Below, one piece after another: positions 1-45,107 of a stretch of DNA of 45,107 nt. Source of the DNA: a virus; the IMG/VR virus record IMGVR_UViG_3300033144_008002, positions 1 to 45,107 of that record; one strand, written 5' to 3'. The notes beneath the pieces were generated by a model. That model was not told where the DNA came from and searched no databases. It saw only the letters and a list, made by a program, of their open reading frames with translations. Position 1 is the first letter of the stretch; the number at the start of each line of letters is the position of its first letter. A program made the translations under genes and the position numbers.

Positions 1-111
1 GCCGCAGTCTGATACGTTATTCCTCGCCCACCATACGGCGAAGGGAAAGCAAATTATCGCTCCCACCAACATACAGAATACTATCAGGAAGATACGCCAG
101 CCAATGCTCAT
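1..111 (-). CDS. Small membrane protein, 3' end outside window
   Basis: The reading frame starts at 111 and runs off the left edge, giving 37 codons. It opens with MSIGWRIFLIVFCMLVGA, a clear single membrane segment followed by a positively charged patch. Its start codon overlaps the stop of the next upstream gene as ATGA, the usual joint in this block, which supports a real gene. Function is not recognisable; a small inner-membrane phage protein is all that can be said. Confidence 0.6.
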   Translation of the reverse strand, partial: MSIGWRIFLIVFCMLVGAIICFPFAVWWARNNVSDCG

Positions 112-281
112 TTCAGCACCTCCCGCACCGCTTTGAGGCAGTCGTTCCAACTCGCATTTTTCTTCTTCGGCAAGAGCCGTCGCAGATGTTTCAGGGTGTG
201 TGTTATATTTGGCGTTGTCTTTTGGTCAACGTCATATCGTAGTAACATCTCAAACAAAATATCCCTCGCTGTCTTATCCAT
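108..281 (-). CDS. Small hypothetical protein, paralogue of the gene at 9134-9361
   Basis: A 57-residue protein beginning MDKTARDILFEML. The open frame continues upstream to a GTG at 302, but a GGAGG site sits six bases before the ATG at 281, so that start is chosen. The C-terminus (LPKKKN, then WNDCLK, VR and VLK) is shared with the protein at 9134-9361, and both begin with a TARD motif, so the two are paralogues about 9 kb apart. No known domain; function unknown. Confidence 0.65.
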   Translation of the reverse strand: MDKTARDILFEMLLRYDVDQKTTPNITHTLKHLRRLLPKKKNASWNDCLKAVREVLK

Positions 282-298
282 TACTTGCCTCCATTTTA

Positions 299-550
299 TC
301 ACATTGTCTTGGAATATCCCTGCTCGTGAATTGTATCTAATATCTTCACAATATCATCGCCAGATAAATTCATAGTTCTATTACACTCACTGCACCATAT
401 TTCTAAACCCTCTATGGCACCGCTAAGTTCTTCATCATCAATAACAATATTCTTTCCAAGCTTCCGCAATCTTTCCTCTTTTGCGCAAGCTGGACAGGAA
501 GCCCCTTCTATATCTCTAAATCCATTACTACCACAAATGTGTTCACTCAT
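299..550 (-). CDS. Small Cys-rich protein, likely zinc-binding
   Basis: An 83-residue protein with Cys pairs CPAC (about residues 19-22) and CSEC (about 53-56), spaced as in a small zinc ribbon. The start at 550 is preceded by GGAGGTGAGTT, an excellent ribosome site. A structured RNA candidate lies just upstream (574-650). No catalytic motif is visible; a nucleic-acid or protein-binding zinc protein is an inference. Confidence 0.6.
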   Translation of the reverse strand: MSEHICGSNGFRDIEGASCPACAKEERLRKLGKNIVIDDEELSGAIEGLEIWCSECNRTMNLSGDDIVKILDTIHEQGYSKTM

Positions 551-573
551 AACTCACCTCCATTACTTACATT

Positions 574-650
574 GCGGGGCGGCTGTTCTGATTTGCCAAC
601 CTAATGACGAGCCTGCATTTAACGGAAAGCATATTCCGCCACCGCCCCAC
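574..650 (-). ncRNA. tRNA-sized structured RNA element, family A
   Basis: This gap between genes is closed by a 7-bp stem, GGGGCGG (648-642) with CCGCCCC (82-76 of the 500s), extendable by two pairs including one G-U. The body is of tRNA length, and TG plus GCGGAA follow the 5' stem as in class II tRNAs, but no proper T-loop or anticodon arm forms. The opening GGGGCGGTGGCGGAA is shared with the element ending at 12442. It may be a decayed tRNA or a small structured RNA. Confidence 0.4.
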
Positions 651-654
651 ATCA

Positions 655-849
655 TTATTTCTTACCCTTTTTTGCCTCTATATATTTTGCGGATTTATCC
701 TCCATAATAGCCACTGCTAAAATAAGCCCGTTAGCCATTCCGCGCATATATTCGCTCTGGTCAAAATTACCTTTTGAACATTGAATTTTCTTTACTTCTT
801 CAAGCTCGTTAATTCTACCGTCAATTTCCTTTCTGTCAATCTTTTTCAT
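655..849 (-). CDS. Hypothetical phage protein
   Basis: A 64-residue protein beginning MKKIDRKEIDGR. The frame could start at a TTG at 855, but GAGGAGG stands seven bases before the ATG at 849. The N-terminal half is charged and helical, followed by YMRGMANGLILAVAIME, a pattern common in small phage proteins of unknown role. It lies directly downstream of the gene at 852-1055. Confidence 0.6.
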   Translation of the reverse strand: MKKIDRKEIDGRINELEEVKKIQCSKGNFDQSEYMRGMANGLILAVAIMEDKSAKYIEAKKGKK

Positions 850-851
850 AA

Positions 852-1055
852 TCAATCCTCCTCAAAAATTCGCCGATACCCACATCCACAATACTCGCCC
901 GTTATCTTTTTTACTAAGACGCCCTCGTAGTATTCCCACTCCCATTCGTCGCACAAATCTTGTCCGCACTCCGGGCAACAATTTTCTGTATCTTTCTCAC
1001 CATAGAAATCCCCGACAACTCCAAAGCGTTCGGTATTCAGCGATGTTATATTCAT
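852..1055 (-). CDS. Small zinc-ribbon protein
   Basis: A 67-residue acidic protein with CCPECGQDLC near residue 27 and YCGCGYRR near residue 56, two Cys knuckles of a zinc ribbon. It overlaps its upstream neighbour by ATGA. Function unknown; the zinc ribbon is read from the motif only. Confidence 0.6.
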   Translation of the reverse strand: MNITSLNTERFGVVGDFYGEKDTENCCPECGQDLCDEWEWEYYEGVLVKKITGEYCGCGYRRIFEED

Positions 1056-1267
1056 TGCTTTGCCTCCGCTTTCAGGCGGACTATCTCTGCGTCCTTCTCC
1101 GCAAGCTGTTTCTTGAGGTCGGCGATTTCTTCTAATTCATCAGCCCACTTTTTAATATCGTCACATAGGCTGTCCATACTTCCCCATCCAATATTGTCGG
1201 CTAAACTCTTGACATTATTTTCCAACAATTCCCAAAGTTCTATTTTCCATCGTGGCACATCGCTCAT
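1052..1267 (-). CDS. Small coiled-coil protein
   Basis: A 71-residue protein whose C-terminal third (ELEEIADLKKQLAEKDAEIVRLKAE) is a heptad coiled coil, while the N-terminal part is Trp-rich. It lies 9 bp after the sigma factor gene and is probably co-transcribed with it. No family recognised. Confidence 0.6.
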   Translation of the reverse strand: MSDVPRWKIELWELLENNVKSLADNIGWGSMDSLCDDIKKWADELEEIADLKKQLAEKDAEIVRLKAEAKQ

Positions 1268-1276
1268 CTTCCCCCC

Positions 1277-2032
1277 TTATACAATCTCAAAAGCCTTTAA
1301 ATATCTACGCATTTTTTTGAGCCCCCTTTTCATAATAAAACCTACCCTTTGCTTAGACACGCCCATCTCGGCCCCTATTTCAACAATGTTCATTGGCGGT
1401 TCGCCGCCAAGACCAAAATATTTATGTATTATATCGTATTCCTTCGGCTTTAAAACGGACAGCGCCTTGGCAAGTTGTTTATGCGAAATAGCCTTATCGG
1501 TCTCATCTTCTGCGCTAACATCGTTAAAAATAGTTTCGGCAACTAAAACCCCATTCGGCCTTCTACTCTCAAAGCTAATCACATGAAAGCAATCAGAGTG
1601 CATATATTTTTCTAAAAACGCCTTTGTCTTACGACTTAACTGCATATCATTTATAATTTCAGATTGTGTTTTGTCGCATTCGTGTGTTTCTTTTTTTCGT
1701 AAGGAGCACACTGCGCTTTGCTTACCGTGGGGCAGTCTAATTAGCGGCATGTGTGCCTCTCGTGAAATGTTGCTTTGCATAGTGTAAAAGACGAATGTCG
1801 AAAAACTGTTTCTGCGAGATTCATCGAATAATTTTATTCCACACATAAAACCCAAAAACCCAGCCGACTTCAAATCGTCCAAAGAAATGCCATCAATATG
1901 ACGACACTTCGACGCTACCCAAAAAGCCATCCTTCTATATTTTTTCCACAGATAGAGTGTCGCATCTTCGTCGCCATTCTTTGCCTTTCTGATAGCAGAT
2001 AGCTCTTTTTTACTTATTTTTTTCCTTCTCAC
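1277..2032 (-). CDS. RNA polymerase sigma factor, sigma-70 family
   Basis: A 251-residue sigma factor. Region 2 is seen around residues 15-95: a segment DDLKSAGFLGF, then KLFDESRRNSFSTFVFYTMQSNISRE, the -10 recognition and melting helix. Region 4 is seen around residues 190-245: LKPKEYDIIHKYFGLGG, then the helix-turn-helix IVEIGAEMGVSKQRVGFIMKRGLKKM. It starts with GTG at 2032 behind a GGGGG site. The gene has its own promoter (2071-2098). It probably redirects host RNA polymerase to a phage gene class; which promoters it reads is not shown here. Confidence 0.92.
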   Translation of the reverse strand: MRRKKISKKELSAIRKAKNGDEDATLYLWKKYRRMAFWVASKCRHIDGISLDDLKSAGFLGFMCGIKLFDESRRNSFSTFVFYTMQSNISREAHMPLIRLPHGKQSAVCSLRKKETHECDKTQSEIINDMQLSRKTKAFLEKYMHSDCFHVISFESRRPNGVLVAETIFNDVSAEDETDKAISHKQLAKALSVLKPKEYDIIHKYFGLGGEPPMNIVEIGAEMGVSKQRVGFIMKRGLKKMRRYLKAFEIV

Positions 2033-2070
2033 GAATCCCCCTTTGAAATTTTATTAATGAGGCATACTTT

Positions 2071-2098
2071 ATTATATGTCAATCATTAAAAAAGTCAA
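2071..2098 (-). promoter_or_regulatory. Sigma-70-type promoter for the sigma factor gene
   Basis: On the minus strand TTGACT (2098-2093) and TATAAT (2076-2071) are separated by 16 bp. The -35 box contains the stop codon of the upstream gene. Sequence and spacing are almost the same as the promoters at 32381 and 34519 and close to the one at 30904. Confidence 0.8.
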
Positions 2099-2508
2099 CC
2101 CTTTATAACGCCAAGCGGCATCAGTTCAATTGAACCTCCTGTGATAAATTTCTTTACCATGCCCCTATTCCTGTTCGGACAATAGGTAATCCATCGTTTT
2201 ATTTTTCCAAACTCTTTATCTCCGACAATCTCTCCCCATTTTATTAACAGCCCCCAAATTTTATTCCTATATTGTGTACCGCTATTCCAATTCAGTTTTT
2301 CAAAATAGCAGTTATTACTTGTTAAATTATGAAATAGATTTTCCAATTTCTCAATATATTTTTCCTTTGGCACGCCGTGTTTGTGCTCGCATTTTTCGCA
2401 AATCAGCCTTGAGTTTGCGCCCATTAAATACAGCGGAACATCGCGCGGGTCGAAATCAAGGAACGTAAATCTTTTGCCGCATTTTTTACATGTTAATCTC
2501 TTATTCAT
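2095..2508 (-). CDS. Hypothetical protein with N-terminal zinc finger
   Basis: A 137-residue protein. Residues 7-42 hold CKKCGKRF and CEKCEHKHG, a zinc-ribbon pair; the rest is basic with many aromatic residues and no recognised motif. It starts at 2508 behind GGAGG and overlaps the previous small gene by ATGA. A nucleic-acid-binding role is plausible but not shown. Confidence 0.65.
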   Translation of the reverse strand: MNKRLTCKKCGKRFTFLDFDPRDVPLYLMGANSRLICEKCEHKHGVPKEKYIEKLENLFHNLTSNNCYFEKLNWNSGTQYRNKIWGLLIKWGEIVGDKEFGKIKRWITYCPNRNRGMVKKFITGGSIELMPLGVIKG

Positions 2509-2651
2509 TTTTTTCCTCCATTGAATAGGTCTTTCAGAAAGTCAGGCATATCAACAGGACATGCCTTTTTGCAATCTGCACATACGCCGTTTTTCAACGG
2601 CTTTACCCTTCCGCACCGTTCGCATTTTCCAAAAGTGTAGTAGTCTTTCAT
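2505..2651 (-). CDS. 48-residue zinc-ribbon protein
   Basis: A short gene missed by length cut-offs. It begins MKDYYTFGKCERCGRVKPL and has a second knuckle CADCKKAC, so four or more Cys could bind one zinc. The start has a GGAGG site and overlaps the stop of the RuvB-like gene (ATGA); its own stop overlaps the next start. Such compact zinc ribbons often bind nucleic acid or partner proteins; the function here is unknown. Confidence 0.7.
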   Translation of the reverse strand: MKDYYTFGKCERCGRVKPLKNGVCADCKKACPVDMPDFLKDLFNGGKK

Positions 2652-3655
2652 TTTTCCTCCACGGTTAATTTTTCTAAATATTTCTGCCCACCTGCCGAAA
2701 GTTCTCTTCCGCCACGAGTATAGCTTATTAGTCCATACTTTAGCAACAGGGGTTCGTAGAAATTATTTATAGATTTTCTGTCAATCTGTGTAATTTTCTC
2801 TAGTGCGGCAAGTCCGATTTTTTGCCCAACAAGGGCATACAAAATCTTTCTCATATTTTTGTCAAACCCAAGCCTGTCTATTTCCGCTAAATCAAAATAC
2901 TCATTTAGTTCTGCAACAGTTCCGCGAGAATCATTTCCGATACTGTAATACATAAAGTTTTTCAAAAGCGACTTTGCTATTCGTGGGATAAGAAAGCTTC
3001 TTGCCACAATCATATCTAATCCCCTGTTTGATATTTTAAGCTTACACTTTTTCTTATAATTAGACAAAATCGCTTTAATATCTTCCGCTGTATAGTCATC
3101 AAGTGTTATCTGAAATTGAAACCTGTCCATAAACGGCTTTAGCAGATAGCCCTTCTGTGTCGTTAGTCCCAAGATACTAAACGGCTTTGTCATTGTTGTT
3201 TTCCCGCCGACATCCATTGTCTTGTTGAATTGCTCCATCGGCAAATAAAACACCTCTGCCACGTTTGGCTTTAATCTGTGTATTTCATCTATAAGTATTA
3301 TTGCATTTTTAGCATTAAAAGCCGACTCTAAAATATTCCTTGCTTTTATTACAGAGTCCAGTGAACTGCCGACAGTCCAGAAACCGCTTCTTTTTGCCCT
3401 GTTGATAATAAGCTTTGCCAAGGTTGTCTTCCCAAACCCCGCTATTCTTGATTCTATAAGGGTGTGAGGCAATGGCTTATCTAATATTTCGCACGCCCTA
3501 ATCGTGCTTTCAAGCAATTTCTTTGATTTCCCCTGCCCTATATACTCTTTGAAATTCTTTGGCTCTTCCTTTGACATTTTGAAATCACCGGCCTCTGATT
3601 TGTCTGGCGTAGCAACTTCGTCAAATAGCTTTTGTAGCATTTCTTTTGCGTCCAT
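2648..3655 (-). CDS. ruvB-like: RuvB-like AAA+ Holliday-junction branch-migration ATPase
   Basis: A 335-residue protein with the RuvB layout. Walker A is RIAGFGKTTLA (residues 70-80), Walker B IILIDE (119-124), sensor 1 LGLTT near 162 and an Arg-finger-like DRF near 177. The C-terminus, YEPLLLKYGLISYTRGGRELS, is the RuvB winged helix. The first Gly of the usual GPPGLGKT loop is Arg here. The start at 3655 follows GGAGGG by seven bases; the frame is open 15 bases further up. It follows and overlaps a tyrosine recombinase. No RuvA or RuvC is seen nearby. Confidence 0.88.
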   Translation of the reverse strand: MDAKEMLQKLFDEVATPDKSEAGDFKMSKEEPKNFKEYIGQGKSKKLLESTIRACEILDKPLPHTLIESRIAGFGKTTLAKLIINRAKRSGFWTVGSSLDSVIKARNILESAFNAKNAIILIDEIHRLKPNVAEVFYLPMEQFNKTMDVGGKTTMTKPFSILGLTTQKGYLLKPFMDRFQFQITLDDYTAEDIKAILSNYKKKCKLKISNRGLDMIVARSFLIPRIAKSLLKNFMYYSIGNDSRGTVAELNEYFDLAEIDRLGFDKNMRKILYALVGQKIGLAALEKITQIDRKSINNFYEPLLLKYGLISYTRGGRELSAGGQKYLEKLTVEEK

Positions 3656-4445
3656 CTTTTTTCCCTCCATTTATTCTATAAAACTCTTCCGCAATCCTAT
3701 CTTGGTTTAACGCTGCATATATCTGCGTTGTTGCTATACTCGAATGTCCTAACAGCTTTGACAACACATATATATCCATTTTATTATTTATCATATTGGT
3801 AGCGAAATAATGCCGAAATGAATGCGGCGTTACTCTCTTTCCCAAAACTCTTTTCCCGAGATTTCTTATAATCCTTTGATTGTGAGTCGTCGTATAATTA
3901 AAAAGCCTGCTGCTTTCTTCTATCCCCAACCTGCTTATTATAGCATCAAACTTTTTCTTGAGTTTTTTTGGATAATAGACTACTCGCGACTTGTCACCCT
4001 TGCCCTTTATTATAAAGCTTGTTTTTCTTAAATCGCATGGCCTCAAATTTATTGCCTCGCTTATCCTCAGCCCGATACTTGACAAAATTAATATCAATAT
4101 CTTCGTCCTGTCGTCCGATGAGCGCAACAAGCCAATAACATCTTTTGTCGATAGGCGCTCTCTTATATAATTTGACTTCTTTATACTAAACTCCTCTATT
4201 GGTATTCTATGATACTTGAAAAAGGACTTAACGCAACTATAATGACGTATTATAGTATTGTTTGTCACATTGCGCTTCCGCAAGAACCCCAAGAAATTAA
4301 CTAAATTCCTTGCGTGCCACTGAATGTTTTTTCCTTTTCCAAACTGTCTCATCAAATCCAATGTCGAGAGGTAGCTCTCTATTGTATTTTTGCTTTTCCC
4401 TTCGACCTCTAATTTATTTATGAATGCTTTGATTTTTTCATCCAT
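3621..4445 (-). CDS. Tyrosine recombinase, XerC/XerD type
   Basis: A 274-residue phage-integrase-family recombinase. The N-terminal SAM-like core-binding domain spans about 1-90. The catalytic domain carries Arg127 (GLRISEAINL), Lys152 (GKGDKSR), His208 and Arg211 (HSFRHYFATN), His234 (LLGHSS) and the nucleophile Tyr243 (TQIYAAL), so all six active-site residues are present. It could integrate a prophage or resolve genome multimers. No attachment site was recognised next to it, so integration is only one option. Confidence 0.92.
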   Translation of the reverse strand: MDEKIKAFINKLEVEGKSKNTIESYLSTLDLMRQFGKGKNIQWHARNLVNFLGFLRKRNVTNNTIIRHYSCVKSFFKYHRIPIEEFSIKKSNYIRERLSTKDVIGLLRSSDDRTKILILILSSIGLRISEAINLRPCDLRKTSFIIKGKGDKSRVVYYPKKLKKKFDAIISRLGIEESSRLFNYTTTHNQRIIRNLGKRVLGKRVTPHSFRHYFATNMINNKMDIYVLSKLLGHSSIATTQIYAALNQDRIAEEFYRINGGKKDGRKRNATKAI

Positions 4446-4988
4446 TTACTTCCCCTTTATTCTATTATACAACCTTAGTATTTCCTGTATATTTATAGGC
4501 TTAAATCCCCACTGGTCAACGCCTACATTAATGACAGGTATTGTTGTATGCCCCGCTGTTTCAATTGTTATATATTTCCACTTTTCGTGGACATGCCCTG
4601 CAAGAACAATATCGCAAGGCGGTATGTCCCCTTCGTGATATGGCGGAATGTGCGTCATGTAGATAGTCTTGCCTGCCATTTTAATAATCGCTGAATGCAG
4701 AGCACGCTTCAAGCCATTTTTTGAGTCGTGATTTCCCTTAATGAAAACTATCTTCCCATTAAACCATTTTTCCCAAGTTAGCATTTTAACTTTTTGTCCA
4801 TTACCAGTGTTTCCGCAAGCCCTGAAACAAAAGTCTCCTAAATGATAAACCGTATCATTGCGCCCAACTCTTTCGTTGTGGTTTCTAATGATTGCTTCAT
4901 TCATTTTATCCACATTGGCAAAAGGCCTCTTACAATAACGCAAAATATTACTGTGCCCGAGGTGATAGTCGGCACTAAACCATATCAT
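4446..4988 (-). CDS. Calcineurin-like metallophosphoesterase
   Basis: A 180-residue protein of the small phage and bacterial metallophosphoesterase type. It has the ordered metal-binding motifs DYHLGH near residue 7, HLGDF near 49, GNHD near 90, then THIPP and GHVH near 130-135. These bind two metals in phosphodiesterases of this fold. The substrate cannot be read from sequence. It lies head to tail between the recombinase and the gene at 4985. Confidence 0.9.
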   Translation of the reverse strand: MIWFSADYHLGHSNILRYCKRPFANVDKMNEAIIRNHNERVGRNDTVYHLGDFCFRACGNTGNGQKVKMLTWEKWFNGKIVFIKGNHDSKNGLKRALHSAIIKMAGKTIYMTHIPPYHEGDIPPCDIVLAGHVHEKWKYITIETAGHTTIPVINVGVDQWGFKPINIQEILRLYNRIKGK

Positions 4989-5662
4989 ATTTTTTTCCTC
5001 CTTTCTTTTTGTCTTTCAAGATTTCTATTCCTATAGCATAATACTATTTTAGGTCGAAGGCTATCTGGGTCAGTATTCCATACTCTTCTTCCCGTCCATT
5101 TATCGGTTCCTTTGCCTGCGACTCGTTTACATGTGTACCCGATAGTTTCCCCTACTTTTTCCCACCCTGCCCTCAAATAAAGTTCTCCCGTTCTAGGTTT
5201 TTCAACCAATGTCTCAAACCCGTAACAAACATCACCGTATTTGCCTTCCCAATCCAAAGAAACTTTTGAAACAAACAACTTAACAACGGTCGATGTAAAA
5301 TTTCTAAATGGATATTTTTCATGAACAGGGGACACATTAAAAAAGATGTTATTTATAACATTGTTGAGTTCGGCTACGGTTATCCCTAAATATTCGTTTC
5401 TATTTGGTAGAAATCTTGTCGCGGAACCGCCAACAATATGCCCATAATAATCGCCATCATGGATTATGGCATAACAAATATTTCTACCGACAAAACCTTT
5501 GGGCTTCGAATAGTGATTTTTCATTCGAAGCAAAAGGCGTTTATCGGTTCGCTTTGTAATCACAAACTCCATCTTTTGCGCCTTATCAATGCTATTGATA
5601 TGTAACCATTTGCAATTTTTACAATACACTTTTTTCTTTCCACAATATACCCCCTTACCCAA
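4985..5662 (-). CDS. DruA/DUF4338-like or Mom-like protein
   Basis: A 225-residue protein. The core (about residues 45-190) has GGSATRFLPNRNEYLG, then LNNVINNIFF, a VSLDWEGKYG segment, FETLVE, and YLRAGWEKVGETIGYT. This order of an N-N-x-x-F segment, a DW-x-x-x-YG segment, an ET-F/L-V segment and a W-x-x-VG-x-T-x-G segment resembles DUF4338 proteins such as DruA of the Druantia system and related acyltransferase-fold proteins. The N-terminus adds a CKNC pair. The chosen TTG start at 5662 is uncertain; a later start is possible. The family call is from pattern memory only. Confidence 0.5.
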   Translation of the reverse strand: MGKGVYCGKKKVYCKNCKWLHINSIDKAQKMEFVITKRTDKRLLLRMKNHYSKPKGFVGRNICYAIIHDGDYYGHIVGGSATRFLPNRNEYLGITVAELNNVINNIFFNVSPVHEKYPFRNFTSTVVKLFVSKVSLDWEGKYGDVCYGFETLVEKPRTGELYLRAGWEKVGETIGYTCKRVAGKGTDKWTGRRVWNTDPDSLRPKIVLCYRNRNLERQKERRKKI

Positions 5663-5894
5663 GTATCTCTCGCTCTACAGAACGTTGCAATAATTTCTTT
5701 AGCCGTGCGTTTTCTTTCTTAAGTTCTCTCATTAATTTCCATGTTGGTCTTTTCACGCCAGTATTCATAACGTAATCAGCCACTGCCTTTTTTAATCTAT
5801 CGTTCTCTTCTGTAAGTTTCATAACCTTCAGAACAAGATTATCGGCACGAAGCATTTCACACCGCACAACCTCTTTCAAGTCTTCGCTGTCCAT
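5655..5894 (-). CDS. Small coiled-coil protein
   Basis: A 79-residue protein with two coiled-coil segments (VMKLTEENDRLKKAV and MRELKKENARLKKLLQ) separated by a short loop. It overlaps its neighbours at both ends. Probably an oligomerising phage accessory protein; no family recognised. Confidence 0.6.
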   Translation of the reverse strand: MDSEDLKEVVRCEMLRADNLVLKVMKLTEENDRLKKAVADYVMNTGVKRPTWKLMRELKKENARLKKLLQRSVEREILG

Positions 5895-6094
5895 TATCTC
5901 TCCTTTGCGGACATATTTCGTCGCGCCTCACAGACCATCTTCGTTCTGGTTTGCATATCAACAAGCTCATTGTCTTGGCGTTTCTTGAGAGAAACCCACT
6001 TGATGATTGCTTGCGCCGCATCATTGGCATGAACACCGCACAACATTAAAATCTTTCTAAGCCTATTTATATTGAATAGCTTCAGCTTACTCAT
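5894..6094 (-). CDS. Small basic hypothetical protein
   Basis: A 66-residue protein starting MSKLKLFNINRLRK. GGGAG stands five bases before the ATG at 6094, so this is preferred over an upstream GTG. It is rich in Lys and Arg with one Cys. No family recognised. Confidence 0.5.
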   Translation of the reverse strand: MSKLKLFNINRLRKILMLCGVHANDAAQAIIKWVSLKKRQDNELVDMQTRTKMVCEARRNMSAKER

Positions 6095-6296
6095 CTTCAC
6101 TCCCTTTTTCCATTAAACTTACAGTGCAAAATTCAGAAACATAGTGTATTTGACCAGATGCAGCGTCTTTAAAAATCCAATCGTCACCGGCTGCGCAGGG
6201 AATATACAATACAACTGCCCTATGGCATAAAGTCGTTTGTGCTTGATTAAAATTTACACATACAATATCTCCGATTTCTATTCTTTCATTGTTCAT
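6087..6296 (-). CDS. Small SH3-like hypothetical protein
   Basis: A 69-residue protein: MNNERIEIGDIVCVNF followed by alternating hydrophobic strands and VSEFCTVSL. The IGDIV opening and strand-rich pattern recall small SH3 or KOW-like barrels frequent in this phage. Function unknown. Confidence 0.5.
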   Translation of the reverse strand: MNNERIEIGDIVCVNFNQAQTTLCHRAVVLYIPCAAGDDWIFKDAASGQIHYVSEFCTVSLMEKGSEDE

Positions 6297-6310
6297 CTAT
6301 TCCTCCCACA

Positions 6311-6691
6311 CTATTTGTTTTTGTCAACTTTCCTCATATCGTTTATCCACTCGTCTAATTTCAAGTTCAGTATCTCCATAGACTTATTTGGCACTGCCTT
6401 TACATTCTCGTTATTCGCAATCTTCGGCAATAGATAAATCGCCGCCATCTCTTTTGATGTTGGTACAAACAATGCTATTGAACCAAAGAAAATCAAAAAC
6501 GGTATAACAATTTTCATAGCGCGAAGAGATATATCCCTCGCTTCTTCCTCGTCTTTACGGCTGGCATCTTTAAATATAACATAACCTGCTATCGCAAATA
6601 ATGAGATAGCACCAGAAAGCAAAGACAACACGTGACACATTCTTATAATGCCGTCCAATCTCGTCAACCAATAAATCATACTACTTGTCAT
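6311..6691 (-). CDS. Membrane protein with two transmembrane helices
   Basis: A 126-residue protein from ATG 6691 (GGAGG four bases before it; the frame is open further up). Two hydrophobic helices are clear: VLSLLSGAISLFAIAGYVIF and a second around IVIPFLIFFGSIALFV, with a charged loop between them. The C-terminal tail is charged. Holin-like size and topology are possible, but there is no lysis neighbour to support that. Confidence 0.65.
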   Translation of the reverse strand: MTSSMIYWLTRLDGIIRMCHVLSLLSGAISLFAIAGYVIFKDASRKDEEEARDISLRAMKIVIPFLIFFGSIALFVPTSKEMAAIYLLPKIANNENVKAVPNKSMEILNLKLDEWINDMRKVDKNK

Positions 6692-8649
6692 TTTTCCTCC
6701 CTCAGCTTGTCTTGGAAATACCTCTTTAACAAGACAGCCGTTTCTTTGCACATCGCTCTTCTTGCCTGTTTACTATCAACTATTTCATCTTTCGACTCTC
6801 TTAATACGTCGTCTATCATTGCTTTCATAACAGCTTTTGTTTCTTTCATAGACGTTACCTCTATTTCCATAGAATCTATGACATGCCTTAATCTCATCGG
6901 CGTCACCCATTCTTCCGCTATCTCTTTTGCCTTGCTTAAAACCGCAAGTTCTTCTTGTGTCATCTTTGTATCTTTTTTAGACTTACGTTCGCTAAACTCT
7001 GCCCTCTTGTGCTTGGCTATTATTCTTCCACCGCCGTTAAGCGTTAGTTCTTCAACTGGTCGCAGAACGACCCCCTCTCTTATCTCGTTTTCTTTGCCTG
7101 TTCGCCACTTAGACACGATAGATGGCGCATCTCGCTCCGCATCTATGCTCTCTATGTCGCATGGGATTTTCTTATACGGGACAAACTCTATCCCCAACCT
7201 TGAGCAAACTATCTCTGCCCTGTCCATAGATAGCCAATAATCGCCTATCTTTACCTCAAACGCTGTAAACCATAGCTTGTCGCCGTAAATCTCTCTCATG
7301 CCCTGCATTGAATTGTGAACCAAAACATTGTTTGCAAAAAAGTTATGATTGTCTTTTACTTCAATATCAAATCTCTCGTTATAACAGGGCTGGTGGTACG
7401 GATTCCCATCTACGATTCTATTGATTTTTGTTTTTAATAGCCCCGTTGATGGCATATTCGCATTTATTATATCTACCGAATTTTGAACACTTCTAAATTT
7501 CAAATTTATTTTATATTTCATAGAATCGCAAATATATGGAGCAATTAAAAAGTGCAATTTATCAGTACCATTCGGAGAGAAGCGAACCCTGAAATACTTT
7601 TTATGTTTTTGCTTTTTTGCTTCTATATTACGACCATTAAACCACCCCACTATTATATCAACCTCTTTTTCTGTAAAGCCATCTGTACATAATAAACACT
7701 GGTTTCTTCTGCCGCCTGATGGGAACTTTCTTAAATTGCCATCATCCATATACCATATAGCTAACGATAGTGGCGACAACTTGTTTAAATATCTCAAGCT
7801 TATCTTCTTCTTATGGTTTTTATAAAGCCCTTCGCATATATCTTTTATTTCTGGAAGAGACCTTGTTCTAAAGCTTTTGCATAATGCCCCATAGCCACTG
7901 ACATAATTATCAGTTGCCCCTTTAATAGAATTAAGCAATGCTTCTTTGAATTTGAAATATTCAATTTGTTTCATAGAATGCCCATAGCAAAAACTTGAAC
8001 CAGCACGACTGCCATCCCCCAACAATCCTCCGCGAATTATATCTTCTTGGATGTTGGTTATGGCAAACGATGGGAGAAACAAAGTATCGCCAACTTTTAA
8101 CTTCCCCGCAACAGACGGAACAATCTCATTGCCTTGGGCAGTAAACACCTTGTGGTCTTTTGTTACAATCAGTCTCGTCGATTTTCCGCCGCGCAGCCTG
8201 CGGTCTATATGCAAAGTTATCCAGTTATTAATATTTTGCTTTCTGCTCCACCCAACTACTTTTTTATTCTCTAATCTCTGCTCTTTTATATTGTAAGTAA
8301 CGACAACCACCTCTAATCGATTGTTTACTATATCTCCGATTGGTTTTTTAGAGCCATCCGCCAATAGCACTGGGGTTCTCCACGCTAAGCAACCGCCGTA
8401 GGCCTCTCCGTAAACGACCACTCTATCTTGTCCAAATTCCCTGAAATTCTCTAATAGCTTCGTTCTATCGAAAAACTCCATAAATAACATGTTGCTCGCT
8501 CCACCGGAAAAGAACTTCACATCATCGGCTTCGCTGTTATAAGAAACATTTGCAGACGTCCCATGGATTTTCTCGGACGCAAAAAGCTCCTTGAACAACA
8601 TTATATTTCTACTACATTGATATAGGTTATTTATGTGGCGATATGCCAT
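6688..8649 (-). CDS. RNA ligase (Rnl2-like) interrupted by an intein
   Basis: A 653-residue precursor. The extein (residues 1-86 and 447-653, 293 residues once spliced) is a nucleotidyl ligase: motif I EKIHG with Lys27 as the adenylation site, motif III VVVYGEAYGG, motif IV EGVVLRP and motif V IAKHK. It seals RNA ends using ATP, typically to repair tRNA or mRNA nicked during infection. The intein occupies residues 87-446 and sits in motif III, between Gly86 and Ser447, so the ligase should be inactive until splicing. It overlaps the next gene by ATGA. Confidence 0.9.
   Translation of the reverse strand: MAYRHINNLYQCSRNIMLFKELFASEKIHGTSANVSYNSEADDVKFFSGGASNMLFMEFFDRTKLLENFREFGQDRVVVYGEAYGGCLAWRTPVLLADGSKKPIGDIVNNRLEVVVVTYNIKEQRLENKKVVGWSRKQNINNWITLHIDRRLRGGKSTRLIVTKDHKVFTAQGNEIVPSVAGKLKVGDTLFLPSFAITNIQEDIIRGGLLGDGSRAGSSFCYGHSMKQIEYFKFKEALLNSIKGATDNYVSGYGALCKSFRTRSLPEIKDICEGLYKNHKKKISLRYLNKLSPLSLAIWYMDDGNLRKFPSGGRRNQCLLCTDGFTEKEVDIIVGWFNGRNIEAKKQKHKKYFRVRFSPNGTDKLHFLIAPYICDSMKYKINLKFRSVQNSVDIINANMPSTGLLKTKINRIVDGNPYHQPCYNERFDIEVKDNHNFFANNVLVHNSMQGMREIYGDKLWFTAFEVKIGDYWLSMDRAEIVCSRLGIEFVPYKKIPCDIESIDAERDAPSIVSKWRTGKENEIREGVVLRPVEELTLNGGGRIIAKHKRAEFSERKSKKDTKMTQEELAVLSKAKEIAEEWVTPMRLRHVIDSMEIEVTSMKETKAVMKAMIDDVLRESKDEIVDSKQARRAMCKETAVLLKRYFQDKLREEK
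7312..8391 (-). mobile_element. Intein with LAGLIDADG-type homing endonuclease
   Basis: A 360-residue intein (residues 87-446 of the ligase precursor). It begins with Cys (CLAWRTPVLLADGS, block A), has the block B TKDH with its His, two dodecapeptide helices IIRGGLLGDGS and LSLAIWYMDDGN carrying the metal-binding Asp residues, and ends NNVLVHN followed by Ser as +1 nucleophile. All splicing residues look intact, so both splicing and homing activity are plausible. Confidence 0.92.
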
Positions 8650-9137
8650 TATTCACCTCCCTCTACTTCGTAGTTCTGCACACAAACTTGGTCACAAAAG
8701 TAATTATTACACCCGCAACCACAATATACTTTTACAGCGCCTTTGATACTGATTGGTTCGCCGCAATAATCACACTCTGTTTCGTTTCCTGCCAACAGCC
8801 CGCTCCTCGCAAGGCATAATGCCATTTTTGCACGGGCGTCTGCCTCGGTTGGTGCATTAAAATCTTGTGATGTTTCATCGCCACTATGGGTATAAAAGTA
8901 GCAACCGTATTCTTTACCCCTGCAATAGCTATCCCAATCAACATCTATAAACATAACGCCCATTTCCGCAGAGGTGTATGCTGCGATATATCCATCACAA
9001 AAACCACAAGGGTCAACGACAAGTTTGTTATCGTGCATCCCATCATACTTGTATAATGTATCCTGCCGAAATCCAGCGTCCTTCATTTTCTTCGCCAACT
9101 CAAGGCTGACGACCTCTTGTTCATGCGGTAGTATCAT
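8649..9137 (-). CDS. Hypothetical protein with C-terminal Cys cluster
   Basis: A 162-residue protein starting MILPHEQEVVSLEL at 9137, eight bases after GGAGG; the frame is open much further up without a better start. The N-terminal two thirds show VVDPCGFCDGY and a run of aromatic strands. The C-terminus (CDYCGEP, YCGCGC, CDQVC) looks like a treble-clef or double zinc knuckle. No family recognised; it overlaps the ligase gene by one base. Confidence 0.65.
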   Translation of the reverse strand: MILPHEQEVVSLELAKKMKDAGFRQDTLYKYDGMHDNKLVVDPCGFCDGYIAAYTSAEMGVMFIDVDWDSYCRGKEYGCYFYTHSGDETSQDFNAPTEADARAKMALCLARSGLLAGNETECDYCGEPISIKGAVKVYCGCGCNNYFCDQVCVQNYEVEGGE

Positions 9138-9361
9138 TTCAGCACCCTCCTTACTACTTTGAGGCAGTCGTTCCATCCCTCTGCATATCCCTTTTTCCAG
9201 AATTCGGGATTTTTCTTCTTTGGCAAAGTCGTCCGCACGTTTTTGAGTATCTTCCTTATTTCCCAAAAATCATACACCCACAACGCCTCATACTTTGTAA
9301 TGTCTTTTGCCTTCTTATAATTCACAAACGATTTAATTAAAACATCCCTCGCTGTTTTCAT
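9134..9361 (-). CDS. Small hypothetical protein, paralogue of 108-281
   Basis: A 75-residue protein, MKTARDVLIKSF at the start and WNDCLKVVRRVLK at the end. It shares TARD and the LPKKKN/WNDCLK tail with the protein at 108-281. Basic and helical; function unknown. Confidence 0.6.
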   Translation of the reverse strand: MKTARDVLIKSFVNYKKAKDITKYEALWVYDFWEIRKILKNVRTTLPKKKNPEFWKKGYAEGWNDCLKVVRRVLK

Positions 9362-9618
9362 TTAATCCCCCTTTCTTTAAATCCTTCACAATTTTCAAGC
9401 CATACTGGGTCAAAATTACAAGGCCACATAAACCACCCGCTTTTTATTCCGTGTTCATTCCCACGAATTTTTAGCTTTTTAATAATTTCAGAATTGCCTG
9501 CAAATATATCAAGCATGCCATTCTTTAATCCCGGATAGCAACATTTGCTATGGCGAACCCCCGGAATAGTTCCTCTGTATTCGCATTCATAACAGTTAAA
9601 TTTTTTCTTTTTCATCAT
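9358..9618 (-). CDS. Conserved-looking Cys-rich phage protein
   Basis: An 86-residue protein: NCYECEYRGTIPGVRHSKC near the start, then GNEHGIKSGWF and NFDPVWLENCEGF. This combination of a CYEC-type knuckle, IPG-x-x-HS and NFDP-x-WLENC is a recurrent small phage protein of unknown function. It probably binds zinc. The start follows AAGGAG by seven bases. Confidence 0.65.
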   Translation of the reverse strand: MMKKKKFNCYECEYRGTIPGVRHSKCCYPGLKNGMLDIFAGNSEIIKKLKIRGNEHGIKSGWFMWPCNFDPVWLENCEGFKERGIK

Positions 9619-9811
9619 TCGTCTTCTCCTTAAATTTATAAATAGGTTTGCCGTTGCTATATGTTACTGATAGTAATTTTTTAATATCATCATTGCTTTT
9701 TTCTGAAAAGCTGGCGTTCAATCCTCTTTCTGTATGTAAGTAATAATCAAAACTTAATAACAGTCTACATAACGCACTTATCTTATTTTTTATATAACTA
9801 ATCTTTTTCAT
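9596..9811 (-). CDS. Hypothetical protein
   Basis: A 71-residue basic protein beginning MKKISYIKNKISALCRLLL, with an amphipathic N-terminal helix and no recognised motif. Its start follows AAGGAGATAAAAG and overlaps the previous gene. Confidence 0.5.
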   Translation of the reverse strand: MKKISYIKNKISALCRLLLSFDYYLHTERGLNASFSEKSNDDIKKLLSVTYSNGKPIYKFKEKTNDEKEKI

Positions 9812-9902
9812 CTTTTATCTCCTTTGCGCAAGGATGTATCGGTATCCCCTCTGCCTCTAAAATATCCCACAAATATTCTAAATCGCTCTTGCCAATTCCC
9901 AT
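9798..9902 (-). CDS. 34-residue hypothetical protein
   Basis: Beginning MGIGKSDLEYLWDILEAEG at 9902. The open frame extends upstream, but GGAGG stands six bases before this ATG, and the longer frame would overlap the better supported gene at 9904-10107. Acidic helix, function unknown. Confidence 0.5.
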   Translation of the reverse strand: MGIGKSDLEYLWDILEAEGIPIHPCAKEIKDEKD

Positions 9903-9903
9903 A

Positions 9904-10107
9904 TCAATCCTCCTCTCTGCACTCAATCTTCGCACCTTTAAGTGACCAATCAAGTTCCCAGTCTCTCGTTTTTCTACCGAAGCCAGTATCAAACGAAACA
10001 CCGGCGGCGAGCAAATGCTTTTCCGCTTCAAATAAGTGCTCCAGTTGCGCTGGCGTCAAGTCCACGAACCTCATTCTCGCCCACATTTTCTTTTTCTTTT
10101 TTTCCAT
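9904..10107 (-). CDS. Hypothetical phage protein
   Basis: A 67-residue protein. After a Lys run it reads MWARMRFVDLTPAQLEHLF, then GFDTGFG-type residues (VSFDTGFGRKTRDWELDW), a pattern common in small Bacillota phage proteins. GGAGG seven bases before ATG 10107 sets the start. Function unknown. Confidence 0.6.
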   Translation of the reverse strand: MEKKKKKMWARMRFVDLTPAQLEHLFEAEKHLLAAGVSFDTGFGRKTRDWELDWSLKGAKIECREED

Positions 10108-10595
10108 TTTATCTCCTCCCACGACGTTCCATTCCAAGTTTTATAGTATTTCTTTAACATAAAAAAAGCCATCCATAATTGTTCCATTGAGTTAAATTTT
10201 CCTCTCGCCACATTACCAGTATCCCACCAACTAATAAAACCATTAAACATATTAGTCAAAGTTGTCCATTCATCATCCCATTTATTAACAGGATGTGAAT
10301 GTATAAACATTTCCTGCAGATGGTCTTGCCTGGGTAGCCATATTTTCCCTTCTTTAAATTTTTTTAAATTTTTAAAGCCATTTGATTGATAAGAATAAAA
10401 TGAGGCGTGCACTTCTCCTTTCCACCCATCGCCTTTTAAAATACGAAAGGTAGACAACATAACTAACCCGGGGTTTGAACCTTTTATCAATCCCCAATTT
10501 TCATCATACATAATATCGCCACATTGCGGTTGCCACAATTTCTGTATATCCTCCGCCTTCTCACACATCTTCACATACTTTTTATTTGTATCCAT
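10071..10595 (-). CDS. Conserved phage protein of unknown function
   Basis: A 174-residue Trp-rich protein. The segments IWLPRQDHLQEMF and EQLWMAFFMLKKYYKTWNG are shared by a widespread family of phage proteins of unknown role, usually found among early genes. The start at 10595 follows GGAGGGAAA, immediately below a strong structured RNA element (10613-10714) that could control it. Confidence 0.7.
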   Translation of the reverse strand: MDTNKKYVKMCEKAEDIQKLWQPQCGDIMYDENWGLIKGSNPGLVMLSTFRILKGDGWKGEVHASFYSYQSNGFKNLKKFKEGKIWLPRQDHLQEMFIHSHPVNKWDDEWTTLTNMFNGFISWWDTGNVARGKFNSMEQLWMAFFMLKKYYKTWNGTSWEEIKWKKRKRKCGRE

Positions 10596-10612
10596 TTTCC
10601 CTCCTTTTAAAA

Positions 10613-10714
10613 CATATAGCGAGCGTCCGCCTTCAGCTCATAGCGGCAGCGGAACGTGCATTCCGGCTAAAAAATGGCTATGATTCACACACCTTTCGAT
10701 GCTCTCGCCATATG
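10613..10714 (-). ncRNA. Structured RNA element upstream of the gene at 10595
   Basis: On the minus strand an 11-bp outer stem, CATATGGCGAG (10714-10704) with CTCGCTATATG (10623-10613), encloses a second stem CATAGC (10682-10677) with GCTATG (10644-10639), which encloses a hairpin CGGAA/TTCCG with a six-base loop. Nested stems in a gene-free gap, ending just before the ribosome site of the next gene, suggest a cis-regulatory leader or a small RNA. It does not match a riboswitch I recognise. Confidence 0.55.
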
Positions 10715-10717
10715 CTA

Positions 10718-10906
10718 TTAGTCTTCTTTTTCACAACCAGAAAGTCCTGCTATTAAAACGCAGTCTTTATAGTGCTCAATAAACAACCCTTTATATACAG
10801 TGTTCTGTTCTTCATCAGATGCTACCAAAAACTGTTTGTCTTTCGGTAAATCCTTTAAAATTTTCAGCAACTCTCCTACAGTTAAACCACCAGTCAAAGT
10901 TATCAT
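10718..10906 (-). CDS. Small hypothetical phage protein
   Basis: A 62-residue protein, MITLTGGLTVGELLKILKDL then KDKQFLVASDEEQNTVYKG. The TVGELLKILKDLPKD opening with a following strand is typical of small phage proteins of unknown role. The start at 10906 follows GGGAGGATATT. It overlaps the membrane protein gene upstream. Confidence 0.6.
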   Translation of the reverse strand: MITLTGGLTVGELLKILKDLPKDKQFLVASDEEQNTVYKGLFIEHYKDCVLIAGLSGCEKED

Positions 10907-11067
10907 AATATCCTCCCAACAAATACCCCGGCGAGAAAAAACGCCAGCATAATACCCCACACCAAAGCAACGTTCGTCGCATTGCCCGGAACATCGTTGA
11001 TGCACTGATGCACAACAACAAAAAATGCTCCAACCAAGCAACACCATACACTAACCATTAATTCCAT
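10903..11067 (-). CDS. 54-residue membrane protein, two helices
   Basis: Begins MELMVSVWCCLVGAFFVVV and ends in IMLAFFLAGVFVGRIL, giving two transmembrane segments separated by a short polar loop. GGAGGGTATT precedes ATG 11067 and the stop overlaps the next start (ATGA). Size and topology would suit a small holin or membrane-anchored accessory protein, but no lysis gene is adjacent. Confidence 0.6.
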   Translation of the reverse strand: MELMVSVWCCLVGAFFVVVHQCINDVPGNATNVALVWGIMLAFFLAGVFVGRIL

Positions 11068-11094
11068 AATACCCTCCTTATCGCATAAGTTTCA

Positions 11095-11538
11095 TTATGC
11101 AATCGCTTTCCTACCTTTTTTCTTATGTAATACACAACCAAATAATCTATGTGTAAGTAGTTCTTTCGTGTTCTCGTAGATGTTGCCGACTATTTTTAGT
11201 CCACAATCTTTACAACTTGTGTGAGGTCTGAATATACTACTGCTTTTACCACCGCCTATATGTTTGAAAGATAGTTGTGCGTGTTCATTATCCCAGAATA
11301 CTTCATAAATACTATTCTTATATTCTTTTCTACACCATCTGCCCCCATTCTGTTTTACAATATCGCCCTCGCAAATTTCTTTGCCGTTTATGTCGTGGAG
11401 TCCGGTGTATTGCATAATAATCCAGCCCTCAAGTGGTTCTGTTACAAATGTTAATCTGTTACACTCTTTTTTTATAGTATCATAATCAACCATTTTTGAT
11501 AGTTTTTTATTCCACGCCCTAAATTTAATCTCTCTCAT
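11095..11538 (-). CDS. YopX-family protein
   Basis: A 147-residue protein starting MREIKFRAWNKKLSKM, with MQYTGLHDINGKEICEGDIV in the middle and KIVGNIYEN near the end. These three blocks define the YopX family found in many phages, whose function is unknown. GGAGG lies eight bases before ATG 11538. A second, more divergent YopX protein is at 18630-19136. Confidence 0.85.
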   Translation of the reverse strand: MREIKFRAWNKKLSKMVDYDTIKKECNRLTFVTEPLEGWIIMQYTGLHDINGKEICEGDIVKQNGGRWCRKEYKNSIYEVFWDNEHAQLSFKHIGGGKSSSIFRPHTSCKDCGLKIVGNIYENTKELLTHRLFGCVLHKKKGRKAIA

Positions 11539-11551
11539 TCCGCACACCTCC

Positions 11552-11701
11552 TTAATCCTTTACACATACCCTCAACCATATGAGCATCATCCCTACTGTC
11601 AATAAAATGTTTTGCGCCTCTATCGTTCCAATCTTATGGCTAAGGCACGCAAGAATAAATAGTACAATTGCGGCAATCACCATTCTTTTTTTATCTAACA
11701 T
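11552..11701 (-). CDS. 49-residue membrane protein
   Basis: From ATG 11701 (GGAGG six bases before): MLDKKRMVIAAIVLFILAC, then ILLTVGMMLIWLRV. Two hydrophobic helices with a short loop. Function unknown. It overlaps the end of the radical SAM gene. Confidence 0.55.
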   Translation of the reverse strand: MLDKKRMVIAAIVLFILACLSHKIGTIEAQNILLTVGMMLIWLRVCVKD

Positions 11702-12228
11702 ATTCCACCTCCTATGTGCATAAACGCCTCGCCCTCTGGCAACGGACAATTCTTTATCCACTGCATATTATACCTAACCTTCCAATTAGTTAAATTAAGA
11801 TACTTTGGCAAAACTACGCCATCAAATACATTCAGCCTCAGCGATTTCCCCGAGACATTTAATCCAGAGGAATAAAAATAACACATAAATTCAACAAAGT
11901 CTTTCACATCGCTCTGCTCGTGCAGTGTAATTACTATACCGTCGATAAGAGATAAAATCATATCAACAATTTCTTTCCTCTTTACAAGCGCTGTATATAA
12001 ATATATCTTAGCCTGCTTATTTTGCCTTCTTATATCTGCAATTGTTCTATATATAATCTTTGGATGTAGTAACGGCTCGCCACCAGTCAATAGTATTTCA
12101 TCGTATCCTTTGTAGCTATTTGCTACTGGTAGACCGCTCAAATCATAATAATTATTACAACATCCAGCACAATGTCTTTTGCATTCTGTAAAAAGCAACA
12201 GTCGTAATTTATATTTCTTCTTTTTCAT
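11695..12228 (-). CDS. Radical SAM protein
   Basis: A 177-residue protein with CKRHCAGC (Cys16, Cys20, Cys23), the CxxxCxxC cluster ligand for a 4Fe-4S centre, and ILLTGGEPLLHP near residue 45-56, the SAM-binding GGE motif. It is shorter than most radical SAM enzymes and has no SPASM or other accessory cluster. Substrate unknown; the size is in the range of activating or small tailoring enzymes. An iron-sulfur radical enzyme implies a host able to live without oxygen, which is an inference. Confidence 0.85.
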   Translation of the reverse strand: MKKKKYKLRLLLFTECKRHCAGCCNNYYDLSGLPVANSYKGYDEILLTGGEPLLHPKIIYRTIADIRRQNKQAKIYLYTALVKRKEIVDMILSLIDGIVITLHEQSDVKDFVEFMCYFYSSGLNVSGKSLRLNVFDGVVLPKYLNLTNWKVRYNMQWIKNCPLPEGEAFMHIGGGIC

Positions 12229-12238
12229 AATTTAAGTT

Positions 12239-12310
12239 CAGGGGCGCAAGGATTCGAACCTCGATTAACGGTCTCAAAAACCGTTGTCCTGCCGATTGAA
12301 CGACGCCCCT
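12239..12310 (-). tRNA. tRNA-Gln (TTG)
   Basis: A full cloverleaf on the minus strand: acceptor AGGGGCG with CGCCCCT, D stem GTTC/GGAC, anticodon stem ACGGT/ACCGT with loop TTTTGAG (anticodon TTG), T arm CGAGG-TTCGAAT-CCTTG, discriminator G. No CCA is encoded. It sits one base downstream of the structured element at 12312-12442. Confidence 0.93.
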
Positions 12311-12311
12311 A

Positions 12312-12442
12312 TGGTGGGGCGGGCAGGGTTGATTACCTGCAAATAGTATAGCTTCGGTTTCCGTTTCATCACGCCCTTGTGCGTGGCCAGACTATACCAG
12401 AGGGTTCTTGCCGTGCGTCTTTGTTTGTTCCGCCACCGCCCC
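12312..12442 (-). ncRNA. Structured RNA with tRNA-like ends
   Basis: On the minus strand GGGGCGG (12442-12436) pairs with CCGCCCC (12322-12316), followed by ACCA, exactly as a tRNA acceptor with encoded CCA. The 3' part has a GCAGG/CCTGC arm in the T-arm place, but the loop is not the TTCRA type. The middle is about 50 bases longer than a tRNA and holds a GTATAG/CTATAC stem over a CACGC/GCGTG hairpin and a CGG/CCG hairpin. It may be an expanded or decayed tRNA or a tRNA mimic. Confidence 0.45.
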
Positions 12443-12450
12443 ATATTATC

Positions 12451-12516
12451 TTCGGAGTGGCAAGGTGCGCTTTCCAAAATACCGCTTCCAACGGAACACA
12501 TCTCCACCACCCCGAA
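12451..12516 (-). ncRNA. tRNA-sized structured RNA element, family A
   Basis: A 10-bp end stem, TTCGGGGTGG with CCACTCCGAA (one G-U), encloses 46 bases. A hairpin with a TTGGAAG loop on a CCG/CGG stem looks like an anticodon arm (GGA, Ser), but the T arm is not canonical. The TTCCGTT segment and GGGGYGGTGG opening recur at 574-650. Probably a degenerate tRNA or related small RNA. Confidence 0.4.
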
Positions 12517-12519
12517 TAT

Positions 12520-12795
12520 TTAATCCTTTGTTATTCCTAATGCTCTAACCAGCGCCAACGTAAAGCCTGTCGCCAGTTTCGCTTCATCTGCGCTTTTCCC
12601 ATATGTGCATCTTTTCGCTACGCCATATGAGTTACCGACCTTTACAATTGTAAACTTGTACGACGCATCATAGCCAAGCGAAACCTGTCTTTTGCCGACC
12701 ATCTGCGCAACCATTTCCCTCACGCTGTCCCTCATGCCGTTGACAAGCAACCGCTTTTGAACAAAATCCATGTTAACCTTACTTAATACAATCAT
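12520..12795 (-). CDS. Hypothetical phage protein
   Basis: A 91-residue protein: an N-terminal helical half (VNMDFVQKRLLVNGMRDSV) and a strand-rich half (YKFTIVKVGNSYGVAKRC), ending TGFTLALVRALG. GGAGGTAACA precedes ATG 12795. Unknown function. Confidence 0.6.
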   Translation of the reverse strand: MIVLSKVNMDFVQKRLLVNGMRDSVREMVAQMVGKRQVSLGYDASYKFTIVKVGNSYGVAKRCTYGKSADEAKLATGFTLALVRALGITKD

Positions 12796-12837
12796 TGTTA
12801 CCTCCTATTTCGTTTTTTTTCATCAATATCACTTTTA

Positions 12838-13380
12838 TTAGAATGGTAAATCGTCTTCAAACATATCGTCAGTCCATGAGTATCCACTAGCCTGCCCAGA
12901 AAGCGTATATAATATCCCGCCTAGCCCACTTCTTATATTTGTTATGTTTCTCGATGTGCCTGACAAGGCAACCATTCCTATCGTAGCACTCACCCCAAAT
13001 TTGTACTCGCGATTTTCCAAGTCAACCCTAATTACTACCCTACTTCCAATAGCGAGGCGACTCACCTTCCTTGCGGTACGCTCAAACATCTCAGATGACC
13101 AAAAGGCCATACCGCCATCTAAATCAATTTTGTATCTATTCTCTGCATAAGTTTCGACACTGGTTATCTTCGCCCGCTGTCCTGCGTATTCTAGCATGGG
13201 TCGAACTGCTGATACATTATCGTAGAGACGACAGCGCAAATTCTTTAATATCACCACGCTATCTCCAACATGTAGCTTTCTGATGGCAGAGGGGTCTTCC
13301 TTCACAATCTTTAATACTTTTGGGATTTCTTTCCCAAAATGATTATGTTTTGCTAATATGTCTTTACTGCTCCATTTCAT
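12838..13380 (-). CDS. Beta-barrel repeat protein, paralogue of 17921-18646
   Basis: A 180-residue protein starting MKWSSKDILAKHNHFGKEIP at 13380 (AGGAG before it; the frame is open upstream). The first 30 residues are nearly identical to the protein at 17921-18646. Two roughly 65-residue repeats follow, each opening with a (V/I)G(D/S)-x-V motif and ending in W-(S/T)-x-(E/D)-MFE; they look like small SH3 or KOW-type barrels. Possibly a binding scaffold; function unknown. Confidence 0.7.
   Translation of the reverse strand: MKWSSKDILAKHNHFGKEIPKVLKIVKEDPSAIRKLHVGDSVVILKNLRCRLYDNVSAVRPMLEYAGQRAKITSVETYAENRYKIDLDGGMAFWSSEMFERTARKVSRLAIGSRVVIRVDLENREYKFGVSATIGMVALSGTSRNITNIRSGLGGILYTLSGQASGYSWTDDMFEDDLPF
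13293..13380 (-). repeat. 88-bp near-identical repeat, copy 1
   Basis: The 5' end of this gene matches 18559-18646 almost base for base across 88 bp. The two genes diverge after it, as expected from a recent duplication or gene conversion limited to the N-terminal segment. Confidence 0.85.
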
Positions 13381-13718
13381 TTGTCGCTCCTTTCTCTTCT
13401 TACAAGACACACCCTTAAAGTATACCGCGCTATGTTTGCACAATATATTTCCCATCCTTCATATTTCGGAAATGATATTTTTGTTTCATCAAACTCTTCA
13501 CATTTTTTACTTAGGTATAATGCGTCGTCAGTGGCCTCTATAAAAAGACTGTCATACTCTCTCCCATCCCCATAATCAGTGTAATATCCGCCTATTTTAC
13601 AATACTTTGATTTCATGTCTATTTCAGCGACGACAATATTTTTGCTTTTTGCCACAATCCACCCCTTATTAACAATAGGGGCGCCCTGTCTTCCAATTTT
13701 AATTTTTATTTCCTTCAT
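13377..13718 (-). CDS. Hypothetical protein
   Basis: A 113-residue protein beginning MKEIKIKIGRQGAPIVNKGW. Strand-rich, with a Tyr/Asp-rich centre (YYTDYGDGREYDS). It overlaps both neighbours. No family recognised. Confidence 0.6.
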   Translation of the reverse strand: MKEIKIKIGRQGAPIVNKGWIVAKSKNIVVAEIDMKSKYCKIGGYYTDYGDGREYDSLFIEATDDALYLSKKCEEFDETKISFPKYEGWEIYCANIARYTLRVCLVRRERSDK

Positions 13719-14008
13719 TTGTTACTCTCCAACCCGCCCTTAAACACGGGCGTAAAATACCCGCTATCAAAATCTCTTGAAAGTTTTATAACATTGGAAA
13801 ATTGATAATCCGAAACAGCGTCGCAATGCCCTACAACATCGAGAAATCTTTCTCTTTCAGATAAATCAAACCCGTCGTATTCTCCGTTTTCAAAGATGAA
13901 AGAAAACCCGACGTGTCCTATATCATACCTCTCATAGGCAACACCGATTGCGCCTGCTTCATTCCCTAACAAGCCACCCTTTAATTTTACAACAGTTCCT
14001 ATTCTCAT
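13715..14008 (-). CDS. Hypothetical protein, SH3-like start
   Basis: A 97-residue protein, MRIGTVVKLKGGLLGNEAGA then a strand-rich body. The opening resembles small barrel proteins that bind nucleic acid or protein. It overlaps the ThiF-like gene by ATGA, so it may belong to the same transcript as the ubiquitin-like cassette. Confidence 0.6.
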   Translation of the reverse strand: MRIGTVVKLKGGLLGNEAGAIGVAYERYDIGHVGFSFIFENGEYDGFDLSERERFLDVVGHCDAVSDYQFSNVIKLSRDFDSGYFTPVFKGGLESNK

Positions 14009-14706
14009 TTTTTCTTCACCGCCTTTTTAGCAACTGGTAATTTCTTATAGTCTTTTACTAAATACCTTGTTATAATGTTGTTAGTATTGGCTATTATCTT
14101 ATAGTAATCTATTGTCTTCTTTAATACTATAAGAGAATACAGCAAATTTGCCACAAGCACAGCCATATAAGAGTTTATAATAGGGCTCTGTGCACCAGAC
14201 TCTAAACGTTCTGCGCACGACAGTTCGTCGGGGTGCTTATCGTTTGAATACTTTACATTGTCAAACAAATACCTTTCGCCCGCATTACTGCTTATAAATA
14301 TCTGCCCCCAATACTCTTCGTTGCCAATATCTATATATATGCTATCATGGAAACGCTTATACGCGTTTTGCATCATCAGCCTTGTTTTATTATTGTCTAC
14401 ACAGCCAATTAAAATTACATGATTGTAATAGCCCTCGAGAGTTTCATCGTTAATATAATGCGGTGTAAAATCTAACGACTTGCCATAAATACTTGAGTAT
14501 CTTACGGCCAGCGCCTCGGCCTTATTCCTTCCAAGGTCTTTCTGCGAAAAGTTTTGCCGTAATAAATTTTTCTCCTCTACGGTGTCCCCATCATATATGC
14601 GATACACCCTTATCCCCGAACTCCGGTGGTTCATAATCCTGCAAATGTGAGGCACAAGCCAGCTTCCGTTACCGCCAGCGCCCACTTGAATAATTTTTTG
14701 TATCAT
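14005..14706 (-). CDS. ThiF/E1-like adenylyltransferase (PRTRC ThiF-like)
   Basis: A 233-residue E1/ThiF-fold protein. It has the nucleotide loop VGAGGNGSWLV (residues 8-18), YDGDTVEEKNLLRQNF (38-53), DLGRNKAEAL (57-66) and VDNNKTR (103-109), which in this superfamily bind ATP and the C-terminus of a ubiquitin-like protein. Cys164 in ELSCAERLE is a candidate for the thioester Cys. It is the last gene of the ubiquitin-like cassette, directly after the JAMM gene, as in PRTRC cassettes. The expected role is to adenylate the small protein encoded at 17172-17348. Confidence 0.87.
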   Translation of the reverse strand: MIQKIIQVGAGGNGSWLVPHICRIMNHRSSGIRVYRIYDGDTVEEKNLLRQNFSQKDLGRNKAEALAVRYSSIYGKSLDFTPHYINDETLEGYYNHVILIGCVDNNKTRLMMQNAYKRFHDSIYIDIGNEEYWGQIFISSNAGERYLFDNVKYSNDKHPDELSCAERLESGAQSPIINSYMAVLVANLLYSLIVLKKTIDYYKIIANTNNIITRYLVKDYKKLPVAKKAVKKK

Positions 14707-14718
14707 TGTTCCCTCCTT

Positions 14719-15591
14719 TTATTCATACTCACAGGAAAACTCGTTAAAGAGTTTCCCCTGCTTTCCACATTTCAACATTTTCTTTATAGTCTTCGACATA
14801 ATTCTGAGTTCTTTTTTATCAAGATTTTGCAAAAAACTCATCGCCCAATCAAAGTCACTGTCGTCGGCACCAACTCCAATTTTGTGGACATCCTTCATAT
14901 GCGCATCTCTATACTTGTCGGCATCGCTTTGAACTCCATAACGCCATGTCTTTCCATAGTTAGGATATTTTTCTGCAAATGTCTGCTGTATTATTTTCTT
15001 GTCCCACTCCTCTCTTGGAAAATCAGGATACTCGAAAACAGCTTTTAACGCAACGTTCTTCCGACCGGCTCGCAATTTTAGCATAGAGCCATCTGCCGAA
15101 TCTATTTCGCCTATAACACCGAATATTCTACAGCCACGCTCATCGGCGTCATCTGTTCCAGAAAAAAACGCTCCCATAGTATTGTGCGAATGAATGTCCA
15201 ATACTAGCAAGTGCCTTTTTTCTAATTCCTCGTTTCTTTTTGCGTGAACAGATGCTCCGCTAACTTCTTGCTCTGGAATATAAATGAAATACTTTTTCTC
15301 ATCTCTGTTCCAAAAAATCTGCGCCATTATTTCCGATGTGTGTGCCTTAAACCACAATTCTATTTGCAATAGAAGCTCTAAAGGAATTTTCGGCAATGTC
15401 CACTCGAAACTTTCGTCAACTACATCGAGCGGTATTTCGTTTACTTTTTCTACGAACGTCCCAATCTCGTTTTTAGTTACTTTCTTTACGCCTTCTCCAT
15501 CCATAACAAATGATATTGGCTTTGCAGATTTTGGTGTTTCAATATCAAAACCGGCAGCTTGCCTAACCATTTTCTTTTCATTTTCTGTCAT
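14719..15591 (-). CDS. JAB/JAMM metalloprotease (PRTRC protein A-like)
   Basis: A 290-residue protein with a complete JAMM zinc site: Glu87 (SEIMAQIFW), His134 and His136 (DIHSHN), then Ser144 and Asp147 (FFSGTDD), i.e. H-x-H-x7-S-x2-D. JAMM enzymes cleave isopeptide or peptide bonds next to ubiquitin-like proteins. The C-terminal 90 residues are extra and helical. Its place between E2-like and E1-like genes points to processing or removing the phage ubiquitin-like protein. GGAGG five bases before ATG 15591. Confidence 0.87.
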   Translation of the reverse strand: MTENEKKMVRQAAGFDIETPKSAKPISFVMDGEGVKKVTKNEIGTFVEKVNEIPLDVVDESFEWTLPKIPLELLLQIELWFKAHTSEIMAQIFWNRDEKKYFIYIPEQEVSGASVHAKRNEELEKRHLLVLDIHSHNTMGAFFSGTDDADERGCRIFGVIGEIDSADGSMLKLRAGRKNVALKAVFEYPDFPREEWDKKIIQQTFAEKYPNYGKTWRYGVQSDADKYRDAHMKDVHKIGVGADDSDFDWAMSFLQNLDKKELRIMSKTIKKMLKCGKQGKLFNEFSCEYE

Positions 15592-15605
15592 GCTTTCCTC
15601 CCTAC

Positions 15606-16265
15606 TTATTCAAAAACCCAACTTTCAACAGTATGTCGTCTCTCTTTATCCTTTAACTCTGCTAACTTTTCGTAAAGCTTATTCCCCGTGTCCTTTTCGT
15701 ATGAAAAGTTTTTCCAACGCAAAAAATACGCCTCGATACCACCCGGATATCCGTAATCTAAGTCTTTATTAAATTTGCTTCCCAAGAATTGCAACGGCGC
15801 TATTTCCTCTTTTATCTGTTGGCTACCAAAGCAAATCTTGCAATCGTTGTGTATATTAGAAAACGGAGCATGATACAACTTTAATTTTAATATATTTTGC
15901 CCGATTATAGTAATATCTCTTAAGCATCTTTCTACTGCGCAAACTTTTGTACCACCGTTCACGCATATGTCCCACAATAAGTTTGGAACTAATACATTTT
16001 TTATTTTTTTGCTATAAAAGTCCATTTGCGGCTCGATATGCTCCCTCGTTATAACATAACGATGAGGCCTTCCCCCTACAGAAGAGTGTGCAATTGTCCC
16101 CATATCTCCGATAAACGACAACATTGGCGTTGCCATTTTAATTTCTCCGGACACCGCACTTATAAAAGACGACAGTTTTACAAACTTTGTCCTTAAGCCG
16201 CCACCGCTCTCCTCATATACGATAAGACCGTCGCTGCCAATCATCTCAAACAATTTCCTACTCAT
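15606..16265 (-). CDS. E2-like protein (PRTRC protein B / Prok-E2 type)
   Basis: A 219-residue protein. Its centre reads LKLYHAPFSNIHNDCKICFGS (residues about 128-148): the HAPF-x-N-x-x-x-x...C-x-GS signature of PRTRC protein B, a family placed in the prokaryotic E2 group. Cys145, just before GS, is the candidate catalytic Cys; Cys142 is nearby. GGAGG precedes ATG 16265. With E1, JAMM and a ubiquitin-like gene around it, a conjugating role is likely but unproven. The alternative is a structural protein of the PRTRC complex. Confidence 0.72.
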   Translation of the reverse strand: MSRKLFEMIGSDGLIVYEESGGGLRTKFVKLSSFISAVSGEIKMATPMLSFIGDMGTIAHSSVGGRPHRYVITREHIEPQMDFYSKKIKNVLVPNLLWDICVNGGTKVCAVERCLRDITIIGQNILKLKLYHAPFSNIHNDCKICFGSQQIKEEIAPLQFLGSKFNKDLDYGYPGGIEAYFLRWKNFSYEKDTGNKLYEKLAELKDKERRHTVESWVFE

Positions 16266-16902
16266 TCTTCCTCCTATTTGCTGCCAAAGCAGCGTTAAAT
16301 TTTTCTTGTAACGCCAAGCGACTTGCCTCTGTAGCCCTAGCTCTTGCCTCGGCTGCGTCTGCTGAAGCCCTGTTTTTTGCTTCTGCTGTTAGCTTACTTT
16401 CGTAATCCCTCCTCCAACTTTTGTATATCTTCAACCTCGTGCATGCCATAGCGGCTCTTGTTATTGCCACAATATCAATATATGGCTCAAAAATAGTTAT
16501 GTCCCGCTTTATGTTATATTTTTCGTACGCAGTGTGAAGGAGTTCATTTATGTATGTCCTTCTACTACAACCGTCTTCTTTGTCTGTTTTATTTATGATT
16601 ATATACTGAATCCTGAGTTTGGACGATGAGTAGTAATTAGAAGACGCCTGCGATGTCACAAAGTATTCTTTCCCGCGAATTTTAAAAGTTATATTAAGTT
16701 GTTTTTTAATAGCGTTTCTAAGCGTTTTTCTTCTCCATTCATAATCAAGCGTGCCTGTGCCGCATAAAACTTTATCCTTGCATTTTCCGTTACGATAAAA
16801 CTGTCTGCGCAATTTTATTGCACACAGTGTTTCAATATTGTTGCTAAGTTTTTCGAGCATCGAGTCGTCGTATATTTTTAATATTTTACCAATATTCTTC
16901 AT
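16258..16902 (-). CDS. Cassette protein of unknown function with Ala-rich coiled-coil tail
   Basis: A 214-residue basic protein. The first 150 residues have no motif I recognise; the last 50 (AEAKNRASADAAEARARATEA and on) form a long Ala/Arg/Glu helix, probably a coiled coil. It lies between the ubiquitin-like and E2-like genes with overlaps on both sides, so it belongs to the cassette transcript and may take the place of a PRTRC accessory protein such as F. Confidence 0.65.
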   Translation of the reverse strand: MKNIGKILKIYDDSMLEKLSNNIETLCAIKLRRQFYRNGKCKDKVLCGTGTLDYEWRRKTLRNAIKKQLNITFKIRGKEYFVTSQASSNYYSSSKLRIQYIIINKTDKEDGCSRRTYINELLHTAYEKYNIKRDITIFEPYIDIVAITRAAMACTRLKIYKSWRRDYESKLTAEAKNRASADAAEARARATEASRLALQEKFNAALAANRRKNE

Positions 16903-17113
16903 CGTTCACCTCACTACCAAGGCTGATAGAAATTTCATTACGCCCAATATTCATCCTTAGCTTGTCTATCATATGGCAAATTTTATTGCACACACCTAAG
17001 TTTAAGTTATCAATAAAATCTTTGTTATTTTTTTCTGTAAGCAATGCCATTTTTTTAGCTACTTTTATCGCCTTGTCTACATCGCCGAACCTGTTTAGCT
17101 TTTCTATCTTCAT
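16886..17113 (-). CDS. Small hypothetical cassette protein
   Basis: A 75-residue helical protein, MKIEKLNRFGDVDKAIKVAK and NLGVCNKICHMIDKL. GAGG precedes ATG 17113. It follows the ubiquitin-like gene after a strong hairpin and overlaps the next gene. Function unknown. Confidence 0.6.
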   Translation of the reverse strand: MKIEKLNRFGDVDKAIKVAKKMALLTEKNNKDFIDNLNLGVCNKICHMIDKLRMNIGRNEISISLGSEVNDEEYW

Positions 17114-17134
17114 CGTTTGTTTCCTCTACGAGGT

Positions 17135-17160
17135 GGGGAGAGGGCTTGCGCCCTCCCCCC
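17135..17160 (-). other. Strong GC hairpin after the ubiquitin-like gene
   Basis: A near-perfect 11-bp stem (GGGGGGAGGGC / GCCCTCTCCCC on the minus strand, one mismatch) capped by a GCAA tetraloop of the GNRA type. No T-run follows, so it is unlikely to be a full terminator; it may stabilise the upstream message or reduce expression of the downstream cassette genes relative to the ubiquitin-like protein. Confidence 0.7.
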
Positions 17161-17171
17161 TATGGACAACA

Positions 17172-17348
17172 TCAACCCTTTGTTGCAAACTCTTCTTGGA
17201 ACTCAAAGTTCCCCTCTGGCGTTGTCACAATCGACGCATTTCTAACTTCCGGGAAAATGCTTTCCATTGCCACGCGCACCTCGCTTTCAGTAGCGCCCTC
17301 TGGCACTTCAATCGGGGGGTTACTCCCGAACTTCGCTGTCTTTGACAT
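17172..17348 (-). CDS. Ubiquitin-like small protein (PRTRC protein C-like)
   Basis: A 58-residue protein starting MSKTAKFGSNPPIEVPEGAT at 17348, six bases after GGAGG. The layout strand, P-E-x-x-x-E-V-R helix, FPEVRNASI strand, EGNFEF strand and a C-terminal TKG tail fits the PRTRC protein C / Prok_Ub group of small beta-grasp proteins, which typically end in GTKG. It lacks a diglycine, as those do. It is the likely substrate of the E1-like, E2-like and JAMM proteins encoded downstream. The frame is open for 50 codons upstream but those overlap the gene at 17320. Confidence 0.75.
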   Translation of the reverse strand: MSKTAKFGSNPPIEVPEGATESEVRVAMESIFPEVRNASIVTTPEGNFEFQEEFATKG

Positions 17349-17928
17349 CCTGTTCCTCCTTGCCCGACAGGGCGTTTGAAAGAGCCATGCTAACATTATC
17401 AGCATCCGCTTTTTCTTTATCAATAAAGTTTTCAAGAGCCTCTGTCGATTTTTCAACTGACCAACCGCTCTTGTCTTCAATTGCAATATCAAACGAACCA
17501 CCAACGGTTCGCAGAATATACAGCATTCTCAAATACAGCGCCTTTGCATCGGCTCTATCATAGTCTGTATCTACACTATATTCTCCATGCCCCTCCCATC
17601 TCATTCCTATTTTTTCTATTCCAAATAAAACAGTTTTATTTCCTATTCGAAACGGCTGCACTATAACAGTGTCAACGTTTTTTACAGAATACTCAACATA
17701 TTCCTTTTTCATATATTTAAAAGTTATCATTTCCATTGTGTCTATACTACGACTCTCTTCCGTGGGCTTTTTCGGTTCAGAAGTATAGCATAGCTCTTTG
17801 CTCCAATTTTGGTTAATACAAAGGTTTCCTGTCTGATGCCCTTCTTTTGTAAGCCAAAGGCTAATCGCACAGAACTTGTGCGAGACAACTCTAATCTTAT
17901 CTTTGCTTGTTATCTTCCATTTAATCAT
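17320..17928 (-). CDS. First gene of the PRTRC-like cassette, unknown function
   Basis: A 202-residue protein from ATG 17928 (GGAGG before it): MIKWKITSKDKIRVVSHKF. Strand-rich with a helical acidic C-terminus. Its last codons overlap the ubiquitin-like gene by 29 bases. By position it could correspond to PRTRC protein E, but no sequence match can be claimed. Confidence 0.65.
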   Translation of the reverse strand: MIKWKITSKDKIRVVSHKFCAISLWLTKEGHQTGNLCINQNWSKELCYTSEPKKPTEESRSIDTMEMITFKYMKKEYVEYSVKNVDTVIVQPFRIGNKTVLFGIEKIGMRWEGHGEYSVDTDYDRADAKALYLRMLYILRTVGGSFDIAIEDKSGWSVEKSTEALENFIDKEKADADNVSMALSNALSGKEEQDVKDSEVRE

Positions 17929-18646
17929 TTTGCGCCTCCTCAAACATCTCTGCTGACCAGCAATATAAATAACCGAATAATTTATACATTCCCGTACGCG
18001 AAACCTCTGTAATTACATATGTCCTGCCGCCAAGCTCAGCCATTCTGCCATTGACATCTACTCCGTCGTATATCTCGCCAATAACTAGCGTTGACTTAAC
18101 ACGCACTCTATCACCAACGTGAAATTCCCGCTCAGCCGAAACTGCCGTTAGCATTTGCGGTGTCCACATGCGCAGTCCGCTATCAATATTTAATCTATAA
18201 AACACGCCATTATCGACAACTTCTGTTATTGAGGCTTCTTTCCCACAGTGTTTCATCATATCCGGAACGGCACAATACTTGCCGTATTCTTCCCATTCCA
18301 CAAGGTCGCTTATAATCCTTACCCTGTCTCCAACGGCAAAGACCGCAGGCTCAAACATCTCCGACGACCACCACCACCTGTTGCCATCTAAATCAATTTT
18401 GTAGCGATTTGATTCACTACCAAACCCAGTTATCTTTGCCTGCTTTCCTTTATATTTTAGCATACTTCCAACTACCCCGCACCCATTGTAATGCCGTTCT
18501 CGCAAATCCTTTAATATCGTCACACTATCTCCAACATGTAGCTTTCCGCTAACACGAGGGTCTTCCTTTACAATCTTTAATACTTTTGGGATTTCTTTCC
18601 CAAAATGATTATGTTTTGCTAATATGTCTTTACTGCTCCATTTCAT
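17921..18646 (-). CDS. Triple beta-barrel repeat protein, paralogue of 12838-13380
   Basis: A 241-residue protein with the same N-terminal 30 residues as the gene at 12838-13380, then three tandem repeats of about 65 residues. Each starts (H/A)VGD-x-V-x-(I/V), has a glycine-rich turn, and ends W-(S/T)-(S/P/A)-(E/Q)-M(F/L). These are probably SH3 or KOW-type barrels. AAGGAG precedes ATG 18646. It sits directly upstream of the ubiquitin-like cassette and overlaps its first gene. Confidence 0.72.
   Translation of the reverse strand: MKWSSKDILAKHNHFGKEIPKVLKIVKEDPRVSGKLHVGDSVTILKDLRERHYNGCGVVGSMLKYKGKQAKITGFGSESNRYKIDLDGNRWWWSSEMFEPAVFAVGDRVRIISDLVEWEEYGKYCAVPDMMKHCGKEASITEVVDNGVFYRLNIDSGLRMWTPQMLTAVSAEREFHVGDRVRVKSTLVIGEIYDGVDVNGRMAELGGRTYVITEVSRTGMYKLFGYLYCWSAEMFEEAQND
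18559..18646 (-). repeat. 88-bp near-identical repeat, copy 2
   Basis: Second copy of the segment at 13293-13380, covering the first 29 codons of the gene. The two flank the PRTRC-like cassette in the same orientation, 5.3 kb apart, so recombination between them would excise the cassette. Confidence 0.85.
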
Positions 18647-19136
18647 TTTTTCTTCTCCTTCGTATTTTTTTAATCTCTGTTTTTATTTTTTTATTTAGTT
18701 CAACTGACACATAATTTTTTACTCGAAGTTCCGGGTTTTGATAAATATTCCCTATCACTTCTACCTTATTAGTAATTGCATAGTATCTCTCGTTACTGTA
18801 AATAAAATTAATCATATCTATTTTCATTTCACACGGTTTAAAAAACACTATTTCCCCCCTAAGAGGGACAGTGCTTCTAACGCCTCTTATTTTAAAGTTA
18901 ACAATATCGCTCTGGTAAACTCTTCTTCCCGCCACGTCCTTATATCCGGAATATAGCATTATTTCCAAATCGCGAACGTTCCACATGTATCCATCCTTCT
19001 TATTAAATTCGTTGCTATGCGAAATTCCCCAATAGGGGTTTTTTTGAAATTCACTATTCGGCGGATAAAAACAAAGAAGGTCTTCTATCATTGTTTTCTT
19101 TCTTTTGTCCCATCCCCTAATTATAATTTCTTTCAT
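18630..19136 (-). CDS. YopX-family protein, divergent
   Basis: A 168-residue protein starting MKEIIIRGWDKRKKTMIEDL, with MLYSGYKDVAGRRVYQSDIV in the middle and VEVIGNIYQNPEL late, the three YopX blocks. The start at 19136 has GGAG six bases before. The C-terminal tail is strongly basic (KKIRRRRK). Confidence 0.75.
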   Translation of the reverse strand: MKEIIIRGWDKRKKTMIEDLLCFYPPNSEFQKNPYWGISHSNEFNKKDGYMWNVRDLEIMLYSGYKDVAGRRVYQSDIVNFKIRGVRSTVPLRGEIVFFKPCEMKIDMINFIYSNERYYAITNKVEVIGNIYQNPELRVKNYVSVELNKKIKTEIKKIRRRRKNEMEQ

Positions 19137-19214
19137 TTTCTTCTCCAATGTTGGGTTATTTATTGAGCTCCTCCCACCCAAAGTCTTTTTAACTCAATAG
19201 TATTGCTCTTGCGA

Positions 19215-19625
19215 TTACGAAACTTCGGTAAGCACCGTTTTCCTTTCTGCGTACAGTATGGGCACAAGTTTGTATCCCATAAGTTTTCCTGTCCACTCGT
19301 CAAGCTTCGAAACGCGGTCGAGTTCAGCCCGCAACTCAGACTCAGAATCAAACATGCGGGTGAAATTTTTACATCCATCTCCGTAAGCCAAAAACTTTGC
19401 CTTTGTCGGTACAGCCTTCATCTCTTTCTTTCCAACATGCCACACAAGCCCGCCGTTAAAGCGCACAACAATGTCGTCACGCTTAACAGCAGTCACTGTC
19501 CCCTGCAATCCCATCGGCAACTGCGCCCCATTAGGTAAAGGATTTTTTGTGGTCTTTACCTCAGAGTAATGGGCGACTTTCTCGACAGTTTGCCCTACTT
19601 TAAACACTGATGATGTTTTTTTCAT
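19215..19625 (-). CDS. Hypothetical protein with SH3-like domain
   Basis: A 136-residue protein from the second of two adjacent ATGs (19625), which has better spacing to GGAGG. The N-terminal half (VGQTVEKVAHYSEV, GLQGTVTAVKRDDIVVRFNGG) is a small barrel; the C-terminal half is helical. Function unknown. Confidence 0.62.
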   Translation of the reverse strand: MKKTSSVFKVGQTVEKVAHYSEVKTTKNPLPNGAQLPMGLQGTVTAVKRDDIVVRFNGGLVWHVGKKEMKAVPTKAKFLAYGDGCKNFTRMFDSESELRAELDRVSKLDEWTGKLMGYKLVPILYAERKTVLTEVS

Positions 19626-19668
19626 CATTCCTCCTTGGCGTTATACGCCATTCCTTCCATCCATAAAA

Positions 19669-19956
19669 CTATATTCCATTTAGTCCAAATTCGCAGCGCC
19701 GTTTGTCAACGGCAATATTGCGGTTGAACACTGCAAAATTTTTCTCATACAAATCTGATATTACTAATTCGGCGCTTTCAATACAAACACAGCCGAAGCC
19801 GCCATCGTTTATACACTTCAAAAGAGCATCTTTTGTTATCTGCCCATGGATGTACTCCTTTGTCATATTAACGCTCCCCTGCCCTCCGCCCCACAAACTT
19901 ATTTTTGCCTTTCCCTCAACTTTATAGCCGACATGCTTTAATTCAACCTTTTCCAT
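19669..19956 (-). CDS. Hypothetical protein
   Basis: A 95-residue protein beginning MEKVELKHVGYKVEGKAKIS, with GGFGCVCIESAELVISDLYE near the end. GGAGGCGAAAA precedes ATG 19956. Mixed strands and helices; no family recognised. Confidence 0.6.
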   Translation of the reverse strand: MEKVELKHVGYKVEGKAKISLWGGGQGSVNMTKEYIHGQITKDALLKCINDGGFGCVCIESAELVISDLYEKNFAVFNRNIAVDKRRCEFGLNGI

Positions 19957-20140
19957 TTTTCGCCTCCCTTGTGTTCTTAATAAATTCTGCTTTCCCAATT
20001 ATTTTTTTGTTTGAATCACAAATATCAAATTTCGTTTCGCCGTTTTCAAGACGCCGAATAACTTTCCTAAGCGTTTTGCCTACTTCAAACTTGTAAAGCT
20101 TGAAAGCCATAGTGTTTGTCTTGAACTCTATTTTAATCAT
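19943..20140 (-). CDS. Small basic hypothetical protein
   Basis: A 65-residue protein starting MIKIEFKTNTMAFKLYKFEV. Its start overlaps the stop of the previous gene (ATGA). Lys-rich, strand-rich start, no family. Confidence 0.55.
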   Translation of the reverse strand: MIKIEFKTNTMAFKLYKFEVGKTLRKVIRRLENGETKFDICDSNKKIIGKAEFIKNTREAKNGKG

Positions 20141-20352
20141 TTCTTTGCATTCAGCGCCTCAATCGCCTCTTCTTCTGTTTTGAATAACGGCTTTAGGCAG
20201 CTTGGACAACAAAAGTCATCCTGCTCCCAATCTGGTTGAAAAAACGGAATTTTTTGGTCGTAGTTTCCCTCACTGTCCAAATCCCACTCCGCTGTACCAC
20301 TCTGAATGTTCACAACTTTCACAATCTCTTCCCCACAATGTTTACATACCAT
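20137..20352 (-). CDS. Small zinc-ribbon protein
   Basis: A 71-residue acidic protein with CKHCGEE at residue 3 and CCPSCLKPLF near 54, a zinc-ribbon pair. The start at 20352 follows GGAGGCAAAA. Function unknown. Confidence 0.65.
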   Translation of the reverse strand: MVCKHCGEEIVKVVNIQSGTAEWDLDSEGNYDQKIPFFQPDWEQDDFCCPSCLKPLFKTEEEAIEALNAKK

Positions 20353-20362
20353 TTTTGCCTCC

Positions 20363-20629
20363 TCAATATCGATACATCTCGAACGCCGCATCCGTACACG
20401 GCACGAGCTCTCTTATAACTTCTGTTGTAAAACACTTGTCGCCATTACTTGCAACAAAACTGTCTGGCATCGAGCTCAAGTGGTAATATATTGCCCAATC
20501 GTGTATTGTGCCACGAACTGCTACCCATTTTAGCTCTTTGTCTGCGACAAGCCTGTCGTCGTTTGTAATACCTGTGGCAAATACGCCACGCTTCATCTCT
20601 TTTAAATCATCAATCGTTAATTTTTTCAT
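20363..20629 (-). CDS. Hypothetical protein
   Basis: An 88-residue protein, MKKLTIDDLKEMKRGVFATG then strands (VRGTIHDWAIYYHLSS). It resembles small phage proteins of unknown role that start with a TIDDLKEM helix and a strand. It overlaps its neighbour by ATGA. Confidence 0.62.
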   Translation of the reverse strand: MKKLTIDDLKEMKRGVFATGITNDDRLVADKELKWVAVRGTIHDWAIYYHLSSMPDSFVASNGDKCFTTEVIRELVPCTDAAFEMYRY

Positions 20630-21090
20630 GGCGTTAAAATCTCCATAATTCTATTCATAACAGTCGGCAATATCTTTTTATTTATCTCATTTGCCAACGC
20701 CTTCTTTTTCCACAACTTTATTTTCGTAGCTGCACAGTGACATTTACCCCTACCAAAATTTTCGGCAGCATCACTCAAAAAGTAAAATTGCTGAAACAAC
20801 TCCGATAGTTCCCAGCCCTCTGCTTCTGTAAATGTTCTTTTAACTAAGCAAGGCTTGCTTCCGTTCCACTCTATGAAATAATCTGACATAAACTTGTCTG
20901 CATGGCTGTGCGAGCTTATATCGCGACTTCTTCCCGGCGACTTGTTACTAGTATAGGTTTCAATGTAACCAAATCCCCAATACCAACTACAATCCCAACT
21001 TGGCGCTTCAAGCCAATACCATATTCCTTTTTCATCTTCTCCCAGTAGAAACACGTCTTTACCGAAAGCGTGCGTTTTTTTCTTTTTCAT
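20626..21090 (-). CDS. Conserved phage protein, WYWGFGYIETYT family
   Basis: A 154-residue protein with GIWYWLEAPSWDCSWYWGFG, IETYTSNKSP, DISSHSHAD and WELSELFQQFYFLSDAAENFG. This sequence of blocks is a common conserved phage protein of unknown function, seen in many Bacillota phages and prophages. Full length. Confidence 0.8.
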   Translation of the reverse strand: MKKKKTHAFGKDVFLLGEDEKGIWYWLEAPSWDCSWYWGFGYIETYTSNKSPGRSRDISSHSHADKFMSDYFIEWNGSKPCLVKRTFTEAEGWELSELFQQFYFLSDAAENFGRGKCHCAATKIKLWKKKALANEINKKILPTVMNRIMEILTP

Positions 21091-21098
21091 TGTTCCTC

Positions 21099-21464
21099 CT
21101 ATTTCTCCGCACTTCCATATAAATCGAACTTTCCTGTATCTAAATATTCTTTTAATTTCTTTTTTGTTTCTGTTCGCGTTTTATACAGCGCTGATACAAA
21201 GTTAGGATACTTCCTCCTGCCATAGCAAGCGAAAAACATATATCCGCGCTGTTCTCCAACAGCACCTTCCTCGACGGATGCCTTAACTATATTTGTTTTC
21301 CCGTCAGAAACCAATACAGTATCAGACGTATTGTGTTTTATAGTTAATGTCACATCGCTGTTAACCAGCGAGTTTCTAACCCTTTCTTCAACCTCTTCGC
21401 AAGAGCCACCGGCATAAGAGCCGATAAAATCACCGCCAACCGACACTATATAAATATCGTTCAT
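21099..21464 (-). CDS. Hypothetical protein
   Basis: A 121-residue protein, MNDIYIVSVGGDFIGSYAGG, with a central helix and a basic C-terminus. No family recognised; it overlaps the gene at 21461. Confidence 0.58.
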   Translation of the reverse strand: MNDIYIVSVGGDFIGSYAGGSCEEVEERVRNSLVNSDVTLTIKHNTSDTVLVSDGKTNIVKASVEEGAVGEQRGYMFFACYGRRKYPNFVSALYKTRTETKKKLKEYLDTGKFDLYGSAEK

Positions 21465-21670
21465 TTTTCCTCCACTTTTATCGTCACATCATCTCCAAAA
21501 TAATGTGTAATTAACAGCATATGATGCCACGATATTTTCTCTCCCTTTTTTACTATTGTTTTACCATCGCTTTTCTTGATAGTTTCGCCTGCAATATAAC
21601 CGATTGAACTAATAGCGTCTATCTTGCCATTAACTACATCCACCCCATCAAACAGATTCACTAACCCCAC
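21461..21670 (-). CDS. Small hypothetical protein
   Basis: A 69-residue protein starting with GTG at 21670, six bases after GGAGG. Contains GYIAGETIKKSDGKTIVKKGE and a C-terminal strand. Unknown function. Confidence 0.5.
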   Translation of the reverse strand: MGLVNLFDGVDVVNGKIDAISSIGYIAGETIKKSDGKTIVKKGEKISWHHMLLITHYFGDDVTIKVEEK

Positions 21671-21941
21671 CTTTGTCCTCCTTTTGTTTCACGCTTCCAT
21701 TTGGCATAGAATACCATTTGTCACGGTGCTTTGCGCTAGCAAGAGCCTTTTCAGTGTAAACCTTGCGTTTACGCACAATTCTGCCATCTTTGATTTTATA
21801 TTCTTCGGATGGATGTCTTTTTTTAAGTTTTCTTAATTCAGCATCCATTTTGATTCTCAAATTTCTATCCTTATTATTTACTTTTCCTTTTCTTTTCCAC
21901 CTGCCAATCTTTCTTCCCTTTTTGCTAGGACTTGCTCCCAT
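21648..21941 (-). CDS. Basic hypothetical protein
   Basis: A 97-residue, very basic protein (MGASPSKKGRKIGRWKRKGK onward), likely to contact nucleic acid. No recognised domain. It overlaps the next gene by 23 bases. Confidence 0.55.
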   Translation of the reverse strand: MGASPSKKGRKIGRWKRKGKVNNKDRNLRIKMDAELRKLKKRHPSEEYKIKDGRIVRKRKVYTEKALASAKHRDKWYSMPNGSVKQKEDKGGVSESV

Positions 21942-21950
21942 TTTAACCTC

Positions 21951-22577
21951 CTATACTTCTTGCGCAACAGTAACCTTATAAGGCGTGTAGCGCGTTTCTT
22001 CAACTGCAATATGCGACTTACAGAAATTGCTGTATGCGTAAATGCAGTCCCTTACAGTTTTATCAAAATCTTTTACAAGCTTTACTCTGTCCTTTAATTC
22101 AGCAATACCCCATTCATCAAAGTCTTCGTGCATATCCATTCCCTTGCCTGTATATGTAAATGTTTTTATTATAGTTTTATTGTATAATCCAGACTTTCGG
22201 GCTTCCTTTTCTGTTTTCCAACCCTGCCCTTCGGCATATGCACCACTTGGATGTTTTTTAGCGTATTCTTCTGGCGTATATATATTCCTTTTTGTAACTC
22301 CGCCTTGATACAGAACTAAATATCCACGGCTCCTTCCATTAAACCCTATTTGATAACGATGTTCATATTTCTTGTCAAATTCGCCTATTATAAAATTAAT
22401 ATCATCAAAGGCTTCTTCGCAGTCTAAAAAATCATACTTAACATCATCTATGCTTTTGTCACTGATTGCACTATGAACTTTCACGTTGGCTGCATAGCTT
22501 GTTGAGGCATTCCACCCGTTCATTGTGTCATAGCGGAAATGCCCTTCCAGAAACTTAATCATCTTCTTTCGTGTCAT
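21951..22577 (-). CDS. Conserved phage protein, HFRYDTMN family
   Basis: A 208-residue protein with FLEGHFRYDTMNGWNASTSYA near the start and QIGFNGRSRGYLVLYQGG near residue 85. These blocks belong to a conserved phage protein of unknown function that often accompanies the WYWGFG and KGGGYDGC families also present here. Confidence 0.78.
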   Translation of the reverse strand: MTRKKMIKFLEGHFRYDTMNGWNASTSYAANVKVHSAISDKSIDDVKYDFLDCEEAFDDINFIIGEFDKKYEHRYQIGFNGRSRGYLVLYQGGVTKRNIYTPEEYAKKHPSGAYAEGQGWKTEKEARKSGLYNKTIIKTFTYTGKGMDMHEDFDEWGIAELKDRVKLVKDFDKTVRDCIYAYSNFCKSHIAVEETRYTPYKVTVAQEV

Positions 22578-22890
22578 TTTTCCTCCCTACGATTTCTGCT
22601 GTCCTGTCTCCTTTTTCCATATACAATATCGCCTGTGCTGTTTTTGATAAATCTAAAAGGGACATTACAATATCAGTTCCTCTGCGAGCGCTATTTTTGA
22701 TATCAGTTACGCAATTCAAATAATCATTCTCGCTCATTTCACTAAAATGTTCATCTACGGTTGCTTCCATATCTAGTGTAAAATCTTTTAACTGCTTATA
22801 CTTGCCAAATACAGCAGATATTGCAAGCGCTTTCAAATCATCATAGTCAACCCGAGCCCATTCTGCCGATACATCTGTTTCATTTTTCAT
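22555..22890 (-). CDS. Hypothetical protein
   Basis: A 111-residue acidic helical protein, MKNETDVSAEWARVDYDDLK then a long helical centre (SENDYLNCVTDIKNSARRG). No family recognised. It overlaps both neighbours. Confidence 0.58.
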   Translation of the reverse strand: MKNETDVSAEWARVDYDDLKALAISAVFGKYKQLKDFTLDMEATVDEHFSEMSENDYLNCVTDIKNSARRGTDIVMSLLDLSKTAQAILYMEKGDRTAEIVGRKNDTKEDD

Positions 22891-23056
22891 TTTTGCCCTC
22901 CTCTATCTTATACGCTTCCGGCATGCGTGTGATTTCTCCCGGTCTTATCTCTGTAATCTTGAACCCACCATTCATTATAATTTCCTCGGCCTCGATAGCG
23001 TTCTGCGCATCCACAATAACTACCCTTTCTTCTTCCCACACAACTTTAAATTTCAT
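22880..23056 (-). CDS. 58-residue hypothetical protein
   Basis: Begins MKFKVVWEEERVVIVDAQNA with a strand-helix-strand pattern and ends PEAYKIEEGKNEK. GGGGGGAGAA precedes ATG 23056, and both ends overlap neighbouring genes by ATGA-type joints. It is too short for many gene callers but well supported. Confidence 0.65.
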   Translation of the reverse strand: MKFKVVWEEERVVIVDAQNAIEAEEIIMNGGFKITEIRPGEITRMPEAYKIEEGKNEK

Positions 23057-23196
23057 TTCTCCCCCCTTTTATTATTGTTAACCATCGCTTTCAGTCGCGA
23101 AATCTCTTCGCTCATCTTTTTCCACCGAAATTCGTATTCGGAGATTCTCTTTTCCAACTTTTTAATTTTTTCTGCCTGCTCATCAATAATGCCCAT
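23053..23196 (-). CDS. 47-residue coiled-coil protein
   Basis: MGIIDEQAEKIKKLEKRISE then YEFRWKKMSEEISRLKAMV: heptads over most of the length. GGAGGCGATT precedes ATG 23196 and the stop overlaps the next start. Likely an oligomerising accessory protein. Confidence 0.62.
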   Translation of the reverse strand: MGIIDEQAEKIKKLEKRISEYEFRWKKMSEEISRLKAMVNNNKRGEK

Positions 23197-23230
23197 AATC
23201 GCCTCCTTTATTCTTCAAAACTCTTTATTT

Positions 23231-23301
23231 TGGCTGGGCGGGCAAGAATCGAACTTGCGACGCAAGGTGCGACCTCCGGTCTACCACTGAGCTACCGCCC
23301 T
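23231..23301 (-). tRNA. tRNA-like gene with shortened anticodon arm
   Basis: Minus strand: acceptor GGGCGG with CCGCCC, TA at positions 8-9, D arm GCTC-AGTGGTA-GACC (one mismatch), canonical T arm GCAAG-TTCGATT-CTTGC, discriminator G and encoded CCA. Only 19 bases separate the D and T stems instead of about 23, leaving room for a 3-bp anticodon stem with loop GTCGCAC, which would read CGC (Ala). Position 1 is A facing A72. It is either a decayed tRNA or an unusual functional one. Confidence 0.6.
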
Positions 23302-23306
23302 GAATA

Positions 23307-23699
23307 TTATTCTTCTAACTCCCTCATCTCATTACAATTTGTTATAATCGGATAGGCGACAGAGCGAGGGAACAATCTATCCGCTTTGTCATAAATTTCT
23401 TCTCTCAAATCCAAAATGTCCTTGCTCAGGTCTACTTCTATATCAAAATAAACCGGATACACAACTTCAACACTCACTGTCCGCAGTAAGTCTTGGCGCG
23501 GCATACCCTTTTCAATAATATTAAGACTGTAACGGACAGCGCACATCAACCTTCTTTTTGCGCTTCCTACCGAATCCCATCTTCCCCAATCGCTCCACGC
23601 TAGACCGTCTTTTAATTCTCTAACAACGCCGCGATAATACCTGTCCTCTTCTACGTGATAATACTCTACAACATCGCCAACTTCAATAACGCCTTTCAT
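23307..23699 (-). CDS. Hypothetical protein with SH3-like start
   Basis: A 130-residue protein: MKGVIEVGDVVEYYHVEEDR and YYRGVVRELKDG form a small barrel-like start; the rest is mixed. Starts at 23699 with an ATGA overlap. Function unknown. Confidence 0.58.
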   Translation of the reverse strand: MKGVIEVGDVVEYYHVEEDRYYRGVVRELKDGLAWSDWGRWDSVGSAKRRLMCAVRYSLNIIEKGMPRQDLLRTVSVEVVYPVYFDIEVDLSKDILDLREEIYDKADRLFPRSVAYPIITNCNEMRELEE

Positions 23700-23986
23700 T
23701 TTTTGCCTCCTATCGGCTTAAACTGCCTGCACCTGCCACCATTAAAAGTATTTGCATCTCGCGACTCGCGAAAAGATACATCATTATTCAAATAGAGACT
23801 ACACCGCTCGCTTTTATTGCAAATAACATACTCTCCATAGGGGCTGCCCTTGCTGATGATTATACCAAGCCCTCTACACCCAGTTTTCTTTATGCAGTTT
23901 CCGCACGCCATCAATACTTTCCCTTCGCATACGACAGAGCGCCAACTCTCTTCAATGATAGTTGCTCCGCATTTTTCACATATCAT
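23696..23986 (-). CDS. Cys-rich zinc-binding protein
   Basis: A 96-residue protein, MICEKCGATIIEES, then CGNCIKKTGC, CNKSERC and a late RCRQF. At least eight Cys, enough for two zinc sites. The start at 23986 has GAGGCGAAAA before it. A tiny ORF, MEEAKNDM, precedes it and may couple translation. Function unknown. Confidence 0.6.
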   Translation of the reverse strand: MICEKCGATIIEESWRSVVCEGKVLMACGNCIKKTGCRGLGIIISKGSPYGEYVICNKSERCSLYLNNDVSFRESRDANTFNGGRCRQFKPIGGKK

Positions 23987-24003
23987 TTTTCGCCTCTTCC
24001 ATG

Positions 24004-24087
24004 TTAACCTCCTAATACATCCACTATAAATAACACAAATGGAAACACCAAAATACCGATAAGACATATTCTGTTAATCTTGCTCAT
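24004..24087 (-). CDS. 27-residue membrane peptide
   Basis: MSKINRICLIGILVFPFVLF and a short tail: one hydrophobic helix after a basic N-terminus. GGAAG stands three bases before the start. Its stop lies right at the ribosome site of the next gene. Short but in keeping with the other small membrane proteins here. Confidence 0.4.
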   Translation of the reverse strand: MSKINRICLIGILVFPFVLFIVDVLGG

Positions 24088-24517
24088 TTTCTTCCATATC
24101 ATCTATACAATTACCACAAACCATTTCCGTATATTCTGTTTCTATTCCACCGCAGCCCTGCAATCCATCCGGCGTTGCGGTCGATAGTGGAAATACATTT
24201 TTACAGACAGAACATTCTCCGTCTATTTCTATATCAAACTTCTCGCTTAACCACTTTGCGACACCTATAACTTGTCCTTCATTCGAATCTTTAACAAATT
24301 CCGACAGTTCTTTTTTATTGTTTACATGAATAATAAAATAGTTGCTGTCTTCGCTATCTTTGATGTAATTTTCCATTTTCTCCTTAGTATCACATCCGCT
24401 ACTTCCACTTGAATGTATGTCGTGGAATTTGCCATCTTTTGAAAAGTAACAATAATTCCATTCCCAAAAACAGCCATCGTAACCGCCTCCCTTATACTGA
24501 ATTAAAACGTTCTTCAT
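24074..24517 (-). CDS. Conserved phage protein, QYKGGGYDGC family
   Basis: A 147-residue protein with MKNVLIQYKGGGYDGCFWEW and NYCYFSKDGKFHDIHSSGSSG, a conserved phage family of unknown function. A C-terminal zinc knuckle (CSVCK, CGNC) follows. It overlaps the upstream gene by ATGA. Confidence 0.75.
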   Translation of the reverse strand: MKNVLIQYKGGGYDGCFWEWNYCYFSKDGKFHDIHSSGSSGCDTKEKMENYIKDSEDSNYFIIHVNNKKELSEFVKDSNEGQVIGVAKWLSEKFDIEIDGECSVCKNVFPLSTATPDGLQGCGGIETEYTEMVCGNCIDDMEENEQD

Positions 24518-24759
24518 TTTTTATTACTCCTTTGTATTGAAATAATTTGAACATCGTTAGAAATCAAACTACTTTCGTCGCCGGTGCCTACACAATAAGA
24601 ATATTTATATCCAAATCTGTCTTTAATAAGCCAACCATCCTCTAAATTTTGGCAAAGAAAATACCTGCTACCGCTCTTTTGTATCCGCCCATCGACAAAT
24701 TCTTTATGTATCAGGCACTCAACATAACCGCCTATCATATCATCTGTTATTATCTGCAT
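24514..24759 (-). CDS. Hypothetical protein, shares a domain with 26993-27490
   Basis: An 81-residue protein from ATG 24759 (AAGGAG five bases before). The core YFLCQNLEDG then DRFGYKYSYCVGTGDESSL then VQIISI matches the N-terminal half of the protein at 26993-27490 (WFLCQDKAEG, RGFKYSWQFKVG). A phage strand-rich domain of unknown role. Confidence 0.65.
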   Translation of the reverse strand: MQIITDDMIGGYVECLIHKEFVDGRIQKSGSRYFLCQNLEDGWLIKDRFGYKYSYCVGTGDESSLISNDVQIISIQRSNKK

Positions 24760-24769
24760 TCCCGCTCCT

Positions 24770-25036
24770 TCAATTAAGGTCTCCAAGCGTATATTCGCCA
24801 GACTTAATCTTCCTTTCCGTTTCCGCTTTTGTTTCGCCGAGGAAATGATTCCTGTATCTTCCTGTTGTATTACTGCAATCCCAGTAGCGCTTATCCAACG
24901 TTACGTCTCCGTATTTGTCTATATGCGCTATTGCGCTGTCGTAACTCTGAAAGGTTCTTCCGCCATCATCATCGTAAATAATAAGCTGATTCGCAACACC
25001 TCTTCCCCTATCGTTTCTAATCTGGACTGCTTTCAT
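24770..25036 (-). CDS. DUF8033-like phage protein
   Basis: An 88-residue protein: VANQLIIYDDDGGRTFQSYDS, YWDCSNTTGRYRNHFLGE and TERKIKSGEYTLGDLN. These blocks are typical of a conserved small phage protein (DUF8033 group) with no known function. Full length. The family name is from memory. Confidence 0.75.
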   Translation of the reverse strand: MKAVQIRNDRGRGVANQLIIYDDDGGRTFQSYDSAIAHIDKYGDVTLDKRYWDCSNTTGRYRNHFLGETKAETERKIKSGEYTLGDLN

Positions 25037-25254
25037 ATTTCCTCCCCGTGTTTTGTAAACTCAAACACCTTGTCTGCTTTTCCATATCTATTGTCCCAGT
25101 TGGAAAATACTTCAAAAAGATAACTGCCGGTTGACAGTTTTCTTGTTGAGTATCTTAACAACGCTGTTATGCTTTGATATTCATTTGATATAAAGCAATT
25201 GTCGCTTCCTATTCCCGTCCTGCCGTCAACTATTCTGCTTATAAATGCTTTCAT
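25033..25254 (-). CDS. Hypothetical protein
   Basis: A 73-residue protein beginning MKAFISRIVDGRTGIGSDNC with a QSITALLRYS motif. It resembles small phage proteins coupled to the DUF8033 group but carries no known domain. Overlaps both neighbours. Confidence 0.6.
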   Translation of the reverse strand: MKAFISRIVDGRTGIGSDNCFISNEYQSITALLRYSTRKLSTGSYLFEVFSNWDNRYGKADKVFEFTKHGEEI

Positions 25255-25406
25255 AATTTACCTCCTACGCCAAGTGGAAACTCTCCGTCCTTCACTTGCG
25301 GTATTTCTTTGCTTACATTACCAACTCTCACGAATGCCATTGTCCATATGCTTCCGAGTATCGCTCCAAGCCCTATAAGAAACATTGTTTCACCGAAAGC
25401 CCTCAT
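25251..25406 (-). CDS. 51-residue membrane protein
   Basis: MRAFGETMFLIGLGAILGSI, then WTMAFVRVGN: one membrane helix followed by a polar tail. GAGGAGGAAGA precedes ATG 25406; the stop overlaps the next start. Next to a small lipoprotein gene. Confidence 0.58.
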   Translation of the reverse strand: MRAFGETMFLIGLGAILGSIWTMAFVRVGNVSKEIPQVKDGEFPLGVGGKL

Positions 25407-25603
25407 TCTTCCTCCTCAAAAATAAACTTCATTTCTTGCTTTTGCTTTTCATCTACCTCAATGAAAAAATAATTATCAGCGAAATTGTGCTCTACTCTAA
25501 AAATCCTATCACTGCCGTCTTTTACATACTTGCCACCAAGCTCGTGTTTGTCGCCACATCCACACATCGCCACAACTGCCATAATCACAATAATCTTCTT
25601 CAT
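25403..25603 (-). CDS. Small lipoprotein candidate
   Basis: A 66-residue protein with a short signal peptide MKKIIVIMAVVAMCGCGDKH; the Cys after Gly fits a lipobox. The mature part is charged (DEKQKQEMKFIFEEEE). Possibly a membrane-anchored factor acting on the host envelope, such as an exclusion protein; that is speculation. Confidence 0.6.
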   Translation of the reverse strand: MKKIIVIMAVVAMCGCGDKHELGGKYVKDGSDRIFRVEHNFADNYFFIEVDEKQKQEMKFIFEEEE

Positions 25604-25606
25604 AAT

Positions 25607-26038
25607 TTACCTCCCAACTTCTTCGCTATCATCCATCGATTCTTTTCTAACAAACAACTTTATAAATTCATAGTTTACTGCGCCATCTTCTATACCGTTT
25701 AGCATATTGATTGCCGTATCTATATCTGTAATCTCTTCCACGGGTTCCACCCTTTTCGTGCTTGCTAATTCTAATTCTTCTTCAAGCATTAAAAAGTCTT
25801 TGTGACCATTAACGGTGTCATCTAATATTACCATCACATAATCACTCCCATCTTCCTTCGCCCTTATCGTGCCTTCTTTTCCTGTAACAATACCCATATT
25901 GCCTATGCCTTCAAGTGGATACTTGACAACCCTTACTCTCGTCCCCTTTTTAAATACAACTTTTTCTTTTAATGCCACCGTATGTTCTTCTTCGCTAACA
26001 TCAAAGTCCACATTCTCATTCTCGTTTATGTTTTCCAT
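25607..26038 (-). CDS. KOW/SH3-like domain protein
   Basis: A 143-residue acidic protein. Residues about 30-80 read KKGTRVRVVKYPLEGIGNMG, IVTGKEGTIRA, a KOW-type barrel; flanks are acidic and helical. Unknown function. Confidence 0.6.
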   Translation of the reverse strand: MENINENENVDFDVSEEEHTVALKEKVVFKKGTRVRVVKYPLEGIGNMGIVTGKEGTIRAKEDGSDYVMVILDDTVNGHKDFLMLEEELELASTKRVEPVEEITDIDTAINMLNGIEDGAVNYEFIKLFVRKESMDDSEEVGR

Positions 26039-26039
26039 T

Positions 26040-26207
26040 TTATTTTCCCCGATTCCTTTTCCTGCATTTTCTCGCTATCTTATTCTTTTCTCTACGGATT
26101 TTCCGCTGTTTGTTCATCCACTGCTCCGTCTGAGCTTCCGTGAAACTATGTTTCCCCTTTGCCTTAATCCAATTCAAAAACTTCTTCTTTGTGTTATCGC
26201 TTATCAT
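26040..26207 (-). CDS. 55-residue very basic protein
   Basis: MISDNTKKKFLNWIKAKGKH then FTEAQTEQWMNKQRKIRREK and a CRKRNRGK tail. GGAGGGCAAG precedes ATG 26207. Likely to bind nucleic acid because of its charge; no domain recognised. Confidence 0.58.
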   Translation of the reverse strand: MISDNTKKKFLNWIKAKGKHSFTEAQTEQWMNKQRKIRREKNKIARKCRKRNRGK

Positions 26208-26350
26208 CTTGCCCTCCGCGTGTCGCCAATATCATGTAATTTTTGCGACAATTTCTCTTTTAATCTGCACACTTCCGCCTCTAATCTCTCTATCTTTTCT
26301 GCTTGTTCTTTAAGCGTCGATAAAACCGTCATTGCTTCTTTATCTTTCAT
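26204..26350 (-). CDS. 48-residue coiled-coil protein
   Basis: MKDKEAMTVLSTLKEQAEKI, then ERLEAEVCRLKEKLSQKL: a continuous coiled coil. Its start follows AAGGAAGG; both ends overlap neighbouring genes. Confidence 0.58.
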   Translation of the reverse strand: MKDKEAMTVLSTLKEQAEKIERLEAEVCRLKEKLSQKLHDIGDTRRAR

Positions 26351-26574
26351 TTGTTGCCTTCCTTTCTTGCAATCGCTATCATATGATTTTGGACTTGAAA
26401 CGGCGTCCCTGTATCCATACCTCGCGGAATAAGTTTAACATAACAATTTGTACATACAAATTTATTATTTTCATAAGTGCCATCTTCTTGCACCGGATTA
26501 TCATCGCTATATTCTTCAAGTTCTCCTGCTGTTTTCCCACAACCTACACAAATAGCATCATCAATATTTTTCAT
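26347..26574 (-). CDS. Small zinc-finger protein
   Basis: A 75-residue protein with CVGCGKTAG near residue 9 and CTNCYVKLIPRG near 41, a paired-Cys zinc site. Function unknown. Confidence 0.62.
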   Translation of the reverse strand: MKNIDDAICVGCGKTAGELEEYSDDNPVQEDGTYENNKFVCTNCYVKLIPRGMDTGTPFQVQNHMIAIARKEGNK

Positions 26575-26612
26575 TTAATCCTCCTTTTTGTTTATATTTA
26601 TCATATCCGGTT

Positions 26613-26981
26613 TTATAAGTGCAATAACCGGCAGTGCAAGCTCTTCAAATCCTTTAACAATAACTTCGCATATTTTAGCCAGACTGCCCACGTTGTAGAA
26701 CCATATGCTTTTCTCCAAGTTAGAACACACGCCAAAACGAGGTCTTTATCTAATGCCTTCCTGTATTTCCTGCCAAGCGGACAAACTTCGCACCCTTCCG
26801 CGTACAAATACCGCTGGCATAGCGGGCAATCGTCTCCACCATAATACTCGCCTATGCTTTCAAACATTTTTGTTTTCATTTTTGGCATGGATAACAGCCC
26901 TCTCTTCGGTTGCTTCTTTGCCCACTTAATCATCCGTTCCCAATGCTTAATTGAGTCTTCAATTGCTTGCTTTTTTGTCAT
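26613..26981 (-). CDS. Hypothetical phage protein with CPLC/CPLG knuckles
   Basis: A 122-residue protein from ATG 26981 (AAGGAG before it): MTKKQAIEDSIKHWERMIKW, then DDCPLCQRY and GCEVCPLGRK, typical of a phage family with a small zinc site. The frame is open far upstream but overlaps the gene at 26993 and has no ribosome site. Confidence 0.65.
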   Translation of the reverse strand: MTKKQAIEDSIKHWERMIKWAKKQPKRGLLSMPKMKTKMFESIGEYYGGDDCPLCQRYLYAEGCEVCPLGRKYRKALDKDLVLACVLTWRKAYGSTTWAVWLKYAKLLLKDLKSLHCRLLHL

Positions 26982-26992
26982 TTTGTTTCTCC

Positions 26993-27490
26993 TTATTTGC
27001 AATGCTCTCGCAGTGCTTCTTTTATTGTTGACGCCGAATACTTCTTGCCGTCTACCTCTATCATCTCTTCTTCTTTTTCTACTTCCTGAGGCACAAGCGA
27101 GCATCCTGTCCCCTTTAATTCTTCTATTGTATAATAGTTGCCAGAGCCCATATCAAAATTAGAGGTTGACAAAAAAACAGCTCTTCCGCAGATTCCAAGA
27201 ACTTCAAGCGGCGCCGTTGCTGTGCTGCGGATTATTTTGCCCCCGACATAGATGTCTTCTATGTTTGTTGAAGAGGTTGGCTGTATCCAATCAACACTCG
27301 ACGTGTACTTTCCATCCGTCCCTACTTTAAATTGCCACGAATACTTAAAGCCCCGCTTGTTTTTACAAGAGTTCCCTTCTGCTTTGTCTTGACACAAAAA
27401 CCAATTACCGCCTTCCCGTGTCATCGCTGCATTGCTAATCTCAATGCCCTCAATGCTACATCTTACTCTCATTCCATCTCTAAGTTTCAT
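26993..27490 (-). CDS. Hypothetical phage protein, two-part
   Basis: A 165-residue protein. The N-terminal part (MRVRCSIEGIEISNAAM, WFLCQDKAEG, RGFKYSWQFKVG) shares a domain with 24514-24759. The C-terminal part has GKKYSASTIKEALREHCK, resembling a short tail found in many phage proteins. GGAGG before ATG 27490. Confidence 0.68.
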   Translation of the reverse strand: MKLRDGMRVRCSIEGIEISNAAMTREGGNWFLCQDKAEGNSCKNKRGFKYSWQFKVGTDGKYTSSVDWIQPTSSTNIEDIYVGGKIIRSTATAPLEVLGICGRAVFLSTSNFDMGSGNYYTIEELKGTGCSLVPQEVEKEEEMIEVDGKKYSASTIKEALREHCK

Positions 27491-27834
27491 AGTTCCTCCT
27501 TACTTTTATCTCTCCACTTTTTATCTTTGCTTATATCATCAACCATCTTTGCAACACTGCATGTTGAAACATCCCGCAAACTGGCTGGCAACTTCTTTTT
27601 ATTGAATACTTTCACCCACTTGTCATGTCCTGCTTGTGAGGCTTCTTTTGTATCATACATTTCAACAACAATCCACTTGCCATCATAAAACCGCGGATGT
27701 TTTACCGCTGTTTCAAATGGGTGCGCACTGTCAGTAACTGCTGCGGTATCAATCTCCGCATCTTTTACCTTGTTATTTGCAACCTTCCTTTCCTCGTAAT
27801 TTCCCACCATACCAAAGCCAAACATATCGTTCAT
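27487..27834 (-). CDS. Hypothetical phage protein
   Basis: A 115-residue protein from ATG 27834 (GGGGAG before it): MNDMFGFGMVGNYEERKVAN, then TDSAHPFETAVKHP and MYDTKEASQAGHDKWV. The segment FETAV-x-HP-x-F-x-x-G-x-W resembles small structural or regulatory phage proteins of unknown role. Confidence 0.6.
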   Translation of the reverse strand: MNDMFGFGMVGNYEERKVANNKVKDAEIDTAAVTDSAHPFETAVKHPRFYDGKWIVVEMYDTKEASQAGHDKWVKVFNKKKLPASLRDVSTCSVAKMVDDISKDKKWRDKSKEEL

Positions 27835-27851
27835 AATTTCTCCCCTTAATT

Positions 27852-28037
27852 CTATTTGCAAGACATCAGGTCATTCTTCAACCAATAACCCATCCGTCTC
27901 GGCGGATTTATTCCTGCATCAACCAGAAACATTGCTCCTGTCTCCTTGCCATCTTCAAGCATTTTTCTTGCCTGACTGTCTTCAACATCTTTTTTGACTA
28001 GTTTCCGTTTGCTGTCATAAACATCAAATTTTTTCAT
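27852..28037 (-). CDS. Small hypothetical protein
   Basis: A 61-residue protein, MKKFDVYDSKRKLVKKDVED, short and basic at the start. A good GGAGGGGTT site precedes it. Function unknown. The 70 bases between this gene and 28109 hold no supported feature. Confidence 0.55.
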   Translation of the reverse strand: MKKFDVYDSKRKLVKKDVEDSQARKMLEDGKETGAMFLVDAGINPPRRMGYWLKNDLMSCK

Positions 28038-28108
28038 AACCCCTCCTTCTTGCAGTGGAATATGCTAAGTCCGAAAATACAACATACTCCACATAACCAC
28101 AACAGCTA

Positions 28109-28861
28109 CTATGCTGTCGCTCTAGAAATTCTTTCTGCCTGCCCGCCATCCGCAGACTTCACTGCGGATAATGCGCGCTGGTTAAATATATGTTTACAGA
28201 GATAATCTGTAAAATCCCTCATTAGTATTTCATTGAACGGCTTGCCAACTGCCTTGCTGTAAACGTGCATCAACGGCTTCAAGTGAGCGTAATTTATATC
28301 AATGCGCCGCTTTCCTTCCGCCAGTTCCGGCAATAGTATGTTAATCTTCTTGGCTGTCATTGCTACAAACTCAAATATGCTATCGTATTTATCACATATT
28401 CCGCCCTTATTATAGCATTTCTTGTTTATGATATTGTAAACGCAATTACTGCAATTACAACCGGCTTCAAGTTTATCCGCCGTTGCTTTGATTTTCTTTT
28501 GTGCTTTCCGTATCTCATCATCTTTTATCCAGTCATCTGATTTCTCTGTATCACTTGCGCCTCCACGTTCACTTGCAATGATATTCAACCTACCTTGAAA
28601 CGGTTTACGCTTCCTCAACTTGATACCGTCCTTGATTACTATTTCTCCATTGCCCATAAATGGATTATCCGCTTTTATATCTTCAATCATCCGCCGTATC
28701 TCTACTGAAATAGGCGTATCTTCGAAATGTATTTTACTACTTTTGAATTCTTTTATTTTCTTGCCTTCCCTCTTCTCTCTACCCTCGCAGTGGAATTCAC
28801 CGCATAAGGATAGCAACTCTTCAACACCTTTTGAAAGTGGCTCTGATTTTATATTATTCAT
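28109..28861 (-). CDS. Hypothetical protein with Cys cluster
   Basis: A 250-residue, mostly charged protein. A central Cys cluster, CNCSNCVYNIINKKC then GGICDKYDS (residues about 131-155), could hold zinc or an iron-sulfur centre. The C-terminal half is helical. It is one of the first genes of the leftward block, below a terminator. No family recognised. Confidence 0.6.
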   Translation of the reverse strand: MNNIKSEPLSKGVEELLSLCGEFHCEGREKREGKKIKEFKSSKIHFEDTPISVEIRRMIEDIKADNPFMGNGEIVIKDGIKLRKRKPFQGRLNIIASERGGASDTEKSDDWIKDDEIRKAQKKIKATADKLEAGCNCSNCVYNIINKKCYNKGGICDKYDSIFEFVAMTAKKINILLPELAEGKRRIDINYAHLKPLMHVYSKAVGKPFNEILMRDFTDYLCKHIFNQRALSAVKSADGGQAERISRATA

Positions 28862-28877
28862 TGTATTGTTTCCTTAT

Positions 28878-28933
28878 ATTCTAACTTTCCAAAATAATCC
28901 TATACTTCAAATAAAACTATTTATTCTAACTTT
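28878..28933 (-). repeat. Two direct copies of AAAGTTAGAAT in the leader of 28109-28861
   Basis: The 11-bp motif ATTCTAACTTT (plus strand) occurs at 28878-28888 and again at 28923-28933, 45 bp apart, in the gap between the terminator and the gene. They may be -10-like elements (TAGAAT) or binding sites of a regulator of this second leftward transcript. Confidence 0.45.
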
Positions 28934-28945
28934 TAGAGTAAATGT

Positions 28946-28989
28946 AAAAAAATGAGCGGATAGGTTTTTACACCGTATCCGCCCATTTT
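28946..28989 (-). terminator. Rho-independent terminator of the first leftward transcript
   Basis: On the minus strand a stem GCGGATA/TATCCGC, extended by flanking AATG-type pairs, is followed by seven T residues (28952-28946). It lies just after the gene at 29009-29425, so it would separate the two first genes from the long block beginning at 28861. Confidence 0.75.
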
Positions 28990-29008
28990 ACTGTTGAGCG
29001 CTTACTGT

Positions 29009-29425
29009 TTACGCTCTCTTGCTAATCAATAGCATCGCCTCGGTTTTGCTTGTCTTTGCATATACCGCATTGATGCGGCTTGCAAAGTCCTCATCAATAG
29101 GCATGGCGTCTGTCGCGATGGCTTTTTTTCTGAAATAGTCAACGGCATGAATTTTGCACATTAGCGTCCTTTCGCTGTACCCGGTTAACGCTTTAATTTT
29201 CGCGTTAACGCCATCGGCATGATTCAGAATAATCTTGACGGGGGTTTTCTGTATAGCCTCAAGCGTCCGCGCTTTCCATCCCGTGTACTCTTTGCGCTCG
29301 CCTTTCCCGCTTTTGACACGGACACAATTTTTTAGTTCCGCCGACAATGTATCCCCGAAACTTGAAAGCATTTTAGCAAATGCGTCATCGCCCTCACTCT
29401 TAATAATTTTTTTCTCATTTTCCAT
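29009..29425 (-). CDS. Hypothetical early protein
   Basis: A 138-residue protein from ATG 29425 (GAGG seven bases before). Basic centre (KSGKGERKEYTGWKARTLEA), then AYKTS-like helical C-terminus. It is the second gene after the strong leftward promoter. A small DNA-binding regulator is possible; no helix-turn-helix is certain. Confidence 0.6.
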   Translation of the reverse strand: MENEKKIIKSEGDDAFAKMLSSFGDTLSAELKNCVRVKSGKGERKEYTGWKARTLEAIQKTPVKIILNHADGVNAKIKALTGYSERTLMCKIHAVDYFRKKAIATDAMPIDEDFASRINAVYAKTSKTEAMLLISKRA

Positions 29426-29461
29426 TTTTTTACCTCGTGCCGATTTAACGGCTTTCAACTT

Positions 29462-29656
29462 TCAACGGCCTAGTTTTGCTTCATAGGCAATTCCTCCATT
29501 TCTATTCTGTTTAATTTTCAAGTTCATATATTTTCTATGGTATTCAACAGAACCTTTACAATCATTTAACTTTTTAACTTCCGCTTGCGCTTTCATTTGT
29601 TTTAACTTGCGCCCTTCTATCCGCTCTATATAGTTTTCATAACTCTCAACCTGCAT
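29462..29656 (-). CDS. Small basic early protein
   Basis: A 64-residue basic helical protein, MQVESYENYIERIEGRKLKQ. It is the first gene after the leftward promoter at 29723-29751. A CRP-like palindrome lies just in front of its ribosome site (AAAGGA). By position it could be an early regulator; no family recognised. Confidence 0.58.
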   Translation of the reverse strand: MQVESYENYIERIEGRKLKQMKAQAEVKKLNDCKGSVEYHRKYMNLKIKQNRNGGIAYEAKLGR

Positions 29657-29667
29657 ATTATATCCTT

Positions 29668-29683
29668 TGTGACCTTAGTCACA
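29668..29683. promoter_or_regulatory. CRP-like palindrome TGTGA-N6-TCACA
   Basis: TGTGACCTTAGTCACA is an exact match to the CRP/FNR-type half-site pattern. It lies between the leftward start site (about 29716) and the first gene, 33-48 bases downstream of the start, where a bound protein would block transcription. Confidence 0.55.
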
Positions 29684-29719
29684 TACTATTTGACCGCCTT
29701 ATGCGTCTTTACCGTCTAA

Positions 29720-29741
29720 CATATCATAACATTATGGTATG
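29720..29741. promoter_or_regulatory. Operator-like inverted repeat over the leftward promoter
   Basis: CATATCATAAC followed directly by ATTATGGTATG: a 22-bp inverted repeat with 9 of 11 positions symmetric. It covers the -10 box and most of the spacer of the leftward promoter, the usual place for a phage repressor. Confidence 0.55.
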
Positions 29742-29751
29742 AAATTGTCAA
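29723..29751 (-). promoter_or_regulatory. Leftward early promoter
   Basis: Minus strand TTGACA (29751-29746) and TATGAT (29728-29723) with a 17-bp spacer, a near-consensus sigma-70 promoter. The start would be near 29716, ahead of the genes at 29462-29656 and 29009-29425. Confidence 0.85.
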
Positions 29752-29835
29752 GGAAAAATGTCCCAAAATCGCTAAAAATCCTCGACGCTGTATGAGTGAC
29801 GCATAATATCTATTATGCAATCAGAAATAAAAGCC

Positions 29836-29866
29836 ATTTGTTAAGGCAATGACTGAATAAATAGGC
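29836..29866 (+). repeat. 31-bp dispersed repeat, copy 1
   Basis: ATTTGTTAAGGCAATG followed by ACTGAATAAATAGGC. Copy 2 at 30773-30803 differs at a few positions. Each copy is itself a loose inverted repeat (ATTTGTT ... AA(C/T)AAAT). Confidence 0.7.
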
Positions 29867-29998
29867 AATTCCTCGACGGTATAATCGGACGCCGCTTTGG
29901 CCTACTAAATTGTTAAATGCTTGTCAAGTGTTTTCAGGCCGTGGAAATCGCAAAAAAATATCGTATGTCAGACCCAGGAATTTGAATTTGGCTATTTT

Positions 29999-30031
29999 AC
30001 GCCCATTTTATAGGGGGGGGCGTGTTTTTTT
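29999..30031 (+). terminator. Possible rightward terminator
   Basis: ACGCCC and GGGCGT form a stem (within a run of eight G) followed by seven T. No gene precedes it on the plus strand, so it may end a short non-coding RNA from the control region or stop antisense transcription. Confidence 0.5.
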
Positions 30032-30096
30032 GCCATTTCTCGCGACCGATAAGCATGTGTGGCGGTAAAAACTATTACACCTATTTGAAATAACAT

Positions 30097-30159
30097 AATT
30101 GGGATAATTGGTTTAATTGGAATAGTTAGAATACTTGGAATAATTAGGATAGTTGGTAA
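30097..30159 (+). repeat. 9-bp iteron-like array 1 (7 units)
   Basis: Seven contiguous 9-bp units around AATTGGAAT (AATTGGGAT, AATTGGTTT, AATTGGAAT, AGTTAGAAT, ACTTGGAAT, AATTAGGAT, AGTTGGTAA). Confidence 0.8.
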
Positions 30160-30348
30160 GAGTTTCGTAGAATATGGTGGTTTAGAGAACAAATCGAAAT
30201 ACAGGGGTGAAACTTGCGATTTAAGCTATTTTGACCTCTGTTTCGAGCAATGACACCTAAAATGCGAGATATGCCAACAATTAATATCTTTTGTGCGAAA
30301 TTAGGGGGTATTTGAAGCCGGTTTGGGGCGGATGAATTTGATAGGGGG

Positions 30349-30420
30349 AATTGGGTTTGGTGAAATAGTTGGGATAGTTGGGATTGTTAGGATTATTGGT
30401 TTAATTGGAATAATTGGGAA
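30349..30420 (+). repeat. 9-bp iteron-like array 2 (8 units)
   Basis: Eight units in one phase, including AGTTGGGAT twice, TGTTAGGAT, TATTGGTTT, AATTGGAAT and AATTGGGAA. Same orientation as array 1. Confidence 0.8.
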
Positions 30421-30473
30421 GCGAGCAGTTGATACGGATTGTGGTGTGTGGGCAAAATTTATGTTGGAGGATG

Positions 30474-30489
30474 TGTGATTTAAGTCACT
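30474..30489. promoter_or_regulatory. CRP-like palindrome TGTGA-N6-TCACT
   Basis: TGTGATTTAAGTCACT, one base from the perfect half-site pattern seen at 29668-29683. It follows iteron array 2. Confidence 0.45.
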
Positions 30490-30602
30490 GAAAACCTTTT
30501 TCTTACCCGGTTCTTTTTGGAAAGAAAAGAAAGAAAGACTTTACATGACTTTACGTAAATTTATACATTGCAATTGTATAACTGAAAGATAGACATTAAT
30601 GA

Positions 30603-30618
30603 CTATCTTTAAAGATAG
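30603..30618. repeat. 16-bp perfect palindrome
   Basis: CTATCTTTAAAGATAG; an extra AAAGATAG half lies 18 bp upstream (30585-30592). Nearby 30562-30580 is another inverted repeat (TATACA ... TGTATA). Candidate protein-binding sites. Confidence 0.6.
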
Positions 30619-30772
30619 ACAATTACTGGAACATTAATACTATGTAATTACAATGTAGTAAGAGGGGTTGAGGGACAGAAGAGGGTCGAAAGTTCGCACA
30701 AAGAGGTCGTTTGTACTCCAAGTCACACAACCACTCATAAAAAAAATATCGGAAAAATGGCGGTTGGCTGGA

Positions 30773-30803
30773 ATTTGTTAAGGCAATGGCTGAACAAATG
30801 GCG
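30773..30803 (+). repeat. 31-bp dispersed repeat, copy 2
   Basis: Matches 29836-29866; here the arms ATTTGTT and AACAAAT are exact, forming a hyphenated palindrome. Confidence 0.7.
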
Positions 30804-30831
30804 GTTTTGACAAAAAAACCTGCGATACCCC

Positions 30832-30867
30832 TTACCAATTATTCTAATTAAACCAATTATTCCAATT
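30832..30867 (-). repeat. 9-bp iteron-like array 3 (4 units, inverted)
   Basis: TTACCAATT, ATTCTAATT, AAACCAATT and ATTCCAATT: the same unit as arrays 1 and 2 but in opposite orientation, ending 36 bp before the tRNA promoter. Confidence 0.75.
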
Positions 30868-30903
30868 ATTATAGTGGTTGATAGGGGTATGGTTTGGAGG
30901 GGG

Positions 30904-30932
30904 TTGACTTTAACGAAAAGTGGGCATATACT
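30904..30932 (+). promoter_or_regulatory. Rightward promoter of tRNA-Met
   Basis: TTGACT (30904-30909), 17 bp, TATACT (30927-30932). The expected start falls on the first base of the tRNA. Same style as the promoters at 2071, 32381 and 34519. Confidence 0.8.
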
Positions 30933-30938
30933 TTTAAT

Positions 30939-31012
30939 AGCGCAGTATAGCAATGGTAGCTTGCGAGGCCCATAACCTCGTGACGGGAGTTCGAATCTCC
31001 CCTGCGCCACCA
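30939..31012 (+). tRNA. tRNA with anticodon CAT (Met type)
   Basis: Acceptor GCGCAG with CTGCGC, D arm TAGC-AATGGTA-GCTT, anticodon stem CGAGG/CCTCG with loop CCCATAA (anticodon CAT), T arm GGGAG-TTCGAAT-CTCCC, discriminator A and encoded CCA. Position 1 is A opposite C72, and position 33 is C instead of T. There are no three consecutive G-C pairs in the anticodon stem, so elongator Met or lysidine-Ile is more likely than initiator, though A11-T24 recalls initiators. Confidence 0.88.
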
Positions 31013-31080
31013 GGGATGTCCTATAAAATGGGACAAGTGTCCCACGGCATGGGGCGATAAAAAAGGGGGTAATACAAAAA

Positions 31081-31785
31081 ATGACGCATATCGTAAGCTT
31101 TTCAGGCGGAAAAGATAGCACGGCGATGCTGTTGATGATGATTGAGAAAAATATGCCAATAGATGAAATAATTTTTTGTGATACGGGTATGGAATTTCCG
31201 GCAATGTATGAGCATATACAAAAGGTTGAGAAATTTATAAACAGGAAAATAACAATATTAAAAAATGAAAAAACTTTTGAATATTATTTATCTGATATAA
31301 AAATAAAAACGGGAAAAAGGCAGGGTCAATTTGGTTATGGGTGGGCTGGACATATTTTTAGATGGTGCACAAAGGTGATGAAACACAAAATTTCAAAAGA
31401 CTATCTAAAAAATAAAAATTATATTTTATATATAGGCATTGCCGTTGATGAGCAAAAACGCCTACAACGCTCGCATAATCGGCAAAAACTATTCAAGTTC
31501 CCGCTTAATGAGTGGGGCATTTCAGAAGAACAAGCATTGCAATATTGCTATAAAAGGGGCTTAAATTGGGGAGGATTATATGAAAAATTCAAGAGAGTAT
31601 CCTGTTGGTGTTGCCCTTTACAATCAATTGGTTCAGCGAGGATATTGTATAACGATTTTCCAGAGTTATGGCAAGAATTAAAACGATTGGATAAATTAAG
31701 TTATCGTCAATTTAAGTCAGATTACTCGGTAGATGATTTAGAGAAAAGGTTTGCATCTGAAAATAAACAGAGAATATTATTATAA
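31081..31785 (+). CDS. PAPS-reductase / ATP-pyrophosphatase family enzyme
   Basis: A 234-residue protein with the PP-loop SFSGGKDSTAML (residues 6-17), DEIIFCDTGMEFP, WCTKVMKH and a late CWCCPLQS. It belongs to the phosphoadenosine-phosphosulfate reductase superfamily of adenylating enzymes. In phages such proteins may make sulfur-containing bases, modify tRNA or shape sulfur metabolism; the substrate cannot be told. It follows a tRNA gene. Confidence 0.88.
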   Translation: MTHIVSFSGGKDSTAMLLMMIEKNMPIDEIIFCDTGMEFPAMYEHIQKVEKFINRKITILKNEKTFEYYLSDIKIKTGKRQGQFGYGWAGHIFRWCTKVMKHKISKDYLKNKNYILYIGIAVDEQKRLQRSHNRQKLFKFPLNEWGISEEQALQYCYKRGLNWGGLYEKFKRVSCWCCPLQSIGSARILYNDFPELWQELKRLDKLSYRQFKSDYSVDDLEKRFASENKQRILL

Positions 31786-31798
31786 AGGGGGTGAATAG

Positions 31799-31963
31799 AT
31801 GGAAAAGATAAAATGTTTTATTTGTGAGAAAAAATATAGTCCAAAAAATATAATAGAAGTTAAAAAGGGCATATTCGCTTGTCAGCAATGTTATATTCTT
31901 GGGCATAGGGATATGGGGATTATCAAAAAGAAAAATAAGGGGCATAGGGGGTCTAAAAATTAA
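31799..31963 (+). CDS. 54-residue zinc-finger protein
   Basis: MEKIKCFICEKKYSPKNIIE then FACQQCYILGHRDMG: two C-x2-C pairs of a zinc ribbon and a basic tail. GGGGG seven bases before ATG 31799. Function unknown. Confidence 0.62.
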   Translation: MEKIKCFICEKKYSPKNIIEVKKGIFACQQCYILGHRDMGIIKKKNKGHRGSKN

Positions 31964-31980
31964 ACTTAGGGCAGAGAGTA

Positions 31981-31996
31981 AGTGACCTAAGTCACA
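31981..31996. promoter_or_regulatory. CRP-like palindrome AGTGA-N6-TCACA
   Basis: AGTGACCTAAGTCACA, almost the same as the site at 29668-29683 (core GTGACCT(T/A)AGTCAC), in a gap ahead of the methyltransferase remnant. Confidence 0.45.
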
Positions 31997-32103
31997 TTGT
32001 TGTATGAGTATGTGCAAGGGATTGTATGGGGGAATAAAAAAAGGGGATTGGTATTATAAGCAAGAGATTTACGGCATTCAAAGATTTTGACGAACTCAAA
32101 AAA

Positions 32104-32391
32104 ATGTACTCAGGTAGCCTGAAAGAGTTTTCTCGGGTGCTCAAGGATGATGGCATTGTTATTTTTAAGTGCCAAGATATTGTATCTTCGGCGAAACAGC
32201 ACTTTACGCATTGCTGGGTTATGTATGAGGCGATGAAATATGGGTTTTATCCGAAAGACCTGTTTATATTACTTGCTAAAAATAGGCTGAACGACGGCAG
32301 AAAGCAACAGCATGCGCGGAAATTTCACAGTTATTTCTTCGTTTTTAAGAAACACATATGCAAAGTTGACTATAAAGGGGTTGACTTTTGA
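32104..32391 (+). pseudogene. C-terminal remnant of a phage DNA methyltransferase
   Basis: A 95-residue frame (open from 32038 without a normal start before 32104). EFSRVLKDDGIVIFKCQDIV, then FTHCWVMYEAMKYGFYPKDL and QQHARKFHSYFFVFKK match the C-terminal third of a common phage SAM-dependent methyltransferase. The N-terminal part with the SAM-binding and catalytic DPP(F/Y)-type motifs is missing, and no intact copy is in the window. It cannot methylate alone. Its last codons contain the -35 box of the next promoter. Confidence 0.62.
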
Positions 32392-32408
32392 GAAAGGCGT
32401 CATATAAT
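32381..32408 (+). promoter_or_regulatory. Promoter of the tRNA-Leu pair
   Basis: TTGACT (32381-32386), 16 bp, TATAAT (32403-32408). The start would fall on the first base of tRNA-Leu. Confidence 0.82.
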
Positions 32409-32413
32409 ATAAT

Positions 32414-32498
32414 AGCGGTGTGGCGAAATTGGCATACGCAACATGTTTAAGCCATGTTATCATAAGATATGCGGGTTCAAGTCCCGCCACCGCCACCA
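32414..32498 (+). tRNA. tRNA-Leu (TAA)
   Basis: A class II tRNA: acceptor GCGGTG with CACCGC, D stem GCG/CGC, anticodon stem ACATG/CATGT with loop TTTAAGC (anticodon TAA), variable arm TATC-ATAA-GATA, T arm GCGGG-TTCAAGT-CCCGC, discriminator A, encoded CCA. As in tRNA-Met, base 1 is A facing C72. Confidence 0.93.
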
Positions 32499-32574
32499 GG
32501 GGGCGTTAGCTTAGACTAGGGTAGAGCGCCGGAATTGTATCCGGTAGGCGTGGGCTCGAATCCCACACGCTCCC
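32499..32574 (+). tRNA. tRNA, probably Thr (TGT), with short anticodon arm
   Basis: Acceptor GGGGCGT with ACGCTCC, D stem GCTT/GAGC, T arm GTGGG-CTCGAAT-CCCAC. The anticodon arm CCGGA/TCCGG leaves a six-base loop ATTGTA. Taking the T before TGT as U33 gives TGT (Thr); reading GTA (Tyr) would need an eight-base loop. An extra G at 32499 can pair with the unusual discriminator C, the G-1:C73 feature of tRNA-His, but no GTG anticodon is present. It follows tRNA-Leu with no gap. Confidence 0.75.
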
Positions 32575-32621
32575 GAAAAAGGGATATGAGATTTGGATAG
32601 AAGTGTAAAAGGAGGCAAAAC

Positions 32622-32762
32622 ATGCCGAACGGAGACAGGACAGGCCCAAATGGGCAGGGAGCAAAAACAGGTGGACAGAGAGGCACATGCCCCGGAGCAA
32701 AACCGAGACGGCGCCCTAGAAGTGGAGTAGGAGCTGGCAGAGGCAATCGTCAGGGGAGATAA
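32622..32762 (+). CDS. DUF5320-like Gly/Arg-rich small protein
   Basis: A 46-residue protein MPNGDRTGPNGQGAKTGGQR then GTCPGAKPRRRPRSG. The MP-x-GDRTGP-x-G-x-G opening is the hallmark of DUF5320 proteins known from many anaerobic bacteria and archaea. The usual aromatic tail is replaced by a basic GAGRGNRQGR end. AGGAGG six bases before ATG 32622. Function unknown. Confidence 0.68.
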   Translation: MPNGDRTGPNGQGAKTGGQRGTCPGAKPRRRPRSGVGAGRGNRQGR

Positions 32763-32768
32763 ATTGGA

Positions 32769-33026
32769 ATGATAGACATAAAAGTGGGTGGCTATTTGAG
32801 TGATAATACCACTAATTTTGATGATATTAAAGTTGGAGACTTCGTTAGGCATAAAGTAGGCACAGGGCCGTCTCTTATGATACTTGCTGTGGGCAGAACA
32901 GCGGAAATCAAATGTAGATATTTTAATCATGTGTCTGGCGAGTTCTGCATAATTGATTTGTGGAAGGAAGAAGTGCAGAAAATTGAGAAAAGGGACGAAA
33001 AATTGGATGAAACACCCATTTTTTAA
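32769..33026 (+). CDS. DUF2158-like small protein
   Basis: An 85-residue protein: KVGDFVRHKVGTGPSLMILAV then EIKCRYFNHVSGEFCIIDLW. The order GD-x-V...GP-x-M-x-I...C-x-(Y/W)-F recalls DUF2158/YodC-type small barrels. Function unknown. Confidence 0.6.
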   Translation: MIDIKVGGYLSDNTTNFDDIKVGDFVRHKVGTGPSLMILAVGRTAEIKCRYFNHVSGEFCIIDLWKEEVQKIEKRDEKLDETPIF

Positions 33027-33031
33027 AAACG

Positions 33032-33331
33032 ATGAAAAAAGTGACGATAATAAAAATAACCTCGTTTGAATATTTTTTGGTTAAGTATGTAAAAAGCCTT
33101 CTTGTAAGAAAAGTTTTGCTGACGGCGTTTTGGGATATCTACAAATTTGTATGGAAAATCACAAGGGCTATTTACAATGAAGAAATAACGGCATGGCAAG
33201 ACGTTTCTTTGCCAATGAAAGACAGGGCATCGGCATTTCTATTGGTTCCAACGGCTGTTATGCAGTTTTTGACAAAATATAAGGTTGAGGTAAAGATACA
33301 TGATTGTGGGAGGATTGATGAAAAAATTTGA
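33032..33331 (+). CDS. Hypothetical protein
   Basis: A 99-residue basic helical protein, MKKVTIIKITSFEYFLVKYV. It lacks a clear ribosome site, so the start is uncertain. It overlaps the next gene. No family recognised. Confidence 0.45.
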   Translation: MKKVTIIKITSFEYFLVKYVKSLLVRKVLLTAFWDIYKFVWKITRAIYNEEITAWQDVSLPMKDRASAFLLVPTAVMQFLTKYKVEVKIHDCGRIDEKI

Positions 33332-33707
33332 TAAGAATTTTGACCCTGACTTGGTTTGTTATGTTAAACACGGAGTTGGTAATACAGCCTTTGGAATAGT
33401 TATTTTTTTAGCGATTATTTTAGCATCGTTGGTTTTAGGCGGATGCTCGGCGGGACAAAAAGATACGTGGAAACTGATACATAGTGGTGTTTTAGAAGAC
33501 ATAGAATTTAGCAGTACGCCAGCTACTTTTATGGCATGTGAACGCAACTATGCTACTGTAAAATTTCGAGATGGGACAGTTTTTCGTCTTCGGGATTATC
33601 ATCCTCAGTCGGTATTCAAGGTAGGCTCTATATTGTATATGTACCAAAGTGCTGAGTTTAAAGCAGGATATTGTATATATTCAACAAACAAAAAGAGGGG
33701 TGAGTAA
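33318..33707 (+). CDS. Lipoprotein candidate
   Basis: A 129-residue protein from ATG 33318 (GGGAGG four bases before). After a 30-residue charged start it has a membrane segment IVIFLAIILASLVLGGCSAG ending in a lipobox LGGC. The mature part is a strand-rich domain (ATVKFRDGTVFRLRDYHP). The position of the Cys after a long N-terminus is unusual; it may be a membrane-anchored rather than lipidated protein. Confidence 0.6.
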   Translation: MKKFDKNFDPDLVCYVKHGVGNTAFGIVIFLAIILASLVLGGCSAGQKDTWKLIHSGVLEDIEFSSTPATFMACERNYATVKFRDGTVFRLRDYHPQSVFKVGSILYMYQSAEFKAGYCIYSTNKKRGE

Positions 33708-33708
33708 A

Positions 33709-33855
33709 ATGGATTTATTTTTCTTTCTTTTTATCGTTGCTCTTGGTGCGGTATCTTGCGGAAACAGCTCGGGTGGCGTCCGCGTCAATGACCCGCCTAC
33801 GACCAAAAGGCCACCTCCGCCTATGGGTACGAATATAAGGAGAGCAATATTATGA
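33709..33855 (+). CDS. 48-residue Pro-rich lipoprotein
   Basis: MDLFFFLFIVALGAVSCGNS then a Pro-rich stretch (NDPPTTKRPPPPMG). A typical signal with a lipobox VSC. Size, lipid anchor and proline content recall Rz1-type outer-membrane spanins, with the gene before it as possible partner, but no endolysin or holin is adjacent, so this stays a suggestion. Confidence 0.6.
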   Translation: MDLFFFLFIVALGAVSCGNSSGGVRVNDPPTTKRPPPPMGTNIRRAIL

Positions 33856-34184
33856 AAAGATTTACCGTAAAAGAAGAGCATATCAAATTATTGAAAAGCG
33901 CTTGTGTCGATTGGGATAATTGCGAGTTCGGTGCGCCGTGTATTGACCCCAAGCGACCATATGGGAACAGCAATGTTATTTCAGACATAATGGGAATATT
34001 GGGCGAATCTGAAAAGCAATGTCCCCATTGCGGCGAGCCGTTAAATGAGGCGGATAACGAAAAATACATAAGATTGCATAAAGAAACAAAAATAGCTTTA
34101 CAGATATTTTTACAGACTGGAAAAATGGAAACGGGAACATATGTAAAAATAGATGATTACGGCATAGAATGGAAAAAAGAATAA
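33852..34184 (+). CDS. Conserved phage protein with a zinc-knuckle insertion
   Basis: A 110-residue protein. KEEHIKLLKSACVDWDNCEF, then GAPCIDPKRPYGNSNV and LHKETKIALQIFLQTG are blocks of a widespread phage protein of unknown function. A CPHCGEPLNEADNE segment near residue 57 is a half zinc knuckle. ATGA overlap with the lipoprotein gene. Confidence 0.75.
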   Translation: MKRFTVKEEHIKLLKSACVDWDNCEFGAPCIDPKRPYGNSNVISDIMGILGESEKQCPHCGEPLNEADNEKYIRLHKETKIALQIFLQTGKMETGTYVKIDDYGIEWKKE

Positions 34185-34190
34185 AATAAG

Positions 34191-34317
34191 TGGCGGTGGG
34201 GTGAGACCCTGATGGATAGAAGCCCCTGAAACTATGGGGAATACTCAACGCCTTTCTGTCGCGAACAGAAAGGCTGTAAGTGTGAGTTGAAATCGCAGAG
34301 TCATCTGTCCGCCACGA
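34191..34317 (+). ncRNA. Structured RNA, closed by GTGGCGG/CCGCCAC
   Basis: The 7-bp closing stem (34191-34197 with 34311-34317) holds a CCCC/GGGG hairpin and a 10-bp hairpin GCCTTTCTGT-CGCGA-ACAGAAAGGC. Gene-free and directly upstream of the further structured parts to 35160. It is part of the leader between 34184 and the promoter at 34519. Confidence 0.5.
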
Positions 34318-34498
34318 CGTCGCGATAGGAGGATTTCTGCCCTCGATTGTATCAAGACGGTGCGTATGCAGATGCGCATATGTTGCGTAGATTGGCTTGT
34401 GGAATATACGAGTATCAAAAAGTAAGACGAGCGTAAACTAGTCTCTAAACAAAACTAGGGCTGTCAGCTAATCAGCCTCTCGTTAACCACGCCATCTA
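34318..34498 (+). ncRNA. Structured RNA with a three-way junction
   Basis: GCGTAGAT-T-GGC-TT-GTGG (34393-34410) pairs with CCACGCCATCTACGT (34484-34498), a 15-bp bulged helix. It encloses an ACGAG/CTCGT stem, hairpin CTAGT/ACTAG with an A-rich loop and hairpin GGCTG/CAGCC. Upstream are a GAGG/CCTC and a TATGC/GCATA hairpin. No open frame with a ribosome site fits. Confidence 0.5.
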
Positions 34499-34518
34499 CG
34501 TGCAAATAATTTTGGTGG

Positions 34519-34546
34519 TTGACTTTTATAGAAATTGGCATATAAT
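34519..34546 (+). promoter_or_regulatory. Promoter of the large structured RNA
   Basis: TTGACT (34519-34524), 16 bp, TATAAT (34541-34546); the start would be near 34551-34553, at the first base of the helix GCGGGG. Same design as the tRNA promoters. Confidence 0.82.
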
Positions 34547-34843
34547 AATAATGCGGGGGTTGGACTATTCGTCTCCTAAACAAACAGACCATCCCCGCCC
34601 ACGCGACGGTTAACGGACAAGCCTATAGCAATGTCCCGCAAAAAGGGGCGTGATTAATCCGCCCTAGCTGAAAGCCAAAGAGCTAGTAAGCCCGTCGCGC
34701 CAAAAGCGGATTAAATTCCGTAGACGCCCGGTGTAGGTATAGCTCGCTATAATACCGAGGGGAGCGCATAATATTTGCGAATATATTATTGTGGCGCGCT
34801 CGTGTGGGCAAGGGTGTTTTTAAGAAACGATGGAAATATCATA

Positions 34844-34918
34844 CAGACAGTAGCTCAGATTGGCCAGAGTGCCGGTTTTGGAAACCGGATGTCGAAGGTT
34901 CAACTCCTTCCTGTCTGA
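34844..34918 (+). tRNA. tRNA-Pro (TGG), embedded in the large RNA
   Basis: Acceptor CAGACAG with CTGTCTG, D arm GCTC/GAGT, anticodon stem CCGGT/ACCGG with loop TTTGGAA (anticodon TGG), T arm GAAGG-TTCAACT-CCTTC, discriminator A, no encoded CCA. It lies in the middle of the structured region and has no promoter of its own, so it is probably transcribed with it. Confidence 0.93.
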
Positions 34919-35067
34919 TATAGAATAAATGTGGTCGCGGAAACGCAGGTAAGATACGGCCCTTGACTTCCGAACGGAAGAAAGTCGTGGCAATATCGAC
35001 GGGCGTCTGCATATGATGGATATGTTGCCTTATCCAGTTGCCGGATAGACCACATCGGGGGTTATAC

Positions 35068-35104
35068 GACGCAATATGGCTCTTGCGTCAAAGAGGAGAG
35101 AGCC
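35068..35104 (+). other. H-type pseudoknot
   Basis: Stem 1 GACGCAA (35068-35074) with TTGCGTC (35083-35089); its loop carries GGCTC (35078-35082), which pairs with GAGCC (35100-35104). A compact pseudoknot 60 bases before the next gene, near the 3' end of the large RNA. It could also act on translation of the nucleotidyltransferase. Confidence 0.65.
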
Positions 35105-35165
35105 AGCGATAAAAAAAGCGCAAAAGGCGCTTCGATGGGTTTAAAGAAGCGTCGGTCAAAGAGTC

Positions 35166-35708
35166 ATGGCTGCTATCCTATCGCGTCTCTCCGCCCCCTT
35201 GCCTAATAAAAAAATGGAAAGGCCTATAACAAAATTTGAAAGTTCAATTATACTTGAGGGATATAGGGGCTCTATATCTCATGGGACATATGCGCCAACG
35301 GGCGACAAAAGCATAGACGACAAGGACATTATCGGGATAGCGATTCCGCCACTTGATTATTTTTTCGGTCTAAAAAAATTCGAACAAATAGAAATCAAAC
35401 AAAACGAGTGGGATATTCTCATTTATGACATCAGGAAATATTTTCGGCTTTTAATCAAATCCAATCCCAATGTTTTATGCCTATTATGGCTTGAACCGCA
35501 TCTTTATACTAAAATCACACCTCTCGGGCAAAGAATTTTGGACAACAGAGAGCTTTTCCTGTCAAACGAATGTTACAGAACATTCTGCGGGTATGCTTCT
35601 GGTCAATTAAAAAAAATAGACAGAGATAAAAAAAATATTAGTAATTTATCAAAACTCAAAGACAAAATAGAAAATGAAATAAAAAAAAGATGTTTAAGAA
35701 AACAATGA
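35166..35708 (+). CDS. Nucleotidyltransferase (YcgL/COG3541-like), N-terminal part of split gene
   Basis: A 180-residue protein. After ITKFESSIILEGYRGSISHG it reads YAPTGDKSIDDKDIIGIAIP: the GS helix and D-x-D of the polymerase-beta-type nucleotidyltransferase fold. LIKSNPNVLCLLWLEP and RTFCGYASGQLKKI follow as in phage and YcgL-like members. The C-terminal helical part (HLIRLLKMG) is missing and lies at 36585-36956, after an inserted endonuclease gene. The first Met at 35166 has a weak site; Met at 35214 is an alternative. Substrate unknown, possibly RNA ends. Confidence 0.8.
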   Translation: MAAILSRLSAPLPNKKMERPITKFESSIILEGYRGSISHGTYAPTGDKSIDDKDIIGIAIPPLDYFFGLKKFEQIEIKQNEWDILIYDIRKYFRLLIKSNPNVLCLLWLEPHLYTKITPLGQRILDNRELFLSNECYRTFCGYASGQLKKIDRDKKNISNLSKLKDKIENEIKKRCLRKQ

Positions 35709-36610
35709 AATATTGTGAGTGTGGTTGCGGGCAAATTGTAAAAGAGGGGAATAGATTCATTTATGGACATAATTTAAAAGGATATAAACTGACAAAAGAA
35801 CAAAGAGAAAGAAAAGCAAAAAAATGTAAAGAGTTTTATAGGACGCATCCGAACGCAGCAAAAGAAAATGCCAAAAAGATATCAGCGACAAAATTGTCGG
35901 TAGATGGAAATAAAAGATTGAGAGATGCCCTCTTTAAATGCAAGGAGAGAATAAGGCAAAAGTTGATAGGAAGAAAGAGCTGGAATAAAATGGCAGAGAA
36001 AGATAAAATTACAATATGTTGTAAAGAGTGTGGCAAAAAAATGATACTTGTCCCTTCAATAGCAAAAACTAGAAAATTTTGTAACACAAAATGCATGAAT
36101 AAATATAAAAAGGGTAGACCTATGGAAAATTGGAACCCTAATAGTTTTCATGGAAAATCTGGAAGAGGAATATCGGGCGAATACAAAAACATAAGGTTTA
36201 GAAGCTCATATGAATTGTCGTTTTTGGTTAGGGCAGATGAACTTGGGGACGATATAAAGGCCGAGCCCATTAAAATAAAAATGTGGGACTACTTGTCGAA
36301 CACAGATAGGGAAAGCTACAATATAAGGAAAAACCAAGTTTATATCCCAGATTTTTTGATAAACGATGAATTGTTTATAGAAATAAAGCCAGAAAGAGTT
36401 TTTTCTATGGAGCATTACGATAGTAGCGTAACGGTAAAAATGATTGCATTAGAAAATTATTGCAAAAACACAAAATATGAATGTGCTTTTTTAACCGATG
36501 AAGATATGGGAGAGTTTTTGCTATCATATAAACAAATAAGAAAAATTCCAAAAGATGATATAATATTTTATAAAAAGAGGCATCGTGAAAAATTTAAAAT
36601 GGATGTTTAA
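35690..36610 (+). CDS. Homing endonuclease, PD-(D/E)XK type
   Basis: A 306-residue protein inserted in the nucleotidyltransferase gene. Its N-terminus has a CECGCGQ zinc element and a basic, NUMOD-like region (YKLTKEQRERKAKKC, KISATKLS); a central zinc finger reads CCKECGKKM ... FCNTKC. The C-terminal domain has RSSYELSFLVRADEL, VYIPDFLINDELFIEIKPE: the E...PD...E-x-K core of a PD-(D/E)XK nuclease. Start and stop lie in two copies of GATGTTTAA. It is expected to cut and spread its own gene into uninterrupted alleles. Confidence 0.8.
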   Translation: MFKKTMKYCECGCGQIVKEGNRFIYGHNLKGYKLTKEQRERKAKKCKEFYRTHPNAAKENAKKISATKLSVDGNKRLRDALFKCKERIRQKLIGRKSWNKMAEKDKITICCKECGKKMILVPSIAKTRKFCNTKCMNKYKKGRPMENWNPNSFHGKSGRGISGEYKNIRFRSSYELSFLVRADELGDDIKAEPIKIKMWDYLSNTDRESYNIRKNQVYIPDFLINDELFIEIKPERVFSMEHYDSSVTVKMIALENYCKNTKYECAFLTDEDMGEFLLSYKQIRKIPKDDIIFYKKRHREKFKMDV

Positions 36611-36956
36611 AGATATATCTAAAATAGATATCAGCAAATTGTCGGACGAAGAATTATTGTCGTTACGCAATTATGTAGAAAAAAGAATATTTAAAAATGG
36701 CTCGCATTTAATTCGTCTTTTAAAAATGGGCACAGAATTGTTGCTTACAGGCAGGATAAACGTCATGCGTCCAGACGCAAAACACTTATTAGATATAAAA
36801 CAAGGCAAGTTCTCATTAAAACAAGTAACGACAGAGTCCGAATTGCTTTTTGAAGAGATGAGGGCTGCGCGTTCAAAAAGCGTATTGAAGGATACTGTAG
36901 ACAAAAACAAGATAGACGCTCTGCTAATCAGTATTTTGAAAGAGAAATTTTTATGA
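36585..36956 (+). CDS. Nucleotidyltransferase, C-terminal part of split gene
   Basis: A 123-residue frame with GTG start at 36585 (AGAGG before it) or ATG at 36603. KNGSHLIRLLKMGTELLLTG then INVMRPDAKHLLDIKQGKFS is the C-terminal signature of the same nucleotidyltransferase family as 35166-35708. It may be made separately and associate with the N-terminal part, or the gene may be inactive. Removing the insert between the 9-bp repeats would leave a frame difference of one base. Confidence 0.8.
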   Translation: MKNLKWMFKDISKIDISKLSDEELLSLRNYVEKRIFKNGSHLIRLLKMGTELLLTGRINVMRPDAKHLLDIKQGKFSLKQVTTESELLFEEMRAARSKSVLKDTVDKNKIDALLISILKEKFL

Positions 36957-37024
36957 AAAAGCTATTATTACAACAACTTTCATCGATTGCCGTCACCGTC
37001 GTGGGATTTAGTGTATGGAAATAA
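36953..37024 (+). CDS. 23-residue peptide
   Basis: MKKLLLQQLSSIAVTVVGFS then VWK, joined by ATGA to the previous gene and overlapping the next. Signal-like or membrane-active. Weak evidence for expression. Confidence 0.3.
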   Translation: MKKLLLQQLSSIAVTVVGFSVWK

Positions 37025-37230
37025 AAGGAAAAGACAGCAACTTTGTTATAGATTTTGATATATCTGGCAGATGCGTGATTAAGGTAGAAAGCATGCAAGA
37101 GGCTGTGCGGTTTTTTTCAGATATTATAAGCAAAAGGCTTTGTGATAGTACAAATTTAACATTGATGGAGACCGGCAAGATTTTTGGTGTTAAGATTGAT
37201 TCTATTAATATAAAAAAAATAAAAGAATAG
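37015..37230 (+). CDS. Hypothetical protein
   Basis: A 71-residue protein, MEIKGKDSNFVIDFDISGRC then helical centre and basic end. No clear ribosome site; may be translated by coupling. No family recognised. Confidence 0.5.
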   Translation: MEIKGKDSNFVIDFDISGRCVIKVESMQEAVRFFSDIISKRLCDSTNLTLMETGKIFGVKIDSINIKKIKE

Positions 37231-37256
37231 AAAAGGGGCTGTAAAGGGGAGGGTTT

Positions 37257-37931
37257 ATGTCAGAAGAAGAAAAAGAAGTCTATTACGAGAAAACAAAATA
37301 CAAATGTAAGCGTTGTGGGGAATTAAAGGTAAGAAAAAAAATAGGCTCAAGATACACCCGCGAATATTGCGATGATTGTTTACCGTTAGTAAAAAAGAAA
37401 TCAATGACAGCGGCGGCGCGGAAGCGTCATGACACAAAATATGCCAATTTGGGCCATAACGAGACTTTGCCAGACGGCTCTATTATAAAATTAAAGGACA
37501 AGCACGAGAAAGAGTATTTTGTAAAATTCAGAGACAGGTATCTTCGGGATTTTAAGTGTGACAAATCATCCGATGAGGCGCTGCTTAGCAATCTTTTATC
37601 GCTGGCCATACAGGCGCATAGGATTGAGGCGTCATTATATAGCAAGACATCGGAAGCGTCAATAAGAAACCTGTCTGTTTTAGCAAGAGAAATACGGCAG
37701 ACGCAAGAAGCTCTTGGAATAACAAGGCAGCAAAGAGAATCGGCAGGCAAGGGGTCTCTTATTGATAGGTTTAATGTGATATTAGACACATTTATAGAAT
37801 ACAAAAAGAACAATATCGGCAAATTTGAAACAAAATGTCCGAAGTGTGGTGAGATATTTGCAATAGACCAAGAACCGAAGCTATTCACGCCATTTAGAGA
37901 GAAAAAAGTAGCGGTTACACCAAACACGTGA
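37257..37931 (+). CDS. terS-like: Terminase small subunit candidate with two zinc knuckles
   Basis: A 224-residue protein ending one codon before the terminase large subunit, the normal place of the small subunit. It has an N-terminal CKRCGEL ... YCDDC ribbon, a helical centre (SNLLSLAIQAHRIEASL, LAREIRQTQEALGITRQQRE, an oligomerising or DNA-binding helix set) and a C-terminal CPKCGEIFA. Assignment rests on position and helical centre; a transcription factor is the alternative. Confidence 0.55.
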   Translation: MSEEEKEVYYEKTKYKCKRCGELKVRKKIGSRYTREYCDDCLPLVKKKSMTAAARKRHDTKYANLGHNETLPDGSIIKLKDKHEKEYFVKFRDRYLRDFKCDKSSDEALLSNLLSLAIQAHRIEASLYSKTSEASIRNLSVLAREIRQTQEALGITRQQRESAGKGSLIDRFNVILDTFIEYKKNNIGKFETKCPKCGEIFAIDQEPKLFTPFREKKVAVTPNT

Positions 37932-39352
37932 AATTATCGACAAACATATCGTTAAAAGACAGGAATTTTATTGAAACGTTTTTACATCCCGTTGCATTCT
38001 TTGAATTTATACATGATGCGCCGCCTCGTCAATTTCAAAGAGAGGTGCTTTTAGACGATGCACAGCTTTTACAATTAGATTGTGCGCGTGGCGTAGGGAA
38101 GACATTTACTCTAATCCCCGATATTATCAGAACTATATTGCTAAACCCCGGCAAAACAGGGCTCGTAACAACACCCTACAATGCTCACATTGTTCCATTG
38201 TGGGATACTCTTGTTTCTAAAATTTATTCAAAAATGAACATGGAGGATAGTCTCATTCGAAGTTCTCGGTCTCCTGACTATTTAATGACATTCAAAAATG
38301 GATTTACGCTTAACGGCAGAATAGCGTCTGCCTCTGCGGGGCGTTCTCTATTGGGGCTTCACCTTGATTATGTCTGGGCCGACGAAGCGCAGCTTTATTT
38401 TCCCGCTGAAACAGCCCAATTACAGGGGTGCCTTAATTCGGGGTGTAAAATAAAGCTCGCAGGAGTGCCGAACGGCATAAGAAAATCGTATTTATACAAA
38501 TCAACACAAGGAGATTCGTTTCATCACTATACTGTAAATAAATTTTCAGACCCGACATATACAAAAGAAGACGATGATAGAATGGCTATAGTTCTTGGCG
38601 GACGGACGTCGCAGGCGTATTCCAACCTCATTTTGGCAGAATGGGGATTGCCACAGGCGGTGGCTTTTCCTGAAAGGTGGTGGGGAACATGTATCGAGCC
38701 TGCTCCCTCATATAAAATTTATAATTATGTTGATAAGGAAATCTTTAATAGACCGGATGACTTGTATTATCCAGAGTTTAATGTTGAGAACGCGAGAATT
38801 ACAGCCGATATTGGATACAACCCCGACCCTACGGTTATAGGTGTCCATTGCAAAATAGATGGAGTATGGCATTTAACCTCGAAGTTTGTCTTAAATATGG
38901 TTGACCCTGTTGAGCAGGCCAAATTTATGCACTTTCTCGCGGGGTTTTATAAAATAAGCGCAATAAGCCTAGATGTTGGCAATATAGGGAAGGCTGTATA
39001 TTTAGAATTGCTAAAATTAAAATCAGATTACAGGGTTATTGCTGTAAATTTTGGCGGAGCTGTTATAATTGGGAAAGATGCGGATGGCAAGGAGATGAAG
39101 GCTAGGATAAAATATTATTCCACGGTTTTATTAAATAATATGTTTAAAAAGAAATTACTGTTATTGCCAGACGACGAGGTTTTGCAGGACGAGCTTAAGG
39201 GGGCAACACAGAGCATCACCCCCGCTGGACATCAAGTATATTCTGGCATAGACCATAACACTGATATGTTAAGAATACTTGCGATAACAGATTTGTTGGA
39301 AGTTGGCGGAGTGGGGATGTCAGATGTAGATGTTATATTTTCTGATTTTTAA
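37928..39352 (+). CDS. terL: Terminase large subunit
   Basis: A 474-residue DNA-packaging motor. ATPase: Walker A LDCARGVGKTFTL (residues about 49-61), Walker B DYVWADEAQ (about 148-156), coupling motif LAGVPNG. Nuclease: ITADIGYNPDPTVIG with the first Asp, SLDVGNIG with the second and HNTDMLRILA with the third acidic residue of the RNase-H-like site. It cuts and pumps phage DNA into the prohead through the portal. Overlaps the preceding gene by ATGA. Confidence 0.93.
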   Translation: MKLSTNISLKDRNFIETFLHPVAFFEFIHDAPPRQFQREVLLDDAQLLQLDCARGVGKTFTLIPDIIRTILLNPGKTGLVTTPYNAHIVPLWDTLVSKIYSKMNMEDSLIRSSRSPDYLMTFKNGFTLNGRIASASAGRSLLGLHLDYVWADEAQLYFPAETAQLQGCLNSGCKIKLAGVPNGIRKSYLYKSTQGDSFHHYTVNKFSDPTYTKEDDDRMAIVLGGRTSQAYSNLILAEWGLPQAVAFPERWWGTCIEPAPSYKIYNYVDKEIFNRPDDLYYPEFNVENARITADIGYNPDPTVIGVHCKIDGVWHLTSKFVLNMVDPVEQAKFMHFLAGFYKISAISLDVGNIGKAVYLELLKLKSDYRVIAVNFGGAVIIGKDADGKEMKARIKYYSTVLLNNMFKKKLLLLPDDEVLQDELKGATQSITPAGHQVYSGIDHNTDMLRILAITDLLEVGGVGMSDVDVIFSDF

Positions 39353-39387
39353 CTGTCACCCATTTGGTATTAAGTAGGAGCATATGT

Positions 39388-40689
39388 ATGTTTAATTTTA
39401 TAAAAAAGCACTTAGTAAGCAAGTCGTATTCTGACCCCGACGTTTGTGGAGTTGGAGAAACAGTTAAAACAAATTCGTTGTCATTAGAGCAATACCAACA
39501 GTTCTATTTCGCAGAAGAGAATCTTTCGGCAGCGATAGATGCTATTGTGAGGGCTGTAATATCTTCTGGGTATCGCCTTAAGAGCAGGGACGAAAACAAT
39601 GAAAACGCCGAGAGGAATATACAGATTGGAAAGCAACTTATGATGAATATGAACGACGAAGACACAATCGTTGATATTGTTACGGACATTTTATATGACA
39701 TGTTAATTTTTGGGAACGGCTTTTTAGAAGAAAGAAAAGCAAGCAAGGCAATCGTCGATTTTTATTTTAAAAAAGTAGCAAACAAAAATGTACCAGTGCA
39801 GGAACTTCCGAAAATACCAATTAGGTATTATAGACAGCCGGCAAGATACATGAAGGAAAACTGGAGTGACGTTGTTGGAAAAGCTAAATTTTTAGGATAC
39901 AAAAGAGAAATCAAATCCGACAAAAAAGAGTTCGATAAAAAAGACATTATTTTATTCAGCTATTTATATAAAGATGGCATACTCCCATCGCCCCCATCGG
40001 AAAGCATAAAGAACAGCGCGGCGGCATCTTTGAAATTGACTGAATATAATGGTGATTTTTTCTCTAACAACGCAACGCCAAGATTGCACATAGAGCTTGG
40101 AAATGTTACCAAAGAGGTGCATGAAAAATTTTCAAAAAAATTTGAAGAACAGCTTAAAGGAAAACCGCATAGAAACATAATAACAAAAGGCGGGGTTGTA
40201 ATAAAGCCGATTAATTTGTCTAACAAGGAAATGGAATTCAAAGCGCTTGATGATACTATGCAACAAAAGATTTTAGCGAAATACGGAGTAATGCCGGGGT
40301 TGGTTGGAAAAAACATGACAGGGCTGAGTAAGCAATTTTTTGTTTTCAAGATAATGACAATTACGCCGATACAAAAAATAATAGACAACAGAATAAATAA
40401 AAGAATTTTTTATGGAACTTTTAATTCTTTAAATCTTGAGTATGAATCAATTCCAATGGATACCGTGGATAAAAAAGACCTTTCAGACGTTAACGAAAAA
40501 TATCTTAAAAATCAGGTTTTTACAATTAACGAAGTTAGGAAAAGCATGGGGCTTGGTAGTGTTGATTGGGGAGATAGACCAATAATTCCGTTCTCTGACG
40601 CATCTTTGGCGCCGTTACCAGACGGAGCGGGTGGCAAAAGCGGAGAGGTCGACGATGGCGAAGAAGTAGAGGAGACAGAAGATGAGTAA
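39388..40689 (+). CDS. Portal protein
   Basis: A 433-residue protein starting MFNFIKKHLVSKSY at 39388, seven bases after AGGAG; the frame opens 24 bases earlier. YFAEENLSAAIDAIVRAVISS near the start, DILYDMLIFGNGFLE, the SYLYKDGILPSPPSESI segment and LAKYGVMPGLVG are typical of HK97/PBSX-type portal proteins. The C-terminus is acidic (DDGEEVEETEDE). It forms the dodecameric channel for terminase. Confidence 0.88.
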   Translation: MFNFIKKHLVSKSYSDPDVCGVGETVKTNSLSLEQYQQFYFAEENLSAAIDAIVRAVISSGYRLKSRDENNENAERNIQIGKQLMMNMNDEDTIVDIVTDILYDMLIFGNGFLEERKASKAIVDFYFKKVANKNVPVQELPKIPIRYYRQPARYMKENWSDVVGKAKFLGYKREIKSDKKEFDKKDIILFSYLYKDGILPSPPSESIKNSAAASLKLTEYNGDFFSNNATPRLHIELGNVTKEVHEKFSKKFEEQLKGKPHRNIITKGGVVIKPINLSNKEMEFKALDDTMQQKILAKYGVMPGLVGKNMTGLSKQFFVFKIMTITPIQKIIDNRINKRIFYGTFNSLNLEYESIPMDTVDKKDLSDVNEKYLKNQVFTINEVRKSMGLGSVDWGDRPIIPFSDASLAPLPDGAGGKSGEVDDGEEVEETEDE

Positions 40690-40933
40690 AAACATTGATT
40701 TGAATGTTGCGCAAAGCAAGTTGCTTGTAAAGAATAAACGGCTTGAATTTTTGAGCAAGAAATATGATGAAGAATTGCTTGATAAAGAAATAGCCGTATG
40801 CCACAACGGTATAGTGTTTGGCAATGGGAAACTTGAAGTGCGAGAGAATATATCAAACTCAATTGACAAAGAAATCGGACTGTATATACTCACATTGAAT
40901 AAGCAGACGGCGCAGTTGATAATAGGAGAATAA
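40682..40933 (+). CDS. Hypothetical protein between portal and protease
   Basis: An 83-residue protein, MSKNIDLNVAQSKLLVKNKR then IAVCHNGIVFGNGKL. Overlaps the portal gene by 8 bases. In head-gene order it could be a small head or accessory protein; no family recognised. Confidence 0.6.
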   Translation: MSKNIDLNVAQSKLLVKNKRLEFLSKKYDEELLDKEIAVCHNGIVFGNGKLEVRENISNSIDKEIGLYILTLNKQTAQLIIGE

Positions 40934-40934
40934 T

Positions 40935-42659
40935 ATGGAAAAGATAGCAAAATTAATTGCAGAACACACAAAGCTACACAAAACATACGATAGCATTGGT
41001 AATGACGTTGATGCTACTCAAGCGCTGTTGCTTCATGCAATAATTACAAAAAAATTGACCGATTCTGGAATAGAACACAATTCGCCGTTAGAAAAAACGC
41101 CGATTAAAAAGTTTGCGTGGATGACATTGCCCAAACCGAGTATGGAATGGTTCGCAGTAGATGAAGATACGGTTACAAAATTCTGGAAAGAGTGCGTAGA
41201 GCCAATAATTGAGGATTACGGCAAAGCTGTAGCAGAACTATCTTGGGGCGGCGACAGAGTTGTCATAGAAAAATACGGAAGCAATATAGCGATGTACACT
41301 AACAACACATATATGAACATCATAGACAATTTCAAAGATTTAAAAAGGGAATTACTGTTAATGTCAGAGGATGTCATTCTTGATTGCACAATATCAAAAT
41401 ATTCCGATTTTTGCACGGTTAATGATATATTATTTTGTAACGGTAGCCTTATGGCTTCTAGCGCTATAGCGAGAAAAGATGTAATAAACGAACTGATGAA
41501 GAAATATATGTTTGGCGGGATAACGATGTCGAACTACTTTGTAATAGAAAGCAAGGTTCAGTTTATCGATATGCTGTGTTATGGTGGACATATAGCAACA
41601 GTAAAGGGAAACGGCAAATATCCTGAGAATTTTTATGCAGATTCTTGGGTAAAAATACACACATCGGTTTTATTTGATTTAGAGGTAGCAGATATGAGCG
41701 AAAACGATGGTATTTTTAAGTATGAGCTTGGCTATGATAGAGATGATGAAACAAAAGTGACTTTTGTCACATACGATACCAATATTCCTGTTGAAAAGGG
41801 CGATGTTTTAAGGGTATTCTCCGATAGAATCGATATAAACAAGAACAAAGACGGTGTATTGGAAATTAAGCCATCGACGGTATTGGTGTCAAAAAAAGTA
41901 TATTCCAAGGCTATGAATATAGAAGATATAGCCGATGCCGCTATAGAAGGCGGAATTCTTGCCTCAAACGACATGGAGTTTTTCAAAAAAGCAAAAGCCA
42001 AGCGCGATAAAGATGAGAATGAGCGTATAACAAAACCATACGATGGGGAGCACTCGGCGCGAATAAACGAACCGTCAAAGTATGTAAAGTTTAGGCGTGT
42101 TAATGACAAGTTTGGCAAAGGCATAGATGTCATCTATGGCATTAAAGAAAACAAGAAGTCCGAAGTGCAGTCTATTAGGTTTGATAAAAAGAAATTTACT
42201 GTTACGGAGGCAAAAAAATGGCTGAAAGAGCATAATTATAAATATATTAAGTTCGAGCCAGCAAAGGTTAAAAAGAACGCCGAAGATGTGTCGTTTATCA
42301 AAATAATTAAGACAGACGAAAAGAAGCGTATCGTTTATGGCGTTGTTTTGCAGCCGGGGGTGAGAGATGCCCAAGACCATATTATTTCGGCGGAGACAAT
42401 AGAAAAAGCGTGTTACGATTATATGGAACGCGGATATAAGATAACAGTTCAGCATGGAGATGAAGATTACACCGATGAAATACCGGTTATAGAAAACTAT
42501 ATAACACCGCAGGCAGTAACAATTGGGCACGAAAAAGTGAAAAAGGGAGCGTGGGTAATGGCAGTAAAAATAAACAATGAAGAAATATGGGAAAGGGTAG
42601 AAAAGAAAGAGCTAACTGGATTCTCAATTGAAGGCATCGGTTGCCTTTCGGAGGCGTAG
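40935..42659 (+). CDS. Fusion of an inactive ATP-ligase-like module with an XkdF-like prohead protease
   Basis: A 574-residue protein. Residues about 97-200 look like a ligase adenylation domain (VAELSWGGDRVVIEKYG, DVILDCTI, VNDILFCNGSL), but motif I lacks the catalytic Lys (Ser103) and Asp (Gly105). Residues about 265-330 look like the OB fold (IPVEKGDVLRVFSDRIDI ... LEIKPSTVLVSKKV). Residues about 455-574 match XkdF/Peptidase S78-2 (VVLQPGVRDAQDHIISAETI, VQHGDEDYTDEIPVIENYIT, KKGAWVMAVKINNEEIWERV, GFSIEG). It should be the maturation protease; the ligase-like part may bind DNA or be structural. Confidence 0.75.
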   Translation: MEKIAKLIAEHTKLHKTYDSIGNDVDATQALLLHAIITKKLTDSGIEHNSPLEKTPIKKFAWMTLPKPSMEWFAVDEDTVTKFWKECVEPIIEDYGKAVAELSWGGDRVVIEKYGSNIAMYTNNTYMNIIDNFKDLKRELLLMSEDVILDCTISKYSDFCTVNDILFCNGSLMASSAIARKDVINELMKKYMFGGITMSNYFVIESKVQFIDMLCYGGHIATVKGNGKYPENFYADSWVKIHTSVLFDLEVADMSENDGIFKYELGYDRDDETKVTFVTYDTNIPVEKGDVLRVFSDRIDINKNKDGVLEIKPSTVLVSKKVYSKAMNIEDIADAAIEGGILASNDMEFFKKAKAKRDKDENERITKPYDGEHSARINEPSKYVKFRRVNDKFGKGIDVIYGIKENKKSEVQSIRFDKKKFTVTEAKKWLKEHNYKYIKFEPAKVKKNAEDVSFIKIIKTDEKKRIVYGVVLQPGVRDAQDHIISAETIEKACYDYMERGYKITVQHGDEDYTDEIPVIENYITPQAVTIGHEKVKKGAWVMAVKINNEEIWERVEKKELTGFSIEGIGCLSEA

Positions 42660-42685
42660 CTGTCACCCCCACGGAATATAATAGG

Positions 42686-43465
42686 ATGAAAGTAAAAAGA
42701 AAAAAAGCATATAATCTTACGGATTTGCTGGTCAACATTGTTAGTTTAGTTGATTATCCAGCGAACGAGAGGATGTTTTTGCTTCAAAAGAGCATAAATG
42801 GAGGAGAAATGAAATCGAAACTTGATGAAATGGTTAAGAATGGTTTAATTACGCAGGAGGACGCTACCCTTATTTTGTCTAGGGCTGGCGATGGTGATGA
42901 TATTGCAAAATCGGCAAAAGATGCAGTGGATTCTCTTGAAAAACTTATCTCTGTCTTAAAGAAAGACGAAAAGAGCGATGGCGATGACGACAAAGACGCC
43001 AAGAAAGATGAGGATAAGAAAGACGAGGATGTCAAAAAGGACGACGAAGATAAGAAAGATAAAGACGTCGAGAAAGATGATGGCGATGTTGACAAGAAGG
43101 ATGAAAATAAGAAAGACGAAGTCTCGGACGATGACAAAAAAGATGAAGATGACAAGAAAGATGACGATGTTGAGAAAGACGACGTTTCAGATGATGACAA
43201 GAAAGACGAAGACAAGAAAGATGAGGACAAAAAGGACGAAGATGTCAAAAAAGCTGATGTGGAAAAAATAAATAAGGAAGCTAAGGAAAAAGACGCTCTT
43301 GTTAAAAGTGTGGCTGACCTTAAGGATGAGATTTCTGCGCTTAAGAAAGCGTTGGATGATAAAACAGAAAAAGATTTGAAGAATGATGAACTTAAGAAGT
43401 TCGACGATATGCCTACGGCAAATAAAATGGGCGAGCTTCTTAGAGAGATTCACAAAGATTCGTAA
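42686..43465 (+). CDS. Scaffolding-type protein with Lys/Asp-rich repeats
   Basis: A 259-residue protein from ATG 42686. The start has LTDLLVNIVSLVDYPANERM, a segment shared with proteins next to XkdF-type proteases. The centre (about 42963-43255) is nearly all Lys, Asp and Glu in KKDED-type units. The end is a coiled coil (VADLKDEISALKKALDDK). Position between protease and capsid gene fits a scaffold removed during maturation. Confidence 0.65.
   Translation: MKVKRKKAYNLTDLLVNIVSLVDYPANERMFLLQKSINGGEMKSKLDEMVKNGLITQEDATLILSRAGDGDDIAKSAKDAVDSLEKLISVLKKDEKSDGDDDKDAKKDEDKKDEDVKKDDEDKKDKDVEKDDGDVDKKDENKKDEVSDDDKKDEDDKKDDDVEKDDVSDDDKKDEDKKDEDKKDEDVKKADVEKINKEAKEKDALVKSVADLKDEISALKKALDDKTEKDLKNDELKKFDDMPTANKMGELLREIHKDS
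42963..43255 (+). repeat. Low-complexity coding repeat, KKDED units
   Basis: Degenerate tandem units such as GATAAGAAAGACGAGGA encode alternating Lys and Asp/Glu for almost 100 residues. Imperfect codon choice shows the repeat is not freshly expanded. Confidence 0.8.
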
Positions 43466-43478
43466 TAGGAGGAATCAA

Positions 43479-44369
43479 ATGATAGACATTAAAAAAGCAT
43501 TGGACACTTCTTCGGGCGCTAATATAATCCCCGAAAAGTTAGACAAATTACTGTTGGATGTAGTTTCCAAGACTAATCCGCTTAGGGCATATGTTCCTAG
43601 TATGGCTTGGTCAACATTGGTATATCTGTGGAACGTGAGAACCGCTCTTGTTACGGCTTCGGCTTATGATGAGAACGATGCTTACAGCGCAGCGAATTCA
43701 ACAATCGCACGGCGTACTACTCAGATAAAGATGATTAAGGCCGAGGGCGCCGTAAGTAATCTTTTGAAAGCGGTTTCCGGAGATTATATCAACGCGTTAC
43801 AGGAAGAGGTTGAGTCTGCCATAAATAGCCTTGCTATGGAAGAGGCGAGACTTGATATTCTTGGAGATGCGAGTGTTAACGTTAAGGAATATAGCGGGCT
43901 TAAGAAACTTGTTACGACAACTACGGATGCGGCTGGGACAGCCCTTTCGCTTGATATACTTGATGCGTCGATAGCCGCCTCTAGAAAAGCGGGTGCGTTT
44001 CCGAATGTTATCCTGCTTTCTCCGAGAGACTATTCTCAGCTTAAAAAGGCCGCGAAAACATCTTATCAGATGTATTACAACGACCTTGGCAAGTCCGAGG
44101 CTGTTCTTAAATATGACGGCATAGATGTTGTGATAAACTCGTGGATACCCGAAGATATTGCCTATGGCACGTCTCCTACATCAGACCACTCGATAGCGTT
44201 TGTTCTTGATACTAAACATATCAAACGGCCTGTCGTGCAGGAAGTCAAGTATGCCGTGGTACCTGCTAGCACGGACTCGACAGCTTTCCGCGTAAATGAG
44301 TATCTTACTCTTGCGGTTAAGGACGTTGAGAGACAGCGGCAGATAATTAACATCGGGAAACCTAGCTAA
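43479..44369 (+). CDS. Major capsid protein, HK97-like
   Basis: A 296-residue protein starting MIDIKKALDTSSGANIIPEK at 43479, behind GGAGGAATCAA; the frame is open upstream but overlaps the scaffold gene. Blocks: LRAYVPSMAWSTLVYLWN, IKAEGAVSNLLKAVSG, ALQEEVESAINSLAMEEARL (spine helix), LSPRDYSQLKKAAK and a C-terminal strand set ending RQIINIGK. Fits HK97-fold major capsid proteins in size and order; it follows scaffold and protease genes. Confidence 0.82.
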   Translation: MIDIKKALDTSSGANIIPEKLDKLLLDVVSKTNPLRAYVPSMAWSTLVYLWNVRTALVTASAYDENDAYSAANSTIARRTTQIKMIKAEGAVSNLLKAVSGDYINALQEEVESAINSLAMEEARLDILGDASVNVKEYSGLKKLVTTTTDAAGTALSLDILDASIAASRKAGAFPNVILLSPRDYSQLKKAAKTSYQMYYNDLGKSEAVLKYDGIDVVINSWIPEDIAYGTSPTSDHSIAFVLDTKHIKRPVVQEVKYAVVPASTDSTAFRVNEYLTLAVKDVERQRQIINIGKPS

Positions 44370-44389
44370 TACTAGGCAGACAGAATTGT

Positions 44390-44421
44390 TGGGAGGGTGG
44401 CTCTTTTGAGCCGTCCTCCCA
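44390..44421 (+). other. Strong hairpin between capsid and connector genes
   Basis: TGGGAGG...CCTCCCA outer stem over GGCTC-TTTT-GAGCC. No T-run follows. It probably lowers read-through or protects the capsid message, giving more capsid than connector. Confidence 0.7.
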
Positions 44422-44447
44422 CGTGTAAAAGGGGAAGGTGAGGTGTT

Positions 44448-45029
44448 ATGATAACAATAGATAGAATAAGAAAGGAAACAGGAATTTCAGATGTCACGTT
44501 ACTCACCGACGGTCTTGTTCAGGAATTTATAGACGAAGAGACCTACCTTACTGAAAAAGAAGTTGGCTATTCGTTACAAGCTACTCCAAGCACAGAGGTA
44601 GAAATAACAGAAACACACGATGGCGATGGCGGAACATTGCTGTTTTTAAAATCGGACTCATTGGTTTCGGTCAGCGAAGTGCTGATTGGAACAACAGATA
44701 TTACGGATGATGTAAAAGTATATGAATCTGGAATGATATATTATTCCAGTGGATTTACAAAGGGTGTTAGAAACATAACAGTAACATTTTTACAATCATC
44801 GGATATAAACTACGCAATTAGAAGCATAATATTATGGCGCGTATGTGTGCGGGCATTCCAAACTTATGGTGCCGCGATGAGTGAAGGCGCAAGCGGGGAG
44901 AAGTTCTCGAACTATAGCATCTCGTTTTTTCATATGCCCTATAATTCGGTAATTCAGCTATATAATCAAAGAATAGACAAATTGCTTAAAAGTATTGGCG
45001 TATCGTCTATAGCAATTGAGATAGTATAA
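44448..45029 (+). CDS. Head-tail connector protein candidate
   Basis: A 193-residue protein: MITIDRIRKETGISDVTLLT, DEETYLTEKEVGYSL, a strand-rich centre, then IRSIILWRVCVRAFQTYGAA and NRIDKLL-type helices (LYNQRIDKLLKSIG). Helix-strand-helix form and place right after the capsid gene fit gp6-like or similar connector proteins. Family not certain. Confidence 0.6.
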   Translation: MITIDRIRKETGISDVTLLTDGLVQEFIDEETYLTEKEVGYSLQATPSTEVEITETHDGDGGTLLFLKSDSLVSVSEVLIGTTDITDDVKVYESGMIYYSSGFTKGVRNITVTFLQSSDINYAIRSIILWRVCVRAFQTYGAAMSEGASGEKFSNYSISFFHMPYNSVIQLYNQRIDKLLKSIGVSSIAIEIV

Positions 45030-45043
45030 GAGGGAGAGAGAAT

Positions 45044-45107
45044 ATGAAAAAAGTATTATTTTTGGCTTGTGTTTTAGCGAGTTCTGTTTTTGCAGAAAGC
45101 GCAAAAC
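45044..45107 (+). CDS. Secreted protein, N-terminal part
   Basis: Starts MKKVLFLACVLASSVFA followed by ESAK and runs off the window. A textbook Sec signal peptide with an SVFA cleavage site. AGAGGGAGAGAG precedes ATG 45044. An exported protein in the head-gene cluster is unusual. Confidence 0.65.
   Translation, partial: MKKVLFLACVLASSVFAESAK

Follow-up and report, generated by a model that had tools for sequence, protein, structure and literature searches.

A phage-borne ubiquitin-like conjugation cassette related to the PRTRC and type 6d systems

Can a tailed phage carry a complete ubiquitin-like conjugation pathway, and what might such a pathway act on? The question is raised by the IMG/VR virus record IMGVR_UViG_3300033144_008002, a sequence of 45,107 bases and probably a fragment, which as a whole is called the window here. 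A preliminary inspection of its letters (the sequence-only reading) had proposed a complete PRTRC-like set comprising a ubiquitin-like protein (Ub), E1-like and E2-like proteins and a JAMM protease, and had suggested that it might tag proteins of host or virion or shield the phage from a host system.

Genomic context and layout of the cassette

The window has good PHROG matches for the portal, the head protease and the major head protein, and a weaker one for the large terminase. Since its structural module is common to two other viral contigs, with 45-65% identity over the better conserved parts, the phage origin of the record is sound. The GC content of the cassette is 39.6%, versus 39.3% for the overall record. 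The annotated features are the following:

17172..17348, minus strand: ubiquitin-like protein (Ub), 58 aa, C-terminus ATKG already mature (leave-one-out HMM, shuffles, AlphaFold2)
17135..17161, minus strand: GC-rich hairpin immediately 3' of the Ub gene (folding energy, z)
16886..17113, minus strand: P0002, an operon protein of 75 aa (no family match)
16258..16902, minus strand: P0003, 214 aa, occupying the slot of the helical protein or PRTRC F (position only)
15606..16265, minus strand: E2-like conjugating enzyme, 219 aa, putative catalytic Cys145 with Asn137 upstream (Prok-E2_D, leave-one-out HMM)
14719..15591, minus strand: JAMM (JAB) metalloprotease, 290 aa, with E87, H134, H136, S144 and D147 (PRTRC_A, Prok-JAB, leave-one-out HMM)
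14005..14706, minus strand: E1-like ThiF adenylyltransferase, 233 aa, putative catalytic Cys164 (PRTRC_ThiF, ThiF, leave-one-out HMM)

The cassette (17348-14005) lies inside a long run of minus-strand genes and is read in the order Ub, P0002, P0003, E2, JAMM, E1. Spacing is tight: adjacent genes overlap by 17 and 8 bases or lie 14 and 12 bases apart, and 58 bases containing the hairpin separate Ub from P0002. Shine-Dalgarno-like sites precede all four core ORFs (Ub, E2, JAMM and E1), and no frameshifts were found. These four had been described as neighboring genes; all do belong to one operon, with P0002 and P0003 standing between Ub and E2. The proposed interval had also run on to 17928; for the 202-aa gene at 17320-17928, upstream of the Ub gene and overlapped by it over 29 bases, no link to the system was found. 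This upstream ORF gave no signal as a candidate PRTRC E.

Neither P0002 nor P0003 had a family match in the domain-library searches. Several sister cassettes have a small ORF in the position of P0002, without sequence similarity to it, and P0002 gave no signal as a homologue of other small cassette proteins by leave-one-out HMM or hhalign. The same methods, with unrelated window proteins as controls, gave no signal for P0003 as a homologue of PRTRC F.

Homology of the four core proteins

In the library searches, matches were clear for E1 (PRTRC_ThiF, E = 2.9e-24; ThiF, 1.1e-14) and JAMM (PRTRC_A, 1e-17; Prok-JAB, 1.8e-9), marginal for E2 (Prok-E2_D, 9.5e-6, with 25.9 bits against a gathering threshold of 25; PRTRC_B, 0.0015) and absent for the window Ub, which on its own matched no library model. 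Of the models that the sequence-only reading had named as checks, PRTRC A and ThiF were clearly matched, PRTRC B and Prok-E2 only marginally, and PRTRC C not at all. Because of these differences we built leave-one-out profiles from the homologues only, with the window excluded, and ran them against the 15,328 ORFs of the window and the fetched loci combined. These profiles recovered the window proteins with E-values of 4.5e-56 for E1, 7.3e-48 for JAMM, 8.7e-8 for E2 (6e-12 from a second, larger alignment) and 0.01 for Ub; the next-best window ORF had an E-value of about 9 or worse for each of the four profiles (90 for the Ub profile).

Ub was examined by further comparisons. The window Ub scored 18.6 bits, whereas the best of 5000 shuffles that kept the TKG end reached 12.6, and hhalign gave a probability of 90% (E = 1.4e-6). 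All matches outranking it with the Ub profile lie in cassette loci, and many of these frames combine Ub-like repeats with a JAMM domain. Viral scans with a single JAMM, E2 or portal sequence as query returned no matches. Judged by sequence comparison, all four proteins are homologues of known cassette proteins, which confirms the proposal of a complete Ub/E2/JAMM/E1 set on the same record as structural phage genes.

Active sites and predicted structures

The motif of the E2 gene (15606-16265) is HAPFSNIHNDCKICFGS, JAMM has H134-S-H136-x7-S144-x2-D147, and E1 combines GAGGNG with C164. The ORF coordinates and all motifs, among them the TKG end of Ub, the E2, JAMM and GxGGNG motifs and Cys164, were borne out as originally described. 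Catalytic residues are unchanged across the phage and plasmid homologues and are all intact in the window proteins. Invariant positions are G9, G11, G12, G14, D39, R50, Q51, K62, D104 and C164 in 12 E1s; E87, H134, H136, S144 and D147 in 10 JAMM proteins; P94, N137, C145, G147 and N166 in 19 E2s, with D168 nearly so; and P12, P33, K57 and G58 in seven viral Ub homologues. In E2, the segment PF-x-N-x7-C-x-G, which holds N137 and C145, is reminiscent of the HPN...C motif in E2 enzymes of eukaryotes.

When the E2 profile was compared with PDB chains, no solved E2 matched statistically. The AlphaFold2 model of E2 is poor (pLDDT 68), and a Foldseek search of the PDB with that poor model gave no match to an E2 fold. 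The Ub model (pLDDT 82.8) has the order strand-strand-helix-strand-strand, and its PDB matches, none of them significant, include ubiquitins at a TM-score of about 0.6. Ub is therefore predicted to adopt a beta-grasp fold. According to the sequence-only reading, the set would shrink to an unrelated ThiF and JAB pair if 15606-16265 matched no E2 model and 17172-17348 lacked that fold; the former marginally matches Prok-E2_D and the latter is a predicted beta-grasp.

Sister cassettes in phages, plasmids and Clostridia

The cassette is not unique to the window phage, as sister sets occur in several other large phages. Besides uncultivated phages, the named carriers are Bacillus phage KLEB27-3, Salmonella phage Arash and Vibrio phage D69 (with two near relatives), together with a broken form in Acinetobacter phage ME3. 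The order Ub-E2-JAMM-E1 is found in the fully covered phage cassettes (loci L005, L007, L008, L009 and L021-L026) and in plasmids of Paraburkholderia (L014) and Cytobacillus (L017), the exception being L004, where Ub-like repeats are fused to JAMM. KLEB27-3, Arash and D69 share both the homologous components and their order with the window.

The main variation concerns Ub itself. The window Ub is a single unit with a mature end, whereas KLEB27-3 encodes four tandem 57-aa units followed by a 7-aa tail, and D69 three tandem units and a tail. The Cytobacillus plasmid has two units plus one residue. These poly-Ub precursors with extra C-terminal residues imply that JAMM acts on Ub. In ME3, by contrast with the window, the JAMM gene is split, Ub ends in GNKAA, and the gene at the place of E2 is undetected by the E2 profile. 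The earlier annotation of ME3 names PRTRC protein A, so pieces of PRTRC were already known in phage records. In the open-access literature we found nothing on phage-borne cassettes of PRTRC type, and among the 26 papers found there that mention PRTRC no title concerns phage. The Ub of Arash is unannotated (positions 107-304 of L008); a search against annotated proteins alone would therefore miss it.

In Clostridia genomes, JAMM adjoins E1, and the JAMM frame often also contains a Ub-like match; in those loci where E2 was seen, it is located further downstream. A DnaN-like clamp gene directly follows E1 in 28 loci, mostly from Oscillospiraceae and other Clostridia genomes, and usually overlaps E1 by a few bases. 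The clamp candidates that were tested match Pfam beta-clamp domains, some of them below cut-off. In the window itself, no such clamp gene was detected.

A hairpin after the Ub gene

The hairpin at 17135..17161 has a folding energy of -29.7 kcal/mol (z = -3.8) and no T-run. Only one hairpin of the window is stronger, and it lies where the gene for the major head protein ends. Most sister cassettes also have a hairpin after Ub, several with terminator-like T-runs. The mean z-score is -2.6 after Ub and -0.15 at other cassette junctions, a difference whose p-value of 0.0002 is only a guide because most control junctions are followed by coding sequence and the loci are not unrelated to one another. 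The hairpin is a possible attenuator or 3' stabilizer, and its strength suggests an excess of Ub.

Proposed mechanism and alternative explanations

From homology, gene order and active sites we infer, with a probability of about 0.78, that the window encodes a complete and intact ubiquitin-like conjugation operon of the PRTRC/type 6d kind carried by a tailed phage. E1 would adenylate Gly58 of Ub and take Ub over as a thioester on Cys164, Ub would pass on to Cys145 of E2, and E2 would join it to lysines of its targets, from which JAMM would remove it. In relatives JAMM must presumably also cut the poly-Ub precursors; here it would mainly deconjugate, because the window Ub already ends at Gly. 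Through the hairpin, Ub would probably be in excess over the enzymes.

The sister loci offer a lead to the target. The coupling of clamp genes to E1 is such a lead and not a proof, because the 28 loci share a common descent and no clamp was found in the window. On this ground we tentatively place a DNA replication or recombination protein, of phage or host, first among the possible targets. The broader idea that mobile elements and large phages reversibly tag replication proteins, in some cases a dedicated DnaN-like clamp, and that the systems in phages target the replisome of the phage or its host, would amount to a bacterial counterpart of PCNA ubiquitination and is quite unlikely to hold; clamps as targets would parallel PCNA modification in eukaryotes.

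Conjugation could instead be directed against other phages or against the defences of the host, with virions of competitors or defence proteins being tagged and the logic of anti-phage Ub systems reversed. We regard this as somewhat unlikely. Related bacterial ubiquitin-like systems act against phage, CBASS conjugation being an example (PMC11153139). In addition, the table of the Arash particle proteome, from purified particles, includes Gp246, Gp247, Gp248 and Gp249, with the authors' caution that enzymes present in abundance might persist in the particle preparation (PMC10585845). GenBank labels gp246 and gp248 as structural, the GenBank and proteome lists are not in full agreement, and the numbering may differ. 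However, the sister systems reside mainly on plasmids and large elements, the gene directly coupled to E1 is often a replication clamp, and PADLOC matches among the four proteins are confined to the E1 domain, where the window E1 aligns with the E1 part of E1-E2 models.

It is improbable that the genes form a sulfur-carrier pathway, in which E1 would give the small protein a thiocarboxylate to be used in a biosynthetic or tRNA reaction and JAMM would release the product, as in CysO/Mec. The relation of E1 to ThiF/MoeB, the small predicted beta-grasp with a C-terminal Gly and a PAPS-reductase-like gene elsewhere in the window would fit such a pathway, but full cassettes include an E2-like protein that is conserved and has an invariant Cys, relatives encode poly-Ub precursors, and neither a thiamine nor a molybdopterin gene was noticed beside the cassette. 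That the locus is what remains of a plasmid cassette, decaying or no longer functional, is more improbable still: no homologues of P0002 or P0003 were detected and the scores lie under the PRTRC cut-offs, yet frameshifts are absent, every active-site residue is intact, and the Shine-Dalgarno-like sites and tight spacing are retained.

PRTRC-type systems resemble complete ubiquitin pathways of bacteria; no paper giving the function of one was found in the open-access literature. With intact cassettes in several unrelated large phages, some of them cultivated, the proposed tagging system is testable in laboratory phages.

Comparison with known systems

The PRTRC plasmid cassette (ParB-E-C-F-B-A-ThiF, as in the Paraburkholderia plasmid) shares homologous E1, JAMM, E2 and Ub with the window in the same order. 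The differences lie in scores and in missing members. All three scores fall under the curated NCBIfam cut-offs, namely 85.8 bits against 144.75 for E1 (PRTRC_ThiF), homologous though it is, 64.4 against 101.8 for JAMM (PRTRC_A) and 17.9 against 131.45 for E2 (PRTRC_B). The PRTRC_C model matches nothing in the record; the window Ub is linked to it through the leave-one-out profile and the Ub of KLEB27-3 (PRTRC_C, 8.8e-17, four repeats summed). No match was found in the record, probably a fragment, to the models of ParB (TIGR03734), protein D (TIGR03739) or protein F (TIGR03742), the absence of ParB and protein D being in line with the sequence-only reading. Its PRTRC assignment stands for gene order and the homologous core, and not for the curated scores or the C and F models. 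Moreover, the PRTRC_B protein of the plasmid has FTHP where the window E2 has FNKD; Asn-x-Asp (N166-x-D168 in the window) or close variants occur in most phage and Firmicute forms of E2.

The operon that Iyer et al. (2006) describe as type 6d combines a small Ub with a C-terminal Gly, an E2 with a conserved Cys, a JAB and an E1-like protein, together with a largely helical conserved protein; its E2 has a conserved downstream His and its JAB-N domain conserved Arg and Trp residues (PMC1779556). The window cassette likewise has a Ub with C-terminal Gly, an E2, a JAB and an E1, and P0003 corresponds to the helical protein in position, without sequence similarity. In contrast to type 6d, it is phage-borne, and its E2 lacks the downstream His and has N166-x-D168 instead.

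Given the lack of ParB and protein D, the scores under the cut-offs and Asn-x-Asp in place of the plasmid His, the cassette is, by its sequence features, a PRTRC-like or type 6d-like phage variant and not PRTRC sensu stricto: a real and intact variant of a known system whose function is unexplained. The anti-phage conjugation systems of the CBASS Cap2/Cap3 and Bil types follow the same logic of E1, E2 and JAMM, whereas in the window E1 and E2 are separate proteins and are accompanied by a dedicated Ub.

Genes adjoining the cassette

A gene for a DnaN-like sliding clamp lies directly 3' of the E1 gene in 28 of the sister loci, including L006, L019, L020, L031 and L032, and at this junction the two reading frames mostly overlap by a few bases. 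Additional clamps are encoded inside the pQBR103 and Alicyclobacillus loci. Another gene was repeatedly seen adjacent to the cassettes (L050, L054, L056 and others), with a product that begins MKTLYIPKGE. By eye this protein resembles bactofilin; a Pfam search with one representative returned no matches.

In the window, the cassette is flanked by a paralogous gene pair, one on each side (12838-13380 and 17921-18646), whose products are almost identical over their N-terminal 30 residues. Elsewhere, at 6688-8649, an intein with a LAGLIDADG endonuclease splits an RNA ligase gene. No RNA hairpins in the window are stronger than these two:

17135-17161, after the gene for the ubiquitin-like protein (Ub)
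44361-44422, where the major head protein gene ends

Cassettes of other viruses

Two viral loci, L002 and L003 8684-12079, encode an E1 as well as a Prok-E2_D family E2, with no JAMM gene found near them; the gene before E1 specifies a protein of 106-113 aa ending in KKG. Among named phages, the Acinetobacter phage ME3 cassette (L010 2819-7840) has a Ub with the C-terminus GNKAA and a JAMM gene in two pieces, separated by ~2 kb with a tRNA and small ORFs; this cassette is perhaps inactive, or the gene perhaps carries an intron. Salmonella phage Arash has an unannotated ubiquitin-like gene (L008 107-304), where the existing annotation places a gene in a different frame, and its product ends in GTKG.
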